From Planosporangium thailandense (GTDB lineage Bacteria > Actinomycetota > Actinomycetes > Mycobacteriales > Micromonosporaceae), in NCBI RefSeq assembly GCF_011947195.1, contig NZ_JAATVY010000002.1:310001-374000 (forward strand): a stretch of DNA of 64,000 nt, in the 5' to 3' direction. Shown piece after piece: positions 1-64,000 of the stretch. The translations under genes and the position numbers were made by a program. The notes under the pieces are model-generated. The model saw nothing but the letters and a program-made list of their open reading frames with translations, ran no database searches and was not told the origin of the DNA. Numbering within the stretch: the stretch's first letter is position 1; each line of letters opens with the position of its first letter.

Positions 1-729
1 CGAAGTGGTCGCCCGGACCCGGTAGCTCTGCCCGCCCGGCACGGTCACGCGTACGTTGCCGCTGCCGCTGGCGGCGTCCACGTCCTGCGCCACGGCCAGG
101 ACCAGCGTCGTGTTGCCCGACCCGGTGTGGGCCGTCGCGCTCGAACCCCGCAGCCCGGTCGCGTCGATGTTGCCGGAGCCGGCCTGGGCGATGGCCGCGC
201 CCGCCACCCCGGTCAGCCGCAGGTTCCCGGAGTCGGTGCGGGTCACGACCGCACCGCCGATCGAGGACAGTTCGATGTTGCCGGAACCGGCACGGGCGGT
301 GACGTCACCGGACGCGCCGCGCACCCGGATGTCCCCGGAGCCGACGTCGACCGACGCGGTCGCGATGTCGGTGAGCGTGAGGTTGCCCGAGCCGTTGTGC
401 CCGGTGACCCGCAGGTTGCTCGCTCCGGTCACCTCGTAGTCGACCGAGCAGCCCCGACCGCACGAGGTGTTCAGGACCAGGCGGTCGCCCTGCACGGAGT
501 CGGTGGACCCCGGCTTGGCGCCGGAGTACCGGACGCGACGTTTCACGTGAACCGAACCGTCCGAGGACCCGGACACGGTGACCCCGCCGGAGCCGCCCGT
601 GATGGCGACCGTCGTGATCGTGCCCGTCAGAGCCCGCTCGTCGCGGATCTCCTTGTCGGGGAGCAGGCCGCAGCCGCCCAGCAGCACAACCGTAGCCACG
701 CCGGCCCCGCCAGCCATCAGCATCCTCAC
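1..729 (-). CDS. GIN-domain (DUF4097-like) lipoprotein, 3' end outside window
   Basis: Reading leftwards from GTG at 729, the frame is open to the window edge (243 codons), so the C-terminus is missing. The N-terminus is a short hydrophobic segment ending in a lipobox (LLGGC, Cys at about residue 20), which predicts a membrane-anchored lipoprotein. The rest is a beta-helix-like run of repeats containing GSGN or GSGD roughly every 20 residues (for example HNGSGNLTL, DVGSGDIRV, RAGSGNIEL, QAGSGNIDA), the signature of GIN/DUF4097 putative auto-transporter adhesin domains. Its molecular role is not known. It is divergent from the two-component system, with about 130 bases between the starts. Confidence 0.85.
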   Translation of the reverse strand, partial: MRMLMAGGAGVATVVLLGGCGLLPDKEIRDERALTGTITTVAITGGSGGVTVSGSSDGSVHVKRRVRYSGAKPGSTDSVQGDRLVLNTSCGRGCSVDYEVTGASNLRVTGHNGSGNLTLTDIATASVDVGSGDIRVRGASGDVTARAGSGNIELSSIGGAVVTRTDSGNLRLTGVAGAAIAQAGSGNIDATGLRGSSATAHTGSGNTTLVLAVAQDVDAASGSGNVRVTVPGGQSYRVRATTS

Positions 730-812
730 GTCCGTAGACGCTATGGGCACGGACGCCTGACCCACATCCGGGACACTCCCCGAGTCAGCCCTGATGATCT
801 CCACCGAATGTT

Positions 813-853
813 CACACCGGTCGGCGATCCTCTCCACACCGGATCAATAGAGT
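813..853 (+). promoter_or_regulatory. Candidate autoregulatory boxes and leaderless promoter of the response regulator
   Basis: Two identical 8-base boxes, CACACCGG, lie at 813-820 and 835-842, 22 bases apart (two helical turns). A -10-like TAGAGT at 848-853 lies 8 bases before the ATG at 862. OmpR-type regulators commonly bind pairs of direct repeats close to their own promoter, so this is a plausible autoregulation site. No Shine-Dalgarno is visible, and a leaderless transcript is the simplest reading. Confidence 0.45.
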
Positions 854-861
854 GCGGCGGT

Positions 862-1548
862 ATGAGCCAACGCCGTGTACTGGTCGTGGAGGACGAGCGG
901 ACGATCGCCGAGTCGGTCGCCGCGCGGCTGCGCGCCGAAGGCTTCGCCGTCGATCTCGCCCACGACGGCCCGACCGCGGTCGCCAGGGCGCAGGCGCTCC
1001 ACCCCGACCTGGTGGTGCTGGACGTCATGCTGCCCGGCTTCGACGGGCTGGAGGTGTGCCGCCGCCTCCAGGCCGACCGGCCGGTGCCGGTACTGATGCT
1101 GACCGCGCGCGACGACGAGACCGACCTGCTCGTGGGGCTGGCGGTCGGGGCCGACGACTACCTCACCAAGCCGTTCTCGATGCGGGAGTTGGCGGCCCGG
1201 GTGCACGCGCTGCTGCGGCGGATGGACAAGCTGGCGGGTACGGCCAACCACCAACCGGCGGCCATCACCGTCGGTGACCTGGAGATCAACCGAGCCGAGC
1301 GGCGGGTCCGCCGGGCCGGCGTCGAGGCGCACCTCACCCCGATCGAGTTCGACCTGCTGGTCCATCTGGCCAGCCGGCCCCGCACCGTACTGCCGCGCGA
1401 ACGCCTGCTCGCCGAGGTGTGGGGCTGGTCCGACGCGTCCGGCACCCGTACCGTCGACAGCCACATCAAGGCCCTGCGGCGCAAGCTCGGACCGGACCTG
1501 ATCCGCACCGTGCACGGCGTGGGGTACGCGCTCGAGGTGCCGGCCTGA
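862..1548 (+). CDS. OmpR/PhoB-family response regulator
   Basis: This 228-residue protein has a receiver domain (about 1-120) with an acidic pocket (E10, D11), phospho-acceptor D54 in VVLDVMLP, a conserved T in MLTAR and K in YLTKPF. A winged-helix DNA-binding domain follows (about 130-228), ending in the usual VHGVGYALE. The same frame is open far upstream of 862, but MSQRRVLVVEDE is the normal family N-terminus and is preceded by a -10 box at leaderless distance. Its stop overlaps the kinase start by one base (TGATG), so the two are translationally coupled. It is the cognate regulator of the next gene; the signal is unknown. Confidence 0.93.
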   Translation: MSQRRVLVVEDERTIAESVAARLRAEGFAVDLAHDGPTAVARAQALHPDLVVLDVMLPGFDGLEVCRRLQADRPVPVLMLTARDDETDLLVGLAVGADDYLTKPFSMRELAARVHALLRRMDKLAGTANHQPAAITVGDLEINRAERRVRRAGVEAHLTPIEFDLLVHLASRPRTVLPRERLLAEVWGWSDASGTRTVDSHIKALRRKLGPDLIRTVHGVGYALEVPA

Positions 1549-2564
1549 TGGATCTCCTGCCGCGCCCGCTCGACCCGCTGCGTTCGATCAAGGTGAAGCT
1601 CGGCATCACGCTCGTCGGCGCCGGTGCCGCCGGGATCGCGGTGTTCACCTACGCGCTCGGGTTTTTCCCGCCGGTCACCTCACTCACCGCGATCGCCGTC
1701 GCGCTGATCACGTCGCAGGTGCTCGCGCACGGGATGACCGCACCGCTGCGGGAGATGACCGCCGCCGCGCGCGCCATGGCGCGCGGGGACTACAGCCGAC
1801 GCGTACGCGCGACCTCGCGCGACGAGGTCGGTCAGCTCGCGGAGGCGTTCAATCACATGGCCGCCGATCTCGCATCCGCCGACCAGCAGCGGCGGGAGCT
1901 CATCGCGAACGTGTCGCACGAGCTGCGTACCCCGATCTCCGCACTGCGGGCGGTACTGGAGAACATCGTCGACGGGGTGGCGAGCGCCGACCCGGCGACG
2001 CTGCGGACGGCGCTGGCCCAGACCGAGCGGCTCGGCCGGCTGGTCAGCGAGCTGCTCGACCTGTCCCGCATCGACGCGGGTGTCCTCGCCCTCGACCTCG
2101 AGGAGTTCCCGATCGCCGACCTGTTCGCGGACGTCGTCGCGGAGGCCGAGGTCGCGGCGGCGGCCCGGGACCGGAAGATCGTGTTTCGCACCGAGGTCGT
2201 ACCGGCCGACGCCACCGTCCACGCCGACCGCGAGCGGCTGCACCAGGTCGTCGTGAACCTGCTGGACAACGCCGTCCGTCACGGCCCTTCGGACGGTACG
2301 GTCACGGTTCGCGGCCGCCGCGACGCCGACCAGGTGGTCATCGATGTCGTGGACGAGGGGCCGGGGATCCCGGGCGAGGAGCGGCACCGCGTCTTCGAAC
2401 GGTTCACCCGAGGCGACCGGTCCACGGGCGGCGGTACCGGGCTCGGCCTCGCCATCGCCCGGTGGGTGGTCGAGCTGCACCACGGCACGATCGCCGTCGT
2501 CGACGCCGGCGAGGCGGCCGGCTGTCACATCCGGGTGCGGCTGCCCCACCCGGCCTCCACATAG
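1548..2564 (+). CDS. Membrane sensor histidine kinase (HAMP-HisKA-HATPase)
   Basis: The 338-residue kinase has two hydrophobic segments (about 17-38 and 43-60) with almost no extracytoplasmic loop between them. A HAMP linker follows (about 62-112), then a HisKA dimerisation domain with H124 in NVSHELRTP, then a HATPase_c domain with the N box (LLDNAVRHG), G1 box (DEGPGIP) and G2 box (GTGLGLAIA). The minimal extracellular region suggests an intramembrane or accessory-protein signal, and neighbouring membrane proteins (the GIN lipoprotein and DUF4153 protein) are candidate partners. It overlaps the regulator gene by one base. Confidence 0.93.
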   Translation: MDLLPRPLDPLRSIKVKLGITLVGAGAAGIAVFTYALGFFPPVTSLTAIAVALITSQVLAHGMTAPLREMTAAARAMARGDYSRRVRATSRDEVGQLAEAFNHMAADLASADQQRRELIANVSHELRTPISALRAVLENIVDGVASADPATLRTALAQTERLGRLVSELLDLSRIDAGVLALDLEEFPIADLFADVVAEAEVAAAARDRKIVFRTEVVPADATVHADRERLHQVVVNLLDNAVRHGPSDGTVTVRGRRDADQVVIDVVDEGPGIPGEERHRVFERFTRGDRSTGGGTGLGLAIARWVVELHHGTIAVVDAGEAAGCHIRVRLPHPAST

Positions 2565-2621
2565 GAATCACCCTCCGCCACTTCGATCCCACGCAGTTCG
2601 CCGCCGCCGGCGATCAGCGCG

Positions 2622-2677
2622 GCTTCGTGCTGCCCGAAAACCGCTTCATGGCGCGCGAGATCGCTTCGTGCTGCCCG
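2622..2677 (+). promoter_or_regulatory. Three phased direct repeats upstream of the DUF4153 gene
   Basis: The 15-mer GCTTCGTGCTGCCCG occurs identically at 2622-2636 and 2663-2677, and a partial copy (GCTTCATG) starts at 2643. The three units therefore start 21 and 20 bases apart, on one face of the helix, in the 132-base gap between the kinase and the next gene. The layout resembles an array of binding sites for the adjacent OmpR-type regulator. That link is inference. Confidence 0.4.
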
Positions 2678-2696
2678 CAAACGAGGAGTCCGCCGT

Positions 2697-4205
2697 ATGG
2701 AAGACAACCCGCAAGAGCACGTGGAGCCCCCAGCCACACCGGCGACGCCCGCGCCGGAGCCGGCCGCGCGCCCGCCGCGACCACGCCGATCGCCGTTTCC
2801 GGCCGCCCGATGGGAGGCGGCCCGCCGACCGGCCGGGCGCCCGGTGCTGGCAACGGTCGCGGTGGCCGCCGTCCTCGCGGCGGGGACGCTCACCATGGAC
2901 CGGCCGGGGCTCGGCTGGTTGCTGACCGGGCTCGCCCTCGCCGGCGTCGCGGCGGCCGCGAGCGTCGAACTGCGCGTCCGCCCCGACCTTTCCCGGTGCC
3001 TCTGGGCCGCCGCCGGGATCGCGTTGCTCGCCGTCGGCGCCGTACGTGCGGCCGATTGGCTGTACGCGGTGTGCGTTCCGGCCGCCGTGGCCTGTGCCGT
3101 CCAGGCCCTGCTCCCTGGCGGGTCGGTGCGTGCCATGCTCGCCGGCGCGCTCGCCGGGCCGGTGGCCGTGCTGCGGGCGTTGCCATGGGCCGGCCGTGGC
3201 CTGCGCGCCCTCGTGCCGCACGGCCGTCCGCAGGCCGCCGCCCGGCTGCTGGCCTCGATCGGGGTGAGTGGACTCCTGCTCGTCGTGTTCGGCGCGCTGT
3301 TCGCCAGCGCGGACGGCGCGTTCGCGGGACTGCTGGCCCGGATCGTGCCCGATGTGGATCTGCGCGGGGTACCCGGCCGGCTGTTCCTGTTCGTCGCCGT
3401 CGCGCTCGGCGCGCTGGGCGGCGCGTACCTCGTCGCGGCCCCACCACGGCTGCCCGACCCGGCCGAGCCCCGGCGCCCCTTGCGCCTGGCCGAATGGGCG
3501 CTACCGGTTGCCCTGCTCGACGCGCTCTTCGGGCTGTTCGTACTGGTACAGCTCACGGTGCTGTTCGGCGGCCGGGGCCACGTACTCCGCCCGGGTGGAC
3601 CGGACTTCGCGCAGTACGCCCGCAGCGGCTTCTGGCAACTGTCGGCCGTCACCGGGCTGACGCTCGTCGTCATCGGCGTGGTGGCGCGCGCGGCCCCGCG
3701 TACGGGCCGGCTGGACCGGGCCGCCATCCGCGTGCTCGTCGGCGCGCTGGCGATCCTCACCCTGGTGATCGTCGCGTCCGCGCTGAAGCGGATGGGGCTG
3801 TACGAGGACACGTACGGGTACACCCGGCTACGGCTGGCCGTCAGCGCGACCGAACTCTGGCTCGGTGTGCTGTTCGCGCTGGTACTGGTCGCCGGCGTCC
3901 GACTGCGGACGACCTGGCTGCCCCGGGCCGTCCTCATCAGCGCGGTCCTCGGCCTGCTCGCCTTCGCGGCGGCCGACCCGGACCGGTTCATCGCCGCCCG
4001 GAACGTCGACCGGTTCGAGCGGACCGGGCGGGTGGACGTGTTCTACCTGTCGGAGCTGTCCGCGGACGCGGCGCCCGAACTGGTCCGGCTCCCCGCCGAC
4101 CGGCGCGCGGACGCCGTCGCGCCGATCCGCCAGCGCCTTCAGCGCGACTCCTGGTACAGCTACAACTTCGGGCGGGCACGGGCCCGTACCGTCCTGCGCC
4201 CGTGA
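2697..4205 (+). CDS. DUF4153/DUF4173-family multi-pass membrane protein
   Basis: This 502-residue protein starts with a proline/alanine-rich cytoplasmic tail (about 1-45), followed by roughly eleven to twelve hydrophobic helices. A conserved stretch, RMGLYEDTYGYTRLRL, lies in the last third and is typical of the DUF4153/DUF4173 family. Function is unknown. It lies 132 bases behind the two-component genes on the same strand, an arrangement that suggests it is co-regulated with or senses for that system. The ATG at 2697 follows a GAGGAG Shine-Dalgarno-like motif. Confidence 0.8.
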   Translation: MEDNPQEHVEPPATPATPAPEPAARPPRPRRSPFPAARWEAARRPAGRPVLATVAVAAVLAAGTLTMDRPGLGWLLTGLALAGVAAAASVELRVRPDLSRCLWAAAGIALLAVGAVRAADWLYAVCVPAAVACAVQALLPGGSVRAMLAGALAGPVAVLRALPWAGRGLRALVPHGRPQAAARLLASIGVSGLLLVVFGALFASADGAFAGLLARIVPDVDLRGVPGRLFLFVAVALGALGGAYLVAAPPRLPDPAEPRRPLRLAEWALPVALLDALFGLFVLVQLTVLFGGRGHVLRPGGPDFAQYARSGFWQLSAVTGLTLVVIGVVARAAPRTGRLDRAAIRVLVGALAILTLVIVASALKRMGLYEDTYGYTRLRLAVSATELWLGVLFALVLVAGVRLRTTWLPRAVLISAVLGLLAFAAADPDRFIAARNVDRFERTGRVDVFYLSELSADAAPELVRLPADRRADAVAPIRQRLQRDSWYSYNFGRARARTVLRP

Positions 4206-4253
4206 CCGCGTGAGCTCTTCACGAGCATGGGAAGGTCGGGCAGACTGCCCGGC

Positions 4254-4655
4254 ATGGTGACCTCACCGGCGCAGCAGGGCGCGGCCGATCCCCCGAGGCG
4301 GGTACGCGTCGTGCTGGCCGAGGTGGCCCGCGCGAAGACGGCCGGGCACACCCGCCTCGAGCTCGAGGAGCAGAGCCAGATCGGGGAGGCGCTCGTCCGC
4401 GGGCTCGTGCGTACCCAGCTCGCGCTCGCCCTGCGCCTGGCCGCCGTGGTGGTGGTCGGGCTCGGCGGGCTGCCGCTGCTGTTCGCCGTCGCACCGGCGG
4501 TGGCCCGGGCCCGCCCGTTCGGCATCGCGCTGCCCTGGCTGCTGTTGGGGCTCGTCGCGTACCCGTTCCTGATCGTCGCCGGCTGGGCCTACGTGCACCT
4601 CGCCGAGCGCACCGAACGTGACTTCACCGCCCTGGTCGAACGGCCCGACAAGTGA
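4254..4655 (+). CDS. Small membrane protein coupled to a sodium:solute symporter
   Basis: The 133-residue protein has a charged N-terminal cytoplasmic part (about 1-60) and two transmembrane helices (about 62-84 and 92-115), then a short acidic tail. The start at 4254 is preferred over an in-frame ATG at 4227 because a CAGACT -10-like box at 4241-4246 sits 7 bases upstream, as in other leaderless genes here. It overlaps the symporter start by four bases (GTGA). Topology and context parallel the DUF485 protein before the second symporter at 14740, so it is probably a diverged accessory subunit. Confidence 0.75.
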   Translation: MVTSPAQQGAADPPRRVRVVLAEVARAKTAGHTRLELEEQSQIGEALVRGLVRTQLALALRLAAVVVVGLGGLPLLFAVAPAVARARPFGIALPWLLLGLVAYPFLIVAGWAYVHLAERTERDFTALVERPDK

Positions 4656-6352
4656 ATCCGTACGCCCTGCCCGCGGTCATCGGCGTCACGCTGGCGACGG
4701 TGGGCATCGGCGCGTACGGGCTGCGCCTGGCTCGGACAACGTCGGACTTTCTCGTCGCTTCTCGGATGATCAGTCCTACCTGGAACGCGGCGGCGATCGG
4801 CGGGGAATACCTGTCCGCCGCGAGCTTCCTGGGCGTCGCCGGCCTGGTCCTCAAGTACGGCGTCGACGTCCTGTGGTACCCCGTCGGCTTCGCCGCCGGG
4901 TACCTCGCACTGCTGCTGTTCGTGGCGGCGCCGCTGCGCCGCTCCGGGGCTTTCACCCTGCCCGACTTCTGCGAGCTGCGGCTCGGCTCCCGGCCGTTGC
5001 GGAAGCTCGCCACGGTGTTCGTGCTGTTCATCGGCTGGTTCTATCTGGTGCCGCAGCTCCAGGGGGCCGGCCTGACGCTGCAGACGGTCACCGGCGGCCC
5101 GTACGCCCTCGGCGCGATTCTCGTCGGTGGTGTCGTCACCGCGAACGTGGCCCTCGGCGGCATGCGGGCGATCACCTTCGTGCAGGCGTTCCAGTACTGG
5201 CTGAAGTTGACCGCGCTGGCCGTACCGGCGTTCTTCCTGATCGCCGCGTGGCACCACGACGGCCGGCCGGCGCTGGCGCCCGACGTCACGACGTTCGCCC
5301 GCCCGACCACCGTCGAGTTCGCCCACCCGACGGTGTTCGGCCTGGCGGGTGAGACGACCATCGGGGTACGGGGTGAGCTGGACGGGTCACGTGTCGACGG
5401 AGTGGTCGTGGTCCCCGCCGGTGAGCACACCGCCGGCGCGCACAGCACGCTGAGCTTCCCCCGGGGCGCGCGGGTGCCGACCGTACGCGGCGTGGCCAGC
5501 TCGTCGGGGCTCGCCTGGCTGCTGCCCGGCGGGGACGGCGGCCACCGGCTCTTCGCCACGTACTCGCTGATCCTGGCGACGTTTCTCGGCACGATGGGCC
5601 TGCCGCACGTACTCGTGCGCTTCTACACCAACCGCGACGGCGCCGCCGCCCGCCGTACGACGCTGGTGGTGCTCGCCCTCGTCGGGCTGTTCTACCTGCT
5701 GCCCGCGCTGTACGGCGTGCTCGGCCGGGTCTACGTGCCGCGGTTGCTGATGACCGGGGACAGCGACGCGGTGGTCCTGCTGCTGCCGTCCGCCGCGCTC
5801 GGGTCGGGCGCCACCGGTCAGCTGCTGGGCGCGCTGGTCGCGGCGGGCGCGTTCGCGGCGTTCCTGTCCACCTCGTCCGGGCTGCTCACCTCGGTCGCCG
5901 GGGTGCTGTCGACCGATGTGCTGGGACACGGGTCGGTACGGGACTTCCGCCGGTCGGCGATCGTCGCGGGACTCGTACCGCTGGCCCTGGCGCTGCGCGT
6001 GTCCGATCTCGACGTCTCGCAGGTGGTGGGGCTGGCGTTCGCGGTGGCCGCGTCGAGCTTCTGCCCGCTGCTGCTGCTCGGCATCTGGTGGCGGGGGCTC
6101 ACCGCGGCCGGCGCGGCGGCCGGAATCGTGGCCGGCGGCGGTGCGGCGGTCTCCGCGGTGCTGTTCACCGTCCTCGACGGGCCGACCGGCCGGGGCTGGG
6201 TCGGGGCGGTACTGGCCCAGCCGGCGGCGTGGACGGTTCCGCTGGCGTTCACGGTCATGGTCGTGGTGTCGCTGGCCACCCGGAAGCGGGTGCCGGCGAG
6301 CGTGGGCTCGACGATGCTGCGGCTGCACGCGCCGGACGCGCTGCGCCTCTGA
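4652..6352 (+). CDS. Sodium:solute symporter family protein (acetate-symporter-like)
   Basis: The 566-residue protein has about thirteen hydrophobic helices. SSS-family motifs are visible: a first-helix region ending DFLVASR, then IGGEYLSAASFLG, and GTMGLPHVLVRFYT, all closely matching the ActP-type protein at 15114-16793. A soluble insertion of about 100 residues (roughly 205-300), rich in charged and beta-type residues, interrupts the middle and is absent from the second symporter. The substrate is probably a monocarboxylate, but this is not certain. The GTG start overlaps the upstream stop (GTGA). Confidence 0.85.
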   Translation: MNPYALPAVIGVTLATVGIGAYGLRLARTTSDFLVASRMISPTWNAAAIGGEYLSAASFLGVAGLVLKYGVDVLWYPVGFAAGYLALLLFVAAPLRRSGAFTLPDFCELRLGSRPLRKLATVFVLFIGWFYLVPQLQGAGLTLQTVTGGPYALGAILVGGVVTANVALGGMRAITFVQAFQYWLKLTALAVPAFFLIAAWHHDGRPALAPDVTTFARPTTVEFAHPTVFGLAGETTIGVRGELDGSRVDGVVVVPAGEHTAGAHSTLSFPRGARVPTVRGVASSSGLAWLLPGGDGGHRLFATYSLILATFLGTMGLPHVLVRFYTNRDGAAARRTTLVVLALVGLFYLLPALYGVLGRVYVPRLLMTGDSDAVVLLLPSAALGSGATGQLLGALVAAGAFAAFLSTSSGLLTSVAGVLSTDVLGHGSVRDFRRSAIVAGLVPLALALRVSDLDVSQVVGLAFAVAASSFCPLLLLGIWWRGLTAAGAAAGIVAGGGAAVSAVLFTVLDGPTGRGWVGAVLAQPAAWTVPLAFTVMVVVSLATRKRVPASVGSTMLRLHAPDALRL

Positions 6353-6489
6353 CCGCTCCCCGCCCGTCCGAACGCTGCACGCTGTGCAGGATTCCGGGCT
6401 GCAAAACCCACAACTCCGATCGTCGGCTGCCGATGCTGTCCACATCGTGTCCAGAGACCTGATACGGCGTGAACGGGGAGAGTGGGAAC

Positions 6490-8073
6490 GTGAGGCGCTG
6501 GTGGCATGACCGGGGAGTGCGCACAAAGCTGCTCCTCGTTGCCGCGATCTCCGTCGTGGCGACGGCGAGCGTCGGTGCGGCTGGCATCAGTCAGCTCAAC
6601 TCGGTGACCGCGACCGCCAAGACGATCACCGATGAGCGGACCCAGCAGGCGCTGCGCATCAACGCGGCGCGAACCGCGTTGCTCCGGGAGGACGCGACCC
6701 TGCTCGAACACTCCGCGCTGTCCGACGACGTGTCGCGCAAGCGGGCCGAAGATGAGATCAAGGCCGACGACGCCGAGTACGACAAGTCCTGGGCCGCGTA
6801 CAAGAGCAACGCCAAGGGGCGCGTCGGCACCATCGCGGCGACCGAAGGCCTGATCAGCACCTATCGCACGCTGCGCGACAAGACGATGCTGCCGGCGAGC
6901 CGGGCCCATGACGTGCAGGCGTTCCAGAACGCCCGCTTCACCCAGAGCTCGGCGATCGCCATGGCCACGAGCAACCTCGACGAGCTGGCGCAGGCCGAGA
7001 CCGACGGGGTGGTGGCCGGTGGGCGCGACATCCAGCGGGCCAAGACGGACGCCGTCACGCTCGTCTTCGTGATCCTGGCCGTCGGTATGATCATCGTCCT
7101 GGTCGCGACGCGGCTGATCGCTTCGACGATCGTGGGGTCGGTACGGCGGGTCGAGCGGGCCTTCGCGGCGATCGCCGAGGGCGACCTCACCATGGCCGTC
7201 GACGTCCAGTCACGCGACGAGATCGGCCGGATGGCGGCCGGCTACGAACGCGCCCGTCAGGCGATGCGCGACACGGTCGCGGCGCTCGTACGCGCGGCGG
7301 AGGCGGTCAGCGAGTCCGCGAAGCAGGTCTACTCCTCCGGCACCCGGCTCGGCGCCTCCACCGCGGACGCCGCGCAGCAGGCGCAGGCGGTCACCGGCGC
7401 GGCCTCCATGGTGTCGACCAACGTCGAGGTCCTGTCGGCCGCCGGTGAGGAGATCGGCGCGTCCATCGAGTCGATCGCGCAGAGCGCCAACGAGGCGGTG
7501 CGGGTGGCCTCGGAGGCCGTGAACGTCGTCGCGAACACCACGGAGACCGTCAGCAAGCTCGGCAAGTCCTCGGCGGAGATCGGCGAGGTGGTCAAGGTGA
7601 TCACGTCGATCGCCGAGCAGACGAACCTGCTCGCGCTCAACGCCACCATCGAGGCCGCCCGCGCCGGCGAATCCGGCAAGGGCTTCGCGGTCGTGGCCGG
7701 CGAGGTCAAGGAGCTGGCCCAGGAGACCGCGCGAGCCACCGAGGACATCTCCCGGCGGGTACAGGCGATCCAGGACGACAGCAGCGGTGCGGTCGAGGCG
7801 ATCGGCGAGATCAGCCGTGTCATTGCCCAGATCAACGACTTCCAGCTCAGCATCGCGTCGGCGGTGGAGGAGCAGACTGCCACGACCACCGAGATGAGCC
7901 GCAACGTGGGTGAGGCCGCGAGCGGCTCGCGGGAGATCGCGACCACGATCGAGGAGCTGGCCGCCAGCGTCCAGAACGCGGCCAGCGACGCGTCCGTGAC
8001 CCAGGCGGCCGCGGCCGACCTGGATGGCACCGCCGCGCAGCTGCGCGAAGCGGTGCACAGGTTCCGCACGTGA
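6490..8073 (+). CDS. Methyl-accepting chemotaxis protein
   Basis: The protein of about 527 residues has an N-terminal transmembrane helix (about 12-32), a periplasmic helical bundle with the feel of a 4HB_MCP domain (about 35-185), a second helix (about 188-210), a HAMP domain and a long cytoplasmic coiled coil. The signalling hairpin tip reads [20 protein letters not shown], the hallmark of chemoreceptors. No C-terminal CheR/CheB pentapeptide is present. GTG 6490 has GGGGAG at 6475-6480; an upstream in-frame GTG at 6469 lacks one. No che or flagellar genes are nearby. The next gene encodes a binding protein that could present a ligand to it. Confidence 0.92.
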
Positions 8074-8146
8074 CCGCGGCAGCGCACCGGTACCCGTCCG
8101 GCGCACCGCGCCCAGTCTTCAGCACGCCAATGCTTGGGGGAAACTC

Positions 8147-9547
8147 ATGATCGTCTCGTCCCGGCGACGTCGTATGCCCTACGAGGACTCCGGCCCGCGC
8201 GGTTACGCCCTGCTGCCCCGAGGCCTCGCCGCGGTGGGCGCGGTGGCGCTCACCCTGTCGCTGGCCGCGTGTGGAGCCGGCGCGAGCGCCAGTGTCCCGT
8301 TCGCCGATACGCCGCAGTGCGCGCCGTACAAGCAGTACCAGGGCCATTCGGGCACCACGGTGACGTGGAGCACCGGCGGTGGCAGCGACAACGAAACGAA
8401 CGGGTACCGCCAGGCGGTGCGTACCTTCTCCGACTGCACCGGGATCCTGATCAACTACTACATCGATCCCAAGGTCAACTCGGAGAAGGACCTCATCGAA
8501 CTGATCGACTCCGGTAAGGCTTCGGACCTGCTTGGTGTCGGGCCCGGTACGTTGACCGACCTGGCCGCCGCCAAGAAGATCAAGACGCTTTCGGCGCAGG
8601 CCAAAGCCAACGTGACGAAGGGCTGGTCGTCCGACTGGCAGAACTACGCCAGCGCCGGCGGCACGCTCTACGGCATCCCGAACGACGCCGCCGTCAAGTC
8701 GTTCGTCTGGTACTCGCCCAGCTACTTCAAGGAGCACGGCTACCAGGTGCCGCAGACGTGGGACGAGATGATCGCGCTGAGCGACAAGATCGCTGCCACC
8801 GGGATCAAGCCGTGGTGCGCCGGCATCGAATCGGGCGCCGCCACCGGCTGGCCGGCCACCGACTGGATGGAAGAGGTCATGCTCCGGCTGGAAGGCCCCG
8901 AGATCTACGACCAGTGGGTGGCCCACAAGATTCCGTTCAACGACCCGAAGGTACTGGACGTGGCGAACAGGGTCGCCACGATCCTGAAGAACCCCGCGTA
9001 CGTCAACGGCGGCCTCGGTGACGTCAAGAGCGTCGCCACCACCGCCTTCGGCGACGCCGGGCTGCCGATCCTGGCCGGCAAGTGCGCGCTGCACCAGCAG
9101 GCCTCGTTCTACGCCAACATGTGGCCGCGTGGGACCAACGTCTCCCCGGACGGCGACGTCTACGCGTTCTACGAACCGCCGATCGACCCCGCCAAGGGCA
9201 AGCCGGTCGAGGCCGGCGGCGGCTTCGTGGTGGCGACCTCGACGCGGCCCGAGGTGCAGGCGGTCCAGGCGTTCCTGTCCAGCAGGGATTTCGCCACCAG
9301 TCGGGTGAAGGTCGGCGGCTTCGTGTCCGCCAACAAGCTCGTCGATTTGAACAGCTACGACAACCCGATCGACAAGCTGTCGGCCCAGATCCTCCGCGAC
9401 CCGAACGCGGTCATCCGCTTCGACGGCTCGGACGCGATGCCTGCCGCCGTCGGCAACGGGACGTTCTGGACCGAGATGACCGCCTGGATCAACGGCAAGG
9501 ACACCAAGTCCATGCTCGACGCGATCGAGGCGTCCTGGCCGAAGTAG
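8147..9547 (+). CDS. Sugar-type ABC substrate-binding lipoprotein without permease
   Basis: The 466-residue extracellular solute-binding protein (family 1/MalE-like fold) has an unusually long N-region with an arginine cluster before the signal helix and a lipobox LAAC at about residue 42. The mature part has typical features such as GIPNDAAVKSFVWYSP, and PQTWDEMIAL in the hinge region. GGGGGAA at 8136-8142 serves the ATG at 8147. No permease or ATPase gene follows; a strong terminator does. It lies 73 bases after the chemoreceptor gene, so it may act as the periplasmic ligand adaptor for chemotaxis or pair with a distant transporter. Confidence 0.9.
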   Translation: MIVSSRRRRMPYEDSGPRGYALLPRGLAAVGAVALTLSLAACGAGASASVPFADTPQCAPYKQYQGHSGTTVTWSTGGGSDNETNGYRQAVRTFSDCTGILINYYIDPKVNSEKDLIELIDSGKASDLLGVGPGTLTDLAAAKKIKTLSAQAKANVTKGWSSDWQNYASAGGTLYGIPNDAAVKSFVWYSPSYFKEHGYQVPQTWDEMIALSDKIAATGIKPWCAGIESGAATGWPATDWMEEVMLRLEGPEIYDQWVAHKIPFNDPKVLDVANRVATILKNPAYVNGGLGDVKSVATTAFGDAGLPILAGKCALHQQASFYANMWPRGTNVSPDGDVYAFYEPPIDPAKGKPVEAGGGFVVATSTRPEVQAVQAFLSSRDFATSRVKVGGFVSANKLVDLNSYDNPIDKLSAQILRDPNAVIRFDGSDAMPAAVGNGTFWTEMTAWINGKDTKSMLDAIEASWPK

Positions 9548-9580
9548 CGCCGGATCGGCCGGACAACCGCAGAACGTACG

Positions 9581-9619
9581 ACGGCCGCGGGCCCCGCCGA
9601 GTGCGGGGCCCGCGGCCGT
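9581..9619 (+). terminator. Strong hairpin after the binding-protein gene
   Basis: A perfect 17-base-pair stem (9581-9597 with 9603-9619) encloses a five-base loop (CGAGT). It lies 33 bases after the stop of the binding-protein gene. There is no long T-run, which is usual for actinomycete terminators. Confidence 0.75.
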
Positions 9620-9743
9620 TACGGGTAAGGGGACGTCTTGTCCTACGAGCCGTCCCGGTGCCGATCGGCTGCGCCCAGAAAGCACCAGAATGCTGCCTTT
9701 TTGACGGCAGCGCGAGGAGCCGGTGTCCGTGTACCGTGACGGC

Positions 9744-10427
9744 ATGGGAGAGGGGGCGACCAAGCGGGACGCGCGATTCAACGCGCCGCTGATGACCGCC
9801 CAAGAGGCGGGTGTTCACCTCGGAATAGCGCCGACCACGATCAAGAAGTGGTTGAGGCTGGCGCCCGAGGGTGGGGCGCCTGTCATGCACTCCGTCCCGC
9901 CACCGAGCGCCCATGGTCCGCGAATTCCATTTATCGCGCTGGCTGAGGCCCAAATCTTGCGCGAGTTGCGTAACACCGGCCTTTCCATGCAGGCCATCCG
10001 AGCAGGCGTTGCGAAGCTGCGGAAAGACACTGGCGAGGAGTATGTGCTCGCCACACGCACCATCGCATCGGACGGTGGTGAGCTGCTCTACAACGCGGCA
10101 ACCAAGGTCGCGCCAGAGTGGGTACGAGCTCGAGACGGCCAGGGAACTCTGCGCCAGGTTGTCGACAACCTGCTGAAGTACGTGCACTATGCGCCGGACG
10201 GGTTCGCCGATCGGCTGGTGCTCAAGCCTTACGGGGCAGCGGATGTCGTTGTTGATCCGCGTTTCGCATTTGGCCAGCCTGTTATAGAGCGCAACAAGAT
10301 CCGCGTCGAGACCATAGCTGACCTGTTCTACGCCGGTGAGTCGGTCGAGGTCATCGCGGATGAGTTCGACCTGGACGTCAACGAGGTCGAGTCGATCATT
10401 CGGGTCCTAGGACGACGCGCTGCCTGA
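9744..10427 (+). CDS. DUF433-type antitoxin with MerR-like N-terminal helix-turn-helix
   Basis: This 227-residue protein has an N-terminal DNA-binding region (about 10-40, LGIAPTTIKKWLRL) and a C-terminal DUF433 domain (about 150-227), containing GQPVIERNKIRVETIADLF and ending in a second helix-turn-helix (VEVIADEFDLDVNEVESII). DUF433 proteins are antitoxins of type II systems paired with PIN-like VapC45-type toxins, and a broken toxin of that kind follows directly. ATG 9744 has a TACCGT box at 9732-9737 and no Shine-Dalgarno. Codon use is less GC-rich than in neighbours, consistent with acquisition. Confidence 0.8.
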   Translation: MGEGATKRDARFNAPLMTAQEAGVHLGIAPTTIKKWLRLAPEGGAPVMHSVPPPSAHGPRIPFIALAEAQILRELRNTGLSMQAIRAGVAKLRKDTGEEYVLATRTIASDGGELLYNAATKVAPEWVRARDGQGTLRQVVDNLLKYVHYAPDGFADRLVLKPYGAADVVVDPRFAFGQPVIERNKIRVETIADLFYAGESVEVIADEFDLDVNEVESIIRVLGRRAA

Positions 10428-10810
10428 ATTCCTAGCCGACCGTGACCTCGGCAAACGCGTCGTTGAGGCGCTGCGCGCCGCAGGCGCGGTGGTGCACACG
10501 CTCCCGGAGGTGTTCGGCGAGGAAGGCGCCCAGCTGGCGGCCGACACCGAATGGATCGCTGTTGCTGGCCGATATGGCTGGGTCGCACTGTCGAAGAACA
10601 AACGGATCCGCTACGTGACTGCCGAGCGTGAGGCTCTCGCTGCGCATGGTGTGCCGCTCCGCGCTCGTCAATGGCAGCCTGGACCTGAAGGCGATGGCAG
10701 ATGCCTTCCTGGCGGCTCTGCCTCGCATCGTCGATCTGTGCTCGACCCCGCTCGGCGGTTCTGTATGGATCGTGCACCGTGATGGTCGGGTCGAGCGGCA
10801 GTGGCCGTAG
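10420..10810 (+). pseudogene. PIN-like (VapC45-type) toxin, frameshifted
   Basis: Overlapping the antitoxin stop, a frame reads PEFLADRDLGKRVVEALRAA and later WVALSKNKRIRYVTAERE, typical of PIN-like toxins partnered with DUF433. It has no ATG, GTG or TTG start at its 5' end. CTG at 10420 with AGGA 7 bases upstream is the best candidate. Near 10657-10661 the homologous reading moves by one base: upstream coding ends ...AAHGVPL and the natural continuation ALVNGSLDLKAMADAF lies in the next frame, running to TAG at 10808-10810. An extra base in CTCCGCG would explain it. The toxin is probably inactive, unless this is a sequencing error. Confidence 0.7.
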
Positions 10811-10839
10811 AAGAAGAGCCCGCCGGTCGACTCACTCAC

Positions 10840-11391
10840 TCACAGGAGCTCGGCCGGGTCGAGCGTCAGCGGGAACGGATCATCGGAGCGCCAGACCTGA
10901 CCGGGCCGCACGACCGCGCGGTCGACGTAGCTGTCGCCGTCGAGCGTGAGTACGGTCAGTTTCCGGTCTTTCGGGTCGACGATCCAGTACTGCGGGATGC
11001 CGCCGGCCGCGTAGTAGTGCCGCTTGAGCACGAGGTCGTTGCCGGGGTTGGACGGCGACAGCACCTCGACGGCGAACAGCACGTCGTCCTGGTCGAGCTG
11101 GTCGGTGTCCTTGTCGAGAGCGGCGGCGTGGAGCACACAGAGATCCGGGATGAAGAAGGTTCGCCGGCCGTGGATGGTCACCCCGACGTTCTCCGCGATT
11201 TCGAGGTCGGCGGGCACCTGGCGGAATAGAAGGTGGTGCAGCCGGGTGACGGCGCGGAGGTGGGGCATGGCGGGCGGAGGGTTCACCAGGATGCTCCCGT
11301 CGAACAGCTCGTAGCGCACGCCCAACTCAGGGAACCGGTACAGGTCGTCGACCGTCCAGCCGGTCATCGGGGGTACGAGGGACACGGTCAT
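10840..11391 (-). CDS. Uma2-family (DUF820) putative endonuclease
   Basis: The 183-residue protein has the PD-(D/E)XK-like core of the Uma2 family: YELFDGSILV, then FIPDLCVL, then VLFAVEVLSPSN, and later YYAAGGIPQYWIVDP. The acidic residues in PDL and VEV correspond to the usual metal-binding positions. The biological role of Uma2 proteins is unresolved. ATG 11391 is chosen because GGAGG lies 8 bases upstream; ATG 11406 in the same frame lacks one. It sits between the toxin remnant and a divergent ABC transporter, in a patch that looks accessory. Confidence 0.85.
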   Translation of the reverse strand: MTVSLVPPMTGWTVDDLYRFPELGVRYELFDGSILVNPPPAMPHLRAVTRLHHLLFRQVPADLEIAENVGVTIHGRRTFFIPDLCVLHAAALDKDTDQLDQDDVLFAVEVLSPSNPGNDLVLKRHYYAAGGIPQYWIVDPKDRKLTVLTLDGDSYVDRAVVRPGQVWRSDDPFPLTLDPAELL

Positions 11392-11480
11392 CGTCACGAC
11401 CTCCATCCTGGTGGAGCGGCCGACGGTTTCGGCGGTTGTCCACAGGCCACTGTACTTGTCCACAGTTGCCGACCGGAGGC

Positions 11481-11513
11481 TTGACAACACGGCGTGCACG
11501 GGCGGGATACCGT
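11481..11513 (+). promoter_or_regulatory. Promoter of the ABC exporter operon
   Basis: A perfect -35 TTGACA lies at 11481-11486. A TACCGT -10-like box lies at 11508-11513, six bases before the GTG at 11520. The spacing between the boxes (21 bases) is longer than usual, so a variant -10 starting near 11505 is also possible. Either way transcription would start at or next to the start codon. Confidence 0.5.
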
Positions 11514-11519
11514 CGAGCG

Positions 11520-12272
11520 GTGACCGATAACGCACTCGTACTGCGGGGGCTCGTCAAGCGGTTCGACGGTCTCACCGCGGTCGGTGGCGTCGATCTCTAC
11601 GTACCCACCGGATCGTTCTTCGGGCTGCTCGGCCCCAACGGAGCGGGCAAGACCACCACGCTGTCCATGGCGGTCGGGCTGCTGCGCCCGGACGCCGGCA
11701 CGGTCGCCGTCCTCGGTCACGACGTGTGGTCCGACCCGGTCACCGCCAAGCGGCTGCTGGGCGCGCTGCCCGACCCGGTCCGGACGTTCGACCGGCTCTC
11801 CGGCAGCGAACTGCTCGCGTACATCGGGCTGCTGCGCGGCATGGACGCAGCCGTGGTCGACGCGCGCGCGGCCGAACTCCTCGACGTGCTCGGCCTCGCC
11901 GACGCCGGTCGTACCCTCGTCGTCGACTACTCGGCCGGGATGAAGAAGAAGATCGGGCTGGCCTGCGCGCTCCTGCACGCGCCCCGGCTGCTCGTACTCG
12001 ACGAGCCGTTCGAGGCCGTCGACCCGGTCTCCGGGGCGCTCATCCGGGACATCCTGCACCGGTACGTGGCCGGCGGCGGCACCGTCGTCCTCTCCAGCCA
12101 CGTGATGGAGGTCGTGGAACGGCTGTGCAGCCACGTCGCGATCCTCGCCGGCGGGCAGGTCAGAACCGTCGGCACGCTGGACGAGGTACGGCAGGGCCGG
12201 TCGCTCGAGGACGTGTTCGTACACGTGGTGGGTGGCCGCGTCGCCACCGGTGCGGAGCTGTCGTGGCTGTAG
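11520..12272 (+). CDS. ABC-2 type exporter, ATP-binding subunit
   Basis: The 250-residue ATPase has Walker A GPNGAGKTT (about residue 39), a signature-like DYSAGMKKK, Walker B RLLVLDEPFE and the H-loop histidine in LSSHVME. The signature DYSAGM departs from the canonical LSGGQ but is common in ABC-2 exporters of this type. The GTG start is leaderless. It overlaps the permease gene by ten bases, so the two form an exporter. The substrate cannot be told from sequence. Confidence 0.93.
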   Translation: MTDNALVLRGLVKRFDGLTAVGGVDLYVPTGSFFGLLGPNGAGKTTTLSMAVGLLRPDAGTVAVLGHDVWSDPVTAKRLLGALPDPVRTFDRLSGSELLAYIGLLRGMDAAVVDARAAELLDVLGLADAGRTLVVDYSAGMKKKIGLACALLHAPRLLVLDEPFEAVDPVSGALIRDILHRYVAGGGTVVLSSHVMEVVERLCSHVAILAGGQVRTVGTLDEVRQGRSLEDVFVHVVGGRVATGAELSWL

Positions 12273-13918
12273 CGCAGGACGCTCAGCCGGCCCGGAACGC
12301 GGAGCGGCCGACACGGGCGGTTCACTTCGTACGCCTGAAGCTGCGGCTGACCGGCAACAGCCTGCGCGGCCAGGCGTGGCGGATCGTGCTCGTCGTCTTC
12401 GGGGCCATCGCCGGGCTGTGGGGCGCGCTCGGTGGCTTCGCTTTGTTCACGGCCGGAGGTGTGGCCCGTGGCGACGGCGGCCTCGTCATCGTGGCCTTCG
12501 CCGGCGCCGGGCTTACGCTCGCGTGGCTGCTTCTGCCGCTGCTGTTCTTCGGCGTGGACGAGACGATCGACCCGGCCCGGTTCGCGCTGCTGCCGGTGTC
12601 GCGCGGCACCCTGCTGCGCGGCATGGTGGCCGCGGCATGCGTGAGCATTCCGGCGATCGCGACGGCCATCGCGCTGCTCGGGCTGATCTTCGGCGCGGCC
12701 GTACGCGGACGGACCCCTGCGGCCGTCGTCACCGCCGCTGTCGGCGCGGTACTCGGGCTCTTCACGTGCGTGGTCGGCAGCCGCGCGTTGAGCAGCGCGT
12801 TCGCGTCGATGCTGCGGTCCCGGCGGGTACGCGACCTCGCCGCCATCCTGCTCGCGGTCCTCGCCTCGTCGGTCGCCCCGCTGCAGCTCACGGTGTCGTC
12901 GCTGATCGCGCACGGGAACCTGGCCCGGGCCGCCGGGATCGCCCGCGTGCTCGCCTGGACGCCGCTCGGCGCCCCGTACGCCGCCTATCTCGACGTGGCC
13001 GACGGCCGGCCCGCGACGGCGCTCGCCCGGTTGGCGCTCGGGCTCGTGACCCTGGTGGCCCTCACGGCGTGGTGGTGGCGCACGCTCGAATCGGCCATGA
13101 TCGGCGTGGCGTCCGGCGCGCGGTCGGCGGGCTCCGCCGGGCGACCGGCCAGCGCGGCGGACGGGCTGTTCCCGGCCGTACTCCGGTGGCTTCGCCCCGG
13201 TCGTTTCAGCGGGCTGGTCGCGCGGGAGTGGCGGTACTGGTGGCGCGAGCCGCGCCGGCGCGCCAGCCTGATCTCGCTGACGATCGCCGGGGTCGTCGTT
13301 CCGGCGATGCTGCGCGCCGGTTCAGGGTCCGGCGGCGCGCCGCTGCCGGTGGCCGTGGCGTTCAGCGCGCTGCTGGCCGCGATGGTGCTCGCCAACCAGT
13401 TCGGCACGGACGGCGCGGCGTACGCGCTGCACCTGCTGGTCGGTGTGCCGGGCCGGGTCGAACTGCGCGCCCGGGCCTGTGCGCTGGCCGCGCTGATGGC
13501 GCCGGTCCTGGTGCTCGTGACCGTCGTGATCGCGCTGCTGACCGGCGCGCAGTCGCAGGTGCCCGCGGCGCTCGGCGTCGTCGCGGCGGCACTGGGCATG
13601 TCGGCCGGCATCTCCGCGCTGGTCTCGGTGCTCGTCCCGTACGCCTTCCCCGAGTCGAGCAATCCGTTCGCGGTCAGCGGCGGCACCGGGGGCCTGCGCG
13701 GGCTGCTCGCCCTGGCCGGGTCGTTGGTCGCGGCGGCGCTGCTGGCACCCGTGCTGGTGTTCGCGGTGCTGGCCGACGGCGCCTGGGCCGGCCCCGCCGT
13801 CCTCGCCACCGGCGTCGGGTGGGGCGCCGCCGGGCTGCTGATCGGCACCCAGGTGGCCGGTGGCATCCTCGACCGGCGGGGGCCGGAGATCCTGGTCGCC
13901 GTCACGCCGCGCCGATGA
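12263..13918 (+). CDS. ABC-2 type exporter, membrane subunit
   Basis: This 551-residue membrane protein has about twelve hydrophobic segments in two clusters, separated by a cytoplasmic region (about 265-330) containing the arginine-rich WRYWWREPRRRASL. The GTG start at 12263 lies inside the ATPase gene with GGAG five bases upstream. Its position and topology make it the permease of the exporter. No substrate-binding protein is present, consistent with export. Confidence 0.88.
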   Translation: MAVAQDAQPARNAERPTRAVHFVRLKLRLTGNSLRGQAWRIVLVVFGAIAGLWGALGGFALFTAGGVARGDGGLVIVAFAGAGLTLAWLLLPLLFFGVDETIDPARFALLPVSRGTLLRGMVAAACVSIPAIATAIALLGLIFGAAVRGRTPAAVVTAAVGAVLGLFTCVVGSRALSSAFASMLRSRRVRDLAAILLAVLASSVAPLQLTVSSLIAHGNLARAAGIARVLAWTPLGAPYAAYLDVADGRPATALARLALGLVTLVALTAWWWRTLESAMIGVASGARSAGSAGRPASAADGLFPAVLRWLRPGRFSGLVAREWRYWWREPRRRASLISLTIAGVVVPAMLRAGSGSGGAPLPVAVAFSALLAAMVLANQFGTDGAAYALHLLVGVPGRVELRARACALAALMAPVLVLVTVVIALLTGAQSQVPAALGVVAAALGMSAGISALVSVLVPYAFPESSNPFAVSGGTGGLRGLLALAGSLVAAALLAPVLVFAVLADGAWAGPAVLATGVGWGAAGLLIGTQVAGGILDRRGPEILVAVTPRR

Positions 13919-13948
13919 CTACTGCCGCTCTACGTCGATAGGCCGTCC

Positions 13949-14452
13949 ATGACGATCTCACCGTCCGACCCGTTCGCCACCCCGGATCACCTTCGCTCGC
14001 CGGTGCGCCGGCTGCGGGGCCGGCTCCCGGCGGCCGTGACCCTCTGGACGGCGCCCGGGCCCGCCGGGCTGACCGTCTCCTCGACGCTGGTCGTCGACGG
14101 CGAGCCCGGCCATCTGCTCGGAATTCTCGACGAGGAGTCCGAGGTGTGGGCGGCGATCGAGGACGCCGGCCGGTTCGCGGTGACGGCGCTGACCGCCGAG
14201 GACCGCCAGCTGGCCGACCGGTTCGCCGGCCTGATGCCGGCGCCGGGCGGCCTGTTCGCCGGCGGCGGGTGGCGCGAGACCGGGTACGGGCCGGTGCCGG
14301 CCGAGCGGTCCACCTGGGCCGGGTGCCGGCTGACGAGCGCGCGGCCGGTCGGCTGGGGGCTGCTGGTCGAGGCGACGATCGAGGCCGTTGAGCTGGGCGA
14401 CCCCGAGCCGCCGCTCGTCCACTACCGGGGCCGCTACCGCGAGCTGTCCTGA
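13949..14452 (+). CDS. Flavin-reductase-like (FMN-binding split barrel) protein
   Basis: The 167-residue protein has the flavin-reductase-like fold: an N-terminal LPAAVTLWTA strand, the GLTVSSTLVV FMN-binding loop and a terminal barrel strand (GWGLLVEATIEAVEL). The family supplies reduced FMN to partner monooxygenases or binds flavin for other purposes. No monooxygenase lies alongside, so the partner is unknown. It is 30 bases behind the exporter genes and is followed by a palindromic repeat. Confidence 0.8.
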   Translation: MTISPSDPFATPDHLRSPVRRLRGRLPAAVTLWTAPGPAGLTVSSTLVVDGEPGHLLGILDEESEVWAAIEDAGRFAVTALTAEDRQLADRFAGLMPAPGGLFAGGGWRETGYGPVPAERSTWAGCRLTSARPVGWGLLVEATIEAVELGDPEPPLVHYRGRYRELS

Positions 14453-14469
14453 CGGGGTGGACCCTCAGC

Positions 14470-14517
14470 GATCTTGGACACTTGGCGGGCCTATGACACC
14501 GCCAGGTGTCCAAGATC
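14470..14517. repeat. Dispersed palindromic element, copy 1
   Basis: The arm GATCTTGGACACTTGGCGG (14470-14488) pairs with 14499-14517 with one G-T wobble, leaving a ten-base loop. The reverse complement of 29601-29658 shares the left arm and loop of this element. It begins 18 bases after a stop codon and may double as a terminator. Confidence 0.85.
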
Positions 14518-14739
14518 CGCCCCAGCGTGGGACGTACGTGGCCGAGCGACGGTAGTCGCGCCACGTCGGTCACTCGGCGCACCTGGCGCGCCGTTCGGCG
14601 CACCGGTGGACCGCCGGGGCTCCGGTGTCTTCACCACTACGCGATCGGGTTTCTACGGTCCGTGCATCCGTCGGCGTCCTCCACGCGCCACGAGGCGGCG
14701 CCGACCACCTCCGAGCCCGATGACTGGTGGTGAACCCAG

Positions 14740-15117
14740 ATGAGCACCGAGACACCCGTACCGCCGGCCGATCCGTCGGCCGCCCCGTCGAGGCGAGCGG
14801 TCGCGGACGCCGACGCGTACCTCGCCGTCGAGCGCAGCCCCGAGTTCGCCGAGCTCCGCAGGGCGCTTCGCGGCTTCGTGTTCCCGATGACCGTGGCGTT
14901 CTTCGTCTGGTACGCGCTCTACGTGATCCTGTCGGCGTACGCCCGCGGGTTCATGAGCGTCAAGATCGTCGGCCACATCAACGTGGCGCTCGTGTTCGGC
15001 CTGCTGCAGTTCGTTTCCACGTTCCTGATCGCCTGGCTGTACGCGCGGTACGCCGGCAGGCGGCTGGACCCGCTGGCCGAGCGCCTGCGGGCACGGGTGG
15101 AGGGGGAGCGCGGATGA
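14740..15117 (+). CDS. DUF485 membrane protein, symporter partner
   Basis: The 125-residue protein has an N-terminal charged region, then two transmembrane helices (about 46-68 and 78-102), with RRALRGFVFPMTVAFFVWY before and into the first. This is the DUF485 pattern found immediately before acetate symporter genes (YjcH-type). It overlaps the symporter start by four bases (ATGA). Its likely role is assembly or regulation of the symporter. Confidence 0.9.
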   Translation: MSTETPVPPADPSAAPSRRAVADADAYLAVERSPEFAELRRALRGFVFPMTVAFFVWYALYVILSAYARGFMSVKIVGHINVALVFGLLQFVSTFLIAWLYARYAGRRLDPLAERLRARVEGERG

Positions 15118-16793
15118 GTCACCCCCTCCTCGCGGCTGCCGCCACCACCAGCACGGCGCGCAGCCTGACGATCGTCCTCTTCATCATCTTCGTGCTGATC
15201 ACGCTGGGTATCACGGTGTGGGCCAGCCGGCAGACGCGCAACGCGACCGACTTCTACGCCGGTGGCCGCTCGTTCAGCGGCTTCCAGAACGGGATGGCGA
15301 TCGGCGGGGACTACATGTCCGCGGCGAGCTTCCTGGGCATCGCCGGGATCATCGCGCTGAGCGGGTACGACGGCTTCCTGTACTCGATCGGCTTCCTGGT
15401 GGCGTGGCTGGTCGCGCTGCTGCTGGTCGCGGAGCTGATGCGCAACTCGGGCAAGTACACGATGGCCGACGTGCTGGCGTTCCGGCTCAGCCAGCGGCCG
15501 GTCCGCACGGCGGCGGCGGTCTCGACGATCACCGTCTCGATCTTCTACCTGCTGGCCCAGATGGTCGGCGCCGGCGCGCTGGTCGCGCTGCTGCTGGGGA
15601 TCAAGCCCGGGCAGACGTTCCTCGGGATGAGCGCCGGCACGGCCAAGGTCGCCACGATCATCTTCGTCGGGGTCCTGATGATCGTGTACGTCGTGGTGGG
15701 CGGCATGAAGGGCACCACGTACGTGCAGATCGTCAAGGCGTTCCTGCTGATGTGCGGCGCCATCCTGATGACCCTGCTGGTCCTGGCGGCGTTCAGGTTC
15801 AACCTGTCGGGCCTGCTCGGCTCGGCCGCCGAGAAGTCCGGCAAGGGCGCGGCGTTCCTGGAGCCCGGGCTCAAGTACGGAAAGGAGGTCGCCGGAAACG
15901 CCAAGGAGACCTTCTACAACAAGATGGACCTGCTCTCGCTGGGCATCGCGCTGGTGCTGGGCACGGCGGGTCTGCCGCACATCCTGACCCGCTTCTACAC
16001 CGTTCCCGACGGCCGGGCCGCCCGCAAGAGTGTGCTCTGGGCGATCGGGCTCATCGGCGTGTTCTACCTGATGACCCTGGCGCTCGGGTTCGGCTCGGCG
16101 GCGCTGGTCGGCGGCAAGGCGATCACGGCTCAGGACAAGGCCGGCAACACCGCGGCGCCACAGTTGGCGCAGGCGCTGGGTGAGAAGTACCTCGGCGGCT
16201 CGGGAGGCGGAGCGGTCATGCTCGCGGTGATCGCGGCGGTCGCCTTCGCCACCATCCTCGCCGTGGTCGCCGGCCTCACCCTGGCCTCGTCGTCGTCGCT
16301 GTCGCACGACTTCTACGCCAACGTCATCAAGCGGGGTCAGGCGTCGGAGCGTCAGGAGATCCGGGTCGCGCGGGTGTCCGCGTTCGCCATCGGGGCGGTG
16401 TCGATCGTGCTGGCGATCTTCGCCCAGAGCCTCAACGTGGCGTTCCTCGTGGCCCTGGCGTTCGCGGTCGCCGCCTCGGGCAACCTGCCGGCGATCCTGT
16501 ACTCGCTGTTCTGGCGGCGGTTCACCACGGCGGGCGCGACGGCGGCCATCTACGGCGGCCTGGTCTCCGCGGTCGTGCTGGTGTTCTTCTCGCCGGTGGT
16601 CTCCGGTACACCGACGGCGATGTTCCCGCACCACGACTGGCACTGGTTCCCGCTGTCCAACCCGGGAATCATCTCGATCCCGATCGGTTTCCTGTGCGGC
16701 TGGCTCGGGACCGTCCTGTCGCGCGAACGCGCCGACGAGGCGAAGTACGCCGAGATGGAGGTGCGCTCGCTGACCGGCGCCGGCGCGCACTGA
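15114..16793 (+). CDS. actP: Cation/acetate symporter
   Basis: The 559-residue SSS-family protein has about thirteen helices and the ActP landmarks ATDFYAGGRSFSGFQNGMAI, GDYMSAASFLGI and TAGLPHILTRFYTVPD. Together with the preceding DUF485 gene this is the standard acetate uptake pair. AGGGGGAG lies 6 bases before the ATG at 15114. The tail (DEAKYAEMEVRSLTG) is typical of actinobacterial ActP. It imports acetate and possibly other short monocarboxylates driven by the cation gradient. Confidence 0.93.
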   Translation: MSHPLLAAAATTSTARSLTIVLFIIFVLITLGITVWASRQTRNATDFYAGGRSFSGFQNGMAIGGDYMSAASFLGIAGIIALSGYDGFLYSIGFLVAWLVALLLVAELMRNSGKYTMADVLAFRLSQRPVRTAAAVSTITVSIFYLLAQMVGAGALVALLLGIKPGQTFLGMSAGTAKVATIIFVGVLMIVYVVVGGMKGTTYVQIVKAFLLMCGAILMTLLVLAAFRFNLSGLLGSAAEKSGKGAAFLEPGLKYGKEVAGNAKETFYNKMDLLSLGIALVLGTAGLPHILTRFYTVPDGRAARKSVLWAIGLIGVFYLMTLALGFGSAALVGGKAITAQDKAGNTAAPQLAQALGEKYLGGSGGGAVMLAVIAAVAFATILAVVAGLTLASSSSLSHDFYANVIKRGQASERQEIRVARVSAFAIGAVSIVLAIFAQSLNVAFLVALAFAVAASGNLPAILYSLFWRRFTTAGATAAIYGGLVSAVVLVFFSPVVSGTPTAMFPHHDWHWFPLSNPGIISIPIGFLCGWLGTVLSRERADEAKYAEMEVRSLTGAGAH

Positions 16794-16811
16794 GCCGGAA
16801 AGGGCGGTAAT

Positions 16812-16844
16812 GGGCGGGGTGGGCCGGTCCGGCGCGCCCCGCCC
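16812..16844 (+). terminator. GC-rich hairpin after actP
   Basis: GGGCGGGG (16812-16819) can pair with CCCCGCCC (16837-16844), with further pairing possible inside the 17-base interior. It lies 19 bases after the actP stop and upstream of the next promoter. Confidence 0.5.
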
Positions 16845-16881
16845 CGTCTGTCTGATACCTGAGCGCAGTAGGCTCACCCGC

Positions 16882-17856
16882 ATGACGGACAGGCGGCTGT
16901 ACGGAGAAGGTCATCGGATCCTGGTTACCGGTGGCGCTGGATTCGTCCCGTCGCACCTGGTGGACGCGCTGCTGGCGCGCGGGGCGACCGTCGTCGCGGT
17001 CGACAACTTCATCACCGGCAGCAAGGAGAACGTGGCCCACCTCGCGGAGCACCCGCGGTTCACGCTGGTCGAAGCCGATGTCTCCGAGCCACTGCCGGCG
17101 CACGTCGCCGCGCTGGCCGGTCGGTTCGACGCGATCATGCACTTCGCCTCGCCCGCGAGCCCGACCGATTTCGCCCAGATCCCGATCGAGATCCTGCGGG
17201 TCGGCTCGGTCGCGACGCTGCAACTGCTCGACCGGGCGCTCGCCGACCGGGCGCGCTTCATCCTGGCGTCCACCTCCGAGGCGTACGGTGACCCGCTCGT
17301 ACACCCGCAGCCCGAGACCTACTGGGGCAACGTCAACCCGATCGGCGTGCGCAGCGTGTACGACGAGGCCAAGCGCTTCTCCGAGGCGGCGACCATGGCC
17401 TACCACCGCTTCCACGGCCTCGACGTCGGCATCGTGCGGATCTTCAACACGTACGGGCCGCGGATGCGCCCGGACGACGGACGGGCGATCCCGACGTTCG
17501 TGTCCCAGGCGTTGCGCGGCGAGCCGATCACCGTGCACGGCACCGGCGAGCAGACCCGGTCCATCTGCTACGTCGACGACCTCGTCCGGGGCATCGTCGC
17601 GCTGCTCGACTCGGGAGAGACGGGGCCGATCAACTGCGGCACCGAGCACGAGATGACGATGCGGGAACTGGCCGAGACGATCGTCCGACTCACCGGCAGC
17701 TCGTCACAGGTGACGTTCGTGCCGCGGGCCGCCGACGACCCGGAGAAGCGGCGCCCGGACCTCACCCGGGCCCGCACGCTGCTGGGGTACGAGCCGACGG
17801 TCGGCCCGGAGGAGGGCCTGCGGCGCACGATCGACTATTTCGCGGGTCGCGCCTGA
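16882..17856 (+). CDS. NAD-dependent epimerase/dehydratase, UDP-glucuronate decarboxylase-like
   Basis: The 324-residue extended SDR has the Rossmann motif TGGAGFVPSHL near the N-terminus, the catalytic YDEAK (YxxxK) with an upstream serine in STSEAYG, and the substrate-binding segment IFNTYGPRMRPDDGRAIP. These match UDP-glucuronate decarboxylase and related nucleotide-sugar enzymes. It probably makes a sugar precursor for the envelope and lies just before two LCP genes. The ATG is leaderless (TAGGCT at 16869-16874). Exact substrate is uncertain. Confidence 0.85.
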   Translation: MTDRRLYGEGHRILVTGGAGFVPSHLVDALLARGATVVAVDNFITGSKENVAHLAEHPRFTLVEADVSEPLPAHVAALAGRFDAIMHFASPASPTDFAQIPIEILRVGSVATLQLLDRALADRARFILASTSEAYGDPLVHPQPETYWGNVNPIGVRSVYDEAKRFSEAATMAYHRFHGLDVGIVRIFNTYGPRMRPDDGRAIPTFVSQALRGEPITVHGTGEQTRSICYVDDLVRGIVALLDSGETGPINCGTEHEMTMRELAETIVRLTGSSSQVTFVPRAADDPEKRRPDLTRARTLLGYEPTVGPEEGLRRTIDYFAGRA

Positions 17857-17905
17857 CTGCAGGTATCACATACGCGGGCTGGCGGGCCGTACGTAATCTG
17901 GTGCC

Positions 17906-19129
17906 ATGTCCTCCCCGACGTACCGCAGTGGCAGCTCCAGCGGTCGGGCCTCGGTGCCCAGCGGTCCTCGCGCCTACCCGAGCGGCCGGGCGCAGATCCC
18001 GTCCCGCGGCGCCGACGCCGGCTACCGTCGGTCACCGGGCGTGCCGGGTGGGCCGGGCGGACCCGGTGGACCCGGTGGACCCGGTGGGCCGGGCGGGCCT
18101 GTTCCCCCGGGTCCGGGGCGCGGCGACGCGCCGTACCGCCGGCGGATCCGCCCGAGGTGGGGGCGGATCGCGTTCGTCGCCTTCGTCGCGCTGCTGCTGT
18201 TGGCGGGTATCGGCGCCGGTGGGGCGTACCTGTACTACCGCAACCTCGACTCCGGCCTGCAGCGGATGGATGCGTTCTCCAAGATCACCGAGCAGCGGCC
18301 GGCCGCCACCGGCGCCGGAGCGGAGAACATCCTGCTGCTCGGTAGCGACTCGCGGGACCCCGACAACAAGGCGAAGCCGGGGCTGTGGCGCACCGACACG
18401 ATCATCCTGATGCACCTCACCGCCGACCATCAGAAGGCGTACCTGATCTCGATACCCCGGGATCTCTACGTGCACATCCCCAAGAGCCCGACCAACCCGG
18501 ACTACGGCGACACGAACGACAAGATCAACGCGTCCTTCGCGTGGGGCGGCGTGCCGTTGACCGTCGAGACCGTCGAGGGCTACACCGGGGTGCGCATCGA
18601 CCACGTGGTGCTCGTCGACTTCGGCGGCTTCCAGCAGGTGACCGACGCGCTCGGCGGGGTCGACCTGAACATCGAGCAGGACATCACGTCGATCCACCCG
18701 CCGCACCGGCACTTCAAGAAGGGCATGCAGCACCTCAACGGCGCCGAGGCCCTGGACTACGTCCGCCAGCGCTACCAGTTCGCCGAAGGCGACTTCGCCC
18801 GGATGCGTCACCAGCAGCAGTTCATGAAGGCGCTGCTGGACAAGGCGACGAGTACCGGGACGGTCAGCAATCCGTTCAAGCTCCAGGCCTTCCTGAGTTC
18901 GGTGACCAAGGCGCTGACCGTCGACAAGGACTTCTCCCTCGCCAGTACGGCCTGGGAACTGCGCCACCTCAACAGTTCGGATCTGAAGTTCATGACGAGT
19001 CCGAACCAGGGCTCGGCGATGCGGGGCGGTGAGAGCGTGGTCGTCTCGGACAAGACGAAGGCGCTCGCGCTGTACCAGGCGGTGGCCAACGACAAGGTCG
19101 CCGACTGGCTCGCGCAGAACGGGTCGTAG
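17906..19129 (+). CDS. LytR-CpsA-Psr (LCP) family protein with collagen-like GGP tract
   Basis: The 407-residue protein has a disordered cytoplasmic N-terminus (1-75), one transmembrane helix (about 88-110) and an extracytoplasmic LCP catalytic domain. Motifs include NILLLGSDSRDP, the RTDTIILMHL strand, YLISIPRDLYV, NDKINASFAWGG and a late DYVRQRYQF with the LCP arginines. LCP enzymes attach glycopolymers to peptidoglycan. Unusual is a run of six GGP triplets at residues 48-65 on the cytoplasmic side. The ATG is leaderless (TAATCT at 17894-17899). Confidence 0.92.
   Translation: MSSPTYRSGSSSGRASVPSGPRAYPSGRAQIPSRGADAGYRRSPGVPGGPGGPGGPGGPGGPGGPVPPGPGRGDAPYRRRIRPRWGRIAFVAFVALLLLAGIGAGGAYLYYRNLDSGLQRMDAFSKITEQRPAATGAGAENILLLGSDSRDPDNKAKPGLWRTDTIILMHLTADHQKAYLISIPRDLYVHIPKSPTNPDYGDTNDKINASFAWGGVPLTVETVEGYTGVRIDHVVLVDFGGFQQVTDALGGVDLNIEQDITSIHPPHRHFKKGMQHLNGAEALDYVRQRYQFAEGDFARMRHQQQFMKALLDKATSTGTVSNPFKLQAFLSSVTKALTVDKDFSLASTAWELRHLNSSDLKFMTSPNQGSAMRGGESVVVSDKTKALALYQAVANDKVADWLAQNGS
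18047..18100 (+). repeat. Six 9-base repeats encoding GGP
   Basis: Six consecutive 9-base units encode (Gly-Gly-Pro)6 in the N-terminal tail of the LCP protein. The third-base differences (GGGCCGGGC against GGACCCGGT) show that the array is not recent in all its units. Such arrays often vary in length between strains. Confidence 0.8.
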
Positions 19130-19440
19130 CGCGCCGATCCAGGCTTGAAACCGATGCCGATCGATGCACGGCGCTGCCCGACCCCCGGCTGGCCTGGGGA
19201 AATGGTGATTGTTGACCGGTTTACCACTCCTCGTCCAGGTGTGATCATGGCGTAGACTCGGAGGTCAATCCCGCCTGATCGGCTCGGGCGTCCCGGTGCC
19301 GGCGCGGGTCACTGTCCGCACCGGGAGCTACGACGGCCACCTCACCAGACGACGCCAGACCGGAGGTCGGGTCCGACTCCGGCTTACCAGGCCCCCCGCC
19401 GGAGGCCGGCCCAGATCCGGCGCCGGGGGCCGCTGCGTCC
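19130..19440 (+). other. Intergenic stretch with possible upstream extension of the second LCP gene
   Basis: A TAGACT -10-like box lies at 19253-19258, followed by GGAGG at 19260-19264. From 19279 to 19440 the frame of the next gene is open after a TGA at 19276, and its translation is proline-, alanine- and aspartate-rich like the annotated N-terminus. It contains no ATG, GTG or TTG; CTG at 19312 is the only candidate start. The remaining 120 bases show nothing I recognise. Confidence 0.4.
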
Positions 19441-20709
19441 ATGTCTGGCAGTGAGCCGGCGGCGACGACCGCTGTGTTGCCGGTGGTTACCGCCGAGCCT
19501 GTAACAGATGCGCCAGCCGAGCCCGAGCCTGCCGAAGACGGGCCTGTCGATGACGAGCCTGTCGAAGACGGGCCAGCCGGGCCCGTGGAGGCTGCCGGCC
19601 GGGGCAGGCGCGACCGACCCCCCGGCCGCGATCCACTCTGGGCCCGCCTGCTCGTGGTCCTCGGCACGTTGCTGCTGGTCGCGTCCGGCACCGCCATCAC
19701 CGGGACGAAGGTGCTCGCCCACCGCTACGACGCCACCGTGAAGAAGGGCAAGCTCATCGCGGATACGGCCCGAGCAGGTGGGGTGCAGGCGCGGCCACGG
19801 CTCACCGGCCCGTTCAACTACCTGCTCATCGGCTCCGACGCGCGCGCCGACGATCCGACGGCGGGCCAGCGCTCCGACACGATCATCATCGTGCACATCC
19901 CGGCCACGATGGACCGGGCCTACCTGATCTCGATTCCGCGGGACCTGCGGGTGCAGATCCCGCCGTTCCCCAAGACCGGGTTCCTCGGGAGCCGGGAGAA
20001 GATCAACGGTGCGTTCGACTACGGCCACGGCGGCGAGGACGGCGTGCAGTTGCTGTCGCAGACCCTCTTCAACCTGACCGGGATCGCCTTCGACGGCGCC
20101 GCGGTGGTCGATTTCGGCGGCTTCCAGAAGGTCATCGAGCAGCTCGGCAGCATCTACATGTGCGTCGACGAGCGCACCGAGTCCCAGCACATCGGGTACG
20201 ACAAGAACGGCAAGTTCCTCGCGCCGTGGTACGGGCCCGAAGGCTCCTACCGCAACCCGGCCAGCACCCCGGTGGTGTACGAGCCGGGGTGCCAGCGGAT
20301 GAAGCCCTGGCAGGCGTTGGACTACTCGCGTCAGCGCAAGAGCATCCCGGACGCCGACTACGGCCGCCAGCGCCACCAGCAGCAGCTGTTGAAGGCGATG
20401 TTCGACGAGGCGCGCCGGCAGGGGATCATCACCAAACCGGGCAAGCTCGACTCGATCATCCGTGCGGTCGGCGCGTCGCTGACGATCGACACCGGCGGCG
20501 TGTCGCTCGCCGACCTCGCGTACGCGCTGCGCGACGTGAACCCCGGCGACCTGGTCGGGATCAAGTTGCCGTCCGAGCCGCGGGACATCGGGGGCTTCTC
20601 GTACGTCCTGGCGCTCGACGACCAGGCCACGACGCTGTACGACGCGATCCGCAACGACACCCTCGACACCTGGGTGGGGCAGAACACGACCTGGGTGAAC
20701 GGCCTGTGA
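19441..20709 (+). CDS. LytR-CpsA-Psr (LCP) family protein, second copy
   Basis: The 422-residue protein has an acidic, proline-rich cytoplasmic tail, one transmembrane helix (about 64-88) and an LCP domain with FNYLLIGSDARADDP, QRSDTIIIVHI, YLISIPRDLRVQIP and ALDYSRQRKS. It resembles the upstream LCP gene over the catalytic domain but has an extra region (about 240-275, DERTESQHIGYDKNGKF) and two cysteines (C239 and C279 approximately) that could form a disulfide. ATG 19441 has no Shine-Dalgarno, and the reading frame may begin earlier at CTG 19312. It probably acts in glycopolymer ligation. Confidence 0.9.
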   Translation: MSGSEPAATTAVLPVVTAEPVTDAPAEPEPAEDGPVDDEPVEDGPAGPVEAAGRGRRDRPPGRDPLWARLLVVLGTLLLVASGTAITGTKVLAHRYDATVKKGKLIADTARAGGVQARPRLTGPFNYLLIGSDARADDPTAGQRSDTIIIVHIPATMDRAYLISIPRDLRVQIPPFPKTGFLGSREKINGAFDYGHGGEDGVQLLSQTLFNLTGIAFDGAAVVDFGGFQKVIEQLGSIYMCVDERTESQHIGYDKNGKFLAPWYGPEGSYRNPASTPVVYEPGCQRMKPWQALDYSRQRKSIPDADYGRQRHQQQLLKAMFDEARRQGIITKPGKLDSIIRAVGASLTIDTGGVSLADLAYALRDVNPGDLVGIKLPSEPRDIGGFSYVLALDDQATTLYDAIRNDTLDTWVGQNTTWVNGL

Positions 20710-20772
20710 ACTGCCCGTACGAAGAGGGTCGTTCGGCTGTCGAACGCCCGAGCAGGCCTTAAGCTTGCGGAC

Positions 20773-21111
20773 GTGTTTGGGCGTAACCAGGTCCCCGGCG
20801 TAGGCGCCGACGAGGTGCCAGCTGAGGCGTACCTGCTGGATGTACGGGAAGATGACGAATGGGCGGCGGGTCACGCACCCGACGCCCGCCACATGCCGAT
20901 GCACACCGTGCCGGCGAGGCTGGACGAGATCCCGACCGACGGGGACGTGGTCGTGGTCTGCCGGTCGGGTGGGCGCTCGGCTCAGGTCGTCGCGTACCTC
21001 CTGGCCGCCGGTCGTGACAACGTCCGCAACCTCGACGGCGGCATGATGGCGTGGGCCCGTGCCGGCCGGCCGATGATCAGTGAGGACGGCGGCGCGCCGC
21101 AGGTTGCCTGA
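20773..21111 (+). CDS. Rhodanese-like domain protein
   Basis: The single-domain 112-residue protein has YLLDVREDDEWAAGH and the active-site loop VVVCRSGGRSAQV, with the catalytic cysteine followed by RSGGR, as in sulfurtransferases. It ends with the usual NLDGGMMAWARAG. It could carry persulfide sulfur in the cytoplasm. GTG 20773 has TAAGCT at 20760-20765 and appears leaderless. The next gene starts one base after its stop. Confidence 0.88.
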   Translation: MFGRNQVPGVGADEVPAEAYLLDVREDDEWAAGHAPDARHMPMHTVPARLDEIPTDGDVVVVCRSGGRSAQVVAYLLAAGRDNVRNLDGGMMAWARAGRPMISEDGGAPQVA

Positions 21112-21112
21112 G

Positions 21113-21991
21113 TTGACTACCGAGCTTCCCTACCTACCCGCGGCTGACCGCGGGCCCGGCCGGGCCACGTCACCGGCCCGTCCCCTCGTTTTCGCCCACC
21201 GGGGCTCGTCGGCCGCCGAGCCCGAGCACACCCTCGCCGCCTACCTGCGCGCGATCGAGGAGGGCGCGGACGGGGTGGAGTGCGACGTCCGCCTCACCCG
21301 CGACGGTCAGCTGGTGTGCGTGCACGACCGGCGGCTGGAGCGGACGAGCAACGGCCACGGCGTCGTCAGCACCCACACCCTCGCCGAGCTGGACAAACTG
21401 GACTTCGGCTCGTGGCACCCGGGGCCGGGCGAGGACGACGACGAGCTGATCTACGACGCCAGCGGCGAGGGTCGGGGCCGCATCCTCACCCTCGACCGGC
21501 TACTCGGGGCCGTTCATGACGCCAACCGGCCGATGCGGCTACTGATCGAGACCAAGCATCCGACCCGGTACGGTGCGGCCGTCGAAGAGCTGCTCGTCGA
21601 GTCGCTTCGGCGGCACGGGCTGCACGAGCCGCAGGGTGGACGCCCGGTCGAGGTCACGGTCATGTCGTTCTCGGCGCTCGCGGTACGTCGTACCCGACGC
21701 CTGGCGCCCCAGCTGCCGACCGTGATGCTGATGGATCTGCTGCCGGCGGGGCTGCGGAGCGGCCGGCTGCCGTTCGGCTCCCGCATCGGCGGCCCGGGCG
21801 TGCGTCTGCTGCGCGCGCATCCCGAGATCGCGCACCGGCTGCACGCGCGGGGCCACCAGGTGTACGTGTGGACGGTCAACGAATCAGCCGACCTCGATTA
21901 CTTGATCGAGTTGGGTGTGGAGGGCGTCATCACCGACCGGCCGGGCTTCGTGCGGCGACGGCTCGACGAACTCGGCCTACCGCGGAGGTGA
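21113..21991 (+). CDS. Glycerophosphodiester phosphodiesterase
   Basis: The 292-residue TIM-barrel enzyme has the GDPD signature: FAHRGSSAAEPEHTLAAY (catalytic His-Arg and Glu), VECDVRLTRDGQLVCVHD (metal and second His) and LLIETKHPTRYG. It ends VWTVNESADLDYLIELGVEG, also typical. It hydrolyses glycerophosphodiesters to glycerol-3-phosphate and an alcohol. The start is taken as TTG 21113, just after the rhodanese stop; a longer in-frame start at 21080 would overlap that gene. Confidence 0.9.
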   Translation: MTTELPYLPAADRGPGRATSPARPLVFAHRGSSAAEPEHTLAAYLRAIEEGADGVECDVRLTRDGQLVCVHDRRLERTSNGHGVVSTHTLAELDKLDFGSWHPGPGEDDDELIYDASGEGRGRILTLDRLLGAVHDANRPMRLLIETKHPTRYGAAVEELLVESLRRHGLHEPQGGRPVEVTVMSFSALAVRRTRRLAPQLPTVMLMDLLPAGLRSGRLPFGSRIGGPGVRLLRAHPEIAHRLHARGHQVYVWTVNESADLDYLIELGVEGVITDRPGFVRRRLDELGLPRR

Positions 21992-22013
21992 CCCGCCGGG
22001 CAGACTGTCCAGC

Positions 22014-23264
22014 ATGGCCGCTCCTGCCCAGCCGCTCGACCCGGTCGCCCTGCTCGACCGCCTGACGGACCTCATCGAGCTCATCGGCCAGGGGGAAAGC
22101 GGCCTGCGGGGGCTTCAGCTCATCGTCGACGCCGCGGCGGCCGTGACCGGCGCGTGCGGCGCGGGCTTCGTCGAGTACACCCGGTCGGGTGGCCACCTGG
22201 TCGCGGCGACGAGCTCGCTGACCTGGGCGCTCGGCCTACCCGTGGAGATACCCGAGCATGCGGTCACGACGATGATCGAGGCGCCGCACTGCCGGCAGGC
22301 GCTGGTCGGAGACCTCCCGCCGGAGTTCGCGGCCCGGATCCGGGGCCGAGGCATCCAGCGGATCATCAGCACCGTGGGCTCCGCGGGCGGCTCGCTCGTC
22401 GGGTCGCTGCACGTGTGCTTCCCGGACGCCGACGGGCGCGCCGAGCCCTACCACCTGGCCGCGCTGCGCCTGCTCGCGGCGGCCGCCGCCCGGCTGTACC
22501 GGGAGAGCGCGGAGCTGCCGGTGTACCCGGACGGACCGACGGCGAGCCCGGACGGTCAGCAGGAGCGCGAGCAGGGCCGCGACCTCTTCATCGCGATGAC
22601 CAGCCACGAGCTCCGCACGCCGGTCACCGCGATCAAGGGGTACGCCGACACGCTGGTCGAGCGGTGGGACTCGCTGGACGAGGCGGCGCGCCGGGACGCC
22701 GCCGGGGTGGTCCGGCAGCGCGCGCGGGAGCTGGCCCGGCTGATCGACCGGCTGCTGGCCGCCGCGAGCGGGGTGACCGGGGTCAGCGACGGCTCGACCG
22801 GAGCGCCGTTCGACCCCGCCCAGGTGCTGCGGGACGCGGTGGCGGAGCTCAACCCCGAGCTGCGCCGGGTCCTGCGCGTCAACCTGCCCGCCGAGCTGCC
22901 GAAGGTACGCGGTGACCGGGCCAGCTTCTCCACGGTTCTCACCGAGCTGGCGACCAACGCGTGCAAGTACTCCCCTGATTGGGTAGATGTGGAGCTGACG
23001 GCGGGGGCGGACGCGTACACCGTCTGGATCCGGGTCGCCGACCGTGGCCTGGGGATCCGGCCCGAGCACGCCGAGCGCGCGTTCGACCGGTTCTGGCAGC
23101 TGGACCGGGGCGATAAACGGCAGTACGGCGGGGTGGGGCTGGGTCTGTACCTGGTCAGGAAGATCGTCGAACGGCAGAACGGGTGGGTCAGTCTGCGTCC
23201 ACGCGAAGGTGGCGGGGCCGTCGCCGAGGTGCGGCTTCCCCGTGCGACCGCGGCGGCGGGCTGA
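22014..23264 (+). CDS. GAF-domain sensor histidine kinase, soluble
   Basis: The 416-residue protein has no transmembrane helix. A GAF-like sensor occupies about 20-165 (a cysteine near residue 47 in VTGACGAGFVEY and another in APHCRQALVGD). Then come HisKA with MTSHELRTPVTAIKGYADTL and HATPase_c with ELATNACKYS, DRGLGIRPEHAERAF and YGGVGLGLYLVRKIVERQ. No response regulator is adjacent. The neighbouring anti-sigma-like ATPase suggests a stress or development signalling role. The ATG is leaderless (CAGACT at 22001-22006). Confidence 0.9.
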   Translation: MAAPAQPLDPVALLDRLTDLIELIGQGESGLRGLQLIVDAAAAVTGACGAGFVEYTRSGGHLVAATSSLTWALGLPVEIPEHAVTTMIEAPHCRQALVGDLPPEFAARIRGRGIQRIISTVGSAGGSLVGSLHVCFPDADGRAEPYHLAALRLLAAAAARLYRESAELPVYPDGPTASPDGQQEREQGRDLFIAMTSHELRTPVTAIKGYADTLVERWDSLDEAARRDAAGVVRQRARELARLIDRLLAAASGVTGVSDGSTGAPFDPAQVLRDAVAELNPELRRVLRVNLPAELPKVRGDRASFSTVLTELATNACKYSPDWVDVELTAGADAYTVWIRVADRGLGIRPEHAERAFDRFWQLDRGDKRQYGGVGLGLYLVRKIVERQNGWVSLRPREGGGAVAEVRLPRATAAAG

Positions 23265-23282
23265 CCGGGGTAGGCGGGGCGG

Positions 23283-23717
23283 GTGGCAGAGCAGGGTACG
23301 CGGGCTACCGGGACGGATCGCGTGTGGTGCGTCGTCGTCCCGCATCACGCCGAAGGCGCCCGCCGGGCCCGGCACAGGCTGGAGGCGAGCCTCACCGCCT
23401 TGGTGCCGGCGGTCACGCTCGCCGACGCCGTGACCGTCACCGCCGAGCTGGTCAGCAACTCCGTACGCCACGCCGCGCCGCTGCCCGGTGGGGTGATCCG
23501 GGTGGCGTGGCGGATGGTCGGCGGCGGTATCGAGATCCGCGTGACCGACGGCGGCGCCGCTACCCCGCCGACCGAGCGTCAGGTCGGGTCTGAATCTCCC
23601 GACGGGCGCGGGCTCGCGATCGTCTCCGCGCTCGCGGAGGGCTGGGGAGTCGACCGTGACGGGCTGGGCCAGTGCGTCTGGGCCAGGATGGCTGTCCCGG
23701 CGGCGCAGCCGGCCTGA
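23283..23717 (+). CDS. RsbW-like ATP-binding protein (HATPase_c_2)
   Basis: The 144-residue protein consists of one HATPase domain with the N box ELVSNSVRHA, a G1-type VTDGG and a G2-type GRGLAIVSALAEGWGV. Single-domain proteins of this type are anti-sigma factor serine kinases or related switches, common in actinomycetes. It has no sigma factor next to it. A STAS-domain antagonist exists 36 kb away at 59590. Its GTG start is 18 bases after the GAF kinase stop, so co-transcription is likely. Confidence 0.85.
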   Translation: MAEQGTRATGTDRVWCVVVPHHAEGARRARHRLEASLTALVPAVTLADAVTVTAELVSNSVRHAAPLPGGVIRVAWRMVGGGIEIRVTDGGAATPPTERQVGSESPDGRGLAIVSALAEGWGVDRDGLGQCVWARMAVPAAQPA

Positions 23718-23836
23718 ACATCGAACACGGCGGCCGGAACATCGAACATGGCGGCCGGAACATCGAACATGGCGGCCTGAACACTGAACACGGCGGCCTG
23801 AACACTGAACACGGCGGCCGGAACGCCGAACACGGG
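23716..23836. repeat. 21-base tandem array, 5.8 units
   Basis: Units start at 23716, 23737, 23758, 23779, 23800 and 23821 (last partial). Each begins GAACATCGAAC or a close variant (GAACACTGAAC, GAACGCCGAAC) and most end GGCGGCC. The array overlaps the stop codon of the ATPase gene by two bases and ends 50 bases before the next start. The GAAC pair inside each unit recurs at seven and fourteen bases, giving a strong 21-base phasing. Confidence 0.9.
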
Positions 23837-23885
23837 TGCCCCGGGTGCACGCCGGACCGGCCGGTAGGGCCTAGGCTGGGTCGCC

Positions 23886-24776
23886 GTGAGCAAGCGCGCC
23901 CGAAATAGGAGTTCGCGTACCGGCACCGACGCCCCGAAGCGTCAGAAGGTGCGCGACATCTTCGTCCCCCGCCCGTTCGCCGGTCTGGCCGATGAGGTCG
24001 AGTGGATCGCCCTCCGGGAGCTGGTCCCGGCCGCCACGGCCCCGCTGCGGCTCGCGCCGGATCTCGTGGAGCGGTACGGCGAGCGGTCGGTGACCCTCGC
24101 GACCGTCCTGCCGATGGCCTGGCCCGCTATGACGAAACCGGACGGTCGGATTTTCGTCGGTCTGCAGCGCAACACCCAGTCCGGTGACGTCTCCCGCGAT
24201 CTGGCGGTGGCGCTGCTCCGGGCGCTCGAGACCGAGCCTGGCAACCCGGTCAGTGTTCCCGCGCTCCCCGGCGAAGGCCCGCGACTGCAGGACGTGCTCG
24301 CCGACGGCCGGCTCGAGATCACCCTCCACGACAGCTACGAGTTCTGGCTGGACCCGGAGGCGATCGAGGACCCGAACGTCCAGGCCTCCCTGGAACGGGC
24401 CAACGCCGCGATCTACCCGACGGTGAAGCTCGCCGCCGCGCCGGCCGCGTACTGGTGCCGGGTGCCGGACCGGGCCCACGTCCGCCTGGTCCTGGCCGAG
24501 GAGGAGGACCCGGCGCTGGACGCGCTGGCGAGGCTCTCCGCGGCCGGTGCGCTGCTGCTCGGCGAGGGCACCAGGTTCGCCGGCATGTTCCGGGCGCACG
24601 GCTTGCTGGTACCCGTCTGGGACGTGCCGCGCGAGCAGGCCGCCGCCGAGTGGGAGCCGCCGGTGGCGGAGTTCGCCAAGCGGTACGCCGAGGCGCTGGC
24701 CGCGGCCGAGCCGCTCACCGCCGCGGAGCGCCGGTCGCGTCAGGGCCTGCTGGGCCGGCAGCTGACCCTGCGCTGA
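23886..24776 (+). CDS. DUF5926 family protein
   Basis: This 296-residue conserved actinobacterial protein has a basic N-terminus (SKRARNRSSRTG) and a globular body with no recognisable catalytic motif. It contains RIFVGLQRNTQSGDVSRDLA and YEFWLDPEAIEDPNVQASLE. Its function is unknown. GTG 23886 has TAGGCT at 23872-23877 and appears leaderless. It converges on arcA, with a long hairpin between. Confidence 0.8.
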   Translation: MSKRARNRSSRTGTDAPKRQKVRDIFVPRPFAGLADEVEWIALRELVPAATAPLRLAPDLVERYGERSVTLATVLPMAWPAMTKPDGRIFVGLQRNTQSGDVSRDLAVALLRALETEPGNPVSVPALPGEGPRLQDVLADGRLEITLHDSYEFWLDPEAIEDPNVQASLERANAAIYPTVKLAAAPAAYWCRVPDRAHVRLVLAEEEDPALDALARLSAAGALLLGEGTRFAGMFRAHGLLVPVWDVPREQAAAEWEPPVAEFAKRYAEALAAAEPLTAAERRSRQGLLGRQLTLR

Positions 24777-24784
24777 GCGCGACA

Positions 24785-24860
24785 AGATCCGCGCAATGTT
24801 GCACGCATTGCTGCTACCCGGCGCGGAATAGCAGCAAGATGTGACACATTGCGCGGATCT
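24785..24860. terminator. Long inverted repeat between convergent genes
   Basis: A perfect outer stem of 15 bases (24785-24799 with 24846-24860) and a perfect inner stem of nine (24808-24816 with 24829-24837) flank a partly mismatched middle and a 12-base loop. It sits 8 bases after the DUF5926 stop and 8 bases beyond the arcA stop, so it can terminate both genes. Confidence 0.75.
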
Positions 24861-24868
24861 GCGGATCT

Positions 24869-26068
24869 TCAGCCGCCGAGCGGGGCGCGGGTGATCGGGC
24901 ACGACATGCAGCGCGGGCCGCCCCGACCCGACCCCAGCTCGGATCCGCGTAGCCGGATGACCTCGATGCCGGCCCGTTCGAGCTGGGCGTTGGTCTCGAC
25001 GTTGCGCTCGTAGGCCACGCACAGCCGGGGCGCGATGGCCAGGGTGTTGTTGCCGTCGTCCCACTGTTCGCGCTCGGCGGTGACCGGGTCCAGGCCGGTG
25101 TCGATGACGCGCAGCGTGTCGATGCCGAGCGCCTTGGCGGCGGCCGTGAGGAACGGCTCCGGCGGGGACAGCCGCAGCTCGCCGTCGCCCTCACCGGCCG
25201 TGACGGTCCAGGCCTGGAGGGTGTCAGCCACGTTCGGGTACATGACGACCGCGTCGACGTCGACCATCGTGCACACCGTGTCGAGGTGCATGGTCGCCCG
25301 CTCCTGGGCGATCGGCACGACCAGTACGGTGTGCGCCAGTCCGCGGGCGAAGCAGCGGCGGGCCAGCCGCTCGGCGCCGGCGGGCCGGGTGCGCTCCCCG
25401 ACCCCGACGGCGATCACGCCGGGGCCCAGCAGCAGCACGTCGCCGCCTTCGAGGTGCTCGAGCCCCGGCTCGTACACCAGGGGCGTACCGGCGAACCGCG
25501 GGTGGTGGCGGTAGATCGCGTGGGTCAGCGTGGTCTCACGACCGCGGGCCGGCATGGCGAGGCTGGTGACCGCGACCTCGTTGCCCACCCAGACCGACGA
25601 GTCACGGGTGAACAGCAGGTTGGGCAGCGGGTCGATGATGAAGTCGTGCCGGTCCAGCAGCGCGTACACGATGCCGCTGCCGGTGCGCAGCTCCTCGTGG
25701 GCAAGGCCGGCCATGAGGACCGTCGCCAGGCCCGCCGGGTCGAGGTCGGCGAGGTGCCGGCCGACCTCGGCCCGCAGCGTGTCGCCCAGGCGTACGTCGG
25801 AGAGGACCGCGTCGGTCAGCTCGTCCCGCGCCGCCGGGATGCCGAGCACGTCGGTGAGCAGATCGGAGAGGTAGAGCACCTCCACGCCGCGGTCACGCAG
25901 CGCCGAGGCGAACTCGTCGTGCTCTTCCTGCGCCCGGCCGACCCACGGGATACCGTCGAAAAGGAGCGAGTCGTTGTTGCGCGGGGTCAGCCGCGCGAGT
26001 TCGCGTCCGGGGCGGTGCAGGAGCACGGTGCCCAAACGGCCGACTTCGCTGTCGACGTAATGCTTCAC
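24869..26068 (-). CDS. arcA: Arginine deiminase
   Basis: The 399-residue enzyme has the family landmarks [31 protein letters not shown] and a C-terminal MSCPITR containing the nucleophilic cysteine, plus the catalytic His in [11 protein letters not shown]. It hydrolyses arginine to citrulline and ammonia. No arcB or arcC lies nearby, so it may act alone in arginine catabolism. GTG 26068 (AGGG 9 bases upstream) gives the usual short N-terminus before [11 protein letters not shown] 26074 is an alternative. Confidence 0.95.
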
Positions 26069-26245
26069 GAACAATCACCCTATCGAGCAGTCCTGTATGG
26101 GCCACTTGGGCGCCATGTGAAAGTACGTGCTGTCGAGAATGCGCCTTTCGTCCGCACTCACGCGCACTCATTCATTTATGACCACGCACCTCAATACGTA
26201 CCGTAGTGCTGTAACCACAGTCCGGTAACTGCTGGGAGGCGCGTG

Positions 26246-26935
26246 ATGGCGAGTTTCCTCCATGCCGCGGACGGTCCGGATCTCCGTCCCCTCGCGGAAG
26301 AGTACGCACCGGCCGGAACTCTTGGGGACGGCCGTCCGTCGGCGCTGGACTGGATCCGTGGCCGGCTGGCCGAGCGGGAGAGTCGGCGGGTGGAGGCGGC
26401 CCACTACCGGGCGGCGCAGCGGCTCGCGTCGCTCGGCGACAACTGGCGGGTACTCGACCTCCAGGCCGCAGCCGGTTCGGACCCGCTCAGCTTCCTGGCT
26501 GTCGGGCCCGGCGGCATCTTCGCCGTCGTCGTCCGGGACCACGGGCGCAGCCGGGTGAGCTTCGCCGGCGACGTGGTGCAGGTCGACGGCCGTCGGCCGA
26601 AATACGTCCAGCAGGCGCGCGCGGTGGCGAAGGTGGCGGCGACCGCGCTGTCGCGCATCGCGGGCGTGATCATTCCGGTAATGCCGGTGCTGGCGTTCGC
26701 CGGGACCGGCAGGATCAGCGTGTACGGCCTGCCCAAAGGAGTAATCATCTCCTCGTATCAGGAGTTGGGTCGGGTGCTCAACGCCCGAGGTCACCGGCTC
26801 GCCGGGGAGACCGTCGATAAGGTGTACGCCCTGGCTGCCGACCCACACACCTGGATCAACCCGCCGTACGTTCCCCTCGCGGAGCGGTACCGCTGGTATT
26901 CGGATAGTGACGAGGGCGGGGGCAAGCGACCCTGA
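26246..26935 (+). CDS. NERD-like (nuclease-related) domain protein
   Basis: This 229-residue protein has a central region (about 55-155) that reads like a NERD domain: NWRVLDLQAAAGSDPLSFLA, then GPGGIFAVVVRDHGRSRVSF, then a helix and IPVMPVLAFAG. In true NERD domains an aspartate-x-lysine follows the GPGGVF strand; here the sequence is VVVRD, so catalytic competence is doubtful. GGGAGG at 26234-26239 serves ATG 26246. It is divergent from arcA across a 177-base, relatively AT-rich gap. Confidence 0.6.
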   Translation: MASFLHAADGPDLRPLAEEYAPAGTLGDGRPSALDWIRGRLAERESRRVEAAHYRAAQRLASLGDNWRVLDLQAAAGSDPLSFLAVGPGGIFAVVVRDHGRSRVSFAGDVVQVDGRRPKYVQQARAVAKVAATALSRIAGVIIPVMPVLAFAGTGRISVYGLPKGVIISSYQELGRVLNARGHRLAGETVDKVYALAADPHTWINPPYVPLAERYRWYSDSDEGGGKRP

Positions 26936-26968
26936 CAAGAAATCGCCGGCCAGGTAACCTCAGTTCGC

Positions 26969-27052
26969 ATGGCGCCAGGCAGGTGGTACGGCTCTGATCG
27001 AGAGCCCAGGGTGAGCAGGTCCACCGCGCTGTTGCGCCTCCGGGTCGCCTGA
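26969..27052 (+). CDS. Short upstream ORF (27 codons), candidate leader peptide
   Basis: A 27-residue ORF begins MAPGRWYGSDREP and ends STALLRLRVA. Its ATG lies 8 bases after a TAACCT box at 26955-26960, the same geometry as the leaderless genes here. Its TGA is followed directly by GGAGG (27053-27057), the Shine-Dalgarno of the next gene at 27062. The peptide is strongly basic (six Arg). It may be a translated leader coupling to the PAS protein or a small protein in its own right. No homologue is recalled with confidence. Confidence 0.45.
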   Translation: MAPGRWYGSDREPRVSRSTALLRLRVA

Positions 27053-27061
27053 GGAGGCGCT

Positions 27062-27490
27062 GTGCCTCACGTCGAACTGTCGTTGTCCGAGCCGGTCACG
27101 CGGCGGCGTCCAGTGGCGAGGTCGTCGCTGGGTCGCTGGGCGAAGGCCGTGGCCGACGCTGCCGAGTCGAGCCTCGTCATCGATGCCGACGCCGTCGTCG
27201 TGGCGCTGTCGCCGTCCTGCCAGGAGATGCTGGACTGCGACGGTCCCGCGATCGGCCGACCCCTGCTCGAGATCCTGCGGCTGCTCGACTTCTCGAATCC
27301 AGGTGGTGCGCTGAGCGCCGGCGAAGCCAGGAAGATACCGCCGTTGCTCGCCCTGGACTCCGGACAACTGGCCCGCGGGCTGATCAGGGTGCAGTGCGTG
27401 GACGGCCCGCACACCGTGGACACGATCGCCACCCCCCTGTACGACGTACACGGGAAGGTCGGCTCCTTGACGTTCTTCTGCCCGGTCTGA
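27062..27490 (+). CDS. Small PAS-like domain protein
   Basis: The 142-residue protein is one PAS-like fold: a helical lead (KAVADAAESSLVIDADAVVV), the ALSPSCQEMLDC turn, GRPLLEILRLLDF, and final beta strands (TVDTIATPLYDVHGKVGSL). It has two cysteines (about 55 and 60) and no output domain, so it would act by binding a partner. The start GTG follows GGAGG by four bases, just downstream of the short ORF. Confidence 0.65.
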   Translation: MPHVELSLSEPVTRRRPVARSSLGRWAKAVADAAESSLVIDADAVVVALSPSCQEMLDCDGPAIGRPLLEILRLLDFSNPGGALSAGEARKIPPLLALDSGQLARGLIRVQCVDGPHTVDTIATPLYDVHGKVGSLTFFCPV

Positions 27491-27624
27491 TTTTCGCGCC
27501 GCCGGTCCGCCGAGGATTGATTTCGTCCGCTTTCAGCGGCTATGCGATATCGCGATTGTTGCGTACGTCCCACGCGACGATTTCGGGGTGTGTCCGATCC
27601 ACCGTCGGCCCGTACTCTCCTTGC

Positions 27625-28014
27625 ATGTTGGAGCTGGAGCTGCTGCGCGACGACTACGCTGTCTGCCGCCTGCCGGCCGGCTCCCCGGCGCCGCAGGCCC
27701 TGCTGGCGCAGGCTGGCAAGGGTGACGTGATCTCGGTCACCTGGACGCCCGACGAGGTGTCGATCCTGTGCCCGGCCGCGTGCGCGCCCGACGGGGCCAG
27801 CGTCGAGACGCCGTGGCGCTGCTTCCGGGTCGCCGGCCCGGTCGACCTGGCGCTCACCGGCATCCTGGCGTCCATCGTCAGCCCGCTCGCCGACGCCAGG
27901 GTCAACATCTTCGCCTTCTCGACGTTCGACACCGACTATCTTCTGGTTCCATCGGTGCGGCTCTCCGAGGCGATCACTGCTCTCACCGCCGCGGGGCACC
28001 GCGTCTCGAGCTAG
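27625..28014 (+). CDS. ACT-domain protein (CASTOR-type)
   Basis: The 129-residue protein has the layout of paired ACT-like domains found in amino-acid-sensing proteins: LELLRDDYAVCRLPAGSP, then ISVTWTPDEVSILCP, then FRVAGPVDLALTGILASIVSPLADARVNIFAFSTFDTDYLLV. It probably binds an amino acid. TACTCT at 27613-27618 lies six bases before the ATG, so it appears leaderless. It is followed within 30 bases by a lipoprotein gene and then pheA. Confidence 0.85.
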   Translation: MLELELLRDDYAVCRLPAGSPAPQALLAQAGKGDVISVTWTPDEVSILCPAACAPDGASVETPWRCFRVAGPVDLALTGILASIVSPLADARVNIFAFSTFDTDYLLVPSVRLSEAITALTAAGHRVSS

Positions 28015-28041
28015 CACCGCCGCGAGAGGCTGGGAGCGAGC

Positions 28042-28614
28042 GTGAACGGGGCGAAGACACGGGTGGGCCTGGCGCTGTCGATCGTGGGGATCGCCGCGAC
28101 GGTGACCGGCTGCGGCCGGGTCGAGCCCCTGCCCCCACCGCGCTCGCCGCACGTGGTAGCCCCCAGCGACTCCGGATCGCCGAGCGACGACACCTCGGCC
28201 GCGCCGGACGATCCCGCCGCCGCGACGGCGGAGCCCGCCGACCCGACGCCGACGGCTGAGCTTGCCGGCCAGACGCCGGGCGCCCGGCCCGGCGCACTGC
28301 CCGGCGCCCTGCCCGGCGCCATCGCTTCCCGCTGCGCCGACCGCTCGACCGACACCCAGGTCGTCGCGGCGCTGCGACGAGACCGCAAGCTGCTGCTGCC
28401 GGCCGGCTCCACGCCGACGATCACCACCGGCCCGCTGTGCGCCGGCTCGTGGCAGTACACCGTGCTGTCCGTACCCGGCCGGGACGCGATCCAGGTGGTG
28501 ACCCGCGGCGACCCGGGCCGGCTGGCCGTCGTCACGGCCGGCACGTACGTCTGCGAACCCGAGGTCGTCAGCGCCGCGCCGAGCGGCATCCTGACCGCCG
28601 CACACTGCCGGTGA
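28042..28614 (+). CDS. Putative lipoprotein, unknown function
   Basis: The 190-residue protein has a signal peptide with lipobox VTGC (cysteine near residue 24). A disordered linker rich in Pro, Ala, Asp and Thr (25-95) includes short PGAL repeats. A small globular C-terminal domain (about 97-190) carries four cysteines that could form two disulfides. No family is recognised. The GTG start follows GGGAGCGAGC. Confidence 0.7.
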   Translation: MNGAKTRVGLALSIVGIAATVTGCGRVEPLPPPRSPHVVAPSDSGSPSDDTSAAPDDPAAATAEPADPTPTAELAGQTPGARPGALPGALPGAIASRCADRSTDTQVVAALRRDRKLLLPAGSTPTITTGPLCAGSWQYTVLSVPGRDAIQVVTRGDPGRLAVVTAGTYVCEPEVVSAAPSGILTAAHCR

Positions 28615-28658
28615 CCGGGATAGTCTCCTCCACAGCGCACCAAGAGAGGGGCATCGTC

Positions 28659-29600
28659 ATGCCCGGCGTACCGCCGACCCGCTTCGTCTTCCTCGGCCCG
28701 GAAGGGACCTTCGCAGAGCAGGCGTTGCGTACGATTCCGGCCGCGGAGCACGGCACCCGCACCCCGGCCCGCAGTGTGCCGGAGGCGCTCGACGCGGTGC
28801 GTGCCGGCGACGCCGACGCGGCGCTCGTGCCGCTGGAGAACTCGATCGGCGGCCAGGTCGGCGTCACGCTCGACGAGCTGGCCGACGGGGAACCGCTGGT
28901 GATCACGCGCGAGGTCGTGCTGCCCGTGCAGTTCGTCCTCGGCGCCCGGACCGCCGTCCCGCTGGGCGAGATCCGGTCGATCGCCGCCCACCCGCAGGCG
29001 CACGCGCAGTGCCGGCACTGGCTGCGGGCGCACGTACCCGCGGCCACCGTGGTCGACGCGCTCTCCAACGCGGCGGCAGCGGCCGCCGCCGCGGCGGGCG
29101 AGTACGACGCGGCCATCTGCGCCCCGCTCGGGGCCGGCCGTGCGCGGCTGACCGTGCTGGCCAAGGACATCGCCGACCACGCGGACGCGGTGACCCGGTT
29201 CGCGCTGGTGTCCCGGCCCGGTCCGCCGCCCGCGCCGACCGGCGACGACCTGACCACCCTCGCGGTGTACATCGCCCACGACCGGGTGGGTGCGCTGCTC
29301 GCCGTTCTCACCGAGCTCGCGGTACGCGGGGTGAACCTCACCCGGATCGAGTCCCGCCCCACGGGTGAGCGGCTCGGCCGGTACGTGTTCTTCCTGGACT
29401 GCTCGGGGCATGTTGCCGAGGTCCGGATGGGCGAGGCGCTGCAGGGGCTGCGGCGGGTCTGCGCCGACGTGCGCTTCCTGGGCTCGTACCCGCGGGCGGG
29501 CACCGAGCGTCCGGCGCCCGCCCCGCCGGGCACCGCGGACGCCGACTTCGCCGACGCCGCGGCCTGGCTGGCCCGGATCCGCGCCGGCGGCCCCGCCTGA
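28659..29600 (+). CDS. pheA: Prephenate dehydratase
   Basis: The 313-residue enzyme has the PDT domain: FLGPEGTFAEQAL at the start, VPLENSIGGQVG, and the VTRFALVSR loop corresponding to the conserved TRF motif. A C-terminal ACT domain has LTRIESRPTGERLGRYVFFLD, the ESRP motif being the phenylalanine-binding site for feedback inhibition. It catalyses prephenate to phenylpyruvate in phenylalanine synthesis. AGAGAGGGG at 28643-28651 precedes ATG 28659. A palindromic repeat begins at the base after its stop. Confidence 0.95.
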   Translation: MPGVPPTRFVFLGPEGTFAEQALRTIPAAEHGTRTPARSVPEALDAVRAGDADAALVPLENSIGGQVGVTLDELADGEPLVITREVVLPVQFVLGARTAVPLGEIRSIAAHPQAHAQCRHWLRAHVPAATVVDALSNAAAAAAAAAGEYDAAICAPLGAGRARLTVLAKDIADHADAVTRFALVSRPGPPPAPTGDDLTTLAVYIAHDRVGALLAVLTELAVRGVNLTRIESRPTGERLGRYVFFLDCSGHVAEVRMGEALQGLRRVCADVRFLGSYPRAGTERPAPAPPGTADADFADAAAWLARIRAGGPA

Positions 29601-29658
29601 TCCGCGATCTTGGACACTTAGCGGGGTGATAGGCCCGCCAAGTGTCCAAGATCGCGGA
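29601..29658. repeat. Dispersed palindromic element, copy 2 (inverted)
   Basis: Stem 29601-29625 pairs with 29634-29658 over 25 bases with a single mismatch, around an eight-base loop. The reverse complement matches copy 1 (14470-14517) exactly over its left arm and half the loop. It starts right after the pheA stop codon and lies between convergent genes, so it could terminate both. Confidence 0.85.
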
Positions 29659-29667
29659 AGCGGGGGG

Positions 29668-30405
29668 TCAGTCGCCGAGCAGGCCGCCCAGCAGGCCCTG
29701 GCTCTGCTGCCGCTGCCCACCGCCGTTGCCGGCCAGGCCGCCGTGGAACTCCTCCGAGGGCTGGACGATCACGAAGCCCTGGCCGGCGAAGCTCATCGTG
29801 AACGCTTCACCCGTCGTACGCCCGATCAGCGTGCCGATGCCGAGCTGGTCGGCCCGGTGGTACCCGGTCTGCAGGCTCGTCGACCAGCAGATCGCCGCCT
29901 GGGGGTCGGCGTAGGTCGGCGCGTCCACGTTCAGTACGACCGGGGTGCCCTTGGTCGTGATGGCGATCCGCCCGTGTCCGGAGAAGACGCAGTTGAACAT
30001 GCCGGCGCTGGAGAACATGCCCAGGCCCTGGACCATCCGGACTTCGTACTGCACCGTCGACTCGAAGGCGAGCACGTTGGCGCCGTTGATCGTGATCGCG
30101 TCACCCGGCTCCAGGTCGATCAGGTGCACGTCCGCGGCCCGGTCGGCCAGGAAGAGATCGCCGTGGCCGGAGACCTTCATGAGGGGTACGCCCTCACCGG
30201 TCAGCTTCTGCTTGAGCCACTTGCCCATGCCGCCCGCGCCGAGCGCCTGGAACTGCATCTGTCCCTGGTAGGCCACCATCGCGCCGGTACGCGCCATGAT
30301 CTCGCCGTTGAGTTCGACCTTGAGCATCTTGGAGTTCTGCAGGCGCATGCCCGGCTGGGCAGACTCCTTCTCCAGGTTTTCGGCAGCGAACAGTGCGCTA
30401 CGCAT
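29668..30405 (-). CDS. AIM24 family protein
   Basis: This 245-residue all-beta protein has the AIM24/TIGR00266-like features: LKVELNGEIMARTGAMVAY, LFLADRAADVHLIDLEPG, FESTVQYEVRMVQGLGMF and GRIAITTKGTPVVLNVD. The C-terminus is a glycine/glutamine-rich tail ending GLLGGLLGD. In mitochondria AIM24 affects cristae organisation; the bacterial role is unknown. A GGGAGGGAAG ribosome-binding site lies upstream of ATG 30405. Confidence 0.88.
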   Translation of the reverse strand: MRSALFAAENLEKESAQPGMRLQNSKMLKVELNGEIMARTGAMVAYQGQMQFQALGAGGMGKWLKQKLTGEGVPLMKVSGHGDLFLADRAADVHLIDLEPGDAITINGANVLAFESTVQYEVRMVQGLGMFSSAGMFNCVFSGHGRIAITTKGTPVVLNVDAPTYADPQAAICWSTSLQTGYHRADQLGIGTLIGRTTGEAFTMSFAGQGFVIVQPSEEFHGGLAGNGGGQRQQSQGLLGGLLGD

Positions 30406-30463
30406 CAGCTTCTTCCCTCCGGGTCGGTGCGTTGCCCGTCACGATAAGTGACCGGGTCAAGCC

Positions 30464-30817
30464 TCAGCCCCAACCGAGCTCGTGGAGGCGGGCGTCGCTG
30501 ATGCCGAAGTGATGGGCGATCTCGTGCACCACGGTCACCGCGACCTCCTCGACCACGTCGTCGTCGGTGTCGCAGATGGCGAGGATCGGGTTGCGGTAGA
30601 TGATGATCCGGTCCGGCAGCACCCCGGAGTAGTCCCAGCCGCGCTCGGTCAGGGCGTACCCCTCGTAGACGCCGAGCAGCGTGGGCTCGTCCGGCGGCGG
30701 GTCGTCCTCGACCAGGATCACTACGTTGTCCATGAGCGCGAGCAGGTCGCCGGGGACGTCGTCGAGCGCGTCGCCCACCAGCTCCTCGAAGCGGGCGCGG
30801 GCCATCTCCATCGGCAC
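30464..30817 (-). CDS. Minimal zincin metallopeptidase family protein
   Basis: The 117-residue protein is a minimal zincin (DUF1025-type) with HEIAHHFG at 98-105 (H98, E99, H102 as zinc and catalytic residues), preceded by an acidic stretch and followed by DARLHELGW. Cytosolic single-domain proteins of this type are widespread in actinobacteria without a known substrate. The GTG start has a CACAAT box 6 bases upstream and looks leaderless. Confidence 0.85.
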   Translation of the reverse strand: MPMEMARARFEELVGDALDDVPGDLLALMDNVVILVEDDPPPDEPTLLGVYEGYALTERGWDYSGVLPDRIIIYRNPILAICDTDDDVVEEVAVTVVHEIAHHFGISDARLHELGWG

Positions 30818-30839
30818 GTGCGTATTGTGCCCGGACGCA

Positions 30840-30874
30840 CCGGCGCCCCGTGGGAGGTACCCGCGGGGCGCCGG
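30840..30874 (-). terminator. Hairpin downstream of the OsmC gene
   Basis: CCGGCGCCCCGTGGG (30840-30854) pairs with 30860-30874 with one mismatch around a five-base loop. It lies 19 bases beyond the OsmC stop and upstream of the zincin promoter. Confidence 0.65.
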
Positions 30875-30892
30875 CGCGAAGGTGAGAACCGT

Positions 30893-31318
30893 TCAGACGA
30901 GCGACGCGTCCAGCGTGATCTCCACCGCGGACAGCGCCTTGGAGACCGGGCAGTTCGCCTTGGCCTGCTCGGCCAGCTTCTGGAACTCGGCCGCGTCGAT
31001 ACCGGGAACGTCGCCGCGGGTGACCAGATCTATCCGGGTGATGCCGAAGCCGCCATCGGTCTTGTCGAGGTGGACGCTGGCCCGGGTGTCGACCGACGTG
31101 GGCACGTGGCCGGCCTGGGACAGGATGTTGGAGAACGCCATGGAGAAACAGCCGGCGTGAGCGGCCGCGATGAGCTCCTCGGGGTTGGTCCCGTTGCCCT
31201 CCTCGAAGCGGGAGGGGAACGAGAACGCTCCCTCGAACGCACCGGAGGCGAGCGCCATGGTGCCGGAGCCGTCTTTCAGCGAGCCCTGCCAGCGGGCGGA
31301 TGAGGTACGAGTTGGCAT
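30893..31318 (-). CDS. OsmC family peroxidase
   Basis: The 141-residue protein has both reactive cysteines: C57 in AHAGCFSMAF and C123 in ANCPVSKAL, with the conserved NPEELIAAAHA helix. OsmC/Ohr enzymes reduce organic hydroperoxides with thiols. The ATG at 31318 lies 7 bases after a TAGCGT box on the minus strand and so appears leaderless; longer in-frame starts upstream are not needed. Confidence 0.92.
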   Translation of the reverse strand: MPTRTSSARWQGSLKDGSGTMALASGAFEGAFSFPSRFEEGNGTNPEELIAAAHAGCFSMAFSNILSQAGHVPTSVDTRASVHLDKTDGGFGITRIDLVTRGDVPGIDAAEFQKLAEQAKANCPVSKALSAVEITLDASLV

Positions 31319-31365
31319 ACCTGCGACGCTAGCCCATGACGGTGGCGGGGTGCGACGATGCGCTG

Positions 31366-31866
31366 ATGCCGCGTCCACTTTTCACAGTGACCGGTGGGCT
31401 GCTCGGCGGCGCGGGCCTGCTGACCGGCATCGCCTCGCTGGCCGTTCCGTGGGGTCGGTTCCGGGTGAGCGGCGCGCTGCCGGTGGGTACCGCCGTCCCG
31501 GTGCCGGCGCCGCTCGTGGTGTTCCAGGCGCCCCACGGGACGTGGTACCTGATCCTGCTGGGCCTGCTCGCCGGTCTGTTCGCGGTCGCGGCCCTGGACA
31601 CCGGGCGGGGCGCCCACCTCGCCCTGACGGTCGCGCCGACGGCCGGCATCGTCACCGTGCTGGTCGTGATCTGGCTGGCGAACGGGATCGCCGGTGCGGC
31701 CGTCGGCGCCAACGCGATCGGGTTCGCCGGTCTGCGGGTGACCGGGGAGGCGGCGTACGGGGTGTGGATCGGTATGGCGACCGGTCCGCTGCTCGGCTTC
31801 GGCGCGGGTGCGCTGGCGCTGGGCCGCCGCCGGACGGACCCCCGTCCACGCGCGATGCACCCCTGA
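31366..31866 (+). CDS. Four-helix membrane protein, unknown function
   Basis: The 166-residue protein has four hydrophobic segments (about 8-28, 55-75, 83-105, 133-155) and a basic C-terminal tail. No family is recognised. ATG 31366 gives a compact N-terminus; ATG 31336 in the same frame is an alternative. It converges on the MFS gene with no intervening bases. Confidence 0.6.
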   Translation: MPRPLFTVTGGLLGGAGLLTGIASLAVPWGRFRVSGALPVGTAVPVPAPLVVFQAPHGTWYLILLGLLAGLFAVAALDTGRGAHLALTVAPTAGIVTVLVVIWLANGIAGAAVGANAIGFAGLRVTGEAAYGVWIGMATGPLLGFGAGALALGRRRTDPRPRAMHP

Positions 31867-33087
31867 TCAGGCGGTCGCGGGGTCGGGCTCGGCGCACCAG
31901 GACTCGGGGGCGTCCACGGGTGCCTGCCACGCCTCCGGAAGCAGGAGCGCCGCCAGGTTGGCGGCGGCCACGAGTACCGCGCCGATGAGCAGCGGTGCGG
32001 TCGTGCCGATCGCCGCGGCGACCGGGGCGGCCACCGCCAGCCCCAGCGGTCGGGCGGCGAACGAGATCAGCGTGTCGAACGACCCGACCCGGCCCAGGGC
32101 CTCCGGCGGGATGCCGCGCTGCACGGTGGTCTCCCACAGTGGACTCAGCACGCCGAGCCCGAACATCGCCCCGAAGTAGGTGACGGTGACGACCGCCAGG
32201 GGCAGGTGCAGGGCGAAGGCTACCAGCGGGAGCGCGTACGCGGCGGCGCCCACGGCGACGCCGACCAGCGGGCGACGTATGGGCAGCCGGGACGCCGCGT
32301 AGACACCGGCCAGCATGCCGACGGTGCCCACCTGCGCGATGACCACCCAGGAGACGTCGCCGCCGAGGTGGCGCACCGCGATCAGCGGGCCGAGGGTCAG
32401 CAGGAACCCGGCGGTCAGGTGCCAGACGCCGTGGCCGAGGACGTTGACCAGGAACCAGCGGTGGCGACGGGTCTCCGCCCATCCGGCGCGCAGCTCGCCC
32501 AGAAAGGCGCCCCGCCCGGCCGGCCGGACGGCGCGGCCCGGATCGAGGCGGCCGACCGTCGTCGCGGACAGGATGAACAGCGCCCCGGTGACGAGCGAGG
32601 ACCAGCCGGCCCCTACCGCGAGCATCAGGCCCCCGGCGGCCGCGGGCGCCGCCATCTGGGCGAGCCCTTCGGCCACGCCGAGCCGGGCGTTGGTCCGCAG
32701 CCGCTCCGTCCCCGCGGCCACCGCCGCCACCAGCGTCCGGACGGCAGGCGTCCCGAACGCCACGGCGGCTCCGGTGATCGCCGAGAGTACGGCCAGCGGC
32801 GCGACCCGTACGGGGCCGGTGAGCAGCTCGGCGCCGATCCCCAGTTGAGCGGCGGCGCGCACCAGGTCCGCGGTGAGCACGACCCGCTGGGGCGGGAAGC
32901 GGTCCGCCACGACGCCGGCCACGGGCAGCAGGACCAGCATCGGCAGCAGTTCGCAGCCCAGGACGAGGCCGAGGTCGGCGGCGGAGCCGGTGTGGACGAC
33001 GGCGAGCGTCAGGGTCGTCGGGATCAGCGCGGTCGCGAGCGCTGCGAAGGTACGGCCGGTCAGCAGCCGTCGAATCGACGGGGTCAT
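31867..33087 (-). CDS. MFS efflux-type transporter
   Basis: The 406-residue protein has about twelve helices and the intracellular loop motif GVVADRFPPQRVVL after helix 2, typical of major facilitator drug exporters. It is divergent from a MarR-type regulator across 67 bases containing a large dyad, so it is likely induced when the regulator binds its ligand. Substrate is unknown. Its -10 (TATCCT, 33101 to 33096) and -35 (TTGACG) overlap the operator. Confidence 0.9.
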   Translation of the reverse strand: MTPSIRRLLTGRTFAALATALIPTTLTLAVVHTGSAADLGLVLGCELLPMLVLLPVAGVVADRFPPQRVVLTADLVRAAAQLGIGAELLTGPVRVAPLAVLSAITGAAVAFGTPAVRTLVAAVAAGTERLRTNARLGVAEGLAQMAAPAAAGGLMLAVGAGWSSLVTGALFILSATTVGRLDPGRAVRPAGRGAFLGELRAGWAETRRHRWFLVNVLGHGVWHLTAGFLLTLGPLIAVRHLGGDVSWVVIAQVGTVGMLAGVYAASRLPIRRPLVGVAVGAAAYALPLVAFALHLPLAVVTVTYFGAMFGLGVLSPLWETTVQRGIPPEALGRVGSFDTLISFAARPLGLAVAAPVAAAIGTTAPLLIGAVLVAAANLAALLLPEAWQAPVDAPESWCAEPDPATA

Positions 33088-33095
33088 GACACGAG

Positions 33096-33145
33096 AGGAT
33101 ATTTCGTTAGCGAATCATTCGTCAACGAAATACTGTGCGTAGCAT
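33096..33145. promoter_or_regulatory. MarR operator with overlapping divergent promoters
   Basis: From 33100 to 33132 is a 33-base dyad, 14 of 16 pairs matching, centred on 33116. Each half is itself palindromic: TTCGTTAGCGAA (left) and TTCGTCAACGAA (right). The leftward promoter (TTGACG, 18 bases, TATCCT) lies within it and the rightward -10 (TAGCAT 33140-33145) begins 7 bases beyond. Binding would repress both genes. Confidence 0.85.
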
Positions 33146-33154
33146 ACTGGCCCG

Positions 33155-33652
33155 GTGGAAGACTCCGTCGACAGGCACATCGCCCGCTGGCGCGGCAAGG
33201 CGCCCTTCGACGAGCGGGTGGAGGCGGCGATCACCCGCATCCAGCTGCTGGCCAAGCACGTGCGCCAGGCCAAGGACCGGGCGCTGGCCGAGGTCGGACT
33301 GCAGGGCTACGAGTTCGAGACGCTGCACCGGCTGGCCGCCCGGGACCGGCCGTGGCGCGCCACCCCCTCCGAGCTGGCCGCGGAGCTGATGCTGTCACCG
33401 GCCGGCATGACCGGCCGGCTCGACAGCCTGGAGAAGGCGGGCCTGATCCGCCGGCTCCGCGGCACCGAGGACCGCCGGCGCGTGGACGTCGAGCTGACCG
33501 AGCTGGGGCACTCCCGCTGGCTCGACGCCATGAGACTGCGTAGCGCGGCCGAGGACGCCATGCTCGAACCCCTGGCGGACGGCGACCGGGACGCGCTCAA
33601 CGCCCTGCTCGGCCGCATGCTGCGGCATGTGGAGACGGGCGCACCCCATTGA
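33155..33652 (+). CDS. MarR family transcriptional regulator (efflux repressor)
   Basis: The 165-residue winged-helix protein has the recognition region ATPSELAAELMLSPAGMTGRLDSLEKAGLI and the wing RGTEDRRRVDVELTELG. It is paired divergently with the MFS gene and should bind the dyad in between. GTG 33155 is leaderless. Its stop codon region carries a short tandem duplication (CACCCCATTGAG at 33643-33654 and 33659-33670). Confidence 0.92.
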   Translation: MEDSVDRHIARWRGKAPFDERVEAAITRIQLLAKHVRQAKDRALAEVGLQGYEFETLHRLAARDRPWRATPSELAAELMLSPAGMTGRLDSLEKAGLIRRLRGTEDRRRVDVELTELGHSRWLDAMRLRSAAEDAMLEPLADGDRDALNALLGRMLRHVETGAPH

Positions 33653-33700
33653 GCGGGCCACCCCATTGAGATGACCGCGCCCGGCGGGCACGATCGCAGG

Positions 33701-35293
33701 ATGCCTGACATGTACGACGTGGTCGTGGTCGGCGGCGGACACAACGGCTTGGTCGCCGCCGCCTACCTGGCCAGGGCGGGCCGCCGGGTGCTCGTCTGCG
33801 AACGCCGCCACACGGTCGGCGGTGCCGCCGTCTCGGAGCACCCGTTCGGCCCCGACTTCACGGTGACCTCACTGTCGTACGTGGTCAGCCTCCTGCCGCA
33901 GGACATGGTCCGGGACCTCAAGCTCAAAGAGCACGGGTACCACGTGTACCCGCAGGGCCCCTACTTCGCGCCGCGCCGCGACGGCCGGTACCTGTCGCTG
34001 CCCGACGATCCGGCCGCGCGCCACACCGAGATCTCGAAGTTCTCCGCCGCCGATGCGGAGGCGTACGAGCGCTGGCAGGCCTGGCTGGGGCGGCTGGGCG
34101 GGCTGGTCGGCCCGCTGCTGGAGTCGATCCCGCCGAAGCTCGGCTCGAAGCGGCCCCGCGACCTGCTGGGCCAGGTGGCGCTGGCGGCGAAGCTGCGCAA
34201 GGTCGACGTACGGGCGGCCTTCGACTTGACCCGCCTGTTCACCGCGAGCATCGCCGACCTGGTGGAGGACAGGTTCGAAAGCGACGCGATGCGCGGGGTC
34301 CTGAGCGTCTCGGGTGTGATCGGGACGTGGGCGGGGCCGCGCAGCGCGGGTACGGCGTACGTGATGTTGCACCATCACGTGGGCGACACCGCCTGGGGCT
34401 TCCCGCGTGGCGGGATGGGCGGCGTCACGCAGGCGCTCGCGGGCGCCGCGAGGGCGTTCGGCGCCGAGATTCGGGTCGCCGCGCCGGTGGCCCGCATCGA
34501 CGTCAGCGGCGGTCGGGTGCGGGGCGTGACGCTGGAGTCCGGTGAGGAGATCCCGGCGCGGACCGTCGTCACGACCGCCCACCCGAAGATCTCGTTCCTG
34601 CGGCTCGTGGAGCGCGCGCACCTGCCCGACGACTTCGTCGCCGACATCGAGTCGTGGCAGACCCGGTCGGGGACGGTAAAGATCAACTTCGCGGTCGACC
34701 GGCTGCCCACCTTCACCGCCCACCCCGACTACGACCCGTCCGTGTACGGCGGCACGATCGTGCTCGCCGAGTCCCTCGACGACGTCGAGACCGCCTACCA
34801 GGAGGCGGTCGCGGGACGCGCGGCCACGTCGGCGTTCGCCGACATCTGCATCCCGTCGGTCTTCGACGACTCGCTCGCGCCGCCGGGCAGGCACGTCGTG
34901 AGCGCGTTCACCCAATGGGTGCCGCACACCTGGGCCGGTCGGCCGGACCCCGACGAGCTGACCGCGTACGCCGACCGGCTCACCGCCCGCATCGACGCGG
35001 TCGCGCCCGGATTCATCGACTCGATCATTGGACGGCAGGTCATCGGCCCCGACATGATGGAGCGTGAATACGGCCTGATCGGAGGCAACATCTTCCACGG
35101 CGAGCTGACGCCCGGACAGATGTTCCACTGCCGGCCCGCCGCCGGATACGCCGACCTGCGCACCCCGGTACGCGGGCTCTACCAGGCCGGCTCGGCGACG
35201 CACGGCGGTGGCGGGGTGACCGGGATTCCCGGGCGCAACGTGGTCCGTCAGGTGCTGGCCGACGGCCGAAGGAAGGCGACGGATGGACGTTGA
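33701..35293 (+). CDS. FAD-dependent phytoene-desaturase-like oxidoreductase
   Basis: The 530-residue protein starts with an FAD-binding Rossmann motif (VVVVGGGHNGLVAAAYLARAG) and GGAAVSE, and ends with LYQAGSATHGGGGVTGIPG. The family (PYROXD2-like, within the CrtI superfamily) oxidises largely unknown substrates. It is distinct from the crtI fragment at the window end. The start may be ATG 33701 (CACGAT six bases upstream, leaderless) or ATG 33710. The next gene overlaps its last 11 bases. Confidence 0.88.
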   Translation: MPDMYDVVVVGGGHNGLVAAAYLARAGRRVLVCERRHTVGGAAVSEHPFGPDFTVTSLSYVVSLLPQDMVRDLKLKEHGYHVYPQGPYFAPRRDGRYLSLPDDPAARHTEISKFSAADAEAYERWQAWLGRLGGLVGPLLESIPPKLGSKRPRDLLGQVALAAKLRKVDVRAAFDLTRLFTASIADLVEDRFESDAMRGVLSVSGVIGTWAGPRSAGTAYVMLHHHVGDTAWGFPRGGMGGVTQALAGAARAFGAEIRVAAPVARIDVSGGRVRGVTLESGEEIPARTVVTTAHPKISFLRLVERAHLPDDFVADIESWQTRSGTVKINFAVDRLPTFTAHPDYDPSVYGGTIVLAESLDDVETAYQEAVAGRAATSAFADICIPSVFDDSLAPPGRHVVSAFTQWVPHTWAGRPDPDELTAYADRLTARIDAVAPGFIDSIIGRQVIGPDMMEREYGLIGGNIFHGELTPGQMFHCRPAAGYADLRTPVRGLYQAGSATHGGGGVTGIPGRNVVRQVLADGRRKATDGR

Positions 35294-35972
35294 ACAGCAG
35301 ACGGGAACGGAACAGCCGAGCGTGGTCGAGTGGGGCGGCGGGCCCGTCGACCGGCCCGGCTGGTTCGGGTCCGGCCGGTCGACGACGGTGGCCGGCCTCG
35401 GCTGCGCGTTCGTCGGGTTCGCGCTCCTGCTGGCGGCCGAGCTGCTGCCGTGGGTGTCGGTACGCACCAGCGCGCTCGGTCAGGATTTCCCGACCGTCGG
35501 CGGCGGCCGGATCGGGTACGGCATCGCCGAGCTGGCGGCCTACACCGGGATGTTCAACTTCGGTTGGCTGATCGTGCTCGCCGCCGTGGCGACCGCGCTC
35601 GCGCTGCGGCCGCCGGCCCGCCGGGTGGCCGTCGCGGCCGGGCTCGGCCTGGTCGCGGGCCAGTTGGCGCTGCTGGTGGGCGTCACCCACGGGGTCAGGA
35701 ACGTCATCCAATCGCGCGGCGGTCTCACCGGGGGCTCCGGCCAACTGGTCGAGTCGGGCGCCGGGATGTACTGCGCCTACGCGGCGCTGGTGCTGTTCGC
35801 CGCCGCGCTGCTCGTCGGCGGCGCGCCGGTCCGGCTGCGCCGGTCGACGGGCGTGGCCGAGGAGCCCGAGCTGCCCGGACCCGCCGACCTCACGGTCACC
35901 CCGGCACCGCCCGGCCACCCGGTGCCGCCGCCGGCGGTCGCCGACCCGAGCGTCTGGTCGAGGGGCGCGTAG
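35283..35972 (+). CDS. Four-helix membrane protein, unknown function
   Basis: The 229-residue protein has four hydrophobic segments (about 37-57, 85-107, 115-135, 160-180) and a proline-rich cytoplasmic tail. It overlaps the oxidoreductase gene by 11 bases, so translational coupling is likely, but no functional link is evident. No family is recognised. Confidence 0.7.
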   Translation: MDVEQQTGTEQPSVVEWGGGPVDRPGWFGSGRSTTVAGLGCAFVGFALLLAAELLPWVSVRTSALGQDFPTVGGGRIGYGIAELAAYTGMFNFGWLIVLAAVATALALRPPARRVAVAAGLGLVAGQLALLVGVTHGVRNVIQSRGGLTGGSGQLVESGAGMYCAYAALVLFAAALLVGGAPVRLRRSTGVAEEPELPGPADLTVTPAPPGHPVPPPAVADPSVWSRGA

Positions 35973-36020
35973 CGATATCGAAGTGGGCGGACGACCGCCC
36001 GACCGGTAAGCTCACGCATC

Positions 36021-37283
36021 GTGATTGACCTGCGCTTGCTGCGAGAAAACCCCGACCTGCTGCGAGCGAGCCAGCGTGCGCGCGGCGAGTCCGAGGCGAC
36101 CGTGGACGCCCTGCTCGCCGCCGACTCCGACCGCCGGGAGGCCGTCGCCCGGTTCGAGGCGCTGCGCGCCGAGCAGAAGCAGCTCGGCAAGCAGATGCCG
36201 AAGGCGAGCGGTGCCGAGCGGGACGCGCTGCTGGCGCGTACCAAGGAGCTTTCCCAGCAGGTCAAGGAGGCCGAGTCGGCGGCGAGCGCAGCCGACGAGG
36301 CGCTGCGCCGGGCGCAGCTGGCCGTGCCCAACCTGATCGAGGAGGGCGCGCCTCCCGGCGGCGAGGACGACTTCGTCGTGCTGCGCGAGGTGGGCGCGCG
36401 GCCCGACATCGCCAATCCCCGCGACCACCTGGAGATCGGCGAGGCGCTGGGCGCGATCGACATGGAGCGCGGCGCGAAGGTCTCCGGCAGCCGGTTCTAC
36501 TACCTGACCGGCGTCGGGACGCTGCTGCAGCTGGGCCTGCTCCAGCTGGCGATGCAGCAGGCCGTCGAGTACGGGTTCACGCCGGTGATCCCGCCGGTGC
36601 TCGTCAAGCCCGAGTCGATGGAGGGCACCGGGTTCCTCGGCGCGCACGCCAGCGAGGTCTACCGCCTGGAAGCCGACGACCTGTACCTGGTGGGCACCTC
36701 CGAGGTGCCGCTCGCGGCGTACCACAGCGGCGAGATCCTCAACCTGGACCAGCCGCAGCGCTACGCCGGCTGGTCGTCGTGCTTCCGCCGGGAGGCCGGC
36801 TCGCACGGCAAGGACGTGCGCGGCATCCTCCGGGTGCACCAGTTCGACAAGGTCGAGATGTTCTCGTACGTGCGGCCGGAAGAGGCCCACGACGAGCACC
36901 AGCGGCTGCTCGCCTGGGAGGAGGAGATGCTGGCCAAGGTCGAGATTCCGTACCGGGTGATCGACGTGGCGGCCGGCGATCTCGGGTCGAGCGCGGCGCG
37001 CAAGTTCGACTGCGAGGCCTGGGTGCCGTCGCAGGGGCGGTACCGCGAGGTCACGTCGACGTCGAACTGCACCACCTTCCAGGGCCGGCGCCTCAACATC
37101 CGGTACCGCGACGCCGATGGCCGTACCCAGACCGCGGCGACGCTCAACGGCACCCTGGCGACGACCCGCTGGCTGATCCCGATCCTGGAGAACCACCAGC
37201 AGCCGGACGGCTCGGTGCGGGTGCCGAAGGCGCTGCAGCCGTTCCTCGGTGGCCGGGACGTGCTGGAGCCGGCCAAGCGCTGA
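36021..37283 (+). CDS. serS: Serine-tRNA ligase
   Basis: The 420-residue class II synthetase has the N-terminal tRNA-binding coiled coil (about 30-105), motif 2 ([20 protein letters not shown]) and motif 3 ([18 protein letters not shown]). It charges tRNA-Ser. GTG 36021 with TAAGCT at 36007-36012 indicates a leaderless transcript. Confidence 0.97.
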
Positions 37284-37378
37284 CCGTCGTCTCCTGTTCA
37301 GGATGATTTTGGCGCGACGCGAGCAGGGTCACACCTCGGCGAGGTACGTTTGCTGCCCGCTCATGCCAGGAGGCGAGC

Positions 37379-38212
37379 ATGAACAGGCAGAAGACCAGGC
37401 CCGGCCTGCCCAAACTGATCGCGACCGATCTCGACGGCACGTTGGTGCGCAGCGACGAGACGGTCGGCGCGTACACGCATGAGATCCTGGCGCGCGTCAA
37501 GGCGGCGGGTATCCGGATCGTCGGCGCCACCGGCCGCGGTCCGCGCCTGATCGACCTGGTACGCGCCGACATCCCGGCCGCGGACTTCCTGGTCATGGGT
37601 GGTGGCAGCCGCGTCGTCGACCTGACCGACCCCGATGTGCCGCTGGTACTGCGCGACGAGCGGCTCGAGGGCGAGGTCGTCGCTGACCTGCTGGCCACGC
37701 TGGAGAGCGCGGTCGGGCCGCTGTCGGTGCTGGTCGAGGCCGGCGACGAGCCGCAGTCACCGTTATGGGGAGACCCCAACCCGGCCTGGCGCTATCCGGA
37801 GGTCGTGGAGGCGAGGGTACGCACGGAGGCGCTCGCCGGCCGCGTGATCAAGGGCTTCGCCTACCACGCCAGGTACGACGCCGACGAACTGCTCGCGCTC
37901 GCCCGGCAGCTCATCGATCCGGCGGTCGCCACCGTGACGCAGGCCGGGCTCGGGTACATCGAGATCTGCCCGCCCGGCGTGGACAAGGCCACCGGCCTGG
38001 CCGTGGTGGCCCAGGCGCTCGGCGTCGACCCGGCCGACGCGCTGGCCTTCGGCGACATGCCCAACGACCTTCCGATGTTCGAATGGGCCGGCTTCGGCCG
38101 GGTGGCGGTCGCCAACGCGCATCCGCTGGTCCGTCAGGCGGCCGACGAGGTCACCTTGTCGAATGACGCCGACGGTGTCGCCGTCTACCTGGATGCCATG
38201 CTGTCGGCGTGA
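37379..38212 (+). CDS. HAD-superfamily hydrolase (Cof type), first of a tandem pair
   Basis: The 277-residue phosphatase has HAD motif I DLDGTLV, motif II TGRGPR, motif III lysine in GVDKATGL and motif IV FGDMPNDLPMF. This is the Cof/type IIB group acting on sugar phosphates, nucleotides or related metabolites. AGGAGG precedes ATG 37379. It overlaps the next paralogue by four bases (GTGA). Confidence 0.92.
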   Translation: MNRQKTRPGLPKLIATDLDGTLVRSDETVGAYTHEILARVKAAGIRIVGATGRGPRLIDLVRADIPAADFLVMGGGSRVVDLTDPDVPLVLRDERLEGEVVADLLATLESAVGPLSVLVEAGDEPQSPLWGDPNPAWRYPEVVEARVRTEALAGRVIKGFAYHARYDADELLALARQLIDPAVATVTQAGLGYIEICPPGVDKATGLAVVAQALGVDPADALAFGDMPNDLPMFEWAGFGRVAVANAHPLVRQAADEVTLSNDADGVAVYLDAMLSA

Positions 38213-39021
38213 AACTGCGCCTGGTTGCCACGGATCTGGACGGAACGCTGGTACGGAACGACTTCACGATCGGGGCCCGCAGCCTGGCCGCGCTCGAACG
38301 GGTACAGGCCCTCGGCGGCGCCGTCGTGCTCGTCACCGGACGGCCGATCAGATGGCTGCACACGGTCTACGAGTACCTGCCGATCCAGCCGCTCGCCGTG
38401 GTGGCCAACGGCGCGGCCGTGTACGACCCGGTCGCCGACTCGATCCTGCAGGCCACGCCGCTGTCGCCGGATGCGATCGCCGAGGCGTGCGGCCGGCTGC
38501 GTGCGGCGGTGCCCGGGGTGCGGTTCGCCGTCGAGACCGACGGCGGGCGGGTGATGCTGCACGAGCCGGAGTACGAGATCGGTGGCTGGGAGGTCACGGG
38601 CAGCAGCGGGGTGCGGTGCGTCGACCCGGTCGAGATCACGGCCCAGCCGGCGGTGAAGCTGCTGGTGAACGCCGGCCGGCAGCCGGCAGACGCCTTCACC
38701 TCCCTGGTCGCGGACGTCCTCGACGGCGTCGCCGAGGCCACCCACTCGTCGTCGAGCGGCATCGTCGAGGTGTCGGCCGTGGGCGTGACCAAGGCGGCCG
38801 GCCTGGCCTGGGTGGCCGACCGGTTCGGGGTGGCGCCGCACGAGGTGGTCGCGTTCGGCGACATGCCCAACGATCTGCCGATGTTCGCCTGGGCGGGGCG
38901 CGGCGTGGCGATGGCGAACGCGCACCCGTCGGTGCTCGCCGCCGCCGATCACGTGACCGGCGGCAACGACGCCGACGGGGTCGCGGCGTTCCTGGAGAAC
39001 CTCCTGAACGGGGCGTTATAG
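38209..39021 (+). CDS. HAD-superfamily hydrolase (Cof type), second of a tandem pair
   Basis: The 270-residue paralogue has DLDGTLV, TGRPIRW, TKAAGL and FGDMPNDLPMF at the same spacing as the upstream copy. The two diverge most in the cap region (about 80-180), so their substrates probably differ. It overlaps the bpa gene tail to tail by six bases. Confidence 0.92.
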   Translation: MKLRLVATDLDGTLVRNDFTIGARSLAALERVQALGGAVVLVTGRPIRWLHTVYEYLPIQPLAVVANGAAVYDPVADSILQATPLSPDAIAEACGRLRAAVPGVRFAVETDGGRVMLHEPEYEIGGWEVTGSSGVRCVDPVEITAQPAVKLLVNAGRQPADAFTSLVADVLDGVAEATHSSSSGIVEVSAVGVTKAAGLAWVADRFGVAPHEVVAFGDMPNDLPMFAWAGRGVAMANAHPSVLAAADHVTGGNDADGVAAFLENLLNGAL

Positions 39022-39603
39022 GTACTGGCCGGTGCCGCCCTGGCCGTCCGACGGCTGGCCGGGCATCATGCCGGGGATCATCCGACCGCCCGGCCCCGCC
39101 GGCAGCGCCTGCCGGTTTCCGCCGCGCATCTGTTCGAGCTGCATGCGGGCGGCCATCTGCTGGGCCACCAGCGCGGCCTGGATGCCGTGGAAGAGCCCTT
39201 CGAGCCAGCCGACGAGCTGCGCCTGCGCGATGCGTAGCTCGGCCTCGCTCGGGGTGTTGCCCTCGTCGAACGGCAGGGTCAGCCGGCCCAGCTCGGCGCG
39301 CAGCTCGGGGGCCAGCCCCTCCTCCAGCTCGATGATCGACCGGCTGTGGATGTCCCGCAGGCGCTGCCGGCCGGCCTCGTCCAGCGGCGCGGCGCGGACC
39401 TCCTCGAGCAGCTGCTTGATCATGCTGCCGATGCGCATCACCTTCGCCGGCTGCTCGATCAGCTTGCCCGGGTCCTCGGCCTCCTCGCTCTCGTCGGCCT
39501 CGAGGTCGACGGTGCCGACGGGACGACCGTCGGGCCCCACCACGAGGACGGTCCGGTTCTGCTCGGTGCCGGAAGGGTTCGGCTGCTCCACGTTGTCGGC
39601 CAT
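39016..39603 (-). CDS. bpa: Bacterial proteasome activator
   Basis: The 195-residue protein resembles Bpa (Rv3780-type): a disordered acidic N-terminus, a helical core (about 55-160, with IHSRSIIELEEGLAPELRAE and AELRIAQAQLVGWLEGLFHG) and a flexible tail ending GQYL. That C-terminal tetrapeptide docks into the 20S proteasome and opens its gate without ATP. Its presence implies that the organism has proteasome genes elsewhere. Confidence 0.93.
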   Translation of the reverse strand: MADNVEQPNPSGTEQNRTVLVVGPDGRPVGTVDLEADESEEAEDPGKLIEQPAKVMRIGSMIKQLLEEVRAAPLDEAGRQRLRDIHSRSIIELEEGLAPELRAELGRLTLPFDEGNTPSEAELRIAQAQLVGWLEGLFHGIQAALVAQQMAARMQLEQMRGGNRQALPAGPGGRMIPGMMPGQPSDGQGGTGQYL

Positions 39604-39685
39604 GGCTCCAATCCTTACGCACGTGGTCGGTCGATCGGCAAGCCGGGGGACTGAAGATCACTTGCGATCATGGCAGGCTGAGGCC

Positions 39686-40507
39686 ATGACAGCCGATCCG
39701 CGCGAGGTGCTCACCCGGTGGGCCCCGGACCCCGACTTCACGGTCCGCTACGGCACCCACCCCGACCAGGTCGCGGACGTACGGCTGCCGGCCGACGAGC
39801 CGACCGGCCCCCTCATCATCTTCATCCACGGCGGGTTCTGGAAGGCCGAGTACGACCGGAAGCATGTCGGGCCGCTCGCGGTGGATCTGGCTGCCCGGGG
39901 CTACCCGGTCGTCACGATCGAGTTCCGCCGGATCGGGCAGGAGGGCGGGGGCTGGCCGGGCACGTTCGACGATGCGGCGGCCGCGGTCGACCGGGTACCG
40001 GGGCTCGTGGCCGACGCCCTGGCCGCGCGGGGTCGCGGGGTGCCCGATCTGGCCCGGCCCATCCTCGCCGGGCACTCGGCCGGCGGTCATCTCGCGCTGT
40101 GGTACGCCGGCCGGGCGACGGCGCCCGTACGCGGCGTCCTCGCGCTCGCCCCGGTGGCCGACCTCGTCCTCGCGCACCGGCTCCGGCTCGACGACGACGC
40201 GGTGGCGGCGCTGCTGGGTGGCGGCCCGGACGAGGTGCCCGACCGGTACGAGGTCGCCGATCCGGTGCGGTCGTTGCCGTCGGGGGTGCCGGTGGCCGTC
40301 GTGCACGGCACCGAGGACGACCGGGTGCCGGTGGAGGTGAGCCGGTCCTACGTCACCGCCGCGCGGGCGGCCGGCGACGTCCCGACGGTGGTCGAACTGC
40401 CGGGTACCGAGCATTTCGCGGTAATCGATCCTTTGGCGGCGGTATGGCCCGCTGTCCTCGCCGCGCTGGACACGCTCCGAGCCGTCGACGGCGCTGACGG
40501 CAATTGA
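39686..40507 (+). CDS. Alpha/beta hydrolase (BD-FAE / kynurenine-formamidase-like)
   Basis: The 273-residue hydrolase has the oxyanion motif FIHGGFWKAEY, nucleophile elbow AGHSAGGHLALW, acid-bearing VHGTEDDRVPVEVS and catalytic histidine in PGTEHFAVIDP. It is an esterase or amidase of the HGG group; kynurenine formamidase is one possibility, but no tryptophan catabolic genes are nearby. CAGGCT at 39674-39679 lies six bases before the ATG. Confidence 0.85.
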   Translation: MTADPREVLTRWAPDPDFTVRYGTHPDQVADVRLPADEPTGPLIIFIHGGFWKAEYDRKHVGPLAVDLAARGYPVVTIEFRRIGQEGGGWPGTFDDAAAAVDRVPGLVADALAARGRGVPDLARPILAGHSAGGHLALWYAGRATAPVRGVLALAPVADLVLAHRLRLDDDAVAALLGGGPDEVPDRYEVADPVRSLPSGVPVAVVHGTEDDRVPVEVSRSYVTAARAAGDVPTVVELPGTEHFAVIDPLAAVWPAVLAALDTLRAVDGADGN

Positions 40508-40588
40508 CGTCTTCCGCTGAAGCGGGTAGAACCCCCGGCAGCGGGGTCGCCGACCGGCTGGACCCGGCCGTTCTTCACGGAGGATCAC

Positions 40589-41782
40589 TTGTCCGAGTTC
40601 ACCCGTCGGCAGGCGTTGCGGGTTTTCGCCGCGCTGGGCGCGTCAGCAGCCGCGGCGCCCATCCTGTCCGCCTGCAACAACGGGAGGCAGCAGTCTTCCA
40701 CTCTGGACCTGCCGCCCGTGAAGATCGGGCTGGTGGTGCCGCGTTCCGGCGTCTACAAGACCATCGGCGACGATCAGGTCAACGGCTTCAACCTCTACCT
40801 CAAGCTCAATGACCAGAAGTTGGGCGGCCGGCCCGTCACGCTGGTCACGGTCGACGAGGGGGAGACGGCGGCATCGGGTAAGGCCGCCGTCGAGCGGTTG
40901 CTCAAGCAGGAGCATGTGCTGGCTTTGTCCGGCGTGGCTAGTTCGGAGACGATGGTCGCGATTCGCGATCTGGTCGAGAATGCGCAGACTCCGCTCATCG
41001 GTTCAAATGCATCGCCGACCACCCTTCAGGGTGTCCGGTACATCTGGCGCACCTCGTTCGCCAACGACGAACCGGGCAAGGCGCTGGGGCGGTACGTCGC
41101 CGACAAGGTCGGCGACGGATCGGTCGCGCTGATCGCGCCCGACTACCAGGGCGGGCACGACCAGGTCGACGGCTTCCTCCAGACATACGGAAAGGACGTC
41201 GCGGGCCAGCCGGTCTTCACGCCGTTCAGCCCGACGCCGACCACGGACTTCACGTCGCACCTCAACAAGATCAAGAATTCGCAGGCGAAGGCCGTGGTGG
41301 CCTTCTACGCGGGCGCCGAGGCGGTGGCCTTCGTCAAGCAGTACCGGCAGGTCGGGTTGTCCCTGGACCTGTACGCGCCGGGCTTCCTGACCGAGGGGGC
41401 GCTGCTGCGCCAGGAGGGCGACGACGCACGCGGCATCTACACCGCGCTCAACTACTCGTCCGATCTGGACAACGAGGTCAACCGGCGGTTCGCCTCCGAA
41501 TACCAGAAGGCGTACAACTCGCTGCCCACCACGTACGCCACGGCCTCGTACGACGCGGCAGGCGTGCTGGACAAGGCGCTCACGGCCGCCGGTGCCGGCG
41601 AGCTCACCTCGCAGGGCCTCAACCTGGCGATCGGCCGGATCGGGTCGATCGACAGCCCGCGCGGCTCCTGGCAGTTCAACCAGAGCCGCACCCCGCTCCA
41701 GACCTGGTACCTGCGGCAGGTGCGCCCGGACGGCGCCGTGCTGTCCAACACCGTCCTGTCGCCGCTGACCACGCTGGGGTGA
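40589..41782 (+). CDS. LivK-type substrate-binding lipoprotein with Tat signal, no permease
   Basis: The 397-residue type I periplasmic binding protein has a twin-arginine signal (TRRQALRVFA) followed by lipobox LSAC near residue 29. The lobes are in normal order: N-lobe from KIGLVVPRSGVYKTIGDD, then PDYQGGHDQVDGF, then C-lobe features AFYAGAEAVAFVKQY and ATASYDAAGVLDKAL. TTG 40589 is served by CGGAGGA. No transporter subunits are adjacent. A membrane zincin follows within 50 bases. Confidence 0.9.
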   Translation: MSEFTRRQALRVFAALGASAAAAPILSACNNGRQQSSTLDLPPVKIGLVVPRSGVYKTIGDDQVNGFNLYLKLNDQKLGGRPVTLVTVDEGETAASGKAAVERLLKQEHVLALSGVASSETMVAIRDLVENAQTPLIGSNASPTTLQGVRYIWRTSFANDEPGKALGRYVADKVGDGSVALIAPDYQGGHDQVDGFLQTYGKDVAGQPVFTPFSPTPTTDFTSHLNKIKNSQAKAVVAFYAGAEAVAFVKQYRQVGLSLDLYAPGFLTEGALLRQEGDDARGIYTALNYSSDLDNEVNRRFASEYQKAYNSLPTTYATASYDAAGVLDKALTAAGAGELTSQGLNLAIGRIGSIDSPRGSWQFNQSRTPLQTWYLRQVRPDGAVLSNTVLSPLTTLG

Positions 41783-41832
41783 TCTCCGCGAGGCTGCTCG
41801 ACAGCCGCCTCGCGATCACCCAAGATTGCGCG

Positions 41833-43152
41833 GTGCGTCCCGGGTACCCGCTGCCGTTACCGCCTCGACCCCGGCGCAGCTGGCTGGCCCCGGTCCTGGC
41901 TGCGCTGCTGGTGCTCGCCGCGGCGGTCACGGTCGGCGGCGGTGCGGCGGCGATCGCCACGACCCGTGGCGGCGGCGGGCCGAGCCGCGTCACGTTCGTC
42001 GGCGGCCTGGACGGCCCGGCCCGCCGGTCGGCGCTGACCGCGCTGCTGGATCGGCGGGCGAAGGCCGTACGAAACCACGACCGGCGCGCCTTCCTGGCCG
42101 ACGTGGACGGTGCGGACCAGGCCTTCCGGCGGCAGCAGGAGCAGCAGTTCGACAACCTGACCCGGCTTCCGCTGGCTGATTTCCGGTACGCGCTGGAGGA
42201 GACCACCCGCTACGACCCGCTCATCCCGGACGCCGTGCGCAGCCGCTACCACGGGGTCGTGCAGACGGCGGCGGTGACCGTGCTCTACCGGATCGACGGG
42301 GTGGACGCCGCCCCGGTGGCGGCGCCCTGGGCGCCGATCTTCGGGTTGGTGTCCGGGGCCTGGCGGCTGGCCGGCGTGGCGACGGACGGGGTCCTGCCCA
42401 CGGGTGCGAACGGTCAGGCGTGGGAGACCGACGAGATCGCCGTCGTCCACAGTGCGCGGGTCGTACTGGTGCTCTCGGCCGGTGACGTCGCGCGGGCGCC
42501 GGACCTGCTGCGGATGGCCGAGGCGGCGCTGGACCGCGTCGCGGCCGTGCGGAACGGAGGCTGGGCCGGCAAGGTCCTCATCACGGCCGTCCAGGATCCC
42601 CGGCTGTTCACCACGTACTTCGCCGACAATCCCGACCATGTCGGCGGCGTGGCGGCGATCGCGGTGCCGTACTACGCGCAGGTGCCCGCCTGGCACGCCA
42701 GGCCCGCCTACGTGGCCACGCGGGTCGTGTTCAACCCGCATGAGTTCGCCGCCGACCCGGCCGAGCTGGCGCACGACCTGACCCACGAGTTCACCCACGC
42801 GGCGATGGGTGCGGCGACCGCTGACGACACCCCGCTGTGGCTGGTGGAGGGGTTCGCCGAGTACGTGGCGTACAAGTCGGAGACGGTTCCCGGATCGTTC
42901 GTGAAGCGGTCGCTGGAGGGGCTACCGGTCCAGAGCGGCCTGCCACCGACGAACTTCTACGCCGACCCGCGCAACTACGTGCTCGGTTGGCTGGCCTGCC
43001 GGATGATCGCGGAGCGGTACGGCGAGGCGAAGCTGATCGCGCTCTACGAGGGCTCGCGCAACGGGTCGGCGATCCAGCAGGTGCTCGGGGTCGACGCGAC
43101 CGTCCTCGCCAGCCAGTACTCCAGTTACGTGGAGAAGGCCCGCCGCGGCTGA
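41833..43152 (+). CDS. Membrane-anchored gluzincin-type metallopeptidase
   Basis: The 439-residue protein has one N-terminal transmembrane anchor (about 20-45), an NTF2-like middle region (about 70-180) and a C-terminal zincin domain. HEFTH lies at 318-322 and the third ligand-type glutamate E339 is in WLVEGFAEYV, the peptidase MA arrangement. It should act outside the membrane. GTG 41833 has CAAGAT six bases upstream; GTG 41779, overlapping the previous stop, is an alternative start. Confidence 0.8.
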   Translation: MRPGYPLPLPPRPRRSWLAPVLAALLVLAAAVTVGGGAAAIATTRGGGGPSRVTFVGGLDGPARRSALTALLDRRAKAVRNHDRRAFLADVDGADQAFRRQQEQQFDNLTRLPLADFRYALEETTRYDPLIPDAVRSRYHGVVQTAAVTVLYRIDGVDAAPVAAPWAPIFGLVSGAWRLAGVATDGVLPTGANGQAWETDEIAVVHSARVVLVLSAGDVARAPDLLRMAEAALDRVAAVRNGGWAGKVLITAVQDPRLFTTYFADNPDHVGGVAAIAVPYYAQVPAWHARPAYVATRVVFNPHEFAADPAELAHDLTHEFTHAAMGAATADDTPLWLVEGFAEYVAYKSETVPGSFVKRSLEGLPVQSGLPPTNFYADPRNYVLGWLACRMIAERYGEAKLIALYEGSRNGSAIQQVLGVDATVLASQYSSYVEKARRG

Positions 43153-43157
43153 CCGGC

Positions 43158-43790
43158 TCACCCCGCATCGAGCGCGGACAGTCCGCTGGTCAGCGCGTCG
43201 TACGCCCGGTGGCGCACCTCGCGAAGTCGCTGGGGGCCCGCCTCGCCGCTCTCCAGTTCGCGCAGCGCCACCCGGCCGGACAGGGTGGCGGCCCCGGCGA
43301 GCAGCTGAGGGTAGAGGGCGTTCGTGCTCTCACCCGTACGGGCGGCCACGAACTCGGCGATCGCGTCGTGCAGCTCCTCGAAGATCATGTGGTACGCCGG
43401 GAGCAGTTCCGGCAGTTGTCGCACGAGCCGCAGCCGGGCGCTGATCTGCTGGTGCTGCTCGTGGTCGGCGATGTCGACGACGTCCATCGCGGCCCGGACG
43501 GCCGTTGCCGGGTCCTCCCCGGCCGGGCGTTCGGCGAGGGCCGCGCGCAGCCGGCCGACGATCGTGTGCGCGACGTCTCCGAAGAGCACATGCTGTTTGG
43601 AGGAGTAGTAGCGGAAGAAGGTGCGCACCGCGACGTCGGCTGCTTCGGCGATGTCCTCGACCGTCGTGCGCTCGTAACCGCGCTCGGCGAACAGCCGCAG
43701 CGCCGCTGCCTCCAGCGCGGCGCGCGTCTCCCGCTTCCTGCGCTCGCGCCGCCCGCACATCGGGCCGGTGGCTCCGGAGATGGTGACCAC
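43158..43790 (-). CDS. TetR family transcriptional regulator
   Basis: The 210-residue regulator has the N-terminal helix-turn-helix (TTVEDIAEAADVAVRTFFRYYSSKQHVLFGD) and an all-helical ligand domain. An internal ATG at 43760 (MCGRRERRKR) is a plausible shorter start. It is divergent from the gene at 43931, with 140 bases in between, and may control that pair. Tail ends close to the zincin gene (5 bases). Confidence 0.9.
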   Translation of the reverse strand: MVTISGATGPMCGRRERRKRETRAALEAAALRLFAERGYERTTVEDIAEAADVAVRTFFRYYSSKQHVLFGDVAHTIVGRLRAALAERPAGEDPATAVRAAMDVVDIADHEQHQQISARLRLVRQLPELLPAYHMIFEELHDAIAEFVAARTGESTNALYPQLLAGAATLSGRVALRELESGEAGPQRLREVRHRAYDALTSGLSALDAG

Positions 43791-43930
43791 CCTGTCATGG
43801 TGTCACGTGCGTCGCGGTGCACTTCGTAAAACGGCGGGAGGTCATGTGTCGAAAAAATACCCCAAAAGGGGCATAGTGCGGCTCGGCTCGTCGCCTGCCG
43901 AAAGCGGCGGGCGGTGGATACCGTCGAAGC

Positions 43931-44479
43931 ATGGGGGTCCCGCGGGTCGGGCTGCGCCGGAACACGCTGGGCAGCCTTGGGATTCTGGCGGTCATAGCGG
44001 CAATCGCGGCGGGGCTCCCGGCGCTCGACCGGGCGCTACCCCGCGAGCGGACCGTGCGGTCCGGGACGGCGTACCCGGTGACCGACGCGATCACCGTCGT
44101 GCCGCCGCCCGGCGCCCGCCTCGACGCGGGGCAGACGCGGCCCGGCCGCGACGTCGGGCAGGCGGTGTTCCTCGTCGGCCGGGTACGCTTCGCGATCCTG
44201 GTCAGCCCCGACCGGCTCACCCCCGAGGCCGCCGCGGCCCGGCTGCGCACCCGGCTCCGTGACGGCCTCGGCGCCAGCGCGATCGAGGCCGGCGCGCCCG
44301 GCGCCGCCGGTGCCCTGACCGGCCGGTTCCGGCTCGGGACCGACGGCGGCTGGTACGCGGTGCGCGTGTTCGACGAACGGGCCGTCGTGGACGCGACCGC
44401 CAGCGGGCCACCCGCCGACCTGGCCGACCTGCTGCCGGCGATCCAGGCCAGCGCCGCGAGCATCGCGAGAGCGACGTGA
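43931..44479 (+). CDS. Membrane-anchored protein of unknown function coupled to PrsW
   Basis: The 182-residue protein has a single N-terminal hydrophobic helix (about 14-33) and an extracytoplasmic domain with alternating strands (ITVVPPPGARLDAGQTRPGR, RFAILVSPDRLT, GWYAVRVFDERAVVDATAS). No family is recognised. It overlaps the PrsW gene by four bases (GTGA), so it is a candidate partner or substrate. TACCGT at 43919-43924 gives a leaderless start. Confidence 0.7.
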   Translation: MGVPRVGLRRNTLGSLGILAVIAAIAAGLPALDRALPRERTVRSGTAYPVTDAITVVPPPGARLDAGQTRPGRDVGQAVFLVGRVRFAILVSPDRLTPEAAAARLRTRLRDGLGASAIEAGAPGAAGALTGRFRLGTDGGWYAVRVFDERAVVDATASGPPADLADLLPAIQASAASIARAT

Positions 44480-45816
44480 CGCCCCAGCGCACCCGGGCGG
44501 CGCGCGTGGCGCCGGTACGACCGCAGCCGCTCGCCGGTGACCTCTTCGGCTCCGTACGGACGCCGGTGTTCTGGCTGCTCGTCGGCCTGTTGACCGTCGG
44601 TGCGGCGCGGCTGGGCGGCATGGTCGCCCCGCCGTTCGCCCGCTACCCCGTCGCCATGACGGTCGCGTTCGTCCTGTTCGCGCTGTACGCCGTACCGTTC
44701 GTGCTGTTCATCGCGCACGTCGACCGGCTCGAACGCGAGCCGCCGGTGCTGCTGGCCACCGCCTTCGCCTGGGGCGCCGTGGTCGTGACGGTCACCGCCG
44801 TACCCGGCAACCTGGCCGCCGAGAGCATCGTCGCGAAGCTCGTGTCACCGCGCTTCGCCGCGCTGTGGGGCTCCGCGCTCGCCGGCCCGACGGTCGAGGA
44901 GATTCTCAAGTTCCTCGGCGTGGTGGCCATCGCGATGCTCGCGACGAGCCAGGTCAACAGCGTCGTGGACGGCATGGTGTACGGCGCGATGGTCGGGCTC
45001 GGCTACCAGGTGATGGAGAACGTCTCGTACGCCGCGGTAGCGGTACAGGAGGCCGGCGCGGGTGACCGGCTGGAGCCGGTGTTCACCACGTTCGTCGTAC
45101 GGGGCATCCTCGGCGGACCGTGGAGCCACACCGTGTTCACCGCTCTCGCCGGCGCCGGGGTCGGCTACGCGGTCGTACGGGTCGACCGGTCGGCGCGGGT
45201 ACGGGCCGCCGTCGCGGGCGCGGGCCTGGGCGGCGCCTGGCTGTGCCACTTCGCCTGGAACTCGCCGCTGCTCGCCGACGGACTCGGCGTGGGCGTCGCG
45301 GGCCGGCTCGCCGCGCTCGTGGTGAAGGGCGCCCCGGTCCTCGCGCTCGTACTGGGGCTCGCGTGGCTCGCCCGGCGGCGCGAGGACGCCTACTACGCCG
45401 GTGTGCTGTCGGCGCTCGGCGATCCGTGGATCGTGACCCCGGCCGAGCTACGGGCCATGTGCTCGCTCGGCGGGCGGGCGGCGCTGCGCCGGGCCGCGTA
45501 CTCCCGGGCCGGCGCGGCCGGCGAACGGGCGGCGCGCCGGCTCCAGGAGTCCCAGGCGCGGCTCGCCGTCGAGCTGAGCCGGGGTATCGCTGCCGCCAGC
45601 GGCCGTGGTGGCGCTGCCGAGGAGGGCAGGCTCACCCCGGCGGCTGTCGACCGCGCGCGGGAGGTGCTGCGCGCCCGCCACGCCCTCGCCGCTCTCACGC
45701 TGCCGACGGCGGACCGCCGGCCGTTCGCCGGCAGCGTCGTCATGTGGCTGATCGGCGCCTGGGTGACGGTCGGCAGCGCACTGGGCCTGGCGCTGATGCT
45801 GCGCGCTCTCACCTGA
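44476..45816 (+). CDS. PrsW family intramembrane glutamic protease
   Basis: The 446-residue membrane protein has the PrsW core: EEILK with E141 and E142, then MENVSY in the next helices, a histidine in PWSHTVF and one in CHFAWN. PrsW-type proteases cleave membrane-embedded substrates such as anti-sigma factors. The core is followed by a long cytoplasmic extension (about 295-420, partly helical and Ala/Arg-rich) and a final transmembrane helix, which are not part of the minimal family. Confidence 0.88.
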   Translation: MTPQRTRAARVAPVRPQPLAGDLFGSVRTPVFWLLVGLLTVGAARLGGMVAPPFARYPVAMTVAFVLFALYAVPFVLFIAHVDRLEREPPVLLATAFAWGAVVVTVTAVPGNLAAESIVAKLVSPRFAALWGSALAGPTVEEILKFLGVVAIAMLATSQVNSVVDGMVYGAMVGLGYQVMENVSYAAVAVQEAGAGDRLEPVFTTFVVRGILGGPWSHTVFTALAGAGVGYAVVRVDRSARVRAAVAGAGLGGAWLCHFAWNSPLLADGLGVGVAGRLAALVVKGAPVLALVLGLAWLARRREDAYYAGVLSALGDPWIVTPAELRAMCSLGGRAALRRAAYSRAGAAGERAARRLQESQARLAVELSRGIAAASGRGGAAEEGRLTPAAVDRAREVLRARHALAALTLPTADRRPFAGSVVMWLIGAWVTVGSALGLALMLRALT

Positions 45817-45832
45817 GCGCGACTCTCATGGC

Positions 45833-45878
45833 CTGTTCACGGCTGGACTGTGCACGACTGCTGGACTGTTCACGGCTG
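45833..45878. repeat. Short 13-base direct repeats between convergent genes
   Basis: CTGTTCACGGCTG occurs at 45833-45845 and 45866-45878, with a variant CTGTGCACGACTG at 45848-45860. They lie just after the PrsW stop and overlap the end of the repeat microprotein gene on the opposite strand. Confidence 0.6.
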
Positions 45879-46109
45879 CGGCGGGAGCCCGCCGTCGCCG
45901 TCGACCACCTCGTCCGGGGTGCCGTCCTGGGTGCGGTCCACGATCGTGACGTCGACCTCGCCGTCGCCGTCGGTGTCGAACTGGAACAGGTCCGGCTTGC
46001 CGTCGCCGTCGGTGTCCACCACCCACACATCCGGCTTGCCGTCATTGTTGGCGTCGCGTACCGCCAGGTCGACGCGGTCGTCGCCTCTGGTCTCCACGCT
46101 GTCACCCAT
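45870..46109 (-). CDS. Microprotein made of 13-residue DxDxDG-type calcium-binding-like repeats
   Basis: Nearly the whole 79-residue protein is four tandem units of 13 residues: DANNDGKPDVWVV, DTDGDGKPDLFQF, DTDGDGEVDVTIV and DRTQDGTPDEVV. Each has an acidic DxDxDG-type loop followed by a short hydrophobic strand, as in EF-hand-like or thrombospondin type 3 calcium repeats. There is no signal peptide or membrane helix, so it should be cytosolic. GGAGGAG lies five bases before ATG 46109. Calcium binding is inferred, not shown. Confidence 0.75.
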   Translation of the reverse strand: MGDSVETRGDDRVDLAVRDANNDGKPDVWVVDTDGDGKPDLFQFDTDGDGEVDVTIVDRTQDGTPDEVVDGDGGLPPQP

Positions 46110-46183
46110 CCGAGACTCCTCCGTTAGACGCATCCCGCCCGTGTCCTGAACGTACCCAACGGGCGCACGGCAGAATCAGCGCC

Positions 46184-47041
46184 GTGAGTGAACGGTTCGT
46201 AGTGATCGGTGCCGGCACGATGGGGGTCGGCATCGCGTACGTGGCGGCGGGATCCGGGTACGCCGTCGAGCTCGTCGAGCTGGACCCGGCCCGCGGCGAG
46301 GCGGCGGTCACCGCGCTGGGTCGGCGCTGGGACAAGGCGGTGGCGCAGGGCCGGCTGGCCGCGGCCGAGGCGGAAGCCGCCAAGCAGCGGGTACGCCTGG
46401 TCGCGAGCCTCGACGAGGTCGCGGCGGAGCCGGCCGTGGTCGTCGAGGCCGTACCCGAGCGGCTGGACCTGAAGCGGACGGTGCTGCGCACCGCCGCGGA
46501 CCTGGCCCCGGGCCTGCTCGGGTCCAACACCTCCAGCATCCCGATCGCGGCGCTGGCCGACGGCCTGCCCCACCCGGAACGGATGCTCGGACTGCACTTC
46601 TTCAACCCGGTGTGGGCGATGGCGCTGTTGGAGATCGTGGTCGGCGCCGCCACGGCGCCCGAGACGACCGACAACGCGCTGGCCGTCGCCGCGCGGCTGG
46701 GCAAGGACCCGATCGTCGTACGGGACGCGCCGGGCTTCGCCACCTCCCGTCTCGGCGTGGCCCTCGGGCTGGAGGCGATCCGCATGGTCGCTGACGGGGT
46801 GGCCAGTGCGGCGGACATCGACAAGGCGATGGTGCTGGGATACCGCCACCCCATGGGACCGCTGGAGCTCACCGACGTCGTGGGGCTCGACGTACGGCTG
46901 GACATCGCGCGTACGCTGCGCGCGGCGTACGGCGACCGGTTCGCCCCGCCGCCCCTGCTGGAGGAGATGGTCGCGGCCGGGAAGCTGGGCAAGAAGTCCG
47001 GCGAAGGCTTCTACCGCTGGGTGGACGGGGAGAAGCGGTGA
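46184..47041 (+). CDS. 3-hydroxyacyl-CoA dehydrogenase family protein
   Basis: The 285-residue enzyme has the NAD-binding GAGTMGVGIAYVAA, catalytic-region NTSSIPIA, LGLHFFNPVWAM (catalytic His) and the C-terminal dimerisation domain with GYRHPMGPLELTDVVGLD. It is of the 3-hydroxybutyryl-CoA dehydrogenase (Hbd/PaaH) type and acts in fatty acid or aromatic catabolism. CAGAAT at 46171-46176 gives a leaderless GTG start. Confidence 0.92.
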   Translation: MSERFVVIGAGTMGVGIAYVAAGSGYAVELVELDPARGEAAVTALGRRWDKAVAQGRLAAAEAEAAKQRVRLVASLDEVAAEPAVVVEAVPERLDLKRTVLRTAADLAPGLLGSNTSSIPIAALADGLPHPERMLGLHFFNPVWAMALLEIVVGAATAPETTDNALAVAARLGKDPIVVRDAPGFATSRLGVALGLEAIRMVADGVASAADIDKAMVLGYRHPMGPLELTDVVGLDVRLDIARTLRAAYGDRFAPPPLLEEMVAAGKLGKKSGEGFYRWVDGEKR

Positions 47042-47127
47042 CGGAGCCGTTACGCGTGGCGGAGCGCGACGACCGGTCGTCGCGCTGCGTCTGACCACGC
47101 TCGCCGTGGACGCGCCGGCCGCCGCCG

Positions 47128-48783
47128 TCAGCGGCGTTCGCGCTCGTGCTCCGGCTCGCGCTGCGCGGGTACGCCACCGCTGCCGGCGTGCGCCTTCTCG
47201 CGCTCCGCGCGGGCGCGGTCGCGGTGGCCGTCCGGCTGTCCGGCGGGCTCCTCGATGGGCAGGAAGAAGCCACGGATGGCGGGGGCCATCCCGCCGACCC
47301 GGTTGACCCGCTTGGGGACCGTCCAGCCGGCGTACGGCAGCTCGCCGTGGCCGGCCTCGTCGACCGGGCCGAGGGGCTGGTGCACCTCGACGAACTTGCC
47401 CGACGGCAGCCGCCTGATGATCCCGGTCTCCATGCCGTGGACGAGGACCTCACGGTCGTGCTGCTGGAGCGCCAGACAGACCCGGTAGGTGATCCAGTAC
47501 GCGATCGGGGGGACGAGCAGGGCGCCGATCCGGCCGGCCCACGTCGTGGCGTTGAGGCTGATGTTGAACTTGAACGCGATCACGTCGTTGGCCGCCGAAA
47601 GCGCGAACACGACGTAGAACGCCACCGCCATGGTGCCCAGGGCGGTGCGGGTGGGCACGTCGCGGGGCCGTTGCAGCAGGTGGTGTGGCTGGGAAGGGTA
47701 GATCTTCCGTTGCTCCACCCACGGGTAGACGAGGGCGAGCACGGTGATGACCCCGACCAGCACCGCCCCTGCCCAGAAGGCCGGCGGGACGGTGTAGGGG
47801 CCCGCCCGGATCTCCCAGGGTGGCATGAGGCGCAGCGCCCCGTCCATGAACCACACGTACCAGTCCGGCTGGCTCGCCGCCGAGACGACCGCTGCCTGGT
47901 ACGGGCCGTAGATCCAGATCGGATTGATCTGGAAGATCCCGCCGAGCAGCGCCAGCAGCCCGGCGACGAACATGAAGAAGCCCGTGCTGCGTATGGCGAA
48001 GCCCGGCACCATCCGCTCGCCCACCACGTTGTGCTCGGTACGGCCGGGGCCCGGCCACTGCGTGTGCTTCTGTTTGATCAGGATGCCGAGGTGCGCCGCC
48101 ACGAGCGCCAGCAGCAGCCCCGGGATGATCAGGACGTGGGCGATGTACAGCCGGGGCAGGATCTCGGCACCCGGGAACTCGCCACCGAACAGGCTGGTCG
48201 CGAGCCACGTACCGATGACCGGGACCGAAAGGACGATCGCGTTCGCGATCCGCAGGCCGGTGCCGGACAGCGCGTCGTCGGGCAGGGAGTACCCGAAGAA
48301 CCCTTCCGCGAAGCCGAGCCAGAACAGGGTGATCCCGATCACCCAGTTGATCTCACGCGGGCGGCGGAACGCGCCGGTGAAGAAGATCCGGAACATATGC
48401 GCGACGATGCCGGCCATGAACAGCAGCGCCGCCCAGTGGTGGATCTGCCGCATGATGAGGCCGCCGCGCACGTCGAAGGAGAGGTCGAGGCTGGTCTGGT
48501 AGGCGCGGGACATCGGCACGCCGCGCAGCGGGGTGTAGGAGCCGTGGTACACCACCTCGGTCGAGGCGGGTGTGTACCACAGCGCCAGGAACGTGCCGGA
48601 CAGGATCAGGATCACCAGCGAGTACAGCGCGATCTCGCCGAGCAGGAACGACCAGTGGTCGGGGAAGACCTTGTTCATGGCCGCTCGCAGCGTCCGGGAC
48701 AGGATGAGCCGGCTGTCGAGCCAGCGGGTGATCCCGGCTACCCGCTCCGCGGTCGTGTTGCGGCGCCTGAGCGTGTTGATCAT
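47128..48783 (-). CDS. qcrB: Cytochrome bc1 complex cytochrome b subunit, isolated copy
   Basis: The 551-residue protein has the heme b histidine pairs in QIHHWAALLFMAGIVAHMF and LYIAHVLIIPGLLLALVAAH, and PDWY in the quinol-site region (PEWY in many bacteria). A long charged C-terminal extension follows, as in actinobacteria. It should accept electrons from menaquinol as part of a bc1-aa3 supercomplex. No qcrA, qcrC or ctaE is adjacent, so this is probably an additional copy. GGAAAGG lies upstream of ATG 48783. Confidence 0.93.
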   Translation of the reverse strand: MINTLRRRNTTAERVAGITRWLDSRLILSRTLRAAMNKVFPDHWSFLLGEIALYSLVILILSGTFLALWYTPASTEVVYHGSYTPLRGVPMSRAYQTSLDLSFDVRGGLIMRQIHHWAALLFMAGIVAHMFRIFFTGAFRRPREINWVIGITLFWLGFAEGFFGYSLPDDALSGTGLRIANAIVLSVPVIGTWLATSLFGGEFPGAEILPRLYIAHVLIIPGLLLALVAAHLGILIKQKHTQWPGPGRTEHNVVGERMVPGFAIRSTGFFMFVAGLLALLGGIFQINPIWIYGPYQAAVVSAASQPDWYVWFMDGALRLMPPWEIRAGPYTVPPAFWAGAVLVGVITVLALVYPWVEQRKIYPSQPHHLLQRPRDVPTRTALGTMAVAFYVVFALSAANDVIAFKFNISLNATTWAGRIGALLVPPIAYWITYRVCLALQQHDREVLVHGMETGIIRRLPSGKFVEVHQPLGPVDEAGHGELPYAGWTVPKRVNRVGGMAPAIRGFFLPIEEPAGQPDGHRDRARAEREKAHAGSGGVPAQREPEHERERR

Positions 48784-48885
48784 CGGGGTGGGCCTTTCCG
48801 GCGACGGACCGGATCGGCTATCTACCCCGTCTGCGGGATCTGACCCTCCTACCTGCGCTTTTCCTGCGCGCGCCGGCGGCGGCGA

Positions 48886-50244
48886 CTACGACTGGAACGT
48901 CATCCCCTCGTCCTTGAGCGCCCGCACGAACAGGGCAGACTCGTCGAACCCAATGATCACCACCGCGTCCGGCCCGGACTCCGCGATCGTCTTGGCGAGT
49001 GGCTTGAACAGGGTGTTGCGGTCACCCGGCGCGTACGTCTCCTTGCCCTTGTACGTGAGCACCTGGATGTTGCCCGCCTTGAGCCCGGCGGTGGTCAGGT
49101 CGGCCAGCACGCCGCTGCTCAGGCCCTTGCCGTAGGAGTCGTCGCGGGCGACGACGGCCACCTTCGCGGCGCCGTCGCGCATCACGATGTCGGCCAGCGC
49201 CTTGGCCTGGAGCTTGTCGGACGGGGCCGTGCGGAAGAACAGGCCCTTGTCGTCGACGGTGGACAGCGCCTCCGACGTCGCCGACGGCGAGAACAGGATG
49301 CGGCTCGCGGCGACCACCTTCGGCAGCACCGCGGCCGAGACGCCCGACGCGGCGGCACCGATGATCACCTGAACGCCGGCCGAGATGAACCGGTCCACCG
49401 TCGCCGAGGCGACCTGCGGGCTCGTGCCGTCGTCACCGTCGACCCACTCCACGGGCTGACCGAGCACCCCACCGGCCTCGTTGATCTCCTGCACCGCGAG
49501 CTTCCCGCCGGCGAACATCGGCGGACCCTGGCTGGCGAGCGCGCCGGTGTGCGGAAGCAGACCACCGAACTTCAGCGCCGTCGGCTTCCCGGTCCGGTTG
49601 GCGCTCGCCGGCGGCGGGGTGGGCTCGTTCTTGCCCGCGGTGGTGTCCTCGCCGGCGCCCACGAACTCGGTCTTGGCATCGTCGATGTGGTTGTCGCGGC
49701 CGAAGTTGAGCGTCGCGTAGCTGGCGGTGGACGGCTCACCCACGTCGGTGAAGCCGCTGCGCTTGAGTGAGGACACGCCGCGGTACTGGATGTTCTCGTT
49801 CTGGCGGATCAGGCCGACGCAGTCCTTGAAGGTGCTGCACGTGGTGCCGCCCACCGTGGTGCCCACGATGTACTTCGCGATCGCCGGGGCGTCGGTGCTG
49901 CGGGCGGCCTCCGCCGCCAGCGCCGACACGATCACCGCGTCGTACGACTCGCCGGCGTAGTTGTAGTCGGTGAGGGTGGGGTCGACGGCGTGGAGCCGCC
50001 GCTTGAACTCGTCGGTGAGCGGCGTGAGCGGCGTCGTGCCCTTCATGCCGGCGAGCACGCCCGGCGTGTCCTTCAGGAGGTCACCGAACGAGCTGCTCAT
50101 GTTACCGTCTGTACCGTACAGTCGGGTCTGACGGTGACCGGCCGAGCCGGCCGAGTCGGACGGCTTTGACGTGCCGCACGCCGAAGCGAACAGCACGGCG
50201 GTCAGAGCTGCGAACGTCAATGCCGTGCGGGTGACACGCCGCAT
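48886..50244 (-). CDS. Type I periplasmic binding lipoprotein with lobes in swapped order
   Basis: The 452-residue protein has a lipoprotein signal (Cys23 in ASAC). After a short linker, residues 38-198 begin RLYGTDGNMSS and contain ESYDAVIVSALAAEA, CSTF and CVGLI: the C-terminal lobe of the LivK-like family. A Pro/Ala/Thr linker (199-222) leads to residues 223-452, which begin KFGGLLPHTGALASQGPP and end DAVVIIGFDESALFVRALKDE: the N-terminal lobe. The canonical chain would run from the present C-terminus straight into residue 38. This looks like a circular permutation at the hinge. No permease is nearby. Confidence 0.85.
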   Translation of the reverse strand: MRRVTRTALTFAALTAVLFASACGTSKPSDSAGSAGHRQTRLYGTDGNMSSSFGDLLKDTPGVLAGMKGTTPLTPLTDEFKRRLHAVDPTLTDYNYAGESYDAVIVSALAAEAARSTDAPAIAKYIVGTTVGGTTCSTFKDCVGLIRQNENIQYRGVSSLKRSGFTDVGEPSTASYATLNFGRDNHIDDAKTEFVGAGEDTTAGKNEPTPPPASANRTGKPTALKFGGLLPHTGALASQGPPMFAGGKLAVQEINEAGGVLGQPVEWVDGDDGTSPQVASATVDRFISAGVQVIIGAAASGVSAAVLPKVVAASRILFSPSATSEALSTVDDKGLFFRTAPSDKLQAKALADIVMRDGAAKVAVVARDDSYGKGLSSGVLADLTTAGLKAGNIQVLTYKGKETYAPGDRNTLFKPLAKTIAESGPDAVVIIGFDESALFVRALKDEGMTFQS

Positions 50245-50365
50245 GAGCTACTCCCTCCGGGAACCTGCCGTGCGCACCTTAGCGCGACTTTCGCCGATGG
50301 AGGAGATCGCGGTGTGATCCATTTCGCTGCATGCCACATGCCGGAGTGCGGGTAGCCTGCGGGCA

Positions 50366-50782
50366 ATGGAAACGCTCTCACCGGACGGTTCGACTCCAGC
50401 GCTCGACGGGCTCGGTTCCCTGGCGGCCCGGATGGGCATCGAGATCGTCGAGGCCACGCCCGAACGGGTGGTCGGCACGATGCCCGTCGACGGCAACCTC
50501 CAACCGTACGGGCTGCTGCACGGCGGCGCCTCCTGCGTCCTGGCGGAGACCCTGGGCTCGATCGGTGCGGCGATGCACGCCGCCCGGACCCACGGCGGGT
50601 ACGCGGTCGGCGTCGACATCAACGCCACCCACCACCGGTCGGCCCGGTCCGGCGTGGTCACCGGGGTTGCCACCCCGCTGCACCTGGGCGGCTCGATCGC
50701 CTCGTACGAGGTCGTCATCACCGATTCCGCCGGTGACCGCCTCTGCACCGCCCGTCTGACCTGCGCGGTCCGTCGTCCGTGA
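50366..50782 (+). CDS. PaaI-type hotdog-fold thioesterase
   Basis: The 138-residue protein has the hotdog helix LLHGGASCVLAETLGSIGA, with the catalytic-type Glu in this helix, and the strand VGVDINATHHRSARSG. It hydrolyses acyl- or aryl-CoA esters, possibly 1,4-dihydroxy-2-naphthoyl-CoA (MenI-like) in menaquinone synthesis. TAGCCT at 50353-50358 makes ATG 50366 leaderless. Confidence 0.9.
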   Translation: METLSPDGSTPALDGLGSLAARMGIEIVEATPERVVGTMPVDGNLQPYGLLHGGASCVLAETLGSIGAAMHAARTHGGYAVGVDINATHHRSARSGVVTGVATPLHLGGSIASYEVVITDSAGDRLCTARLTCAVRRP

Positions 50783-50848
50783 CCCCGGCGGCGCGGTAGC
50801 GGGACCGCCGCGCGGCGGCGCTTGACTGTGACGGATACGCTGCGCAAC

Positions 50849-51271
50849 GTGGAGGGCCAACCGGACAACCTGTTCGACGCCGCGCTGTTCGACGATGTCG
50901 CGCTCGTGCTGCGATCCGCGCTGGCCGGAGACGGCGACGGCGTGGTCAACGCGTTCAACAAGGCGACGACCCGCGCCGGTGTCGTCGGCGCGTACGAGGT
51001 GGCCTGGAGCCTCGCCGGCGCCACCGTGGGCGACGACATCGCGCTGGGCCCGTGGCGGCTGGACTTCCCGGGCATCGAGGAGGCGGCCTACGACAAGCGG
51101 TGGGTGGCGCGGTTTCTGAGCGCGTACGCCAACGCTGACGAGGCGATCGCCGAGGCGCTGTTCGGCGCCGCCATCGCCGACGGCAAGCTGCCGCAGTGCC
51201 TGCTCACGCTGGCCGGCTCGGCGATCGCCACCATCCGCCACCGCGACGGCGGGTCGGGCGCACGGTCGTGA
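50849..51271 (+). CDS. Conserved hypothetical protein, helical
   Basis: The 140-residue predicted helical protein has no recognised domain. It contains FDDVALVLRSALAGDGDGVV and AIAEALFGAAIADGKLPQCL. GTG 50849 with TACGCT at 50836-50841 fits the local leaderless pattern; longer in-frame starts exist at TTG 50822 and GTG 50828. It converges on purC with 7 bases between. Confidence 0.6.
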   Translation: MEGQPDNLFDAALFDDVALVLRSALAGDGDGVVNAFNKATTRAGVVGAYEVAWSLAGATVGDDIALGPWRLDFPGIEEAAYDKRWVARFLSAYANADEAIAEALFGAAIADGKLPQCLLTLAGSAIATIRHRDGGSGARS

Positions 51272-51278
51272 CGCCGGG

Positions 51279-52118
51279 TTAGGCCCAGCGCCGGCCGGTG
51301 ATCCGCTCGTACGCCTCGATGTAGCGGGCGCGCGTCGCCTCGACGATCTCCGGCGGGATCTCCGGCCCGGGCGCGGTCTTGTCCCAGCCCAGCTTCGGGT
51401 CGGCCGCCCAGTCGCGGACGAACTGCTTGTCGAACGAGTCCTGCGACCGGCCGGGCTGCCAGGAGTCGGCCGGCCAGAAGCGGGACGAGTCGGGGGTCAG
51501 CACCTCGTCGGCCAGCAGCAGCTCGCCGTCGGGCGTACGGCCGAACTCCAGCTTGGTGTCGGCGATGATGATGCCGCGCTCGGCGGCCAGTTCGGCGCCC
51601 CGCCGGTACACCTTGAGGGTGAGCTCCCGCAGCGTCTCGGCCGTGTCCTTGCCGACTCGCTCGACCATGTCGTCGAAGCCGATGGACTCGTCGTGCTCGC
51701 CGATCGGCGCCTTCGTCGTCGGTGTGAAGATCGGCTCGGGCAGCTTCGAGCCCTCGACCAGCCCGGCCGGGAGCGTCACCCCGCAGACCTCGCCGGTCCT
51801 GTCGTACTCGCTCCGCCCCGAGCCGGCGAGGTAGCCCCGGGCGATGCACTCGACCGGCACCATCGAAAGGCGCCGGCAGCGGATCGCCCGCCCGGCCCAC
51901 TCGGCCGGTACGTCGGTGGCGGAGACGACGTGGTTGGGCACCACGCCGGCGAGCTGCTCGAACCACCACAGCGAGAGCTGGGTCAGCAGGGCGCCCTTGT
52001 CGGGGATGGGGGTGGGCAGGACGACGTCGTAGACGCTGATCCGGTCGGACGCGACCAGGATCAGGTCGTCGCCGTCGGCGTACACGTCCCGGACCTTGCC
52101 CGAATGCAGCAGCTCCAC
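51279..52118 (-). CDS. purC: Phosphoribosylaminoimidazole-succinocarboxamide synthase
   Basis: The 279-residue enzyme has the SAICAR synthetase landmarks HSGKVRDVYA, ASDRISVYDVVLPTPIPDKG, VECIARGYLAGSG and IIADTKLEFG, then LADEVLTPDSSRFWPAD. It joins aspartate to CAIR in purine synthesis. GGGGAG lies five bases before GTG 52118. No other pur genes are within the window. Confidence 0.97.
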   Translation of the reverse strand: MELLHSGKVRDVYADGDDLILVASDRISVYDVVLPTPIPDKGALLTQLSLWWFEQLAGVVPNHVVSATDVPAEWAGRAIRCRRLSMVPVECIARGYLAGSGRSEYDRTGEVCGVTLPAGLVEGSKLPEPIFTPTTKAPIGEHDESIGFDDMVERVGKDTAETLRELTLKVYRRGAELAAERGIIIADTKLEFGRTPDGELLLADEVLTPDSSRFWPADSWQPGRSQDSFDKQFVRDWAADPKLGWDKTAPGPEIPPEIVEATRARYIEAYERITGRRWA

Positions 52119-52203
52119 CCGTACTCCCCGATCTTGTATTGGGTCCTGGGACCGATTCTCGTTGCCGGGGATGTGGACCGGTCAGGCGGGGTAAGCGCCC
52201 GGC

Positions 52204-52623
52204 ATGTCAGACCCGGCGCACCGGCGCCCTGACGGGCTGGACGACCTGACCGTCGCGGCGGTCGGGAAGTTGAGCGAGGCGCTCGAGACGACCGAGCGCG
52301 CTCGCGGTCACCTGTACGCGATGCACCAGCTGACCGGCAAGGCCGACTTCATGCTCGACGACGCCGTCCGGATGTTCCGGGAAGCCGGCCACCACGACCT
52401 GGCCGAGCGGATCGAACGTGAGCTGATCGGCCGCAACGTGATCCGCGGCCGCTGGACCTACCAGATCGTCGAGGACTACGACGACGGCTACTACGCCCTG
52501 TTCCAGGAGCTGGAACGGACGGCGCGGGAGCGGCTGGTGGGCGGGCGGCGGCACCTGTACGAGGCCGAGCTGAAGTGGCGGCGGCGCACCGCGGGTGAGC
52601 CGGGGCACGAGCTGGGGCCGTGA
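52204..52623 (+). CDS. Conserved actinobacterial hypothetical protein
   Basis: The 139-residue protein is helical and charged with features TVAAVGKLSEALETTERARG, MHQLTGKADFMLDDAVRMF and IVEDYDDGYYALFQELERTA. I recognise it as a conserved actinobacterial protein without known function. It is divergent from purC by 85 bases. Confidence 0.7.
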   Translation: MSDPAHRRPDGLDDLTVAAVGKLSEALETTERARGHLYAMHQLTGKADFMLDDAVRMFREAGHHDLAERIERELIGRNVIRGRWTYQIVEDYDDGYYALFQELERTARERLVGGRRHLYEAELKWRRRTAGEPGHELGP

Positions 52624-52946
52624 TCGCACCGGCCGGGTGAGGCCGGCCGGCATGGCCGGTGCCGCACCCCGGTAGATCGGTCCGCACCCCCATCGCCGCA
52701 GGGAGCAGTCGGACAGGTGTAGCGCTATCTGCGATATGGCAGATTGGGGTCTAGCGATCCGGGACCTGGCTTCCCATACTGAATGTACGTTAAGGCGGAC
52801 CAGGGCTCGGCGAAGACAGAACGGCACCCGGCTGCCACCGGGTGCCGTTGTCGCCTCAGCCCTGACGCGGGCGAGGCGGTGCGAACCTGAGATCCCCATG
52901 CTGGCGCACCCTCTTCTCGCTCGCAAGGGCCGAGAGGAGGAAGGAG
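52624..52946 (+). other. Gene-free stretch with hairpin and candidate promoter for the DUF6232 gene
   Basis: No ORF here looks coding. It has a short inverted repeat ATCTGC-GATATG-GCAGAT at 52728-52745, an AT-richer stretch around 52773-52795, and the hairpin listed separately at 52820-52849. The DUF6232 ribosome-binding site (GGAGGAAGGAG) lies at its end. Confidence 0.5.
52820..52849. terminator. Perfect 12-base-pair hairpin upstream of the DUF6232 gene
   Basis: AACGGCACCCGG (52820-52831) pairs perfectly with 52838-52849 around CTGCCA. It lies about 200 bases after the previous gene and 98 before the next, so it could be a late terminator or an attenuator in the leader of the downstream gene. 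Confidence 0.55.
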
Positions 52947-53243
52947 TTGACCACCTACTACCGGGGTCCAACGGCACTGATCACCCACGACGTGTTCGTG
53001 GTCCGGGGGCCCCGCTCTCAGACGTTCAGGCTCGACGAACTCGATGGCGTCTACGTCGCAACCGAGGGCGGTCTCCTCCGGCCGCGCATCTTCGAGTTGC
53101 GGGCGCATCACCGTGGAGTCGAAGTGCTCCTGTTCTCCTGCTCCGACCCCAGGATCTTCGGGCAGGTCAGGCGCGGCCTGGTCCGGGCGCTGGAGGGAAG
53201 GCGGGATCGCATGGAGCAAGGCGGCCTTTCGGGATACCGCTGA
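52947..53243 (+). CDS. DUF6232-like small protein
   Basis: The 98-residue protein reads like the DUF6232 group: an early YYRGPTALITHDVFVVRGPR, RLDELDGVYVATEG, then strands and a final helix (IFGQVRRGLVRALEGRRD). It is often found near XRE/DUF397 genes in actinomycetes. TTG 52947 follows GGAGGAAGGAG directly. Function is unknown. A stretch encoding its C-terminus (TTCGGGATACCGCT at 53228) is repeated downstream. Confidence 0.7.
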   Translation: MTTYYRGPTALITHDVFVVRGPRSQTFRLDELDGVYVATEGGLLRPRIFELRAHHRGVEVLLFSCSDPRIFGQVRRGLVRALEGRRDRMEQGGLSGYR

Positions 53244-53419
53244 CCTTCTGTCCGTGGCTGCGCTGTCCCTTTGGGTCTTTCGGCATGCGCACGTTCGGGC
53301 AGGTCAGCGAGGTTTGGTGGGCGTGCTGCAGGGCAGCTAGCGAGCGGCACGAGGAATATGGCAGTTCGGGATACCGCTCATCAACTTCGGTGAGTACGCT
53401 CACCGCCAGCGGTATCCCT
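53228..53419. repeat. Repeated box downstream of the DUF6232 gene
   Basis: TTCGGGATACCGCT occurs at 53228-53241 (end of the DUF6232 gene) and 53367-53380, and its inner part recurs inverted (AGCGGTATCCC) at 53409-53419. The second copy is preceded by ATATGGCAG (53357-53365), which also occurs at 52734-52742. This could reflect a partial duplication or binding sites for the XRE regulator next to it. Confidence 0.5.
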
Positions 53420-53475
53420 GTCTGCAATCTGGCCATCAGCGGGCTGGCTCGGGCGGAGAGAGCGAGAAGGTGGGC

Positions 53476-54375
53476 ATGGCCTCGGGTGACTCGCCACTGG
53501 TCGCGCGCCGGCGCGTTCGCCGTGCCGTGCGTGAAGCCCGGGAGGCCAAGGGGCTGACCCAGTCCCAGGTGGCGGAGGCCATGGAGTGGTCGCTGAGCAA
53601 GGTGATGCGGATCGAGAGCGGTGAGGTGACGATCTCGCCGAACGACCTGCGCCCCCTGTTGTCCTTTCTCGGCGTGACGTCCGGTGTGGACGATCTGATC
53701 CAGGACGCCCGCACCGCGCGGCGGCGCCGGATGTGGTTCGAGGAGCCGGGCGTGCGTGAGCACCTCACGCCGGCGCTCGGGCAACTCATCCAGTACGAGA
53801 CCGAGGCCGTAGCCGTCCGGCACTTCTACGGCGCCATCATCCCCGGCCGACTGCAGACGCCGGCCTATGCCGAGCTGGTGCTGCGCACTTATGCACACAC
53901 GCTTCCGGCGGAGGATCTCAAGGTCCGTCTGGAGGCGCGCCTGCGGCGGCGGGCCGAGTTCCTGGCCCGCAAGGATCCGCCGGAGATCTTCCTGCTGTTG
54001 GACGAGTCGGTGCTGCACCGCGAGCTGGGCGGTCGCCAGGTGATCGGGGAGCAGTTGCTGAGCCTGGTGAAGCTGACGAAGGAAAAGCGACTGCGGGTTC
54101 GGGTCGTGCCATTTTCCGGCGACGCGCCACCCCCGATGCTCGGCTCGTACGAGATCCTCGACCTGAGTCGGGACGACGACGACGCGATCATGTACCTGGA
54201 GAGCCACACGCTTGATCAGATTGTCGAGGACAAGGCCACCATCGCGCGCTTCCGGGACATCTTCGATGAGTACTGGGCCGCCGCGCTCGACGAGACCACG
54301 TCCGTGCGGTTCACCGAGGAGCGAGCGCGCGCGCTGCTGAGTTCGGTTGACAAGGTTGACAAGACAGCCGGGTAA
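53476..54375 (+). CDS. XRE helix-turn-helix regulator with DUF5753 (Scr1-type)
   Basis: The 299-residue protein has an N-terminal XRE domain (about 10-65: LTQSQVAEAMEWSLSKVMRIESGEV) and a DUF5753 domain (about 95-285) with IPGRLQTPAYAELVL, then FLLLDESVLHRELGG. Such proteins pair with DUF397 proteins and influence development and antibiotic production in actinomycetes. GAAGG precedes ATG 53476; GTG 53470 is alternative. The DUF397 gene follows 72 bases later. Confidence 0.93.
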   Translation: MASGDSPLVARRRVRRAVREAREAKGLTQSQVAEAMEWSLSKVMRIESGEVTISPNDLRPLLSFLGVTSGVDDLIQDARTARRRRMWFEEPGVREHLTPALGQLIQYETEAVAVRHFYGAIIPGRLQTPAYAELVLRTYAHTLPAEDLKVRLEARLRRRAEFLARKDPPEIFLLLDESVLHRELGGRQVIGEQLLSLVKLTKEKRLRVRVVPFSGDAPPPMLGSYEILDLSRDDDDAIMYLESHTLDQIVEDKATIARFRDIFDEYWAAALDETTSVRFTEERARALLSSVDKVDKTAG

Positions 54376-54447
54376 CCGGTGGCGGCACGTGGGGTGAGGC
54401 GTGCCGCATTGCGCTGTTCACAACTAACAGGAGGAAGGCGAGTCAGA

Positions 54448-54648
54448 GTGGACCCACGTCATCCGCAATACGTGTGGCGCAGGAGCAGTCGGTGTGGCAG
54501 TGGCGCCTGTGTGGAGGTCGCTGAAATTGATGGCTCAATCGTGGTACGGGACTCGAAGAACCCCAGCGGGTCTTGGCTGGCGTTCGACCGGTCGGAATGG
54601 CATGCGTTCCTGGCCGGGGTACGAACCGGGGAGTTTGATTTCGACTAG
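54448..54648 (+). CDS. DUF397 protein, first copy
   Basis: The 66-residue DUF397 protein has WRRSSRCGSGACVEVAEI, then VVRDSKNPSG and LAFDRSEWHAFLAGVRTGEF. DUF397 proteins partner the XRE/DUF5753 regulator, by analogy with Scr1/Scr2 and BldB-like systems. GTG 54448 is served by GGAAGG nine bases upstream; a longer in-frame GTG at 54379 overlaps untranslated sequence. Confidence 0.9.
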   Translation: MDPRHPQYVWRRSSRCGSGACVEVAEIDGSIVVRDSKNPSGSWLAFDRSEWHAFLAGVRTGEFDFD

Positions 54649-54868
54649 GCCCACCCTGGGTCGCTGAGGCGCGTCGGATCCGGCTGCAACGAAGGCCGTC
54701 CGGCGCGTTTCGCTTGTGGCCAGCCGCGCGGGACGGGGTCGGCGGGCGGTAGACAGCACATTACGCGCAGAGCCTGCCATCTCGGGCTATTCATTCACGT
54801 CCATGCGTTCCATCTCCCCTGTCGGTTTCTTATCGTGGTCTATGCGACTCCACAGGAGGGGGTGAAGG

Positions 54869-55087
54869 GTGTCTGCGGAAAACGAACACCTGACCTGGCA
54901 ACGACCCTGCGGCAACGGCGCGTGTGTCGAGTGGGCATTCAGCGGCGACGTGGTGCATCTTCGCGATTCCAAGGACCCTTCCGGTCCACGGCTCACCTTC
55001 ACCCGGGACGAGTGGGCGGCGTTCCTGCATGGCGTACGGACGACGCGCGACAGCGACCCGCCTGCCCGCGGAGGGGAATCCGAGTAG
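54869..55087 (+). CDS. DUF397 protein, second copy
   Basis: The 72-residue protein has the same order of motifs: WQRPCGNGACVEWAF, VVHLRDSKDPSGP and LTFTRDEWAAFLHGVR. It differs from the first copy by an acidic tail. AGGAGGGGG lies just upstream of GTG 54869. The gap between the two copies (220 bases) contains no other gene that I can support. Confidence 0.9.
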   Translation: MSAENEHLTWQRPCGNGACVEWAFSGDVVHLRDSKDPSGPRLTFTRDEWAAFLHGVRTTRDSDPPARGGESE

Positions 55088-55261
55088 CCGATCCGGAGTC
55101 CGGAGCGCCGGTCCGCACGATCCGCACCGGCCTGATGCGTCAAGGGAGACGTGATCAGGTCGGCGCCTTCATGTTCGGCGGGGCATGCTGCCGTGCCGGG
55201 AGATTCGACACCGCCGGGCCGGGTAGTGCGACCTGCGCACGCGAATCGTGGGAGGCACGAC

Positions 55262-55825
55262 ATGGCACGGGAACTCCAAGGCCGGAAGATCGCGATCCTG
55301 GCCGCCGACGGCGTGGAGCGGGTCGAGCTCGTGATGCCGCGCGGAGCGCTCTACGGCGCCGGCGCGCAGAGCGACGTGATCTCGCTGCACCCCGGTGAGA
55401 TCCAGGCGCGGCAGTTCGACCTGATCTCCGCCGGGACGATCGCCGTCGACCGGGTGATCACTGATGCGAAGGTCGACGAGTACGACGCGCTGTTCATCCC
55501 GGGCGGCACGGTCAACCCGGACAACCTGCGCCGGAACAAGGACGCCGTCACGTTCGTCAAGGATTTCGTGGGTACGGGCAAGCCCGTCGCCGCCATCTGC
55601 CACGGACCCTGGATGTTCGCCGAGGCCGACGTGGTACGCGGGCGCCGGATCACCTCGTGGCCGAGCATCCGCACCGACCTCCGCAACGCCGGGGCGCAGG
55701 TCGTGGACGAAGAGGTCTGCGTCGACGGGCAGTTCACCACGAGCCGGTCACCCGCTGACCTGCCCGCCTTCTGCCCGGCGATCATCGAGCAGTTCGCGAA
55801 GGCCAAGCAGAAGGTGGCGGGCTAG
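55262..55825 (+). CDS. DJ-1/PfpI family protein
   Basis: The 187-residue protein has the family nucleophile elbow VAAICHGPWMF (C113, H114), the early glutamate in DGVERVELV and ALFIPGGTVNPDNLR. It matches the PfpI/YhbO-type group (glyoxalase/deglycase or peptidase activity reported for relatives). GGGAGG precedes ATG 55262. It converges on the decarboxylase operon with 11 bases between. Confidence 0.92.
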   Translation: MARELQGRKIAILAADGVERVELVMPRGALYGAGAQSDVISLHPGEIQARQFDLISAGTIAVDRVITDAKVDEYDALFIPGGTVNPDNLRRNKDAVTFVKDFVGTGKPVAAICHGPWMFAEADVVRGRRITSWPSIRTDLRNAGAQVVDEEVCVDGQFTTSRSPADLPAFCPAIIEQFAKAKQKVAG

Positions 55826-55836
55826 CTCGCCGGCGA

Positions 55837-56691
55837 TCAGGCCGGGGTCGTGGCGCGGACGCGCTCCAGGGCCTGCTGCAGGTACCGCTTGAAGACCGGG
55901 TAGTTCTCGCTCATCGGGAAGTGCCCGATCCCCTTCATCTCGATGAAGTCGCCGTTCCTGATCTGCGAGGCGGTCCGGCGTCCGTCCTCCGGGGTGGTCA
56001 GATAGTCGTACTCGCCGGTCATCACGACGACCGGGCACCGGTCGCTGTCGATCTCGCCGAGCCTGCCCCGCAGGTCGTGATCGACCGAGTAGAAGTACAG
56101 GTCGCCCCGGAACGACTCGGAGCCCTCGGTGTAGTAGAACCAGGTCTTCCACTTCTCGCGGGCCGGTGACTGGGGCGCCATGAGGTCCCACGTACCGGTG
56201 GCGCACACCTGGGCGGCGTTGGCGTGCGGGTGCTGCCACCAGTCGAGGTAGAAGCCGGGCGAGTAGTCCGCGCCCTCGACGGCGATGACCGCGCCGAAGC
56301 GGTCCGGGTGGCGCAGCGCGAGTTGGAGCGCGACGTGACCCCCGAACGACGACCCCATGAAGATCGGATCGGTCAGCTCGAGGGCATCGCAGAACGCGAC
56401 GATGAACTTCGTGAAGTGGTCCGCGGTGAGCCGGTACTGCTCGGTCCACCACTCGGTGTTCTCCGGCGGATCCGACTTGCCGTGCCACGGCAGGTCGTAG
56501 GCGATGACCCGGTACCGCGACGTGAGGTCGGGGTCTTCGAGCAGGCCGCGCCACTGGTGGTTGTGGCAGCCCGCGGTGTGCTGGCAGACCAGCGGCTGCC
56601 CCTGCCCGTTCTCCAGATAGAAGACCTTGTAGCGGGCGTCGTCGACGTCCACGGTGACGTAGTGCCCGGTGACGGGTGAGATCTCTGCCAT
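55837..56691 (-). CDS. Alpha/beta hydrolase, last gene of the decarboxylase operon
   Basis: The 284-residue hydrolase has the nucleophile elbow MGSSFGGHVA (S115), acid in MTGEYDYLTTP and catalytic His in IEMKGIGHFPMSENYP. It also carries an unusual CQHTAGCHNHQWR near the oxyanion region, with two cysteines and three histidines. It lies 18 bases after the SCP2-like gene and may hydrolyse an ester or C-C bond in the same aromatic pathway. Confidence 0.85.
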   Translation of the reverse strand: MAEISPVTGHYVTVDVDDARYKVFYLENGQGQPLVCQHTAGCHNHQWRGLLEDPDLTSRYRVIAYDLPWHGKSDPPENTEWWTEQYRLTADHFTKFIVAFCDALELTDPIFMGSSFGGHVALQLALRHPDRFGAVIAVEGADYSPGFYLDWWQHPHANAAQVCATGTWDLMAPQSPAREKWKTWFYYTEGSESFRGDLYFYSVDHDLRGRLGEIDSDRCPVVVMTGEYDYLTTPEDGRRTASQIRNGDFIEMKGIGHFPMSENYPVFKRYLQQALERVRATTPA

Positions 56692-56709
56692 GGGGACCCT
56701 CCCGGAGCC

Positions 56710-57117
56710 TCAGACGGGTACGCCGACGGTGCGCAGCAACTCGATCTGCCGCGTGAAGCAGCGCAGGTTCTGCATCAGGACGAGCACGTTGCCCTCGAGC
56801 GTCATGTCCCGGCGGAACGTCGCCGCCCAGATGCCCTGATACATCGGGGGCGGGACCTCGGTGCCGAAGTTGCGCCAGGTGTCCGCGCTGGCGCGGACCA
56901 GGAACTGGTAACCGACGTCCAACGGCCCGGGATCGACGGCGACGGCGACGACCTTGCCGGCCACCATCCACACGGCGAAGCGGTGCTCCTGCATGTCCAG
57001 CAGGTACGCGCACGTGAAGTACCTGCCGTGCGCCCGGATCTCCGGGTCGTTGTCGCTGGCTTCGGTGAACGCCCGCACCCAGTCTTCGACCGGTGGAGCG
57101 ATCGCGGTGGCGGTCAC
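56710..57117 (-). CDS. SCP2-like small protein in the decarboxylase operon
   Basis: The 135-residue protein has the alternating pattern of a sterol-carrier-protein-2-like fold: RYFTCAYLLDMQEHRFAVWM, VAVDPGPLDVGYQFLVRAS, ADTWRNFG, then YQGIWAATFRRDMTLEGNVL and a final helix. SCP2 folds bind hydrophobic ligands. GAGGAGG precedes GTG 57117, which overlaps the subunit D stop by four bases (GTGA). Its role in aromatic decarboxylation is unknown. Confidence 0.6.
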   Translation of the reverse strand: MTATAIAPPVEDWVRAFTEASDNDPEIRAHGRYFTCAYLLDMQEHRFAVWMVAGKVVAVAVDPGPLDVGYQFLVRASADTWRNFGTEVPPPMYQGIWAATFRRDMTLEGNVLVLMQNLRCFTRQIELLRTVGVPV

Positions 57118-57368
57118 GGCGTACCTCCTCGGCGGGTCGGGATCGACGGCACCACGAGCATCTTCGGGATGTCGGTGGGGTCGATCTTGAAGGCGGCGGG
57201 GTACGCCGCCGGGTCGGTGGCGTAGCCGGGCTCGGTGGAGCGCCAACTGTAGAAGCAGACCCCGCACGCATACATGAACCAGCGGCCCGGTACCGGTGAC
57301 GCGGTCAGCAGGCTCACGTCGTGCGAGTCGCAGCGCGGGCAGGTGTCGGGGATCTTCGGCGCGGTCAT
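57114..57368 (-). CDS. vdcD: Non-oxidative hydroxyarylic acid decarboxylase, subunit D
   Basis: This 84-residue zinc-ribbon-like protein has CPRCDSHDV and CGVCFYSWRSTEP (two Cys pairs), then FKIDPTDIP, the pattern of the small D subunit (VdcD/BsdD) that accompanies UbiD-type hydroxyarylic acid decarboxylases. It overlaps the UbiD gene by four bases (ATGA) and the SCP2-like gene by four (GTGA). Confidence 0.88.
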   Translation of the reverse strand: MTAPKIPDTCPRCDSHDVSLLTASPVPGRWFMYACGVCFYSWRSTEPGYATDPAAYPAAFKIDPTDIPKMLVVPSIPTRRGGTP

Positions 57369-58816
57369 GTCAGCAGCCTCTTGATGCGGTTCTCCCACTC
57401 TTGCGTCCCGGCGGGCTGGTCGACCTCCTGCGAGAAGTGACCACGCTGTTCGGGCGCGATCGGGGTGGTGGCGTCGAGGACGACCTTGTGGCTGATGCCC
57501 GGCGGTTCGGAGCTGGGGTCCAGCGGCAGGATCGACAGGTCCGGGAGGACGACGAGGTCGTGCGCCGGGTGGAACTTCACCGACAGCGACCACATGACCT
57601 GGGCGAGGTTGAACGGGTCGACGGTGTCGTCGACGACGATGATGACCTTGCAGTAGCCGAGGCCGTGCGGGGTGGTCATGGCTCTTACGCCGACGGCCTT
57701 GGCGAAGCCGCCGTAGCGCGGCCGGACCGAGATGATCCCGAGCAGGCCGTGCGTGTACATGGCGTTGACCGCGACGACCTCCGGGTAGTCCTGTTTGAGC
57801 TGCCGGTACAGCGGCACGCTCGTGTTGAGGGCGACGGTGTAGTCGAGCTCGGCCCACGGCCGGCCGAGGTACAGGTGCTCGAAGATCGGATCGGTCCGGT
57901 GGTGCACCCGGTGGACGGCGATGACCGGCTGGCGCCGCCCGCCCGAGTAGAAGCCGGTGAACTCGCCGAACGGACCCTCGATCTCCCGTACACCGCCGAT
58001 GATCTCGCCCTCGATGACCACCTCGGCGCCCCACGGCACGTCCATCCCGGTGAGCGGAGCCCTGGCGATCCGGTACGGGGCGCCCTGGACGGCGCCGGCC
58101 ATCTCGTTCTCGGACTCGTCGTACGCCAGCGGCATTCCGGCGATGGTGGTGATCACCGGTTCGTTGCCGATCGCGATGGCGATCGGCAGGTTCTCGCCGC
58201 GCTCCTCGGCCTTACGCAGGTGGATGCCGATGTCGTGGGCGGGAACCGGTTGGATGCCGAGCCGGTCGGTGCCCTTGACCTGGATGCGGTAGATGCCGAC
58301 GTTCTGGGTGTCGAAGTTCTCCGGGTCGTCGGGGTCACGGGTGACGACCGCCGCCTTGTCGATGTAGGAGCCCGCGTCGTACCGGTTGAGCCGGAACAGC
58401 GGCAGCAGGTGGAACAGGTTGATGTCGGTCTCGACGGCGTGCTCACGCCAGGGGGCGTCGTCTGCGCGTTCGGTCCCGACGCGTTCGGTCCCGACGCGTT
58501 CGGCCTCGACCGGGAAGGCGTCCGCGCGCCGGGCGAACGCGAAGAACTGCTCCTTGAGCGACGTGTCCTTGTCCAGACCCAGCATCAGGGCGTGGTTGGG
58601 CCAGGAGCCGACCACGTTGAGCGCGACCCGCGCCCGCTCGTACCCGTCGATGTCCTCGAACAGCAGCGCCGGGCCGCGGTCGGTCACGTTGGACACCGCC
58701 CGCGCCGCCGCCCCGAGGTCGGGCTCCAGGGGCACGGGATCGGTGAACCGGAGCAGTTGTCCGTTCCGGTCCAGCGCGGCCAGGAAGTCCCGGAGGTCTG
58801 CGTACGCCATGATCAT
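57365..58816 (-). CDS. ubiD: UbiD-family decarboxylase (hydroxyarylic acid decarboxylase subunit C)
   Basis: The 483-residue prenylated-FMN-dependent enzyme has LRDFLAALDRNGQLLRF at the start, GIQPVPAHDIGIHLRKAEE, IEGPFGEFTGFYSGG, AVNAMYTHGLLG and VDDTVDPFNLAQVMWSLSVK, all family landmarks. Together with subunits B and D it should decarboxylate vanillate or 4-hydroxybenzoate-like acids. A 15-base tandem repeat (58466-58503) encodes repeated VGTER units inside a loop (about residue 105-117). ATG 58810 is an alternative start. Confidence 0.93.
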   Translation of the reverse strand: MIMAYADLRDFLAALDRNGQLLRFTDPVPLEPDLGAAARAVSNVTDRGPALLFEDIDGYERARVALNVVGSWPNHALMLGLDKDTSLKEQFFAFARRADAFPVEAERVGTERVGTERADDAPWREHAVETDINLFHLLPLFRLNRYDAGSYIDKAAVVTRDPDDPENFDTQNVGIYRIQVKGTDRLGIQPVPAHDIGIHLRKAEERGENLPIAIAIGNEPVITTIAGMPLAYDESENEMAGAVQGAPYRIARAPLTGMDVPWGAEVVIEGEIIGGVREIEGPFGEFTGFYSGGRRQPVIAVHRVHHRTDPIFEHLYLGRPWAELDYTVALNTSVPLYRQLKQDYPEVVAVNAMYTHGLLGIISVRPRYGGFAKAVGVRAMTTPHGLGYCKVIIVVDDTVDPFNLAQVMWSLSVKFHPAHDLVVLPDLSILPLDPSSEPPGISHKVVLDATTPIAPEQRGHFSQEVDQPAGTQEWENRIKRLLT

Positions 58817-58855
58817 CGGTCACCCGTGGGTGGGCGCCTCCGTGCGGATTCGCGG

Positions 58856-59500
58856 TCAGCGCGCCGTCGCGTGTTCGCGCCGGGCCGGTGTGCCGGTCCC
58901 GTCCCAGGCGTAGCGGTCGGTGCGGCCCAGCTCCAGCAGCTCCAGGAGCCGCTCGACCAGCTCGTCCTGGAGGTCGGCGAGGGTCTCCGGGACGTTGTAG
59001 TACGTCGGGATCATCGGGTACACGACCGCGCCGGCTTCCGTGACCGACACCATGTTGCGCAGGTGGATCAGATTGAGCGGCGCCTCCCGCAGGCACAGCA
59101 GCAGCGTGCGCCGCTGCTTGAGCTGCACGTCGGCGGCGCGCTCGATCAGGTCCTCGGCCTGGCCCTGTGCGATGCGGCCGAGCACGCCCGCCGCGCAGGG
59201 CAGCACCACCATCGCGTCGTTGCGGTAGCTGCCGCTCGCGATCGGCGCCGTAAGGTCGTTCGGGTCCAGTACCCGCACCTTGGGTGACGACGCGCCGAGC
59301 GCCTGCGCCACCGACTGCGGGTCCTCCGCCGTGCCGAACTCGTAGCCGGCCAGCTTGCGGCCGGCCGCGGAGACGACCAGGTGTACCTCTTCGACCCGGG
59401 AATCGTCCTGCAGCGCGCGGAGCAGTCGCCCGGCCGCGCCGGTGCCGCCCGCCCCGGTGACCGCCAGGGTCACCCGCTTCGACGCCGTACCGTCAGTCAT
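58856..59500 (-). CDS. ubiX: UbiX-family flavin prenyltransferase (subunit B)
   Basis: The 214-residue flavoprotein has an N-terminal VTGAGGTGAAGRLL, IASGSYRNDAMVVLPC, ADVQLKQRRTLLLCLREAPL and PTYYNVPETLADLQDELVERLL, all UbiX/VdcB landmarks. It makes prenylated FMN for the UbiD protein next door. GGGGAG lies before ATG 59500; a longer in-frame start at 59536 is less likely. The UbiD gene begins 40 bases downstream. Confidence 0.92.
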   Translation of the reverse strand: MTDGTASKRVTLAVTGAGGTGAAGRLLRALQDDSRVEEVHLVVSAAGRKLAGYEFGTAEDPQSVAQALGASSPKVRVLDPNDLTAPIASGSYRNDAMVVLPCAAGVLGRIAQGQAEDLIERAADVQLKQRRTLLLCLREAPLNLIHLRNMVSVTEAGAVVYPMIPTYYNVPETLADLQDELVERLLELLELGRTDRYAWDGTGTPARREHATAR

Positions 59501-59589
59501 GTCGCACTCCCCGGGTGGTCGGACGTCACCTTCCATTGACCCTCTGGTCGGCGCGGGGCGCCACCCGTGGAGCGTACGAAGTGCCGGGG

Positions 59590-59934
59590 TCAGGCGGTGG
59601 GCGCCAGTACCGGTTCCAGTCCGAGGATCCGCAGCACACGGCGGACCTCTCCGCGCGCGTTGACCACCTCGAAGGCGGTGCCGTTCTGCTGGCTCATCCG
59701 CAGACCGAAGATCAGGGCGGACACGCCCATGGAGTCGATGTAGCGCAGATCGGTGAGGTCGAGGGTCACGCTTTCGACCGCCGGTTCGCTGATGATGCTC
59801 TCGAGCGTGGTGCGCAGGCGGTCGACGTTGCAGATGTCGATCTCCCCTGCGGTGACCAGTCGGACCGCGCCTCGGCTGGTGGTGGATCGGGTCAACGTGA
59901 GGGGGTCGGTACCGCGATACTCCTGCGGTCGCAC
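59590..59934 (-). CDS. STAS-domain anti-sigma factor antagonist-like protein
   Basis: The 114-residue STAS protein has GEIDICNVDRLRTTLESII and LTDLRYIDSMGVSALIFGLRMS, with S68 in the usual phosphorylation position (DSMGVSAL). It would relieve an anti-sigma factor when dephosphorylated. No kinase is adjacent; the RsbW-like ATPase at 23283 is one possible partner elsewhere in the window. The GTG start is at 59934. Confidence 0.9.
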   Translation of the reverse strand: MRPQEYRGTDPLTLTRSTTSRGAVRLVTAGEIDICNVDRLRTTLESIISEPAVESVTLDLTDLRYIDSMGVSALIFGLRMSQQNGTAFEVVNARGEVRRVLRILGLEPVLAPTA

Positions 59935-60221
59935 GTGAGTGTCCTTACTTTCGGTGGCTGAGTGCTCTGTCGGGTCACACGCCGGCGAGCGTCGAGGGGG
60001 GTCGCCTCAGCCCTTGGTTGTGTTCGCTTCCGTACAGCCCGAATAACCGAACCTGCACGAAGGCGCGCGGACGCTGTCATCGGTCCGATATGTCCAACGG
60101 CTTCACGTCGGGCTGGTTGCGCCACGCGAAGCGGCATGGCCGTTCGGATGATGCGCGCTGACCGGTCGTACGGTCGTATCGGGCGCTGGTCGGTTGTCGT
60201 GTCGGGCGCTGGCCGGTCATA

Positions 60222-60593
60222 TCAGGCGGCCCAGGGCGGCGCGATGGTCTGGCCGCCGACCGTCGCGTGCATGCCGGCGGTGGTGCAGGCCACGGCGCGC
60301 GCCGGCTCGGCGAACGGATTGGCTACCGCGAACTCGGCGCCCGCCGGCACGGTCAGGGCGTCGCCCGGGGCCAGTTCGAGCTTCTCGTCGTCGATGGTGG
60401 CGACGAGCCGACCGGTGTGCACGATGAAGACCTCGTCGCGGCTCATGGTGTGACGGGGACTGCTGGAGCCGGCCGGTGCGTCGACCGCCCAGACGGCGAG
60501 CTCGGGTGAGCCGAGGCTCGGCGTGGCCAGGGAGCGGAACGTGAATCCGTGCATCTGATGGGCACGGGCGTCGGCGTCACGGGTGAGTGGCAT
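60222..60593 (-). CDS. Cupin-domain protein
   Basis: The 123-residue single cupin has the PRHTMSRDEVFIVHTGRL segment (motif 1 with one metal-type His and Glu), DALTVPAGAEFAV and a C-terminal strand. It lacks the full HxH motif. It is divergent from a MarR-type regulator across paired operators, so its expression is probably controlled by it. The substrate is unknown. Confidence 0.85.
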   Translation of the reverse strand: MPLTRDADARAHQMHGFTFRSLATPSLGSPELAVWAVDAPAGSSSPRHTMSRDEVFIVHTGRLVATIDDEKLELAPGDALTVPAGAEFAVANPFAEPARAVACTTAGMHATVGGQTIAPPWAA

Positions 60594-60607
60594 GGGTGCC
60601 GCCCTTC

Positions 60608-60671
60608 GGTCAAGGTGGTTGACTGAGAATGACGATAGGGGTGCCGGTACCCTTGGTCAAGGTACTTGACT
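60608..60671. promoter_or_regulatory. Two palindromic operators between cupin and MarR genes
   Basis: TCAAGGTGGTTGA at 60610-60622 and TCAAGGTACTTGA at 60657-60669 are near-identical palindromes, 47 bases apart. Extended boxes (GGTCAAGG..TTGACTGAG) agree at 18 of 20 positions. They lie next to the cupin start and the MarR start respectively, so each covers one of the two divergent promoters. Confidence 0.8.
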
Positions 60672-60685
60672 GAGGGAGGGCGGCG

Positions 60686-61144
60686 ATGGTCGCGTTCGGG
60701 TTACCGGAGTTGCTGCTGCTCGCCACCCGCGCGGTCTTCGAACGCACCCACGAACGCCTGGCCGCCCAGGGGGTGGCTCTGCGCCCGGCGCACGGCTACA
60801 CCTTTCAGCTCCTGGCCAGTACCGGTGGCGCGTCCGGCGCTGAAGTAGCCGAGCACCTGGGCGTGACGAAGCAGGCCGCCTCGCAGCTGCTCGACGGTCT
60901 TGAACGTGCCGGCTTCATCGCCCGACAGCCGGACCCGCGCAACCACCGCGCGCGACTGGCGGTACTGACCGATCAGGGGTGGGCCGCGGTGCGCGCCGCC
61001 ACCGCGGTCTGGGCCGAGGTGGAGGCCGAGGCGGCGCAGCTACTCGGCCCGGATCGCGCGCAGGCGCTGCGCGCGGCCCTCCTCCAGCTTGCCGAGGCGG
61101 GCGGCGCGTTGACGCCGCCGCTCCGACTGCGGCCGGTGTGGTGA
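60686..61144 (+). CDS. MarR family transcriptional regulator (cupin-linked)
   Basis: The 152-residue regulator has SGAEVAEHLGVTKQAASQLLDGLERAGFIARQPDPRNHRARLAVLT, the MarR winged helix. GGGAGGG precedes ATG 60686. It should bind the two palindromes and control itself and the cupin. The inducer is unknown. Confidence 0.92.
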   Translation: MVAFGLPELLLLATRAVFERTHERLAAQGVALRPAHGYTFQLLASTGGASGAEVAEHLGVTKQAASQLLDGLERAGFIARQPDPRNHRARLAVLTDQGWAAVRAATAVWAEVEAEAAQLLGPDRAQALRAALLQLAEAGGALTPPLRLRPVW

Positions 61145-61182
61145 TCCGCCCGACGCGTGCGCCTCGCCGGCCTGCGAGCGTT

Positions 61183-61223
61183 GAGTTATCGACGTTATGA
61201 GGTGCCGATAACGTCGATAACTC
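61183..61223. terminator. Perfect inverted repeat after the MarR gene
   Basis: GAGTTATCGACGTTAT (61183-61198) pairs perfectly with 61208-61223 around a nine-base loop, and pairing extends by three more bases with one wobble. It is unusually AT-rich for this genome. It lies between convergent genes and can act as a terminator for the MarR gene. Confidence 0.65.
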
Positions 61224-61257
61224 GACACTGACGCCGATCACCGTCGCGATGATCAGT

Positions 61258-61295
61258 GAAACAAAAACGGTGACCGGCGTTTCCGCTGGTCACCG
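61258..61295 (-). terminator. Intrinsic terminator of the tRNA operon
   Basis: On the minus strand CGGTGACC (61295 to 61288) pairs with GGTCACCG (61275 to 61268), followed directly by TTTTTGTTT. This classic stem plus T-run lies 27 bases downstream of tRNA-Phe. Confidence 0.85.
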
Positions 61296-61321
61296 CTTCG
61301 TCAAACCCGGCGAAGGGTTGG

Positions 61322-61395
61322 TGGGCAGGGGCGGGGTCGAACCGCCGACCTTCCGCTTTTCAGGCGGACGCTCGTACCGACTGAGCTACCTGCCC
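61322..61395 (-). tRNA. tRNA-Phe (GAA)
   Basis: This 74-base cloverleaf has acceptor GGGCAGG pairing with CCTGCCC, D arm GCTC/GAGC, anticodon stem TCCGC/GCGGA with loop CTGAAAA (anticodon GAA) and T arm GGCGG/CCGCC with TTCGACC. The CCA end is not encoded as such. It is last of three tRNAs on this strand. Confidence 0.97.
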
Positions 61396-61470
61396 TTGGT
61401 GCTCGGCAACATCGTACCTGCCGAACAAGCGAGACGCCGCGCGTGGCCTCACGCGCGGCGGCAGCGCTTG

Positions 61471-61544
61471 CGGTCCTGACGGGACTTGAACCCGCGACCT
61501 CCGCCTTGACAGGGCGGCGAGCACTCCAACTGCTCCACAGGACC
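61471..61544 (-). tRNA. tRNA-Asp (GTC)
   Basis: This 74-base cloverleaf has acceptor GGTCCTG/CAGGACC, anticodon stem CCGCC/GGCGG with loop CTGTCAA (anticodon GTC) and T arm GCGGG/CCCGT with TTCAAGT. It lies 75 bases upstream of tRNA-Phe. Confidence 0.97.
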
Positions 61545-61583
61545 TCGTATCAAGTCGCTATGTTGCCATAACGACGTTGGTCG

Positions 61584-61656
61584 TGCCCCCAACGGGATTC
61601 GAACCCGTGCTACCGCCTTGAAAGGGCGGCGTCCTGGGCCGCTAGACGATGGGGGC
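61584..61656 (-). tRNA. tRNA-Glu (TTC)
   Basis: This 73-base cloverleaf has acceptor GCCCCCA/TGGGGGC, anticodon loop CTTTCAA (anticodon TTC) and T arm ACGGG/CCCGT with TTCGAAT. It is first in the Glu-Asp-Phe cluster, an order common in actinobacteria. Confidence 0.97.
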
Positions 61657-61962
61657 GGCCCCGCCATCATCGCACATGTGCGACGCTGCGCGGTGAAGCT
61701 CCCCGTCAGTGGCCCCGCCGGAGGCCTGCAAAGCATACGTGACCCCGGAAGCCTGCGCAAAATGGGTATCCCGGGTGTCGGTCGCGCCCGGCACGACGAG
61801 GGGCTCGACGCGGCGGTGGCGACGCGAGCGCGACCTCCGGCGGCGGGGGTACGAGCCGCAGGTGCGGCTGCTGGATCAGGGTACGGCAGGTCAGTCGGCG
61901 GCGACGGCGAAATCAGGTACGGCAGGTCAGTCGGCGGCGACGGCGAAATCAGGTACGGCAGG
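61657..61962. other. Gene-free stretch between tRNA-Glu and the regulator gene
   Basis: No supported coding sequence. The left two thirds are featureless to me; the right third carries the 36-base tandem repeat listed separately. The promoter of the leftward tRNA operon must lie here, but no clear -35/-10 pair stands out. Confidence 0.5.
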
Positions 61963-61984
61963 TCAGTCGGCGGCGACGGCGAAC
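61881..61984. repeat. 36-base tandem repeat, 2.9 units, at the 3' end of the regulator gene
   Basis: Units start at 61881, 61917 and 61953; the first two are identical and the third matches through 32 bases. The third unit contains the stop codon and last codons of the regulator gene (minus strand), so the array is a re-duplication of that gene end. Each unit contains GTACGGCAGGTCAGTCGG then CGGCGACGGCGAA. Confidence 0.95.
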
Positions 61985-62970
61985 AGTTCGACCGCGTCGG
62001 CGAGGGTCGCCGGTACGACCACGCCGGCCGGGAGGCTCGCGGGCTCCCAGCCCGGTCCGCCCGCCGCGACGACGGCGGGCCGGCCGCGCCCGGAGACCAG
62101 ATCGTCCAGCTGAGCGGGGTCGGCGGTGGCGCGGGCATGCGCCCAGACGAGTACGGCGACCGGACCGGTGCGGTGGACCGCGGCGCGCAGCGCGTTCGGC
62201 GGCACACGCGCCCCGAGTACCCGCGCCGGGACGCCGTGTACGGCCAGCGCGGCGGCGAGGGCCTCGATCGGCAGGCTGTGCTGCTCCTCGTCGGCGCAGG
62301 TGAGCAGGACGCGTACCGGATGGTCGCGAGGCGGCCGGGGTAGCGAGGCGAACACCGCCGAGATGCACCCGGACAGGAGATGTTCGACCTCGACCAGCTC
62401 ATCGGCGTGCGCGGCCCGCTCCCCGACGGCGACGAGTACCGGGCACAGGATCCGGTCCCAGGCGTCGACGACGCCGCGCTCGGCGACAGCCGCCGCCACG
62501 AGGTCGTGGACGTCGAGGCCGTCCAGGCGCATCGCCGCGCGGCCGAGACCGCGCGCGGCGGGCTCGGCGTCGCCGAGGGCGAGAGCCCGCCCGCCGCCGT
62601 CGCGTCCGCCGCCATCAGGCCCCGTGCCATCAGGCCCCGTGCTGTCAGGCCCCGTGCTGTCAGGCCCCGCGCCATCCGGCCCGCCGCCGTCGTGGCGGAT
62701 CCGCGACGGGGTGGATGAGACGGGCGTCGCCGGGTCCGGCGATGGAGACCGTCGCGCCCACCGTGCCGCCTCAGCCGGTGGGACGCCGGCGGTGACGAGG
62801 TGCTGCATCAGGGCCAGGCGGGCCATGTCGTCATCGGTGTAGCGCCGGTGCTGACCGCGCCGGTGGCAGCTGGGGCCCAGCCCGTACCGCTGGTGCCAGC
62901 TGCGCAGGGTGGTCACCGCCACACCGAGCCGGCGGGCTGCCGCCCCGGCGCTCAACAGCTCGTCGGTCAC
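61963..62970 (-). CDS. MerR regulator with cobalamin-binding domain (CarH/LitR-like)
   Basis: The 335-residue protein has a MerR helix-turn-helix (1-70), a low-complexity linker (about 93-128, PD-S/G-TG repeats) and a B12-binding module. The helical part has GERAAHADELVEVEHLL (E196, H197), and the Rossmann part has ADEEQHSLP with H231 in the position of the cobalt-ligating histidine. In CarH the W-x9-EH tryptophan caps adenosylcobalamin; here that position is A186. The GTG start overlaps the idi stop (GTGA). It likely represses carotenoid genes. Confidence 0.88.
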   Translation of the reverse strand: MTDELLSAGAAARRLGVAVTTLRSWHQRYGLGPSCHRRGQHRRYTDDDMARLALMQHLVTAGVPPAEAARWARRSPSPDPATPVSSTPSRIRHDGGGPDGAGPDSTGPDSTGPDGTGPDGGGRDGGGRALALGDAEPAARGLGRAAMRLDGLDVHDLVAAAVAERGVVDAWDRILCPVLVAVGERAAHADELVEVEHLLSGCISAVFASLPRPPRDHPVRVLLTCADEEQHSLPIEALAAALAVHGVPARVLGARVPPNALRAAVHRTGPVAVLVWAHARATADPAQLDDLVSGRGRPAVVAAGGPGWEPASLPAGVVVPATLADAVELFAVAAD

Positions 62971-63512
62971 CCGTCCGGCCCCGCCGTCGCGGCGTCCCAG
63001 GCCGCCAGTACGCCGGACAGCCAGGGCGCGTACGACTCCGGTTCGGCGGCCAGCGCCCGGCGCACCTCGTCGGGGTGGGCCCACCGCAGCGCGGCCACCT
63101 CGTCGGCGTCGGGCGACGCCGCCTCGCCGTCGACCGTCCCGATGAGCACGTGGTCGTACTCGTGCTCGACCCGCTGAGTGACCTGGTCGAGCGCGCGGTA
63201 CACGTACACGCCGACCGGCTTGAGCGGGATGCCGGTCAGCCCCAGCTCCTCGGCCAACCGGCGGGAGGCCTCGGTCGCGACGTCCGTGTCGGGCGCGGGA
63301 TGGCCGCAGCACGCGTTGGCCCACCGCAGCGGGAACCGGGTCTTGACGGCTGCGCGCTGTTGGAGCAGCAGCCGGCCGCGCGGGTCGACCAGCAGCACCG
63401 AGAACGCCCGGTGCAACAGCCCCGGCGCGGTGTGGGCGTCCGCCACGGTGGTCGAGCCGATGGCCAGGCCGTCGGCGTCCACGAGCTCGACCAGCGCCTG
63501 CTCCCGGTTCAT
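62967..63512 (-). CDS. idi: Isopentenyl-diphosphate delta-isomerase, type 1
   Basis: The 181-residue Nudix-fold enzyme has RAFSVLLVDPRGRLLLQQRA, WANACCGHP with the catalytic cysteine, EASRRLAEELGL and EHEYDHVLIG with the catalytic-type glutamate and metal ligands. It interconverts IPP and DMAPP for terpenoid synthesis. It overlaps both neighbours by four bases, fixing an operon with the crtI-like gene upstream and the B12-binding regulator downstream. Confidence 0.95.
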   Translation of the reverse strand: MNREQALVELVDADGLAIGSTTVADAHTAPGLLHRAFSVLLVDPRGRLLLQQRAAVKTRFPLRWANACCGHPAPDTDVATEASRRLAEELGLTGIPLKPVGVYVYRALDQVTQRVEHEYDHVLIGTVDGEAASPDADEVAALRWAHPDEVRRALAAEPESYAPWLSGVLAAWDAATAGPDG

Positions 63513-64000
63513 CGGCGGACCCCCGTGATGCGTTCGGCGGCCAACCGGCCGGAGATGAGGACCATGGGTACGCCGACGCCCGGCTGCGTGCCGGAGCCGA
63601 CGAACACGACGTTGTCCAGGCCCGGATGGAGGTTGCCGGGGCGGAACGGTCCGGTCTGGCGGAAGGTGTGCGCCGCGGCGAACGGGGTGCCGGCGGCCAT
63701 CCCGTCAGCGGCCCAGTCGGCCGGGGTCACCAGGTGGGAGACCTCGACACCGGCGTCGAATCCGATGTACCCCCGGCGTTCGAGCGTCTCGATGAGGTCC
63801 GCGCGGTAGGCCCCGGCGCCGCCGCCCCGCCAGTCGATGGCGGATGTCGCGAGGTTGGGCGCCGGGGCGAGCACGTAGTAGGTCTGCCGCCCGACCGGTG
63901 CGACCGACGGGTCCGACCGGCTCGGATTGGTGACCAGCAGCGACGGGTCGCTCATCAGCCGGCCCTCGCGGATCACCTCGTCGAACGTGCGCTTCCAGGA
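63509..64000 (-). CDS. crtI: Phytoene-desaturase-like protein (CrtI), C-terminal part
   Basis: The frame is open to the window edge; only the last 163 residues are present. They contain YYVLAPAPNLATSAIDWR, TPADWAADGMAAGTPFAAAH, RPGNLHPGLDNVVFVGSGTQPGVGVPMVL: the C-terminal FAD-binding end of CrtI-type desaturases. It overlaps idi by four bases (ATGA). The carotenoid genes crtE and crtB would be expected further right, outside the window. Confidence 0.9.
   Translation of the reverse strand, partial: SWKRTFDEVIREGRLMSDPSLLVTNPSRSDPSVAPVGRQTYYVLAPAPNLATSAIDWRGGGAGAYRADLIETLERRGYIGFDAGVEVSHLVTPADWAADGMAAGTPFAAAHTFRQTGPFRPGNLHPGLDNVVFVGSGTQPGVGVPMVLISGRLAAERITGVRR

Follow-up and report, generated by a model that had tools for sequence, protein, structure and literature searches.

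A circularly permuted LivK-type solute-binding lipoprotein from Planosporangium thailandense and the recurrence of its chain order in related receptors

The window analyzed here, a stretch of 64,000 nucleotides from Planosporangium thailandense, encodes a protein that is, with high probability, best explained as a whole by a lipid-anchored type I (LivK/Peripla_BP_6) receptor with a circularly permuted chain. In contrast to its canonical relatives, which consist of an N-terminal half A followed by a C-terminal half B, the permuted protein has the order signal, tether, B, linker, A. This order is an old, conserved rearrangement and no assembly error. It extends beyond one strain, being conserved in the family of the window, Micromonosporaceae (f1; f-numbers are family codes), and recurring in other families. 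Canonical relatives exist, the locus with livFGMH and polA is shared in four other families, two different cuts occur, and at least five changes of order are required on the gene tree. It is probable that one orthologous receptor has been permuted recurrently at two neighboring cuts, often in place and with pocket and transporter kept. Orthologues, separate alignments, and a confident structural model all support the core of the original prediction, namely that a LivK-type binding protein was circularly permuted in nature and that a linker now connects its former termini.

Gene and protein architecture

The gene and its upstream neighbor have the following features:

48886..50244, minus strand: circularly permuted LivK-type solute-binding lipoprotein, 452 aa (whole ORF)
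50176..50244, minus strand: lipoprotein signal peptide with lipobox Cys23, residues 1-23
50128..50175, minus strand: low-complexity tether, residues 24-39
49651..50127, minus strand: B half, residues 40-198, C-terminal in canonical proteins
49579..49650, minus strand: fast-evolving linker between the former C- and N-termini, residues 199-222
48889..49578, minus strand: A half, residues 223-452, N-terminal in canonical proteins; Peripla_BP_6 profile positions 2-216
50366..50782, plus strand: divergent hotdog (4HBT) thioesterase gene, upstream neighbor of the receptor

The ORF starts with ATG, with GGAGGGAG located immediately 5' of the start. It was originally described as a single open frame with no strand named; the frame is confirmed and lies on the minus strand, and the segment limits proposed at that time agree with those found on analysis. 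The lipobox reads ASAC and includes Cys23. The B half begins at the LYGTDGNM strand and contains the conserved Cys136/Cys142, and the linker is rich in Pro, Ala, and Thr.

Separate alignment of the halves

When searched separately, residues 39-198 and 223-452 match the same 19 canonical-order relatives in opposite order with 36-52% identity. The segment of residues 38-198, for which homology to the canonical C-terminal part had been proposed, is homologous to this part with 36-47% identity in the 19 relatives, so that the full LivK domain content is present. The canonical sequence order of LivK-type proteins is replaced by B-A, and the protein is their relative via homology, not via chain order. 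It is an example of annotation failure, as Pfam detects just half of it: the match to PF13458 (Peripla_BP_6; 122.4 bits vs. a cut-off of 31.7) spans residues 224-449 in the A half only and covers only profile positions 2-216 of 343.

In canonical relatives, the end of the A match and the start of the B match are only a few residues apart, as in the single ORF L127 with its A-half match at 105-322 (42% identity) and its B-half match at 330-471 (47%). Because A and B meet so closely in canonical ORFs, the termini of the permuted protein fall on one seam, and joining its C-terminus to residue ~38-40 restores the normal order almost without a gap, as had been predicted. Chain order was assigned to ORFs with a separate HMM for each half; 168 ORFs had the order B-A and 61 the order A-B, with several loci repeating one place.

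A second LivK-type lipoprotein is encoded in the window at 40589-41782 on the plus strand. Its normal order, also noted originally, is confirmed by a match of residues 44-364 to TIGR03669 positions 1-321 in line, which scores below the cut-off of that model. Several relatives have homologs of this paralogue at a distance of ~2-5 kb from their permuted gene. In addition, the own contig C40 carries three consecutive LivK-type matches at 8727-12045 (L002-L004) with open frames of 870, 952, and 404 aa.

Conservation and selection

A near full-length colinear permuted match is present in 42 of the 61 f1 genomes among 101 genomes searched, which provides the orthologues with the same order that the original prediction had suggested looking for. 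Three genomes of the window's genus code share the permuted order. From 374 relatives found by a pattern scan, the best 80 were kept as named loci. These belong to Planosporangium, Dactylosporangium, Micromonospora, and others, and we take the genera other than Planosporangium to be members of the Micromonosporaceae. Chromosome records account for two of the named loci (NZ_CP073720.1 and NZ_AP022871.1). A lipobox directly precedes the permuted start in 79/80 named loci, and the remaining one (L084) starts at a contig edge. Compared with three near relatives, dN/dS is 0.23-0.44 in the A and B halves, indicating purifying selection, and looser in the 24-codon linker (0.41-1.42).

Distribution and two cut sites

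Outside f1, near full-length permuted matches were found in 62/76 genomes of f16 and permuted matches in 4/4 genomes of f39. At E <= 1e-80, 10/85 genomes of f49 (one genus of 14, with one match being partial) and 10/149 genomes of f41 have such a match. A second permuted type was found in f68, f122, and f81 in a phylum-wide draw of 396 genomes. In f81, 121/221 genomes have a match of either order (E 1e-50), and 31 permuted f81 proteins were read.

The second cut is located ~22 positions downstream of the first. In the second type, the VYGVDGNMGNALGENF segment stays at the C-terminus and the N-terminus begins near LEGMKGTTPL. Proteins of the first type end at positions 214-221 of a 372-position canonical model in 42/42 cases, with the cut in the same loop across f1, f16, f39, f49, and f41. 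Those of the second type end at 239-242 in 33/34 cases, L281 stopping early. Cuts were observed only in the loops flanking the DGN strand-helix. Among loci L234-L303, no ORF with two A or two B matches was found. Three f16 genomes that also have the permuted gene encode a very diverged canonical paralogue (L218-L220; branch ~0.9-1.45).

Fold, lobes, and pocket

The structure prediction, which had been proposed as a further check, resulted in a confident AlphaFold2 model (alignment of 40 sequences; pLDDT 88.9, pTM 0.84). In Foldseek, this model had 551 matches at E <= 0.001, the best being of the LIVBP type, and it thereby matches the type I binding-protein fold. The top match, 4n0q (E 1.8e-12), was aligned over just 231 columns of the 452-residue model (TM 0.41 by query length), as is expected because a sequential aligner faces a permutant. 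The sequence match to 4n0q falls in the A half.

According to the description of the type I fold given for TpMglB-2, the chain has three crossovers between the lobes (PMC4990184). Each sequence half should therefore contribute to both lobes, and the term "lobe-swapped", used in the original prediction, would be wrong because neither half should equal one lobe. A position exactly at the interlobe hinge, where the cut had originally been placed, is not supported; the cut sits just before the LYGTDGN strand. Based on LIVBP domain limits, the first-type cut is presumably located ~25 residues before the second crossover. The second-type cut of the other families is closer to this crossover.

The positions S300, T323, Y371, E435, D46, Y101, and C136/C142 are nearly invariant in both permuted types and in canonical rows (the P_f1 group of 11 rows includes one f122 row that is also counted in P2). 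N48 and E99 are variable in canonical rows. Apart from the Cys pair, the conserved positions correspond to pocket-lining ones in LIVBP-type proteins. Since both orders share these pocket-type positions, the two halves would be expected to fold into one ordinary two-lobed flytrap with an amino-acid-like ligand in the cleft.

Gene neighborhood

In all 14 permuted loci read from f16, f39, f49, and f41, the permuted gene faces livF-livG-livM-livH, and polA follows on the far side; 11 of these loci have a response regulator and 11 a hotdog thioesterase (the neighbors in L148 were identified by Pfam). In canonical loci, livFGMH adjoins the gene in 11/12 cases and polA is found in 8/12 within the stretch covered, with polA and the regulator in a different order in L163 and L164. 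In second-type loci, livFGMH is present in 5/6 cases, being divergent in L306, and polA in 0/6 within the stretch covered. Thus, what appears to be the receptor of one transporter is a permuted protein in some genomes and a canonical one in others.

As a LivK-type protein, the protein of the window might bind a ligand between two lobes and feed LivHMGF, but livFGMH was not found beside its gene. Queries with LivH and LivM had no match anywhere in the window, no BPD_transp_2 permease was found on its own contig, and the covered flanks of 79 f1 loci contained no LivFGMH or polA homolog with >45% identity. One f1 genome (G018) has a permuted gene (L018) and, elsewhere, a canonical gene with livFGMH (L163). 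In f1, the receptor may serve an unlinked permease or act as an orphan sensor, which is the weakest step of the proposed model.

A divergent adjacent hotdog gene was found in just 17 of the 78 named loci with enough upstream sequence (one query, E 1e-8), and a role of this gene as universal partner was rejected. As a hotdog homolog is present in the livFGMH-polA locus of other families, the hotdog gene of the window is perhaps a relic of this neighborhood. Directly downstream of the receptor, at 47128-48783 on the minus strand, a cytochrome bc1 QcrB gene (NF050120) is encoded. A conserved link to qcrB was rejected as well, because none of the 80 named loci contained a qcrB match (E 1e-10).

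Number of origins

In trees of rotated sequences containing the first type and canonical proteins, three order changes are required (93, 92, and 74 rows). The first tree comprised 42 of 77 distinct permuted loci, hand-chosen for spread and including none of the 80 named loci, and it omitted the canonical loci L132, L133, and L135 as well as repeat loci; a further 18 rows were omitted from the 74-row tree. With the second type added, a 101-row tree (10/31 P_f81 and 8/20 C_f68 proteins; 28 listed loci omitted) requires five order changes. Among 1000 bootstrap trees, 939 need five and 61 need six order changes, so that at least five are needed in 1000/1000; this count is independent of root and direction. 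The permuted proteins form the groups f1+f16, f39+f49, f41, f81+f122, and f68.

AU tests rejected a single clade of the 42 first-type rows (p 1.6e-41), a clade of any two of the three first-type groups (p <=3.9e-5), and, again with 27 rows, one first-type clade (p 7.6e-6). The second-type proteins as one clade were not rejected (p 0.207), and four order changes with a single second-type origin are possible. All f41 rows as one group had p 0.094, with L205 placed apart. The cut sites by themselves imply a minimum of two events, unless one cut was moved to the other in a second step.

The half trees with 101 rows require five order changes for A and six for B. The f1 and f16 proteins do not form one group in the A tree, and the same applies to f39 and f49 in the B tree. 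Two canonical f8 rows join f1+f16 first in both half trees and lie inside this group in the A tree. In the 92-row trees, P_f41 is split in the A-half and B-half trees alike.

Alternative explanations

Besides the odd order itself and the status of the genome as a 114-contig draft, nothing points to a misassembly, a frameshifted relic, or random decay, and the likelihood of such an explanation is practically negligible. It was rejected based on conservation of the order in three same-genus genomes and the 80 named loci, the chromosome records, the one open frame, and dN/dS values <0.45 in both halves. Random decay, against which the original prediction had already argued, does not fit a conserved order under this selection, and long reads are unnecessary for excluding a misassembly because the family retains the order and other families have it as well. 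It is also very improbable that the protein is a chimera, in which halves of different LivK paralogues were fused in reversed order, instead of one permuted gene. Such a fusion might account for the A-only and B-only trees disagreeing in detail; yet, both 101-row half trees place the canonical f8 proteins nearest to f1+f16 and the canonical f41 proteins nearest to the permuted f41 proteins, and the halves meet at the seam with a precision of a few residues.

A single ancient permutation could have been spread by transfer, with recombination with resident canonical genes having overwritten both halves. This would agree with the first-type cut being in the same loop in all five families and with the mild similarity of the f41 and f49 linkers (mean z 2.5), which fits a shared origin of those two, contrary to the tree. 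However, the f1/f16 linkers are unrelated to the others (mean z -0.4 to 0.3), and a second cut site is present. Transfer alone is irrelevant on a gene tree, and each half would need a separate conversion; one first-type clade is rejected with either half on its own (AU test, p 7.8e-4 for A and 9.9e-4 for B). Furthermore, with L205 set aside, permuted and canonical f41 proteins group together in 1000/1000 bootstraps. A single permutation is thus improbable compared with recurrent permutation. An adaptive role of the permutation, in which moving the lipid anchor to the DGN loop alters the presentation of the receptor to the membrane, is less improbable but still doubtful. This anchor-presentation idea was proposed for TpMglB-2 (PMC4990184), and the repeated occurrence of cuts at almost one site in tethered lipoproteins would be in accordance with it. 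However, canonical members are also lipoproteins, with a lipobox-like motif before A in 83/86 cases, and adjoin the same transporter genes. Because both orders occur with the same transporter genes, most order changes were probably near neutral.

Possible route of permutation

The permutation likely proceeded via a tandem duplication of livK. The first copy would then have been fused in frame to the second, and the first A half, the internal signal peptide, and the final B half would have been lost. This route is suggested by the linker, the ends of which resemble, by eye, the C-terminal tail and the tether end of canonical proteins. We regard it as inferred only, since no convincing remnants of the deleted halves were found near 20 permuted loci. 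Neighboring copies occur in both orders. The locus L158 (7234-10700) has two neighboring canonical livK genes in one livFGMH-polA locus, which is the kind of duplication that a permutation would need. In L310 (G1298:C22, ~8764-11241), two permuted receptor genes are located in tandem with no adjoining livFGMH match.

Comparison with known systems

Among the literature matches listed, which include few subscription journals or preprints, there was no natural circular permutation of a LivK-type protein. The LivK-type permutation, its two cuts, and its recurrence were accordingly not found in print; permutation of a type I binding protein is itself known from TpMglB-2 (Tp0684), which has been described as a natural circular permutant of this fold and classified as 'Type Ic / Cluster Bc' (PMC4990184). 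Like TpMglB-2 as described there, the window protein is a natural circular permutant of a type I binding protein with an N-terminal lipid anchor and an order found in many relatives. In contrast, TpMglB-2 belongs to a glucose-binding MglB subfamily (PMC4990184) and the window protein to LivK/Peripla_BP_6. In the topology reported for TpMglB-2, the first three N-lobe strands are located at the C-terminus and a fourth crossover is present (PMC4990184). The cut there corresponds to ~residue 65 of EcMglB (PMC4990184), whereas the cuts found here are located past mid-fold at 214-221 or 239-242 of 372, with two cut sites and several order changes. For ribose-binding protein, engineered permuted halves have been reported, indicating that the fold tolerates rearrangements of the permutation type (PMC9815098); these constructs are artificial single lobes, whereas the window protein is a natural full-length permutant.

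The LIVBP/LBP structures 1z15, 1usg, and 4n0q share the fold and the A-half sequence with the window protein but have the normal order. The canonical actinobacterial LivK proteins of the livFGMH-polA locus (such as L127, L159, and L163) have 36-52% identity per half; they share the locus, as found in other families, and the pocket-type positions, and differ by the A-B order without an internal linker. To our knowledge, most discussions of natural circular permutants treat each as a single event. Here, several permuted lineages stand beside close canonical sisters in the same gene neighborhood within one family. If recurrent permutation holds true, these lineages amount to replicates made by nature in which the effect of chain order on a protein can be studied, and they allow a direct comparison of how permutation takes place (duplication and trimming), what restricts it to these two loops, and how it affects binding, anchoring, and docking to the permease.
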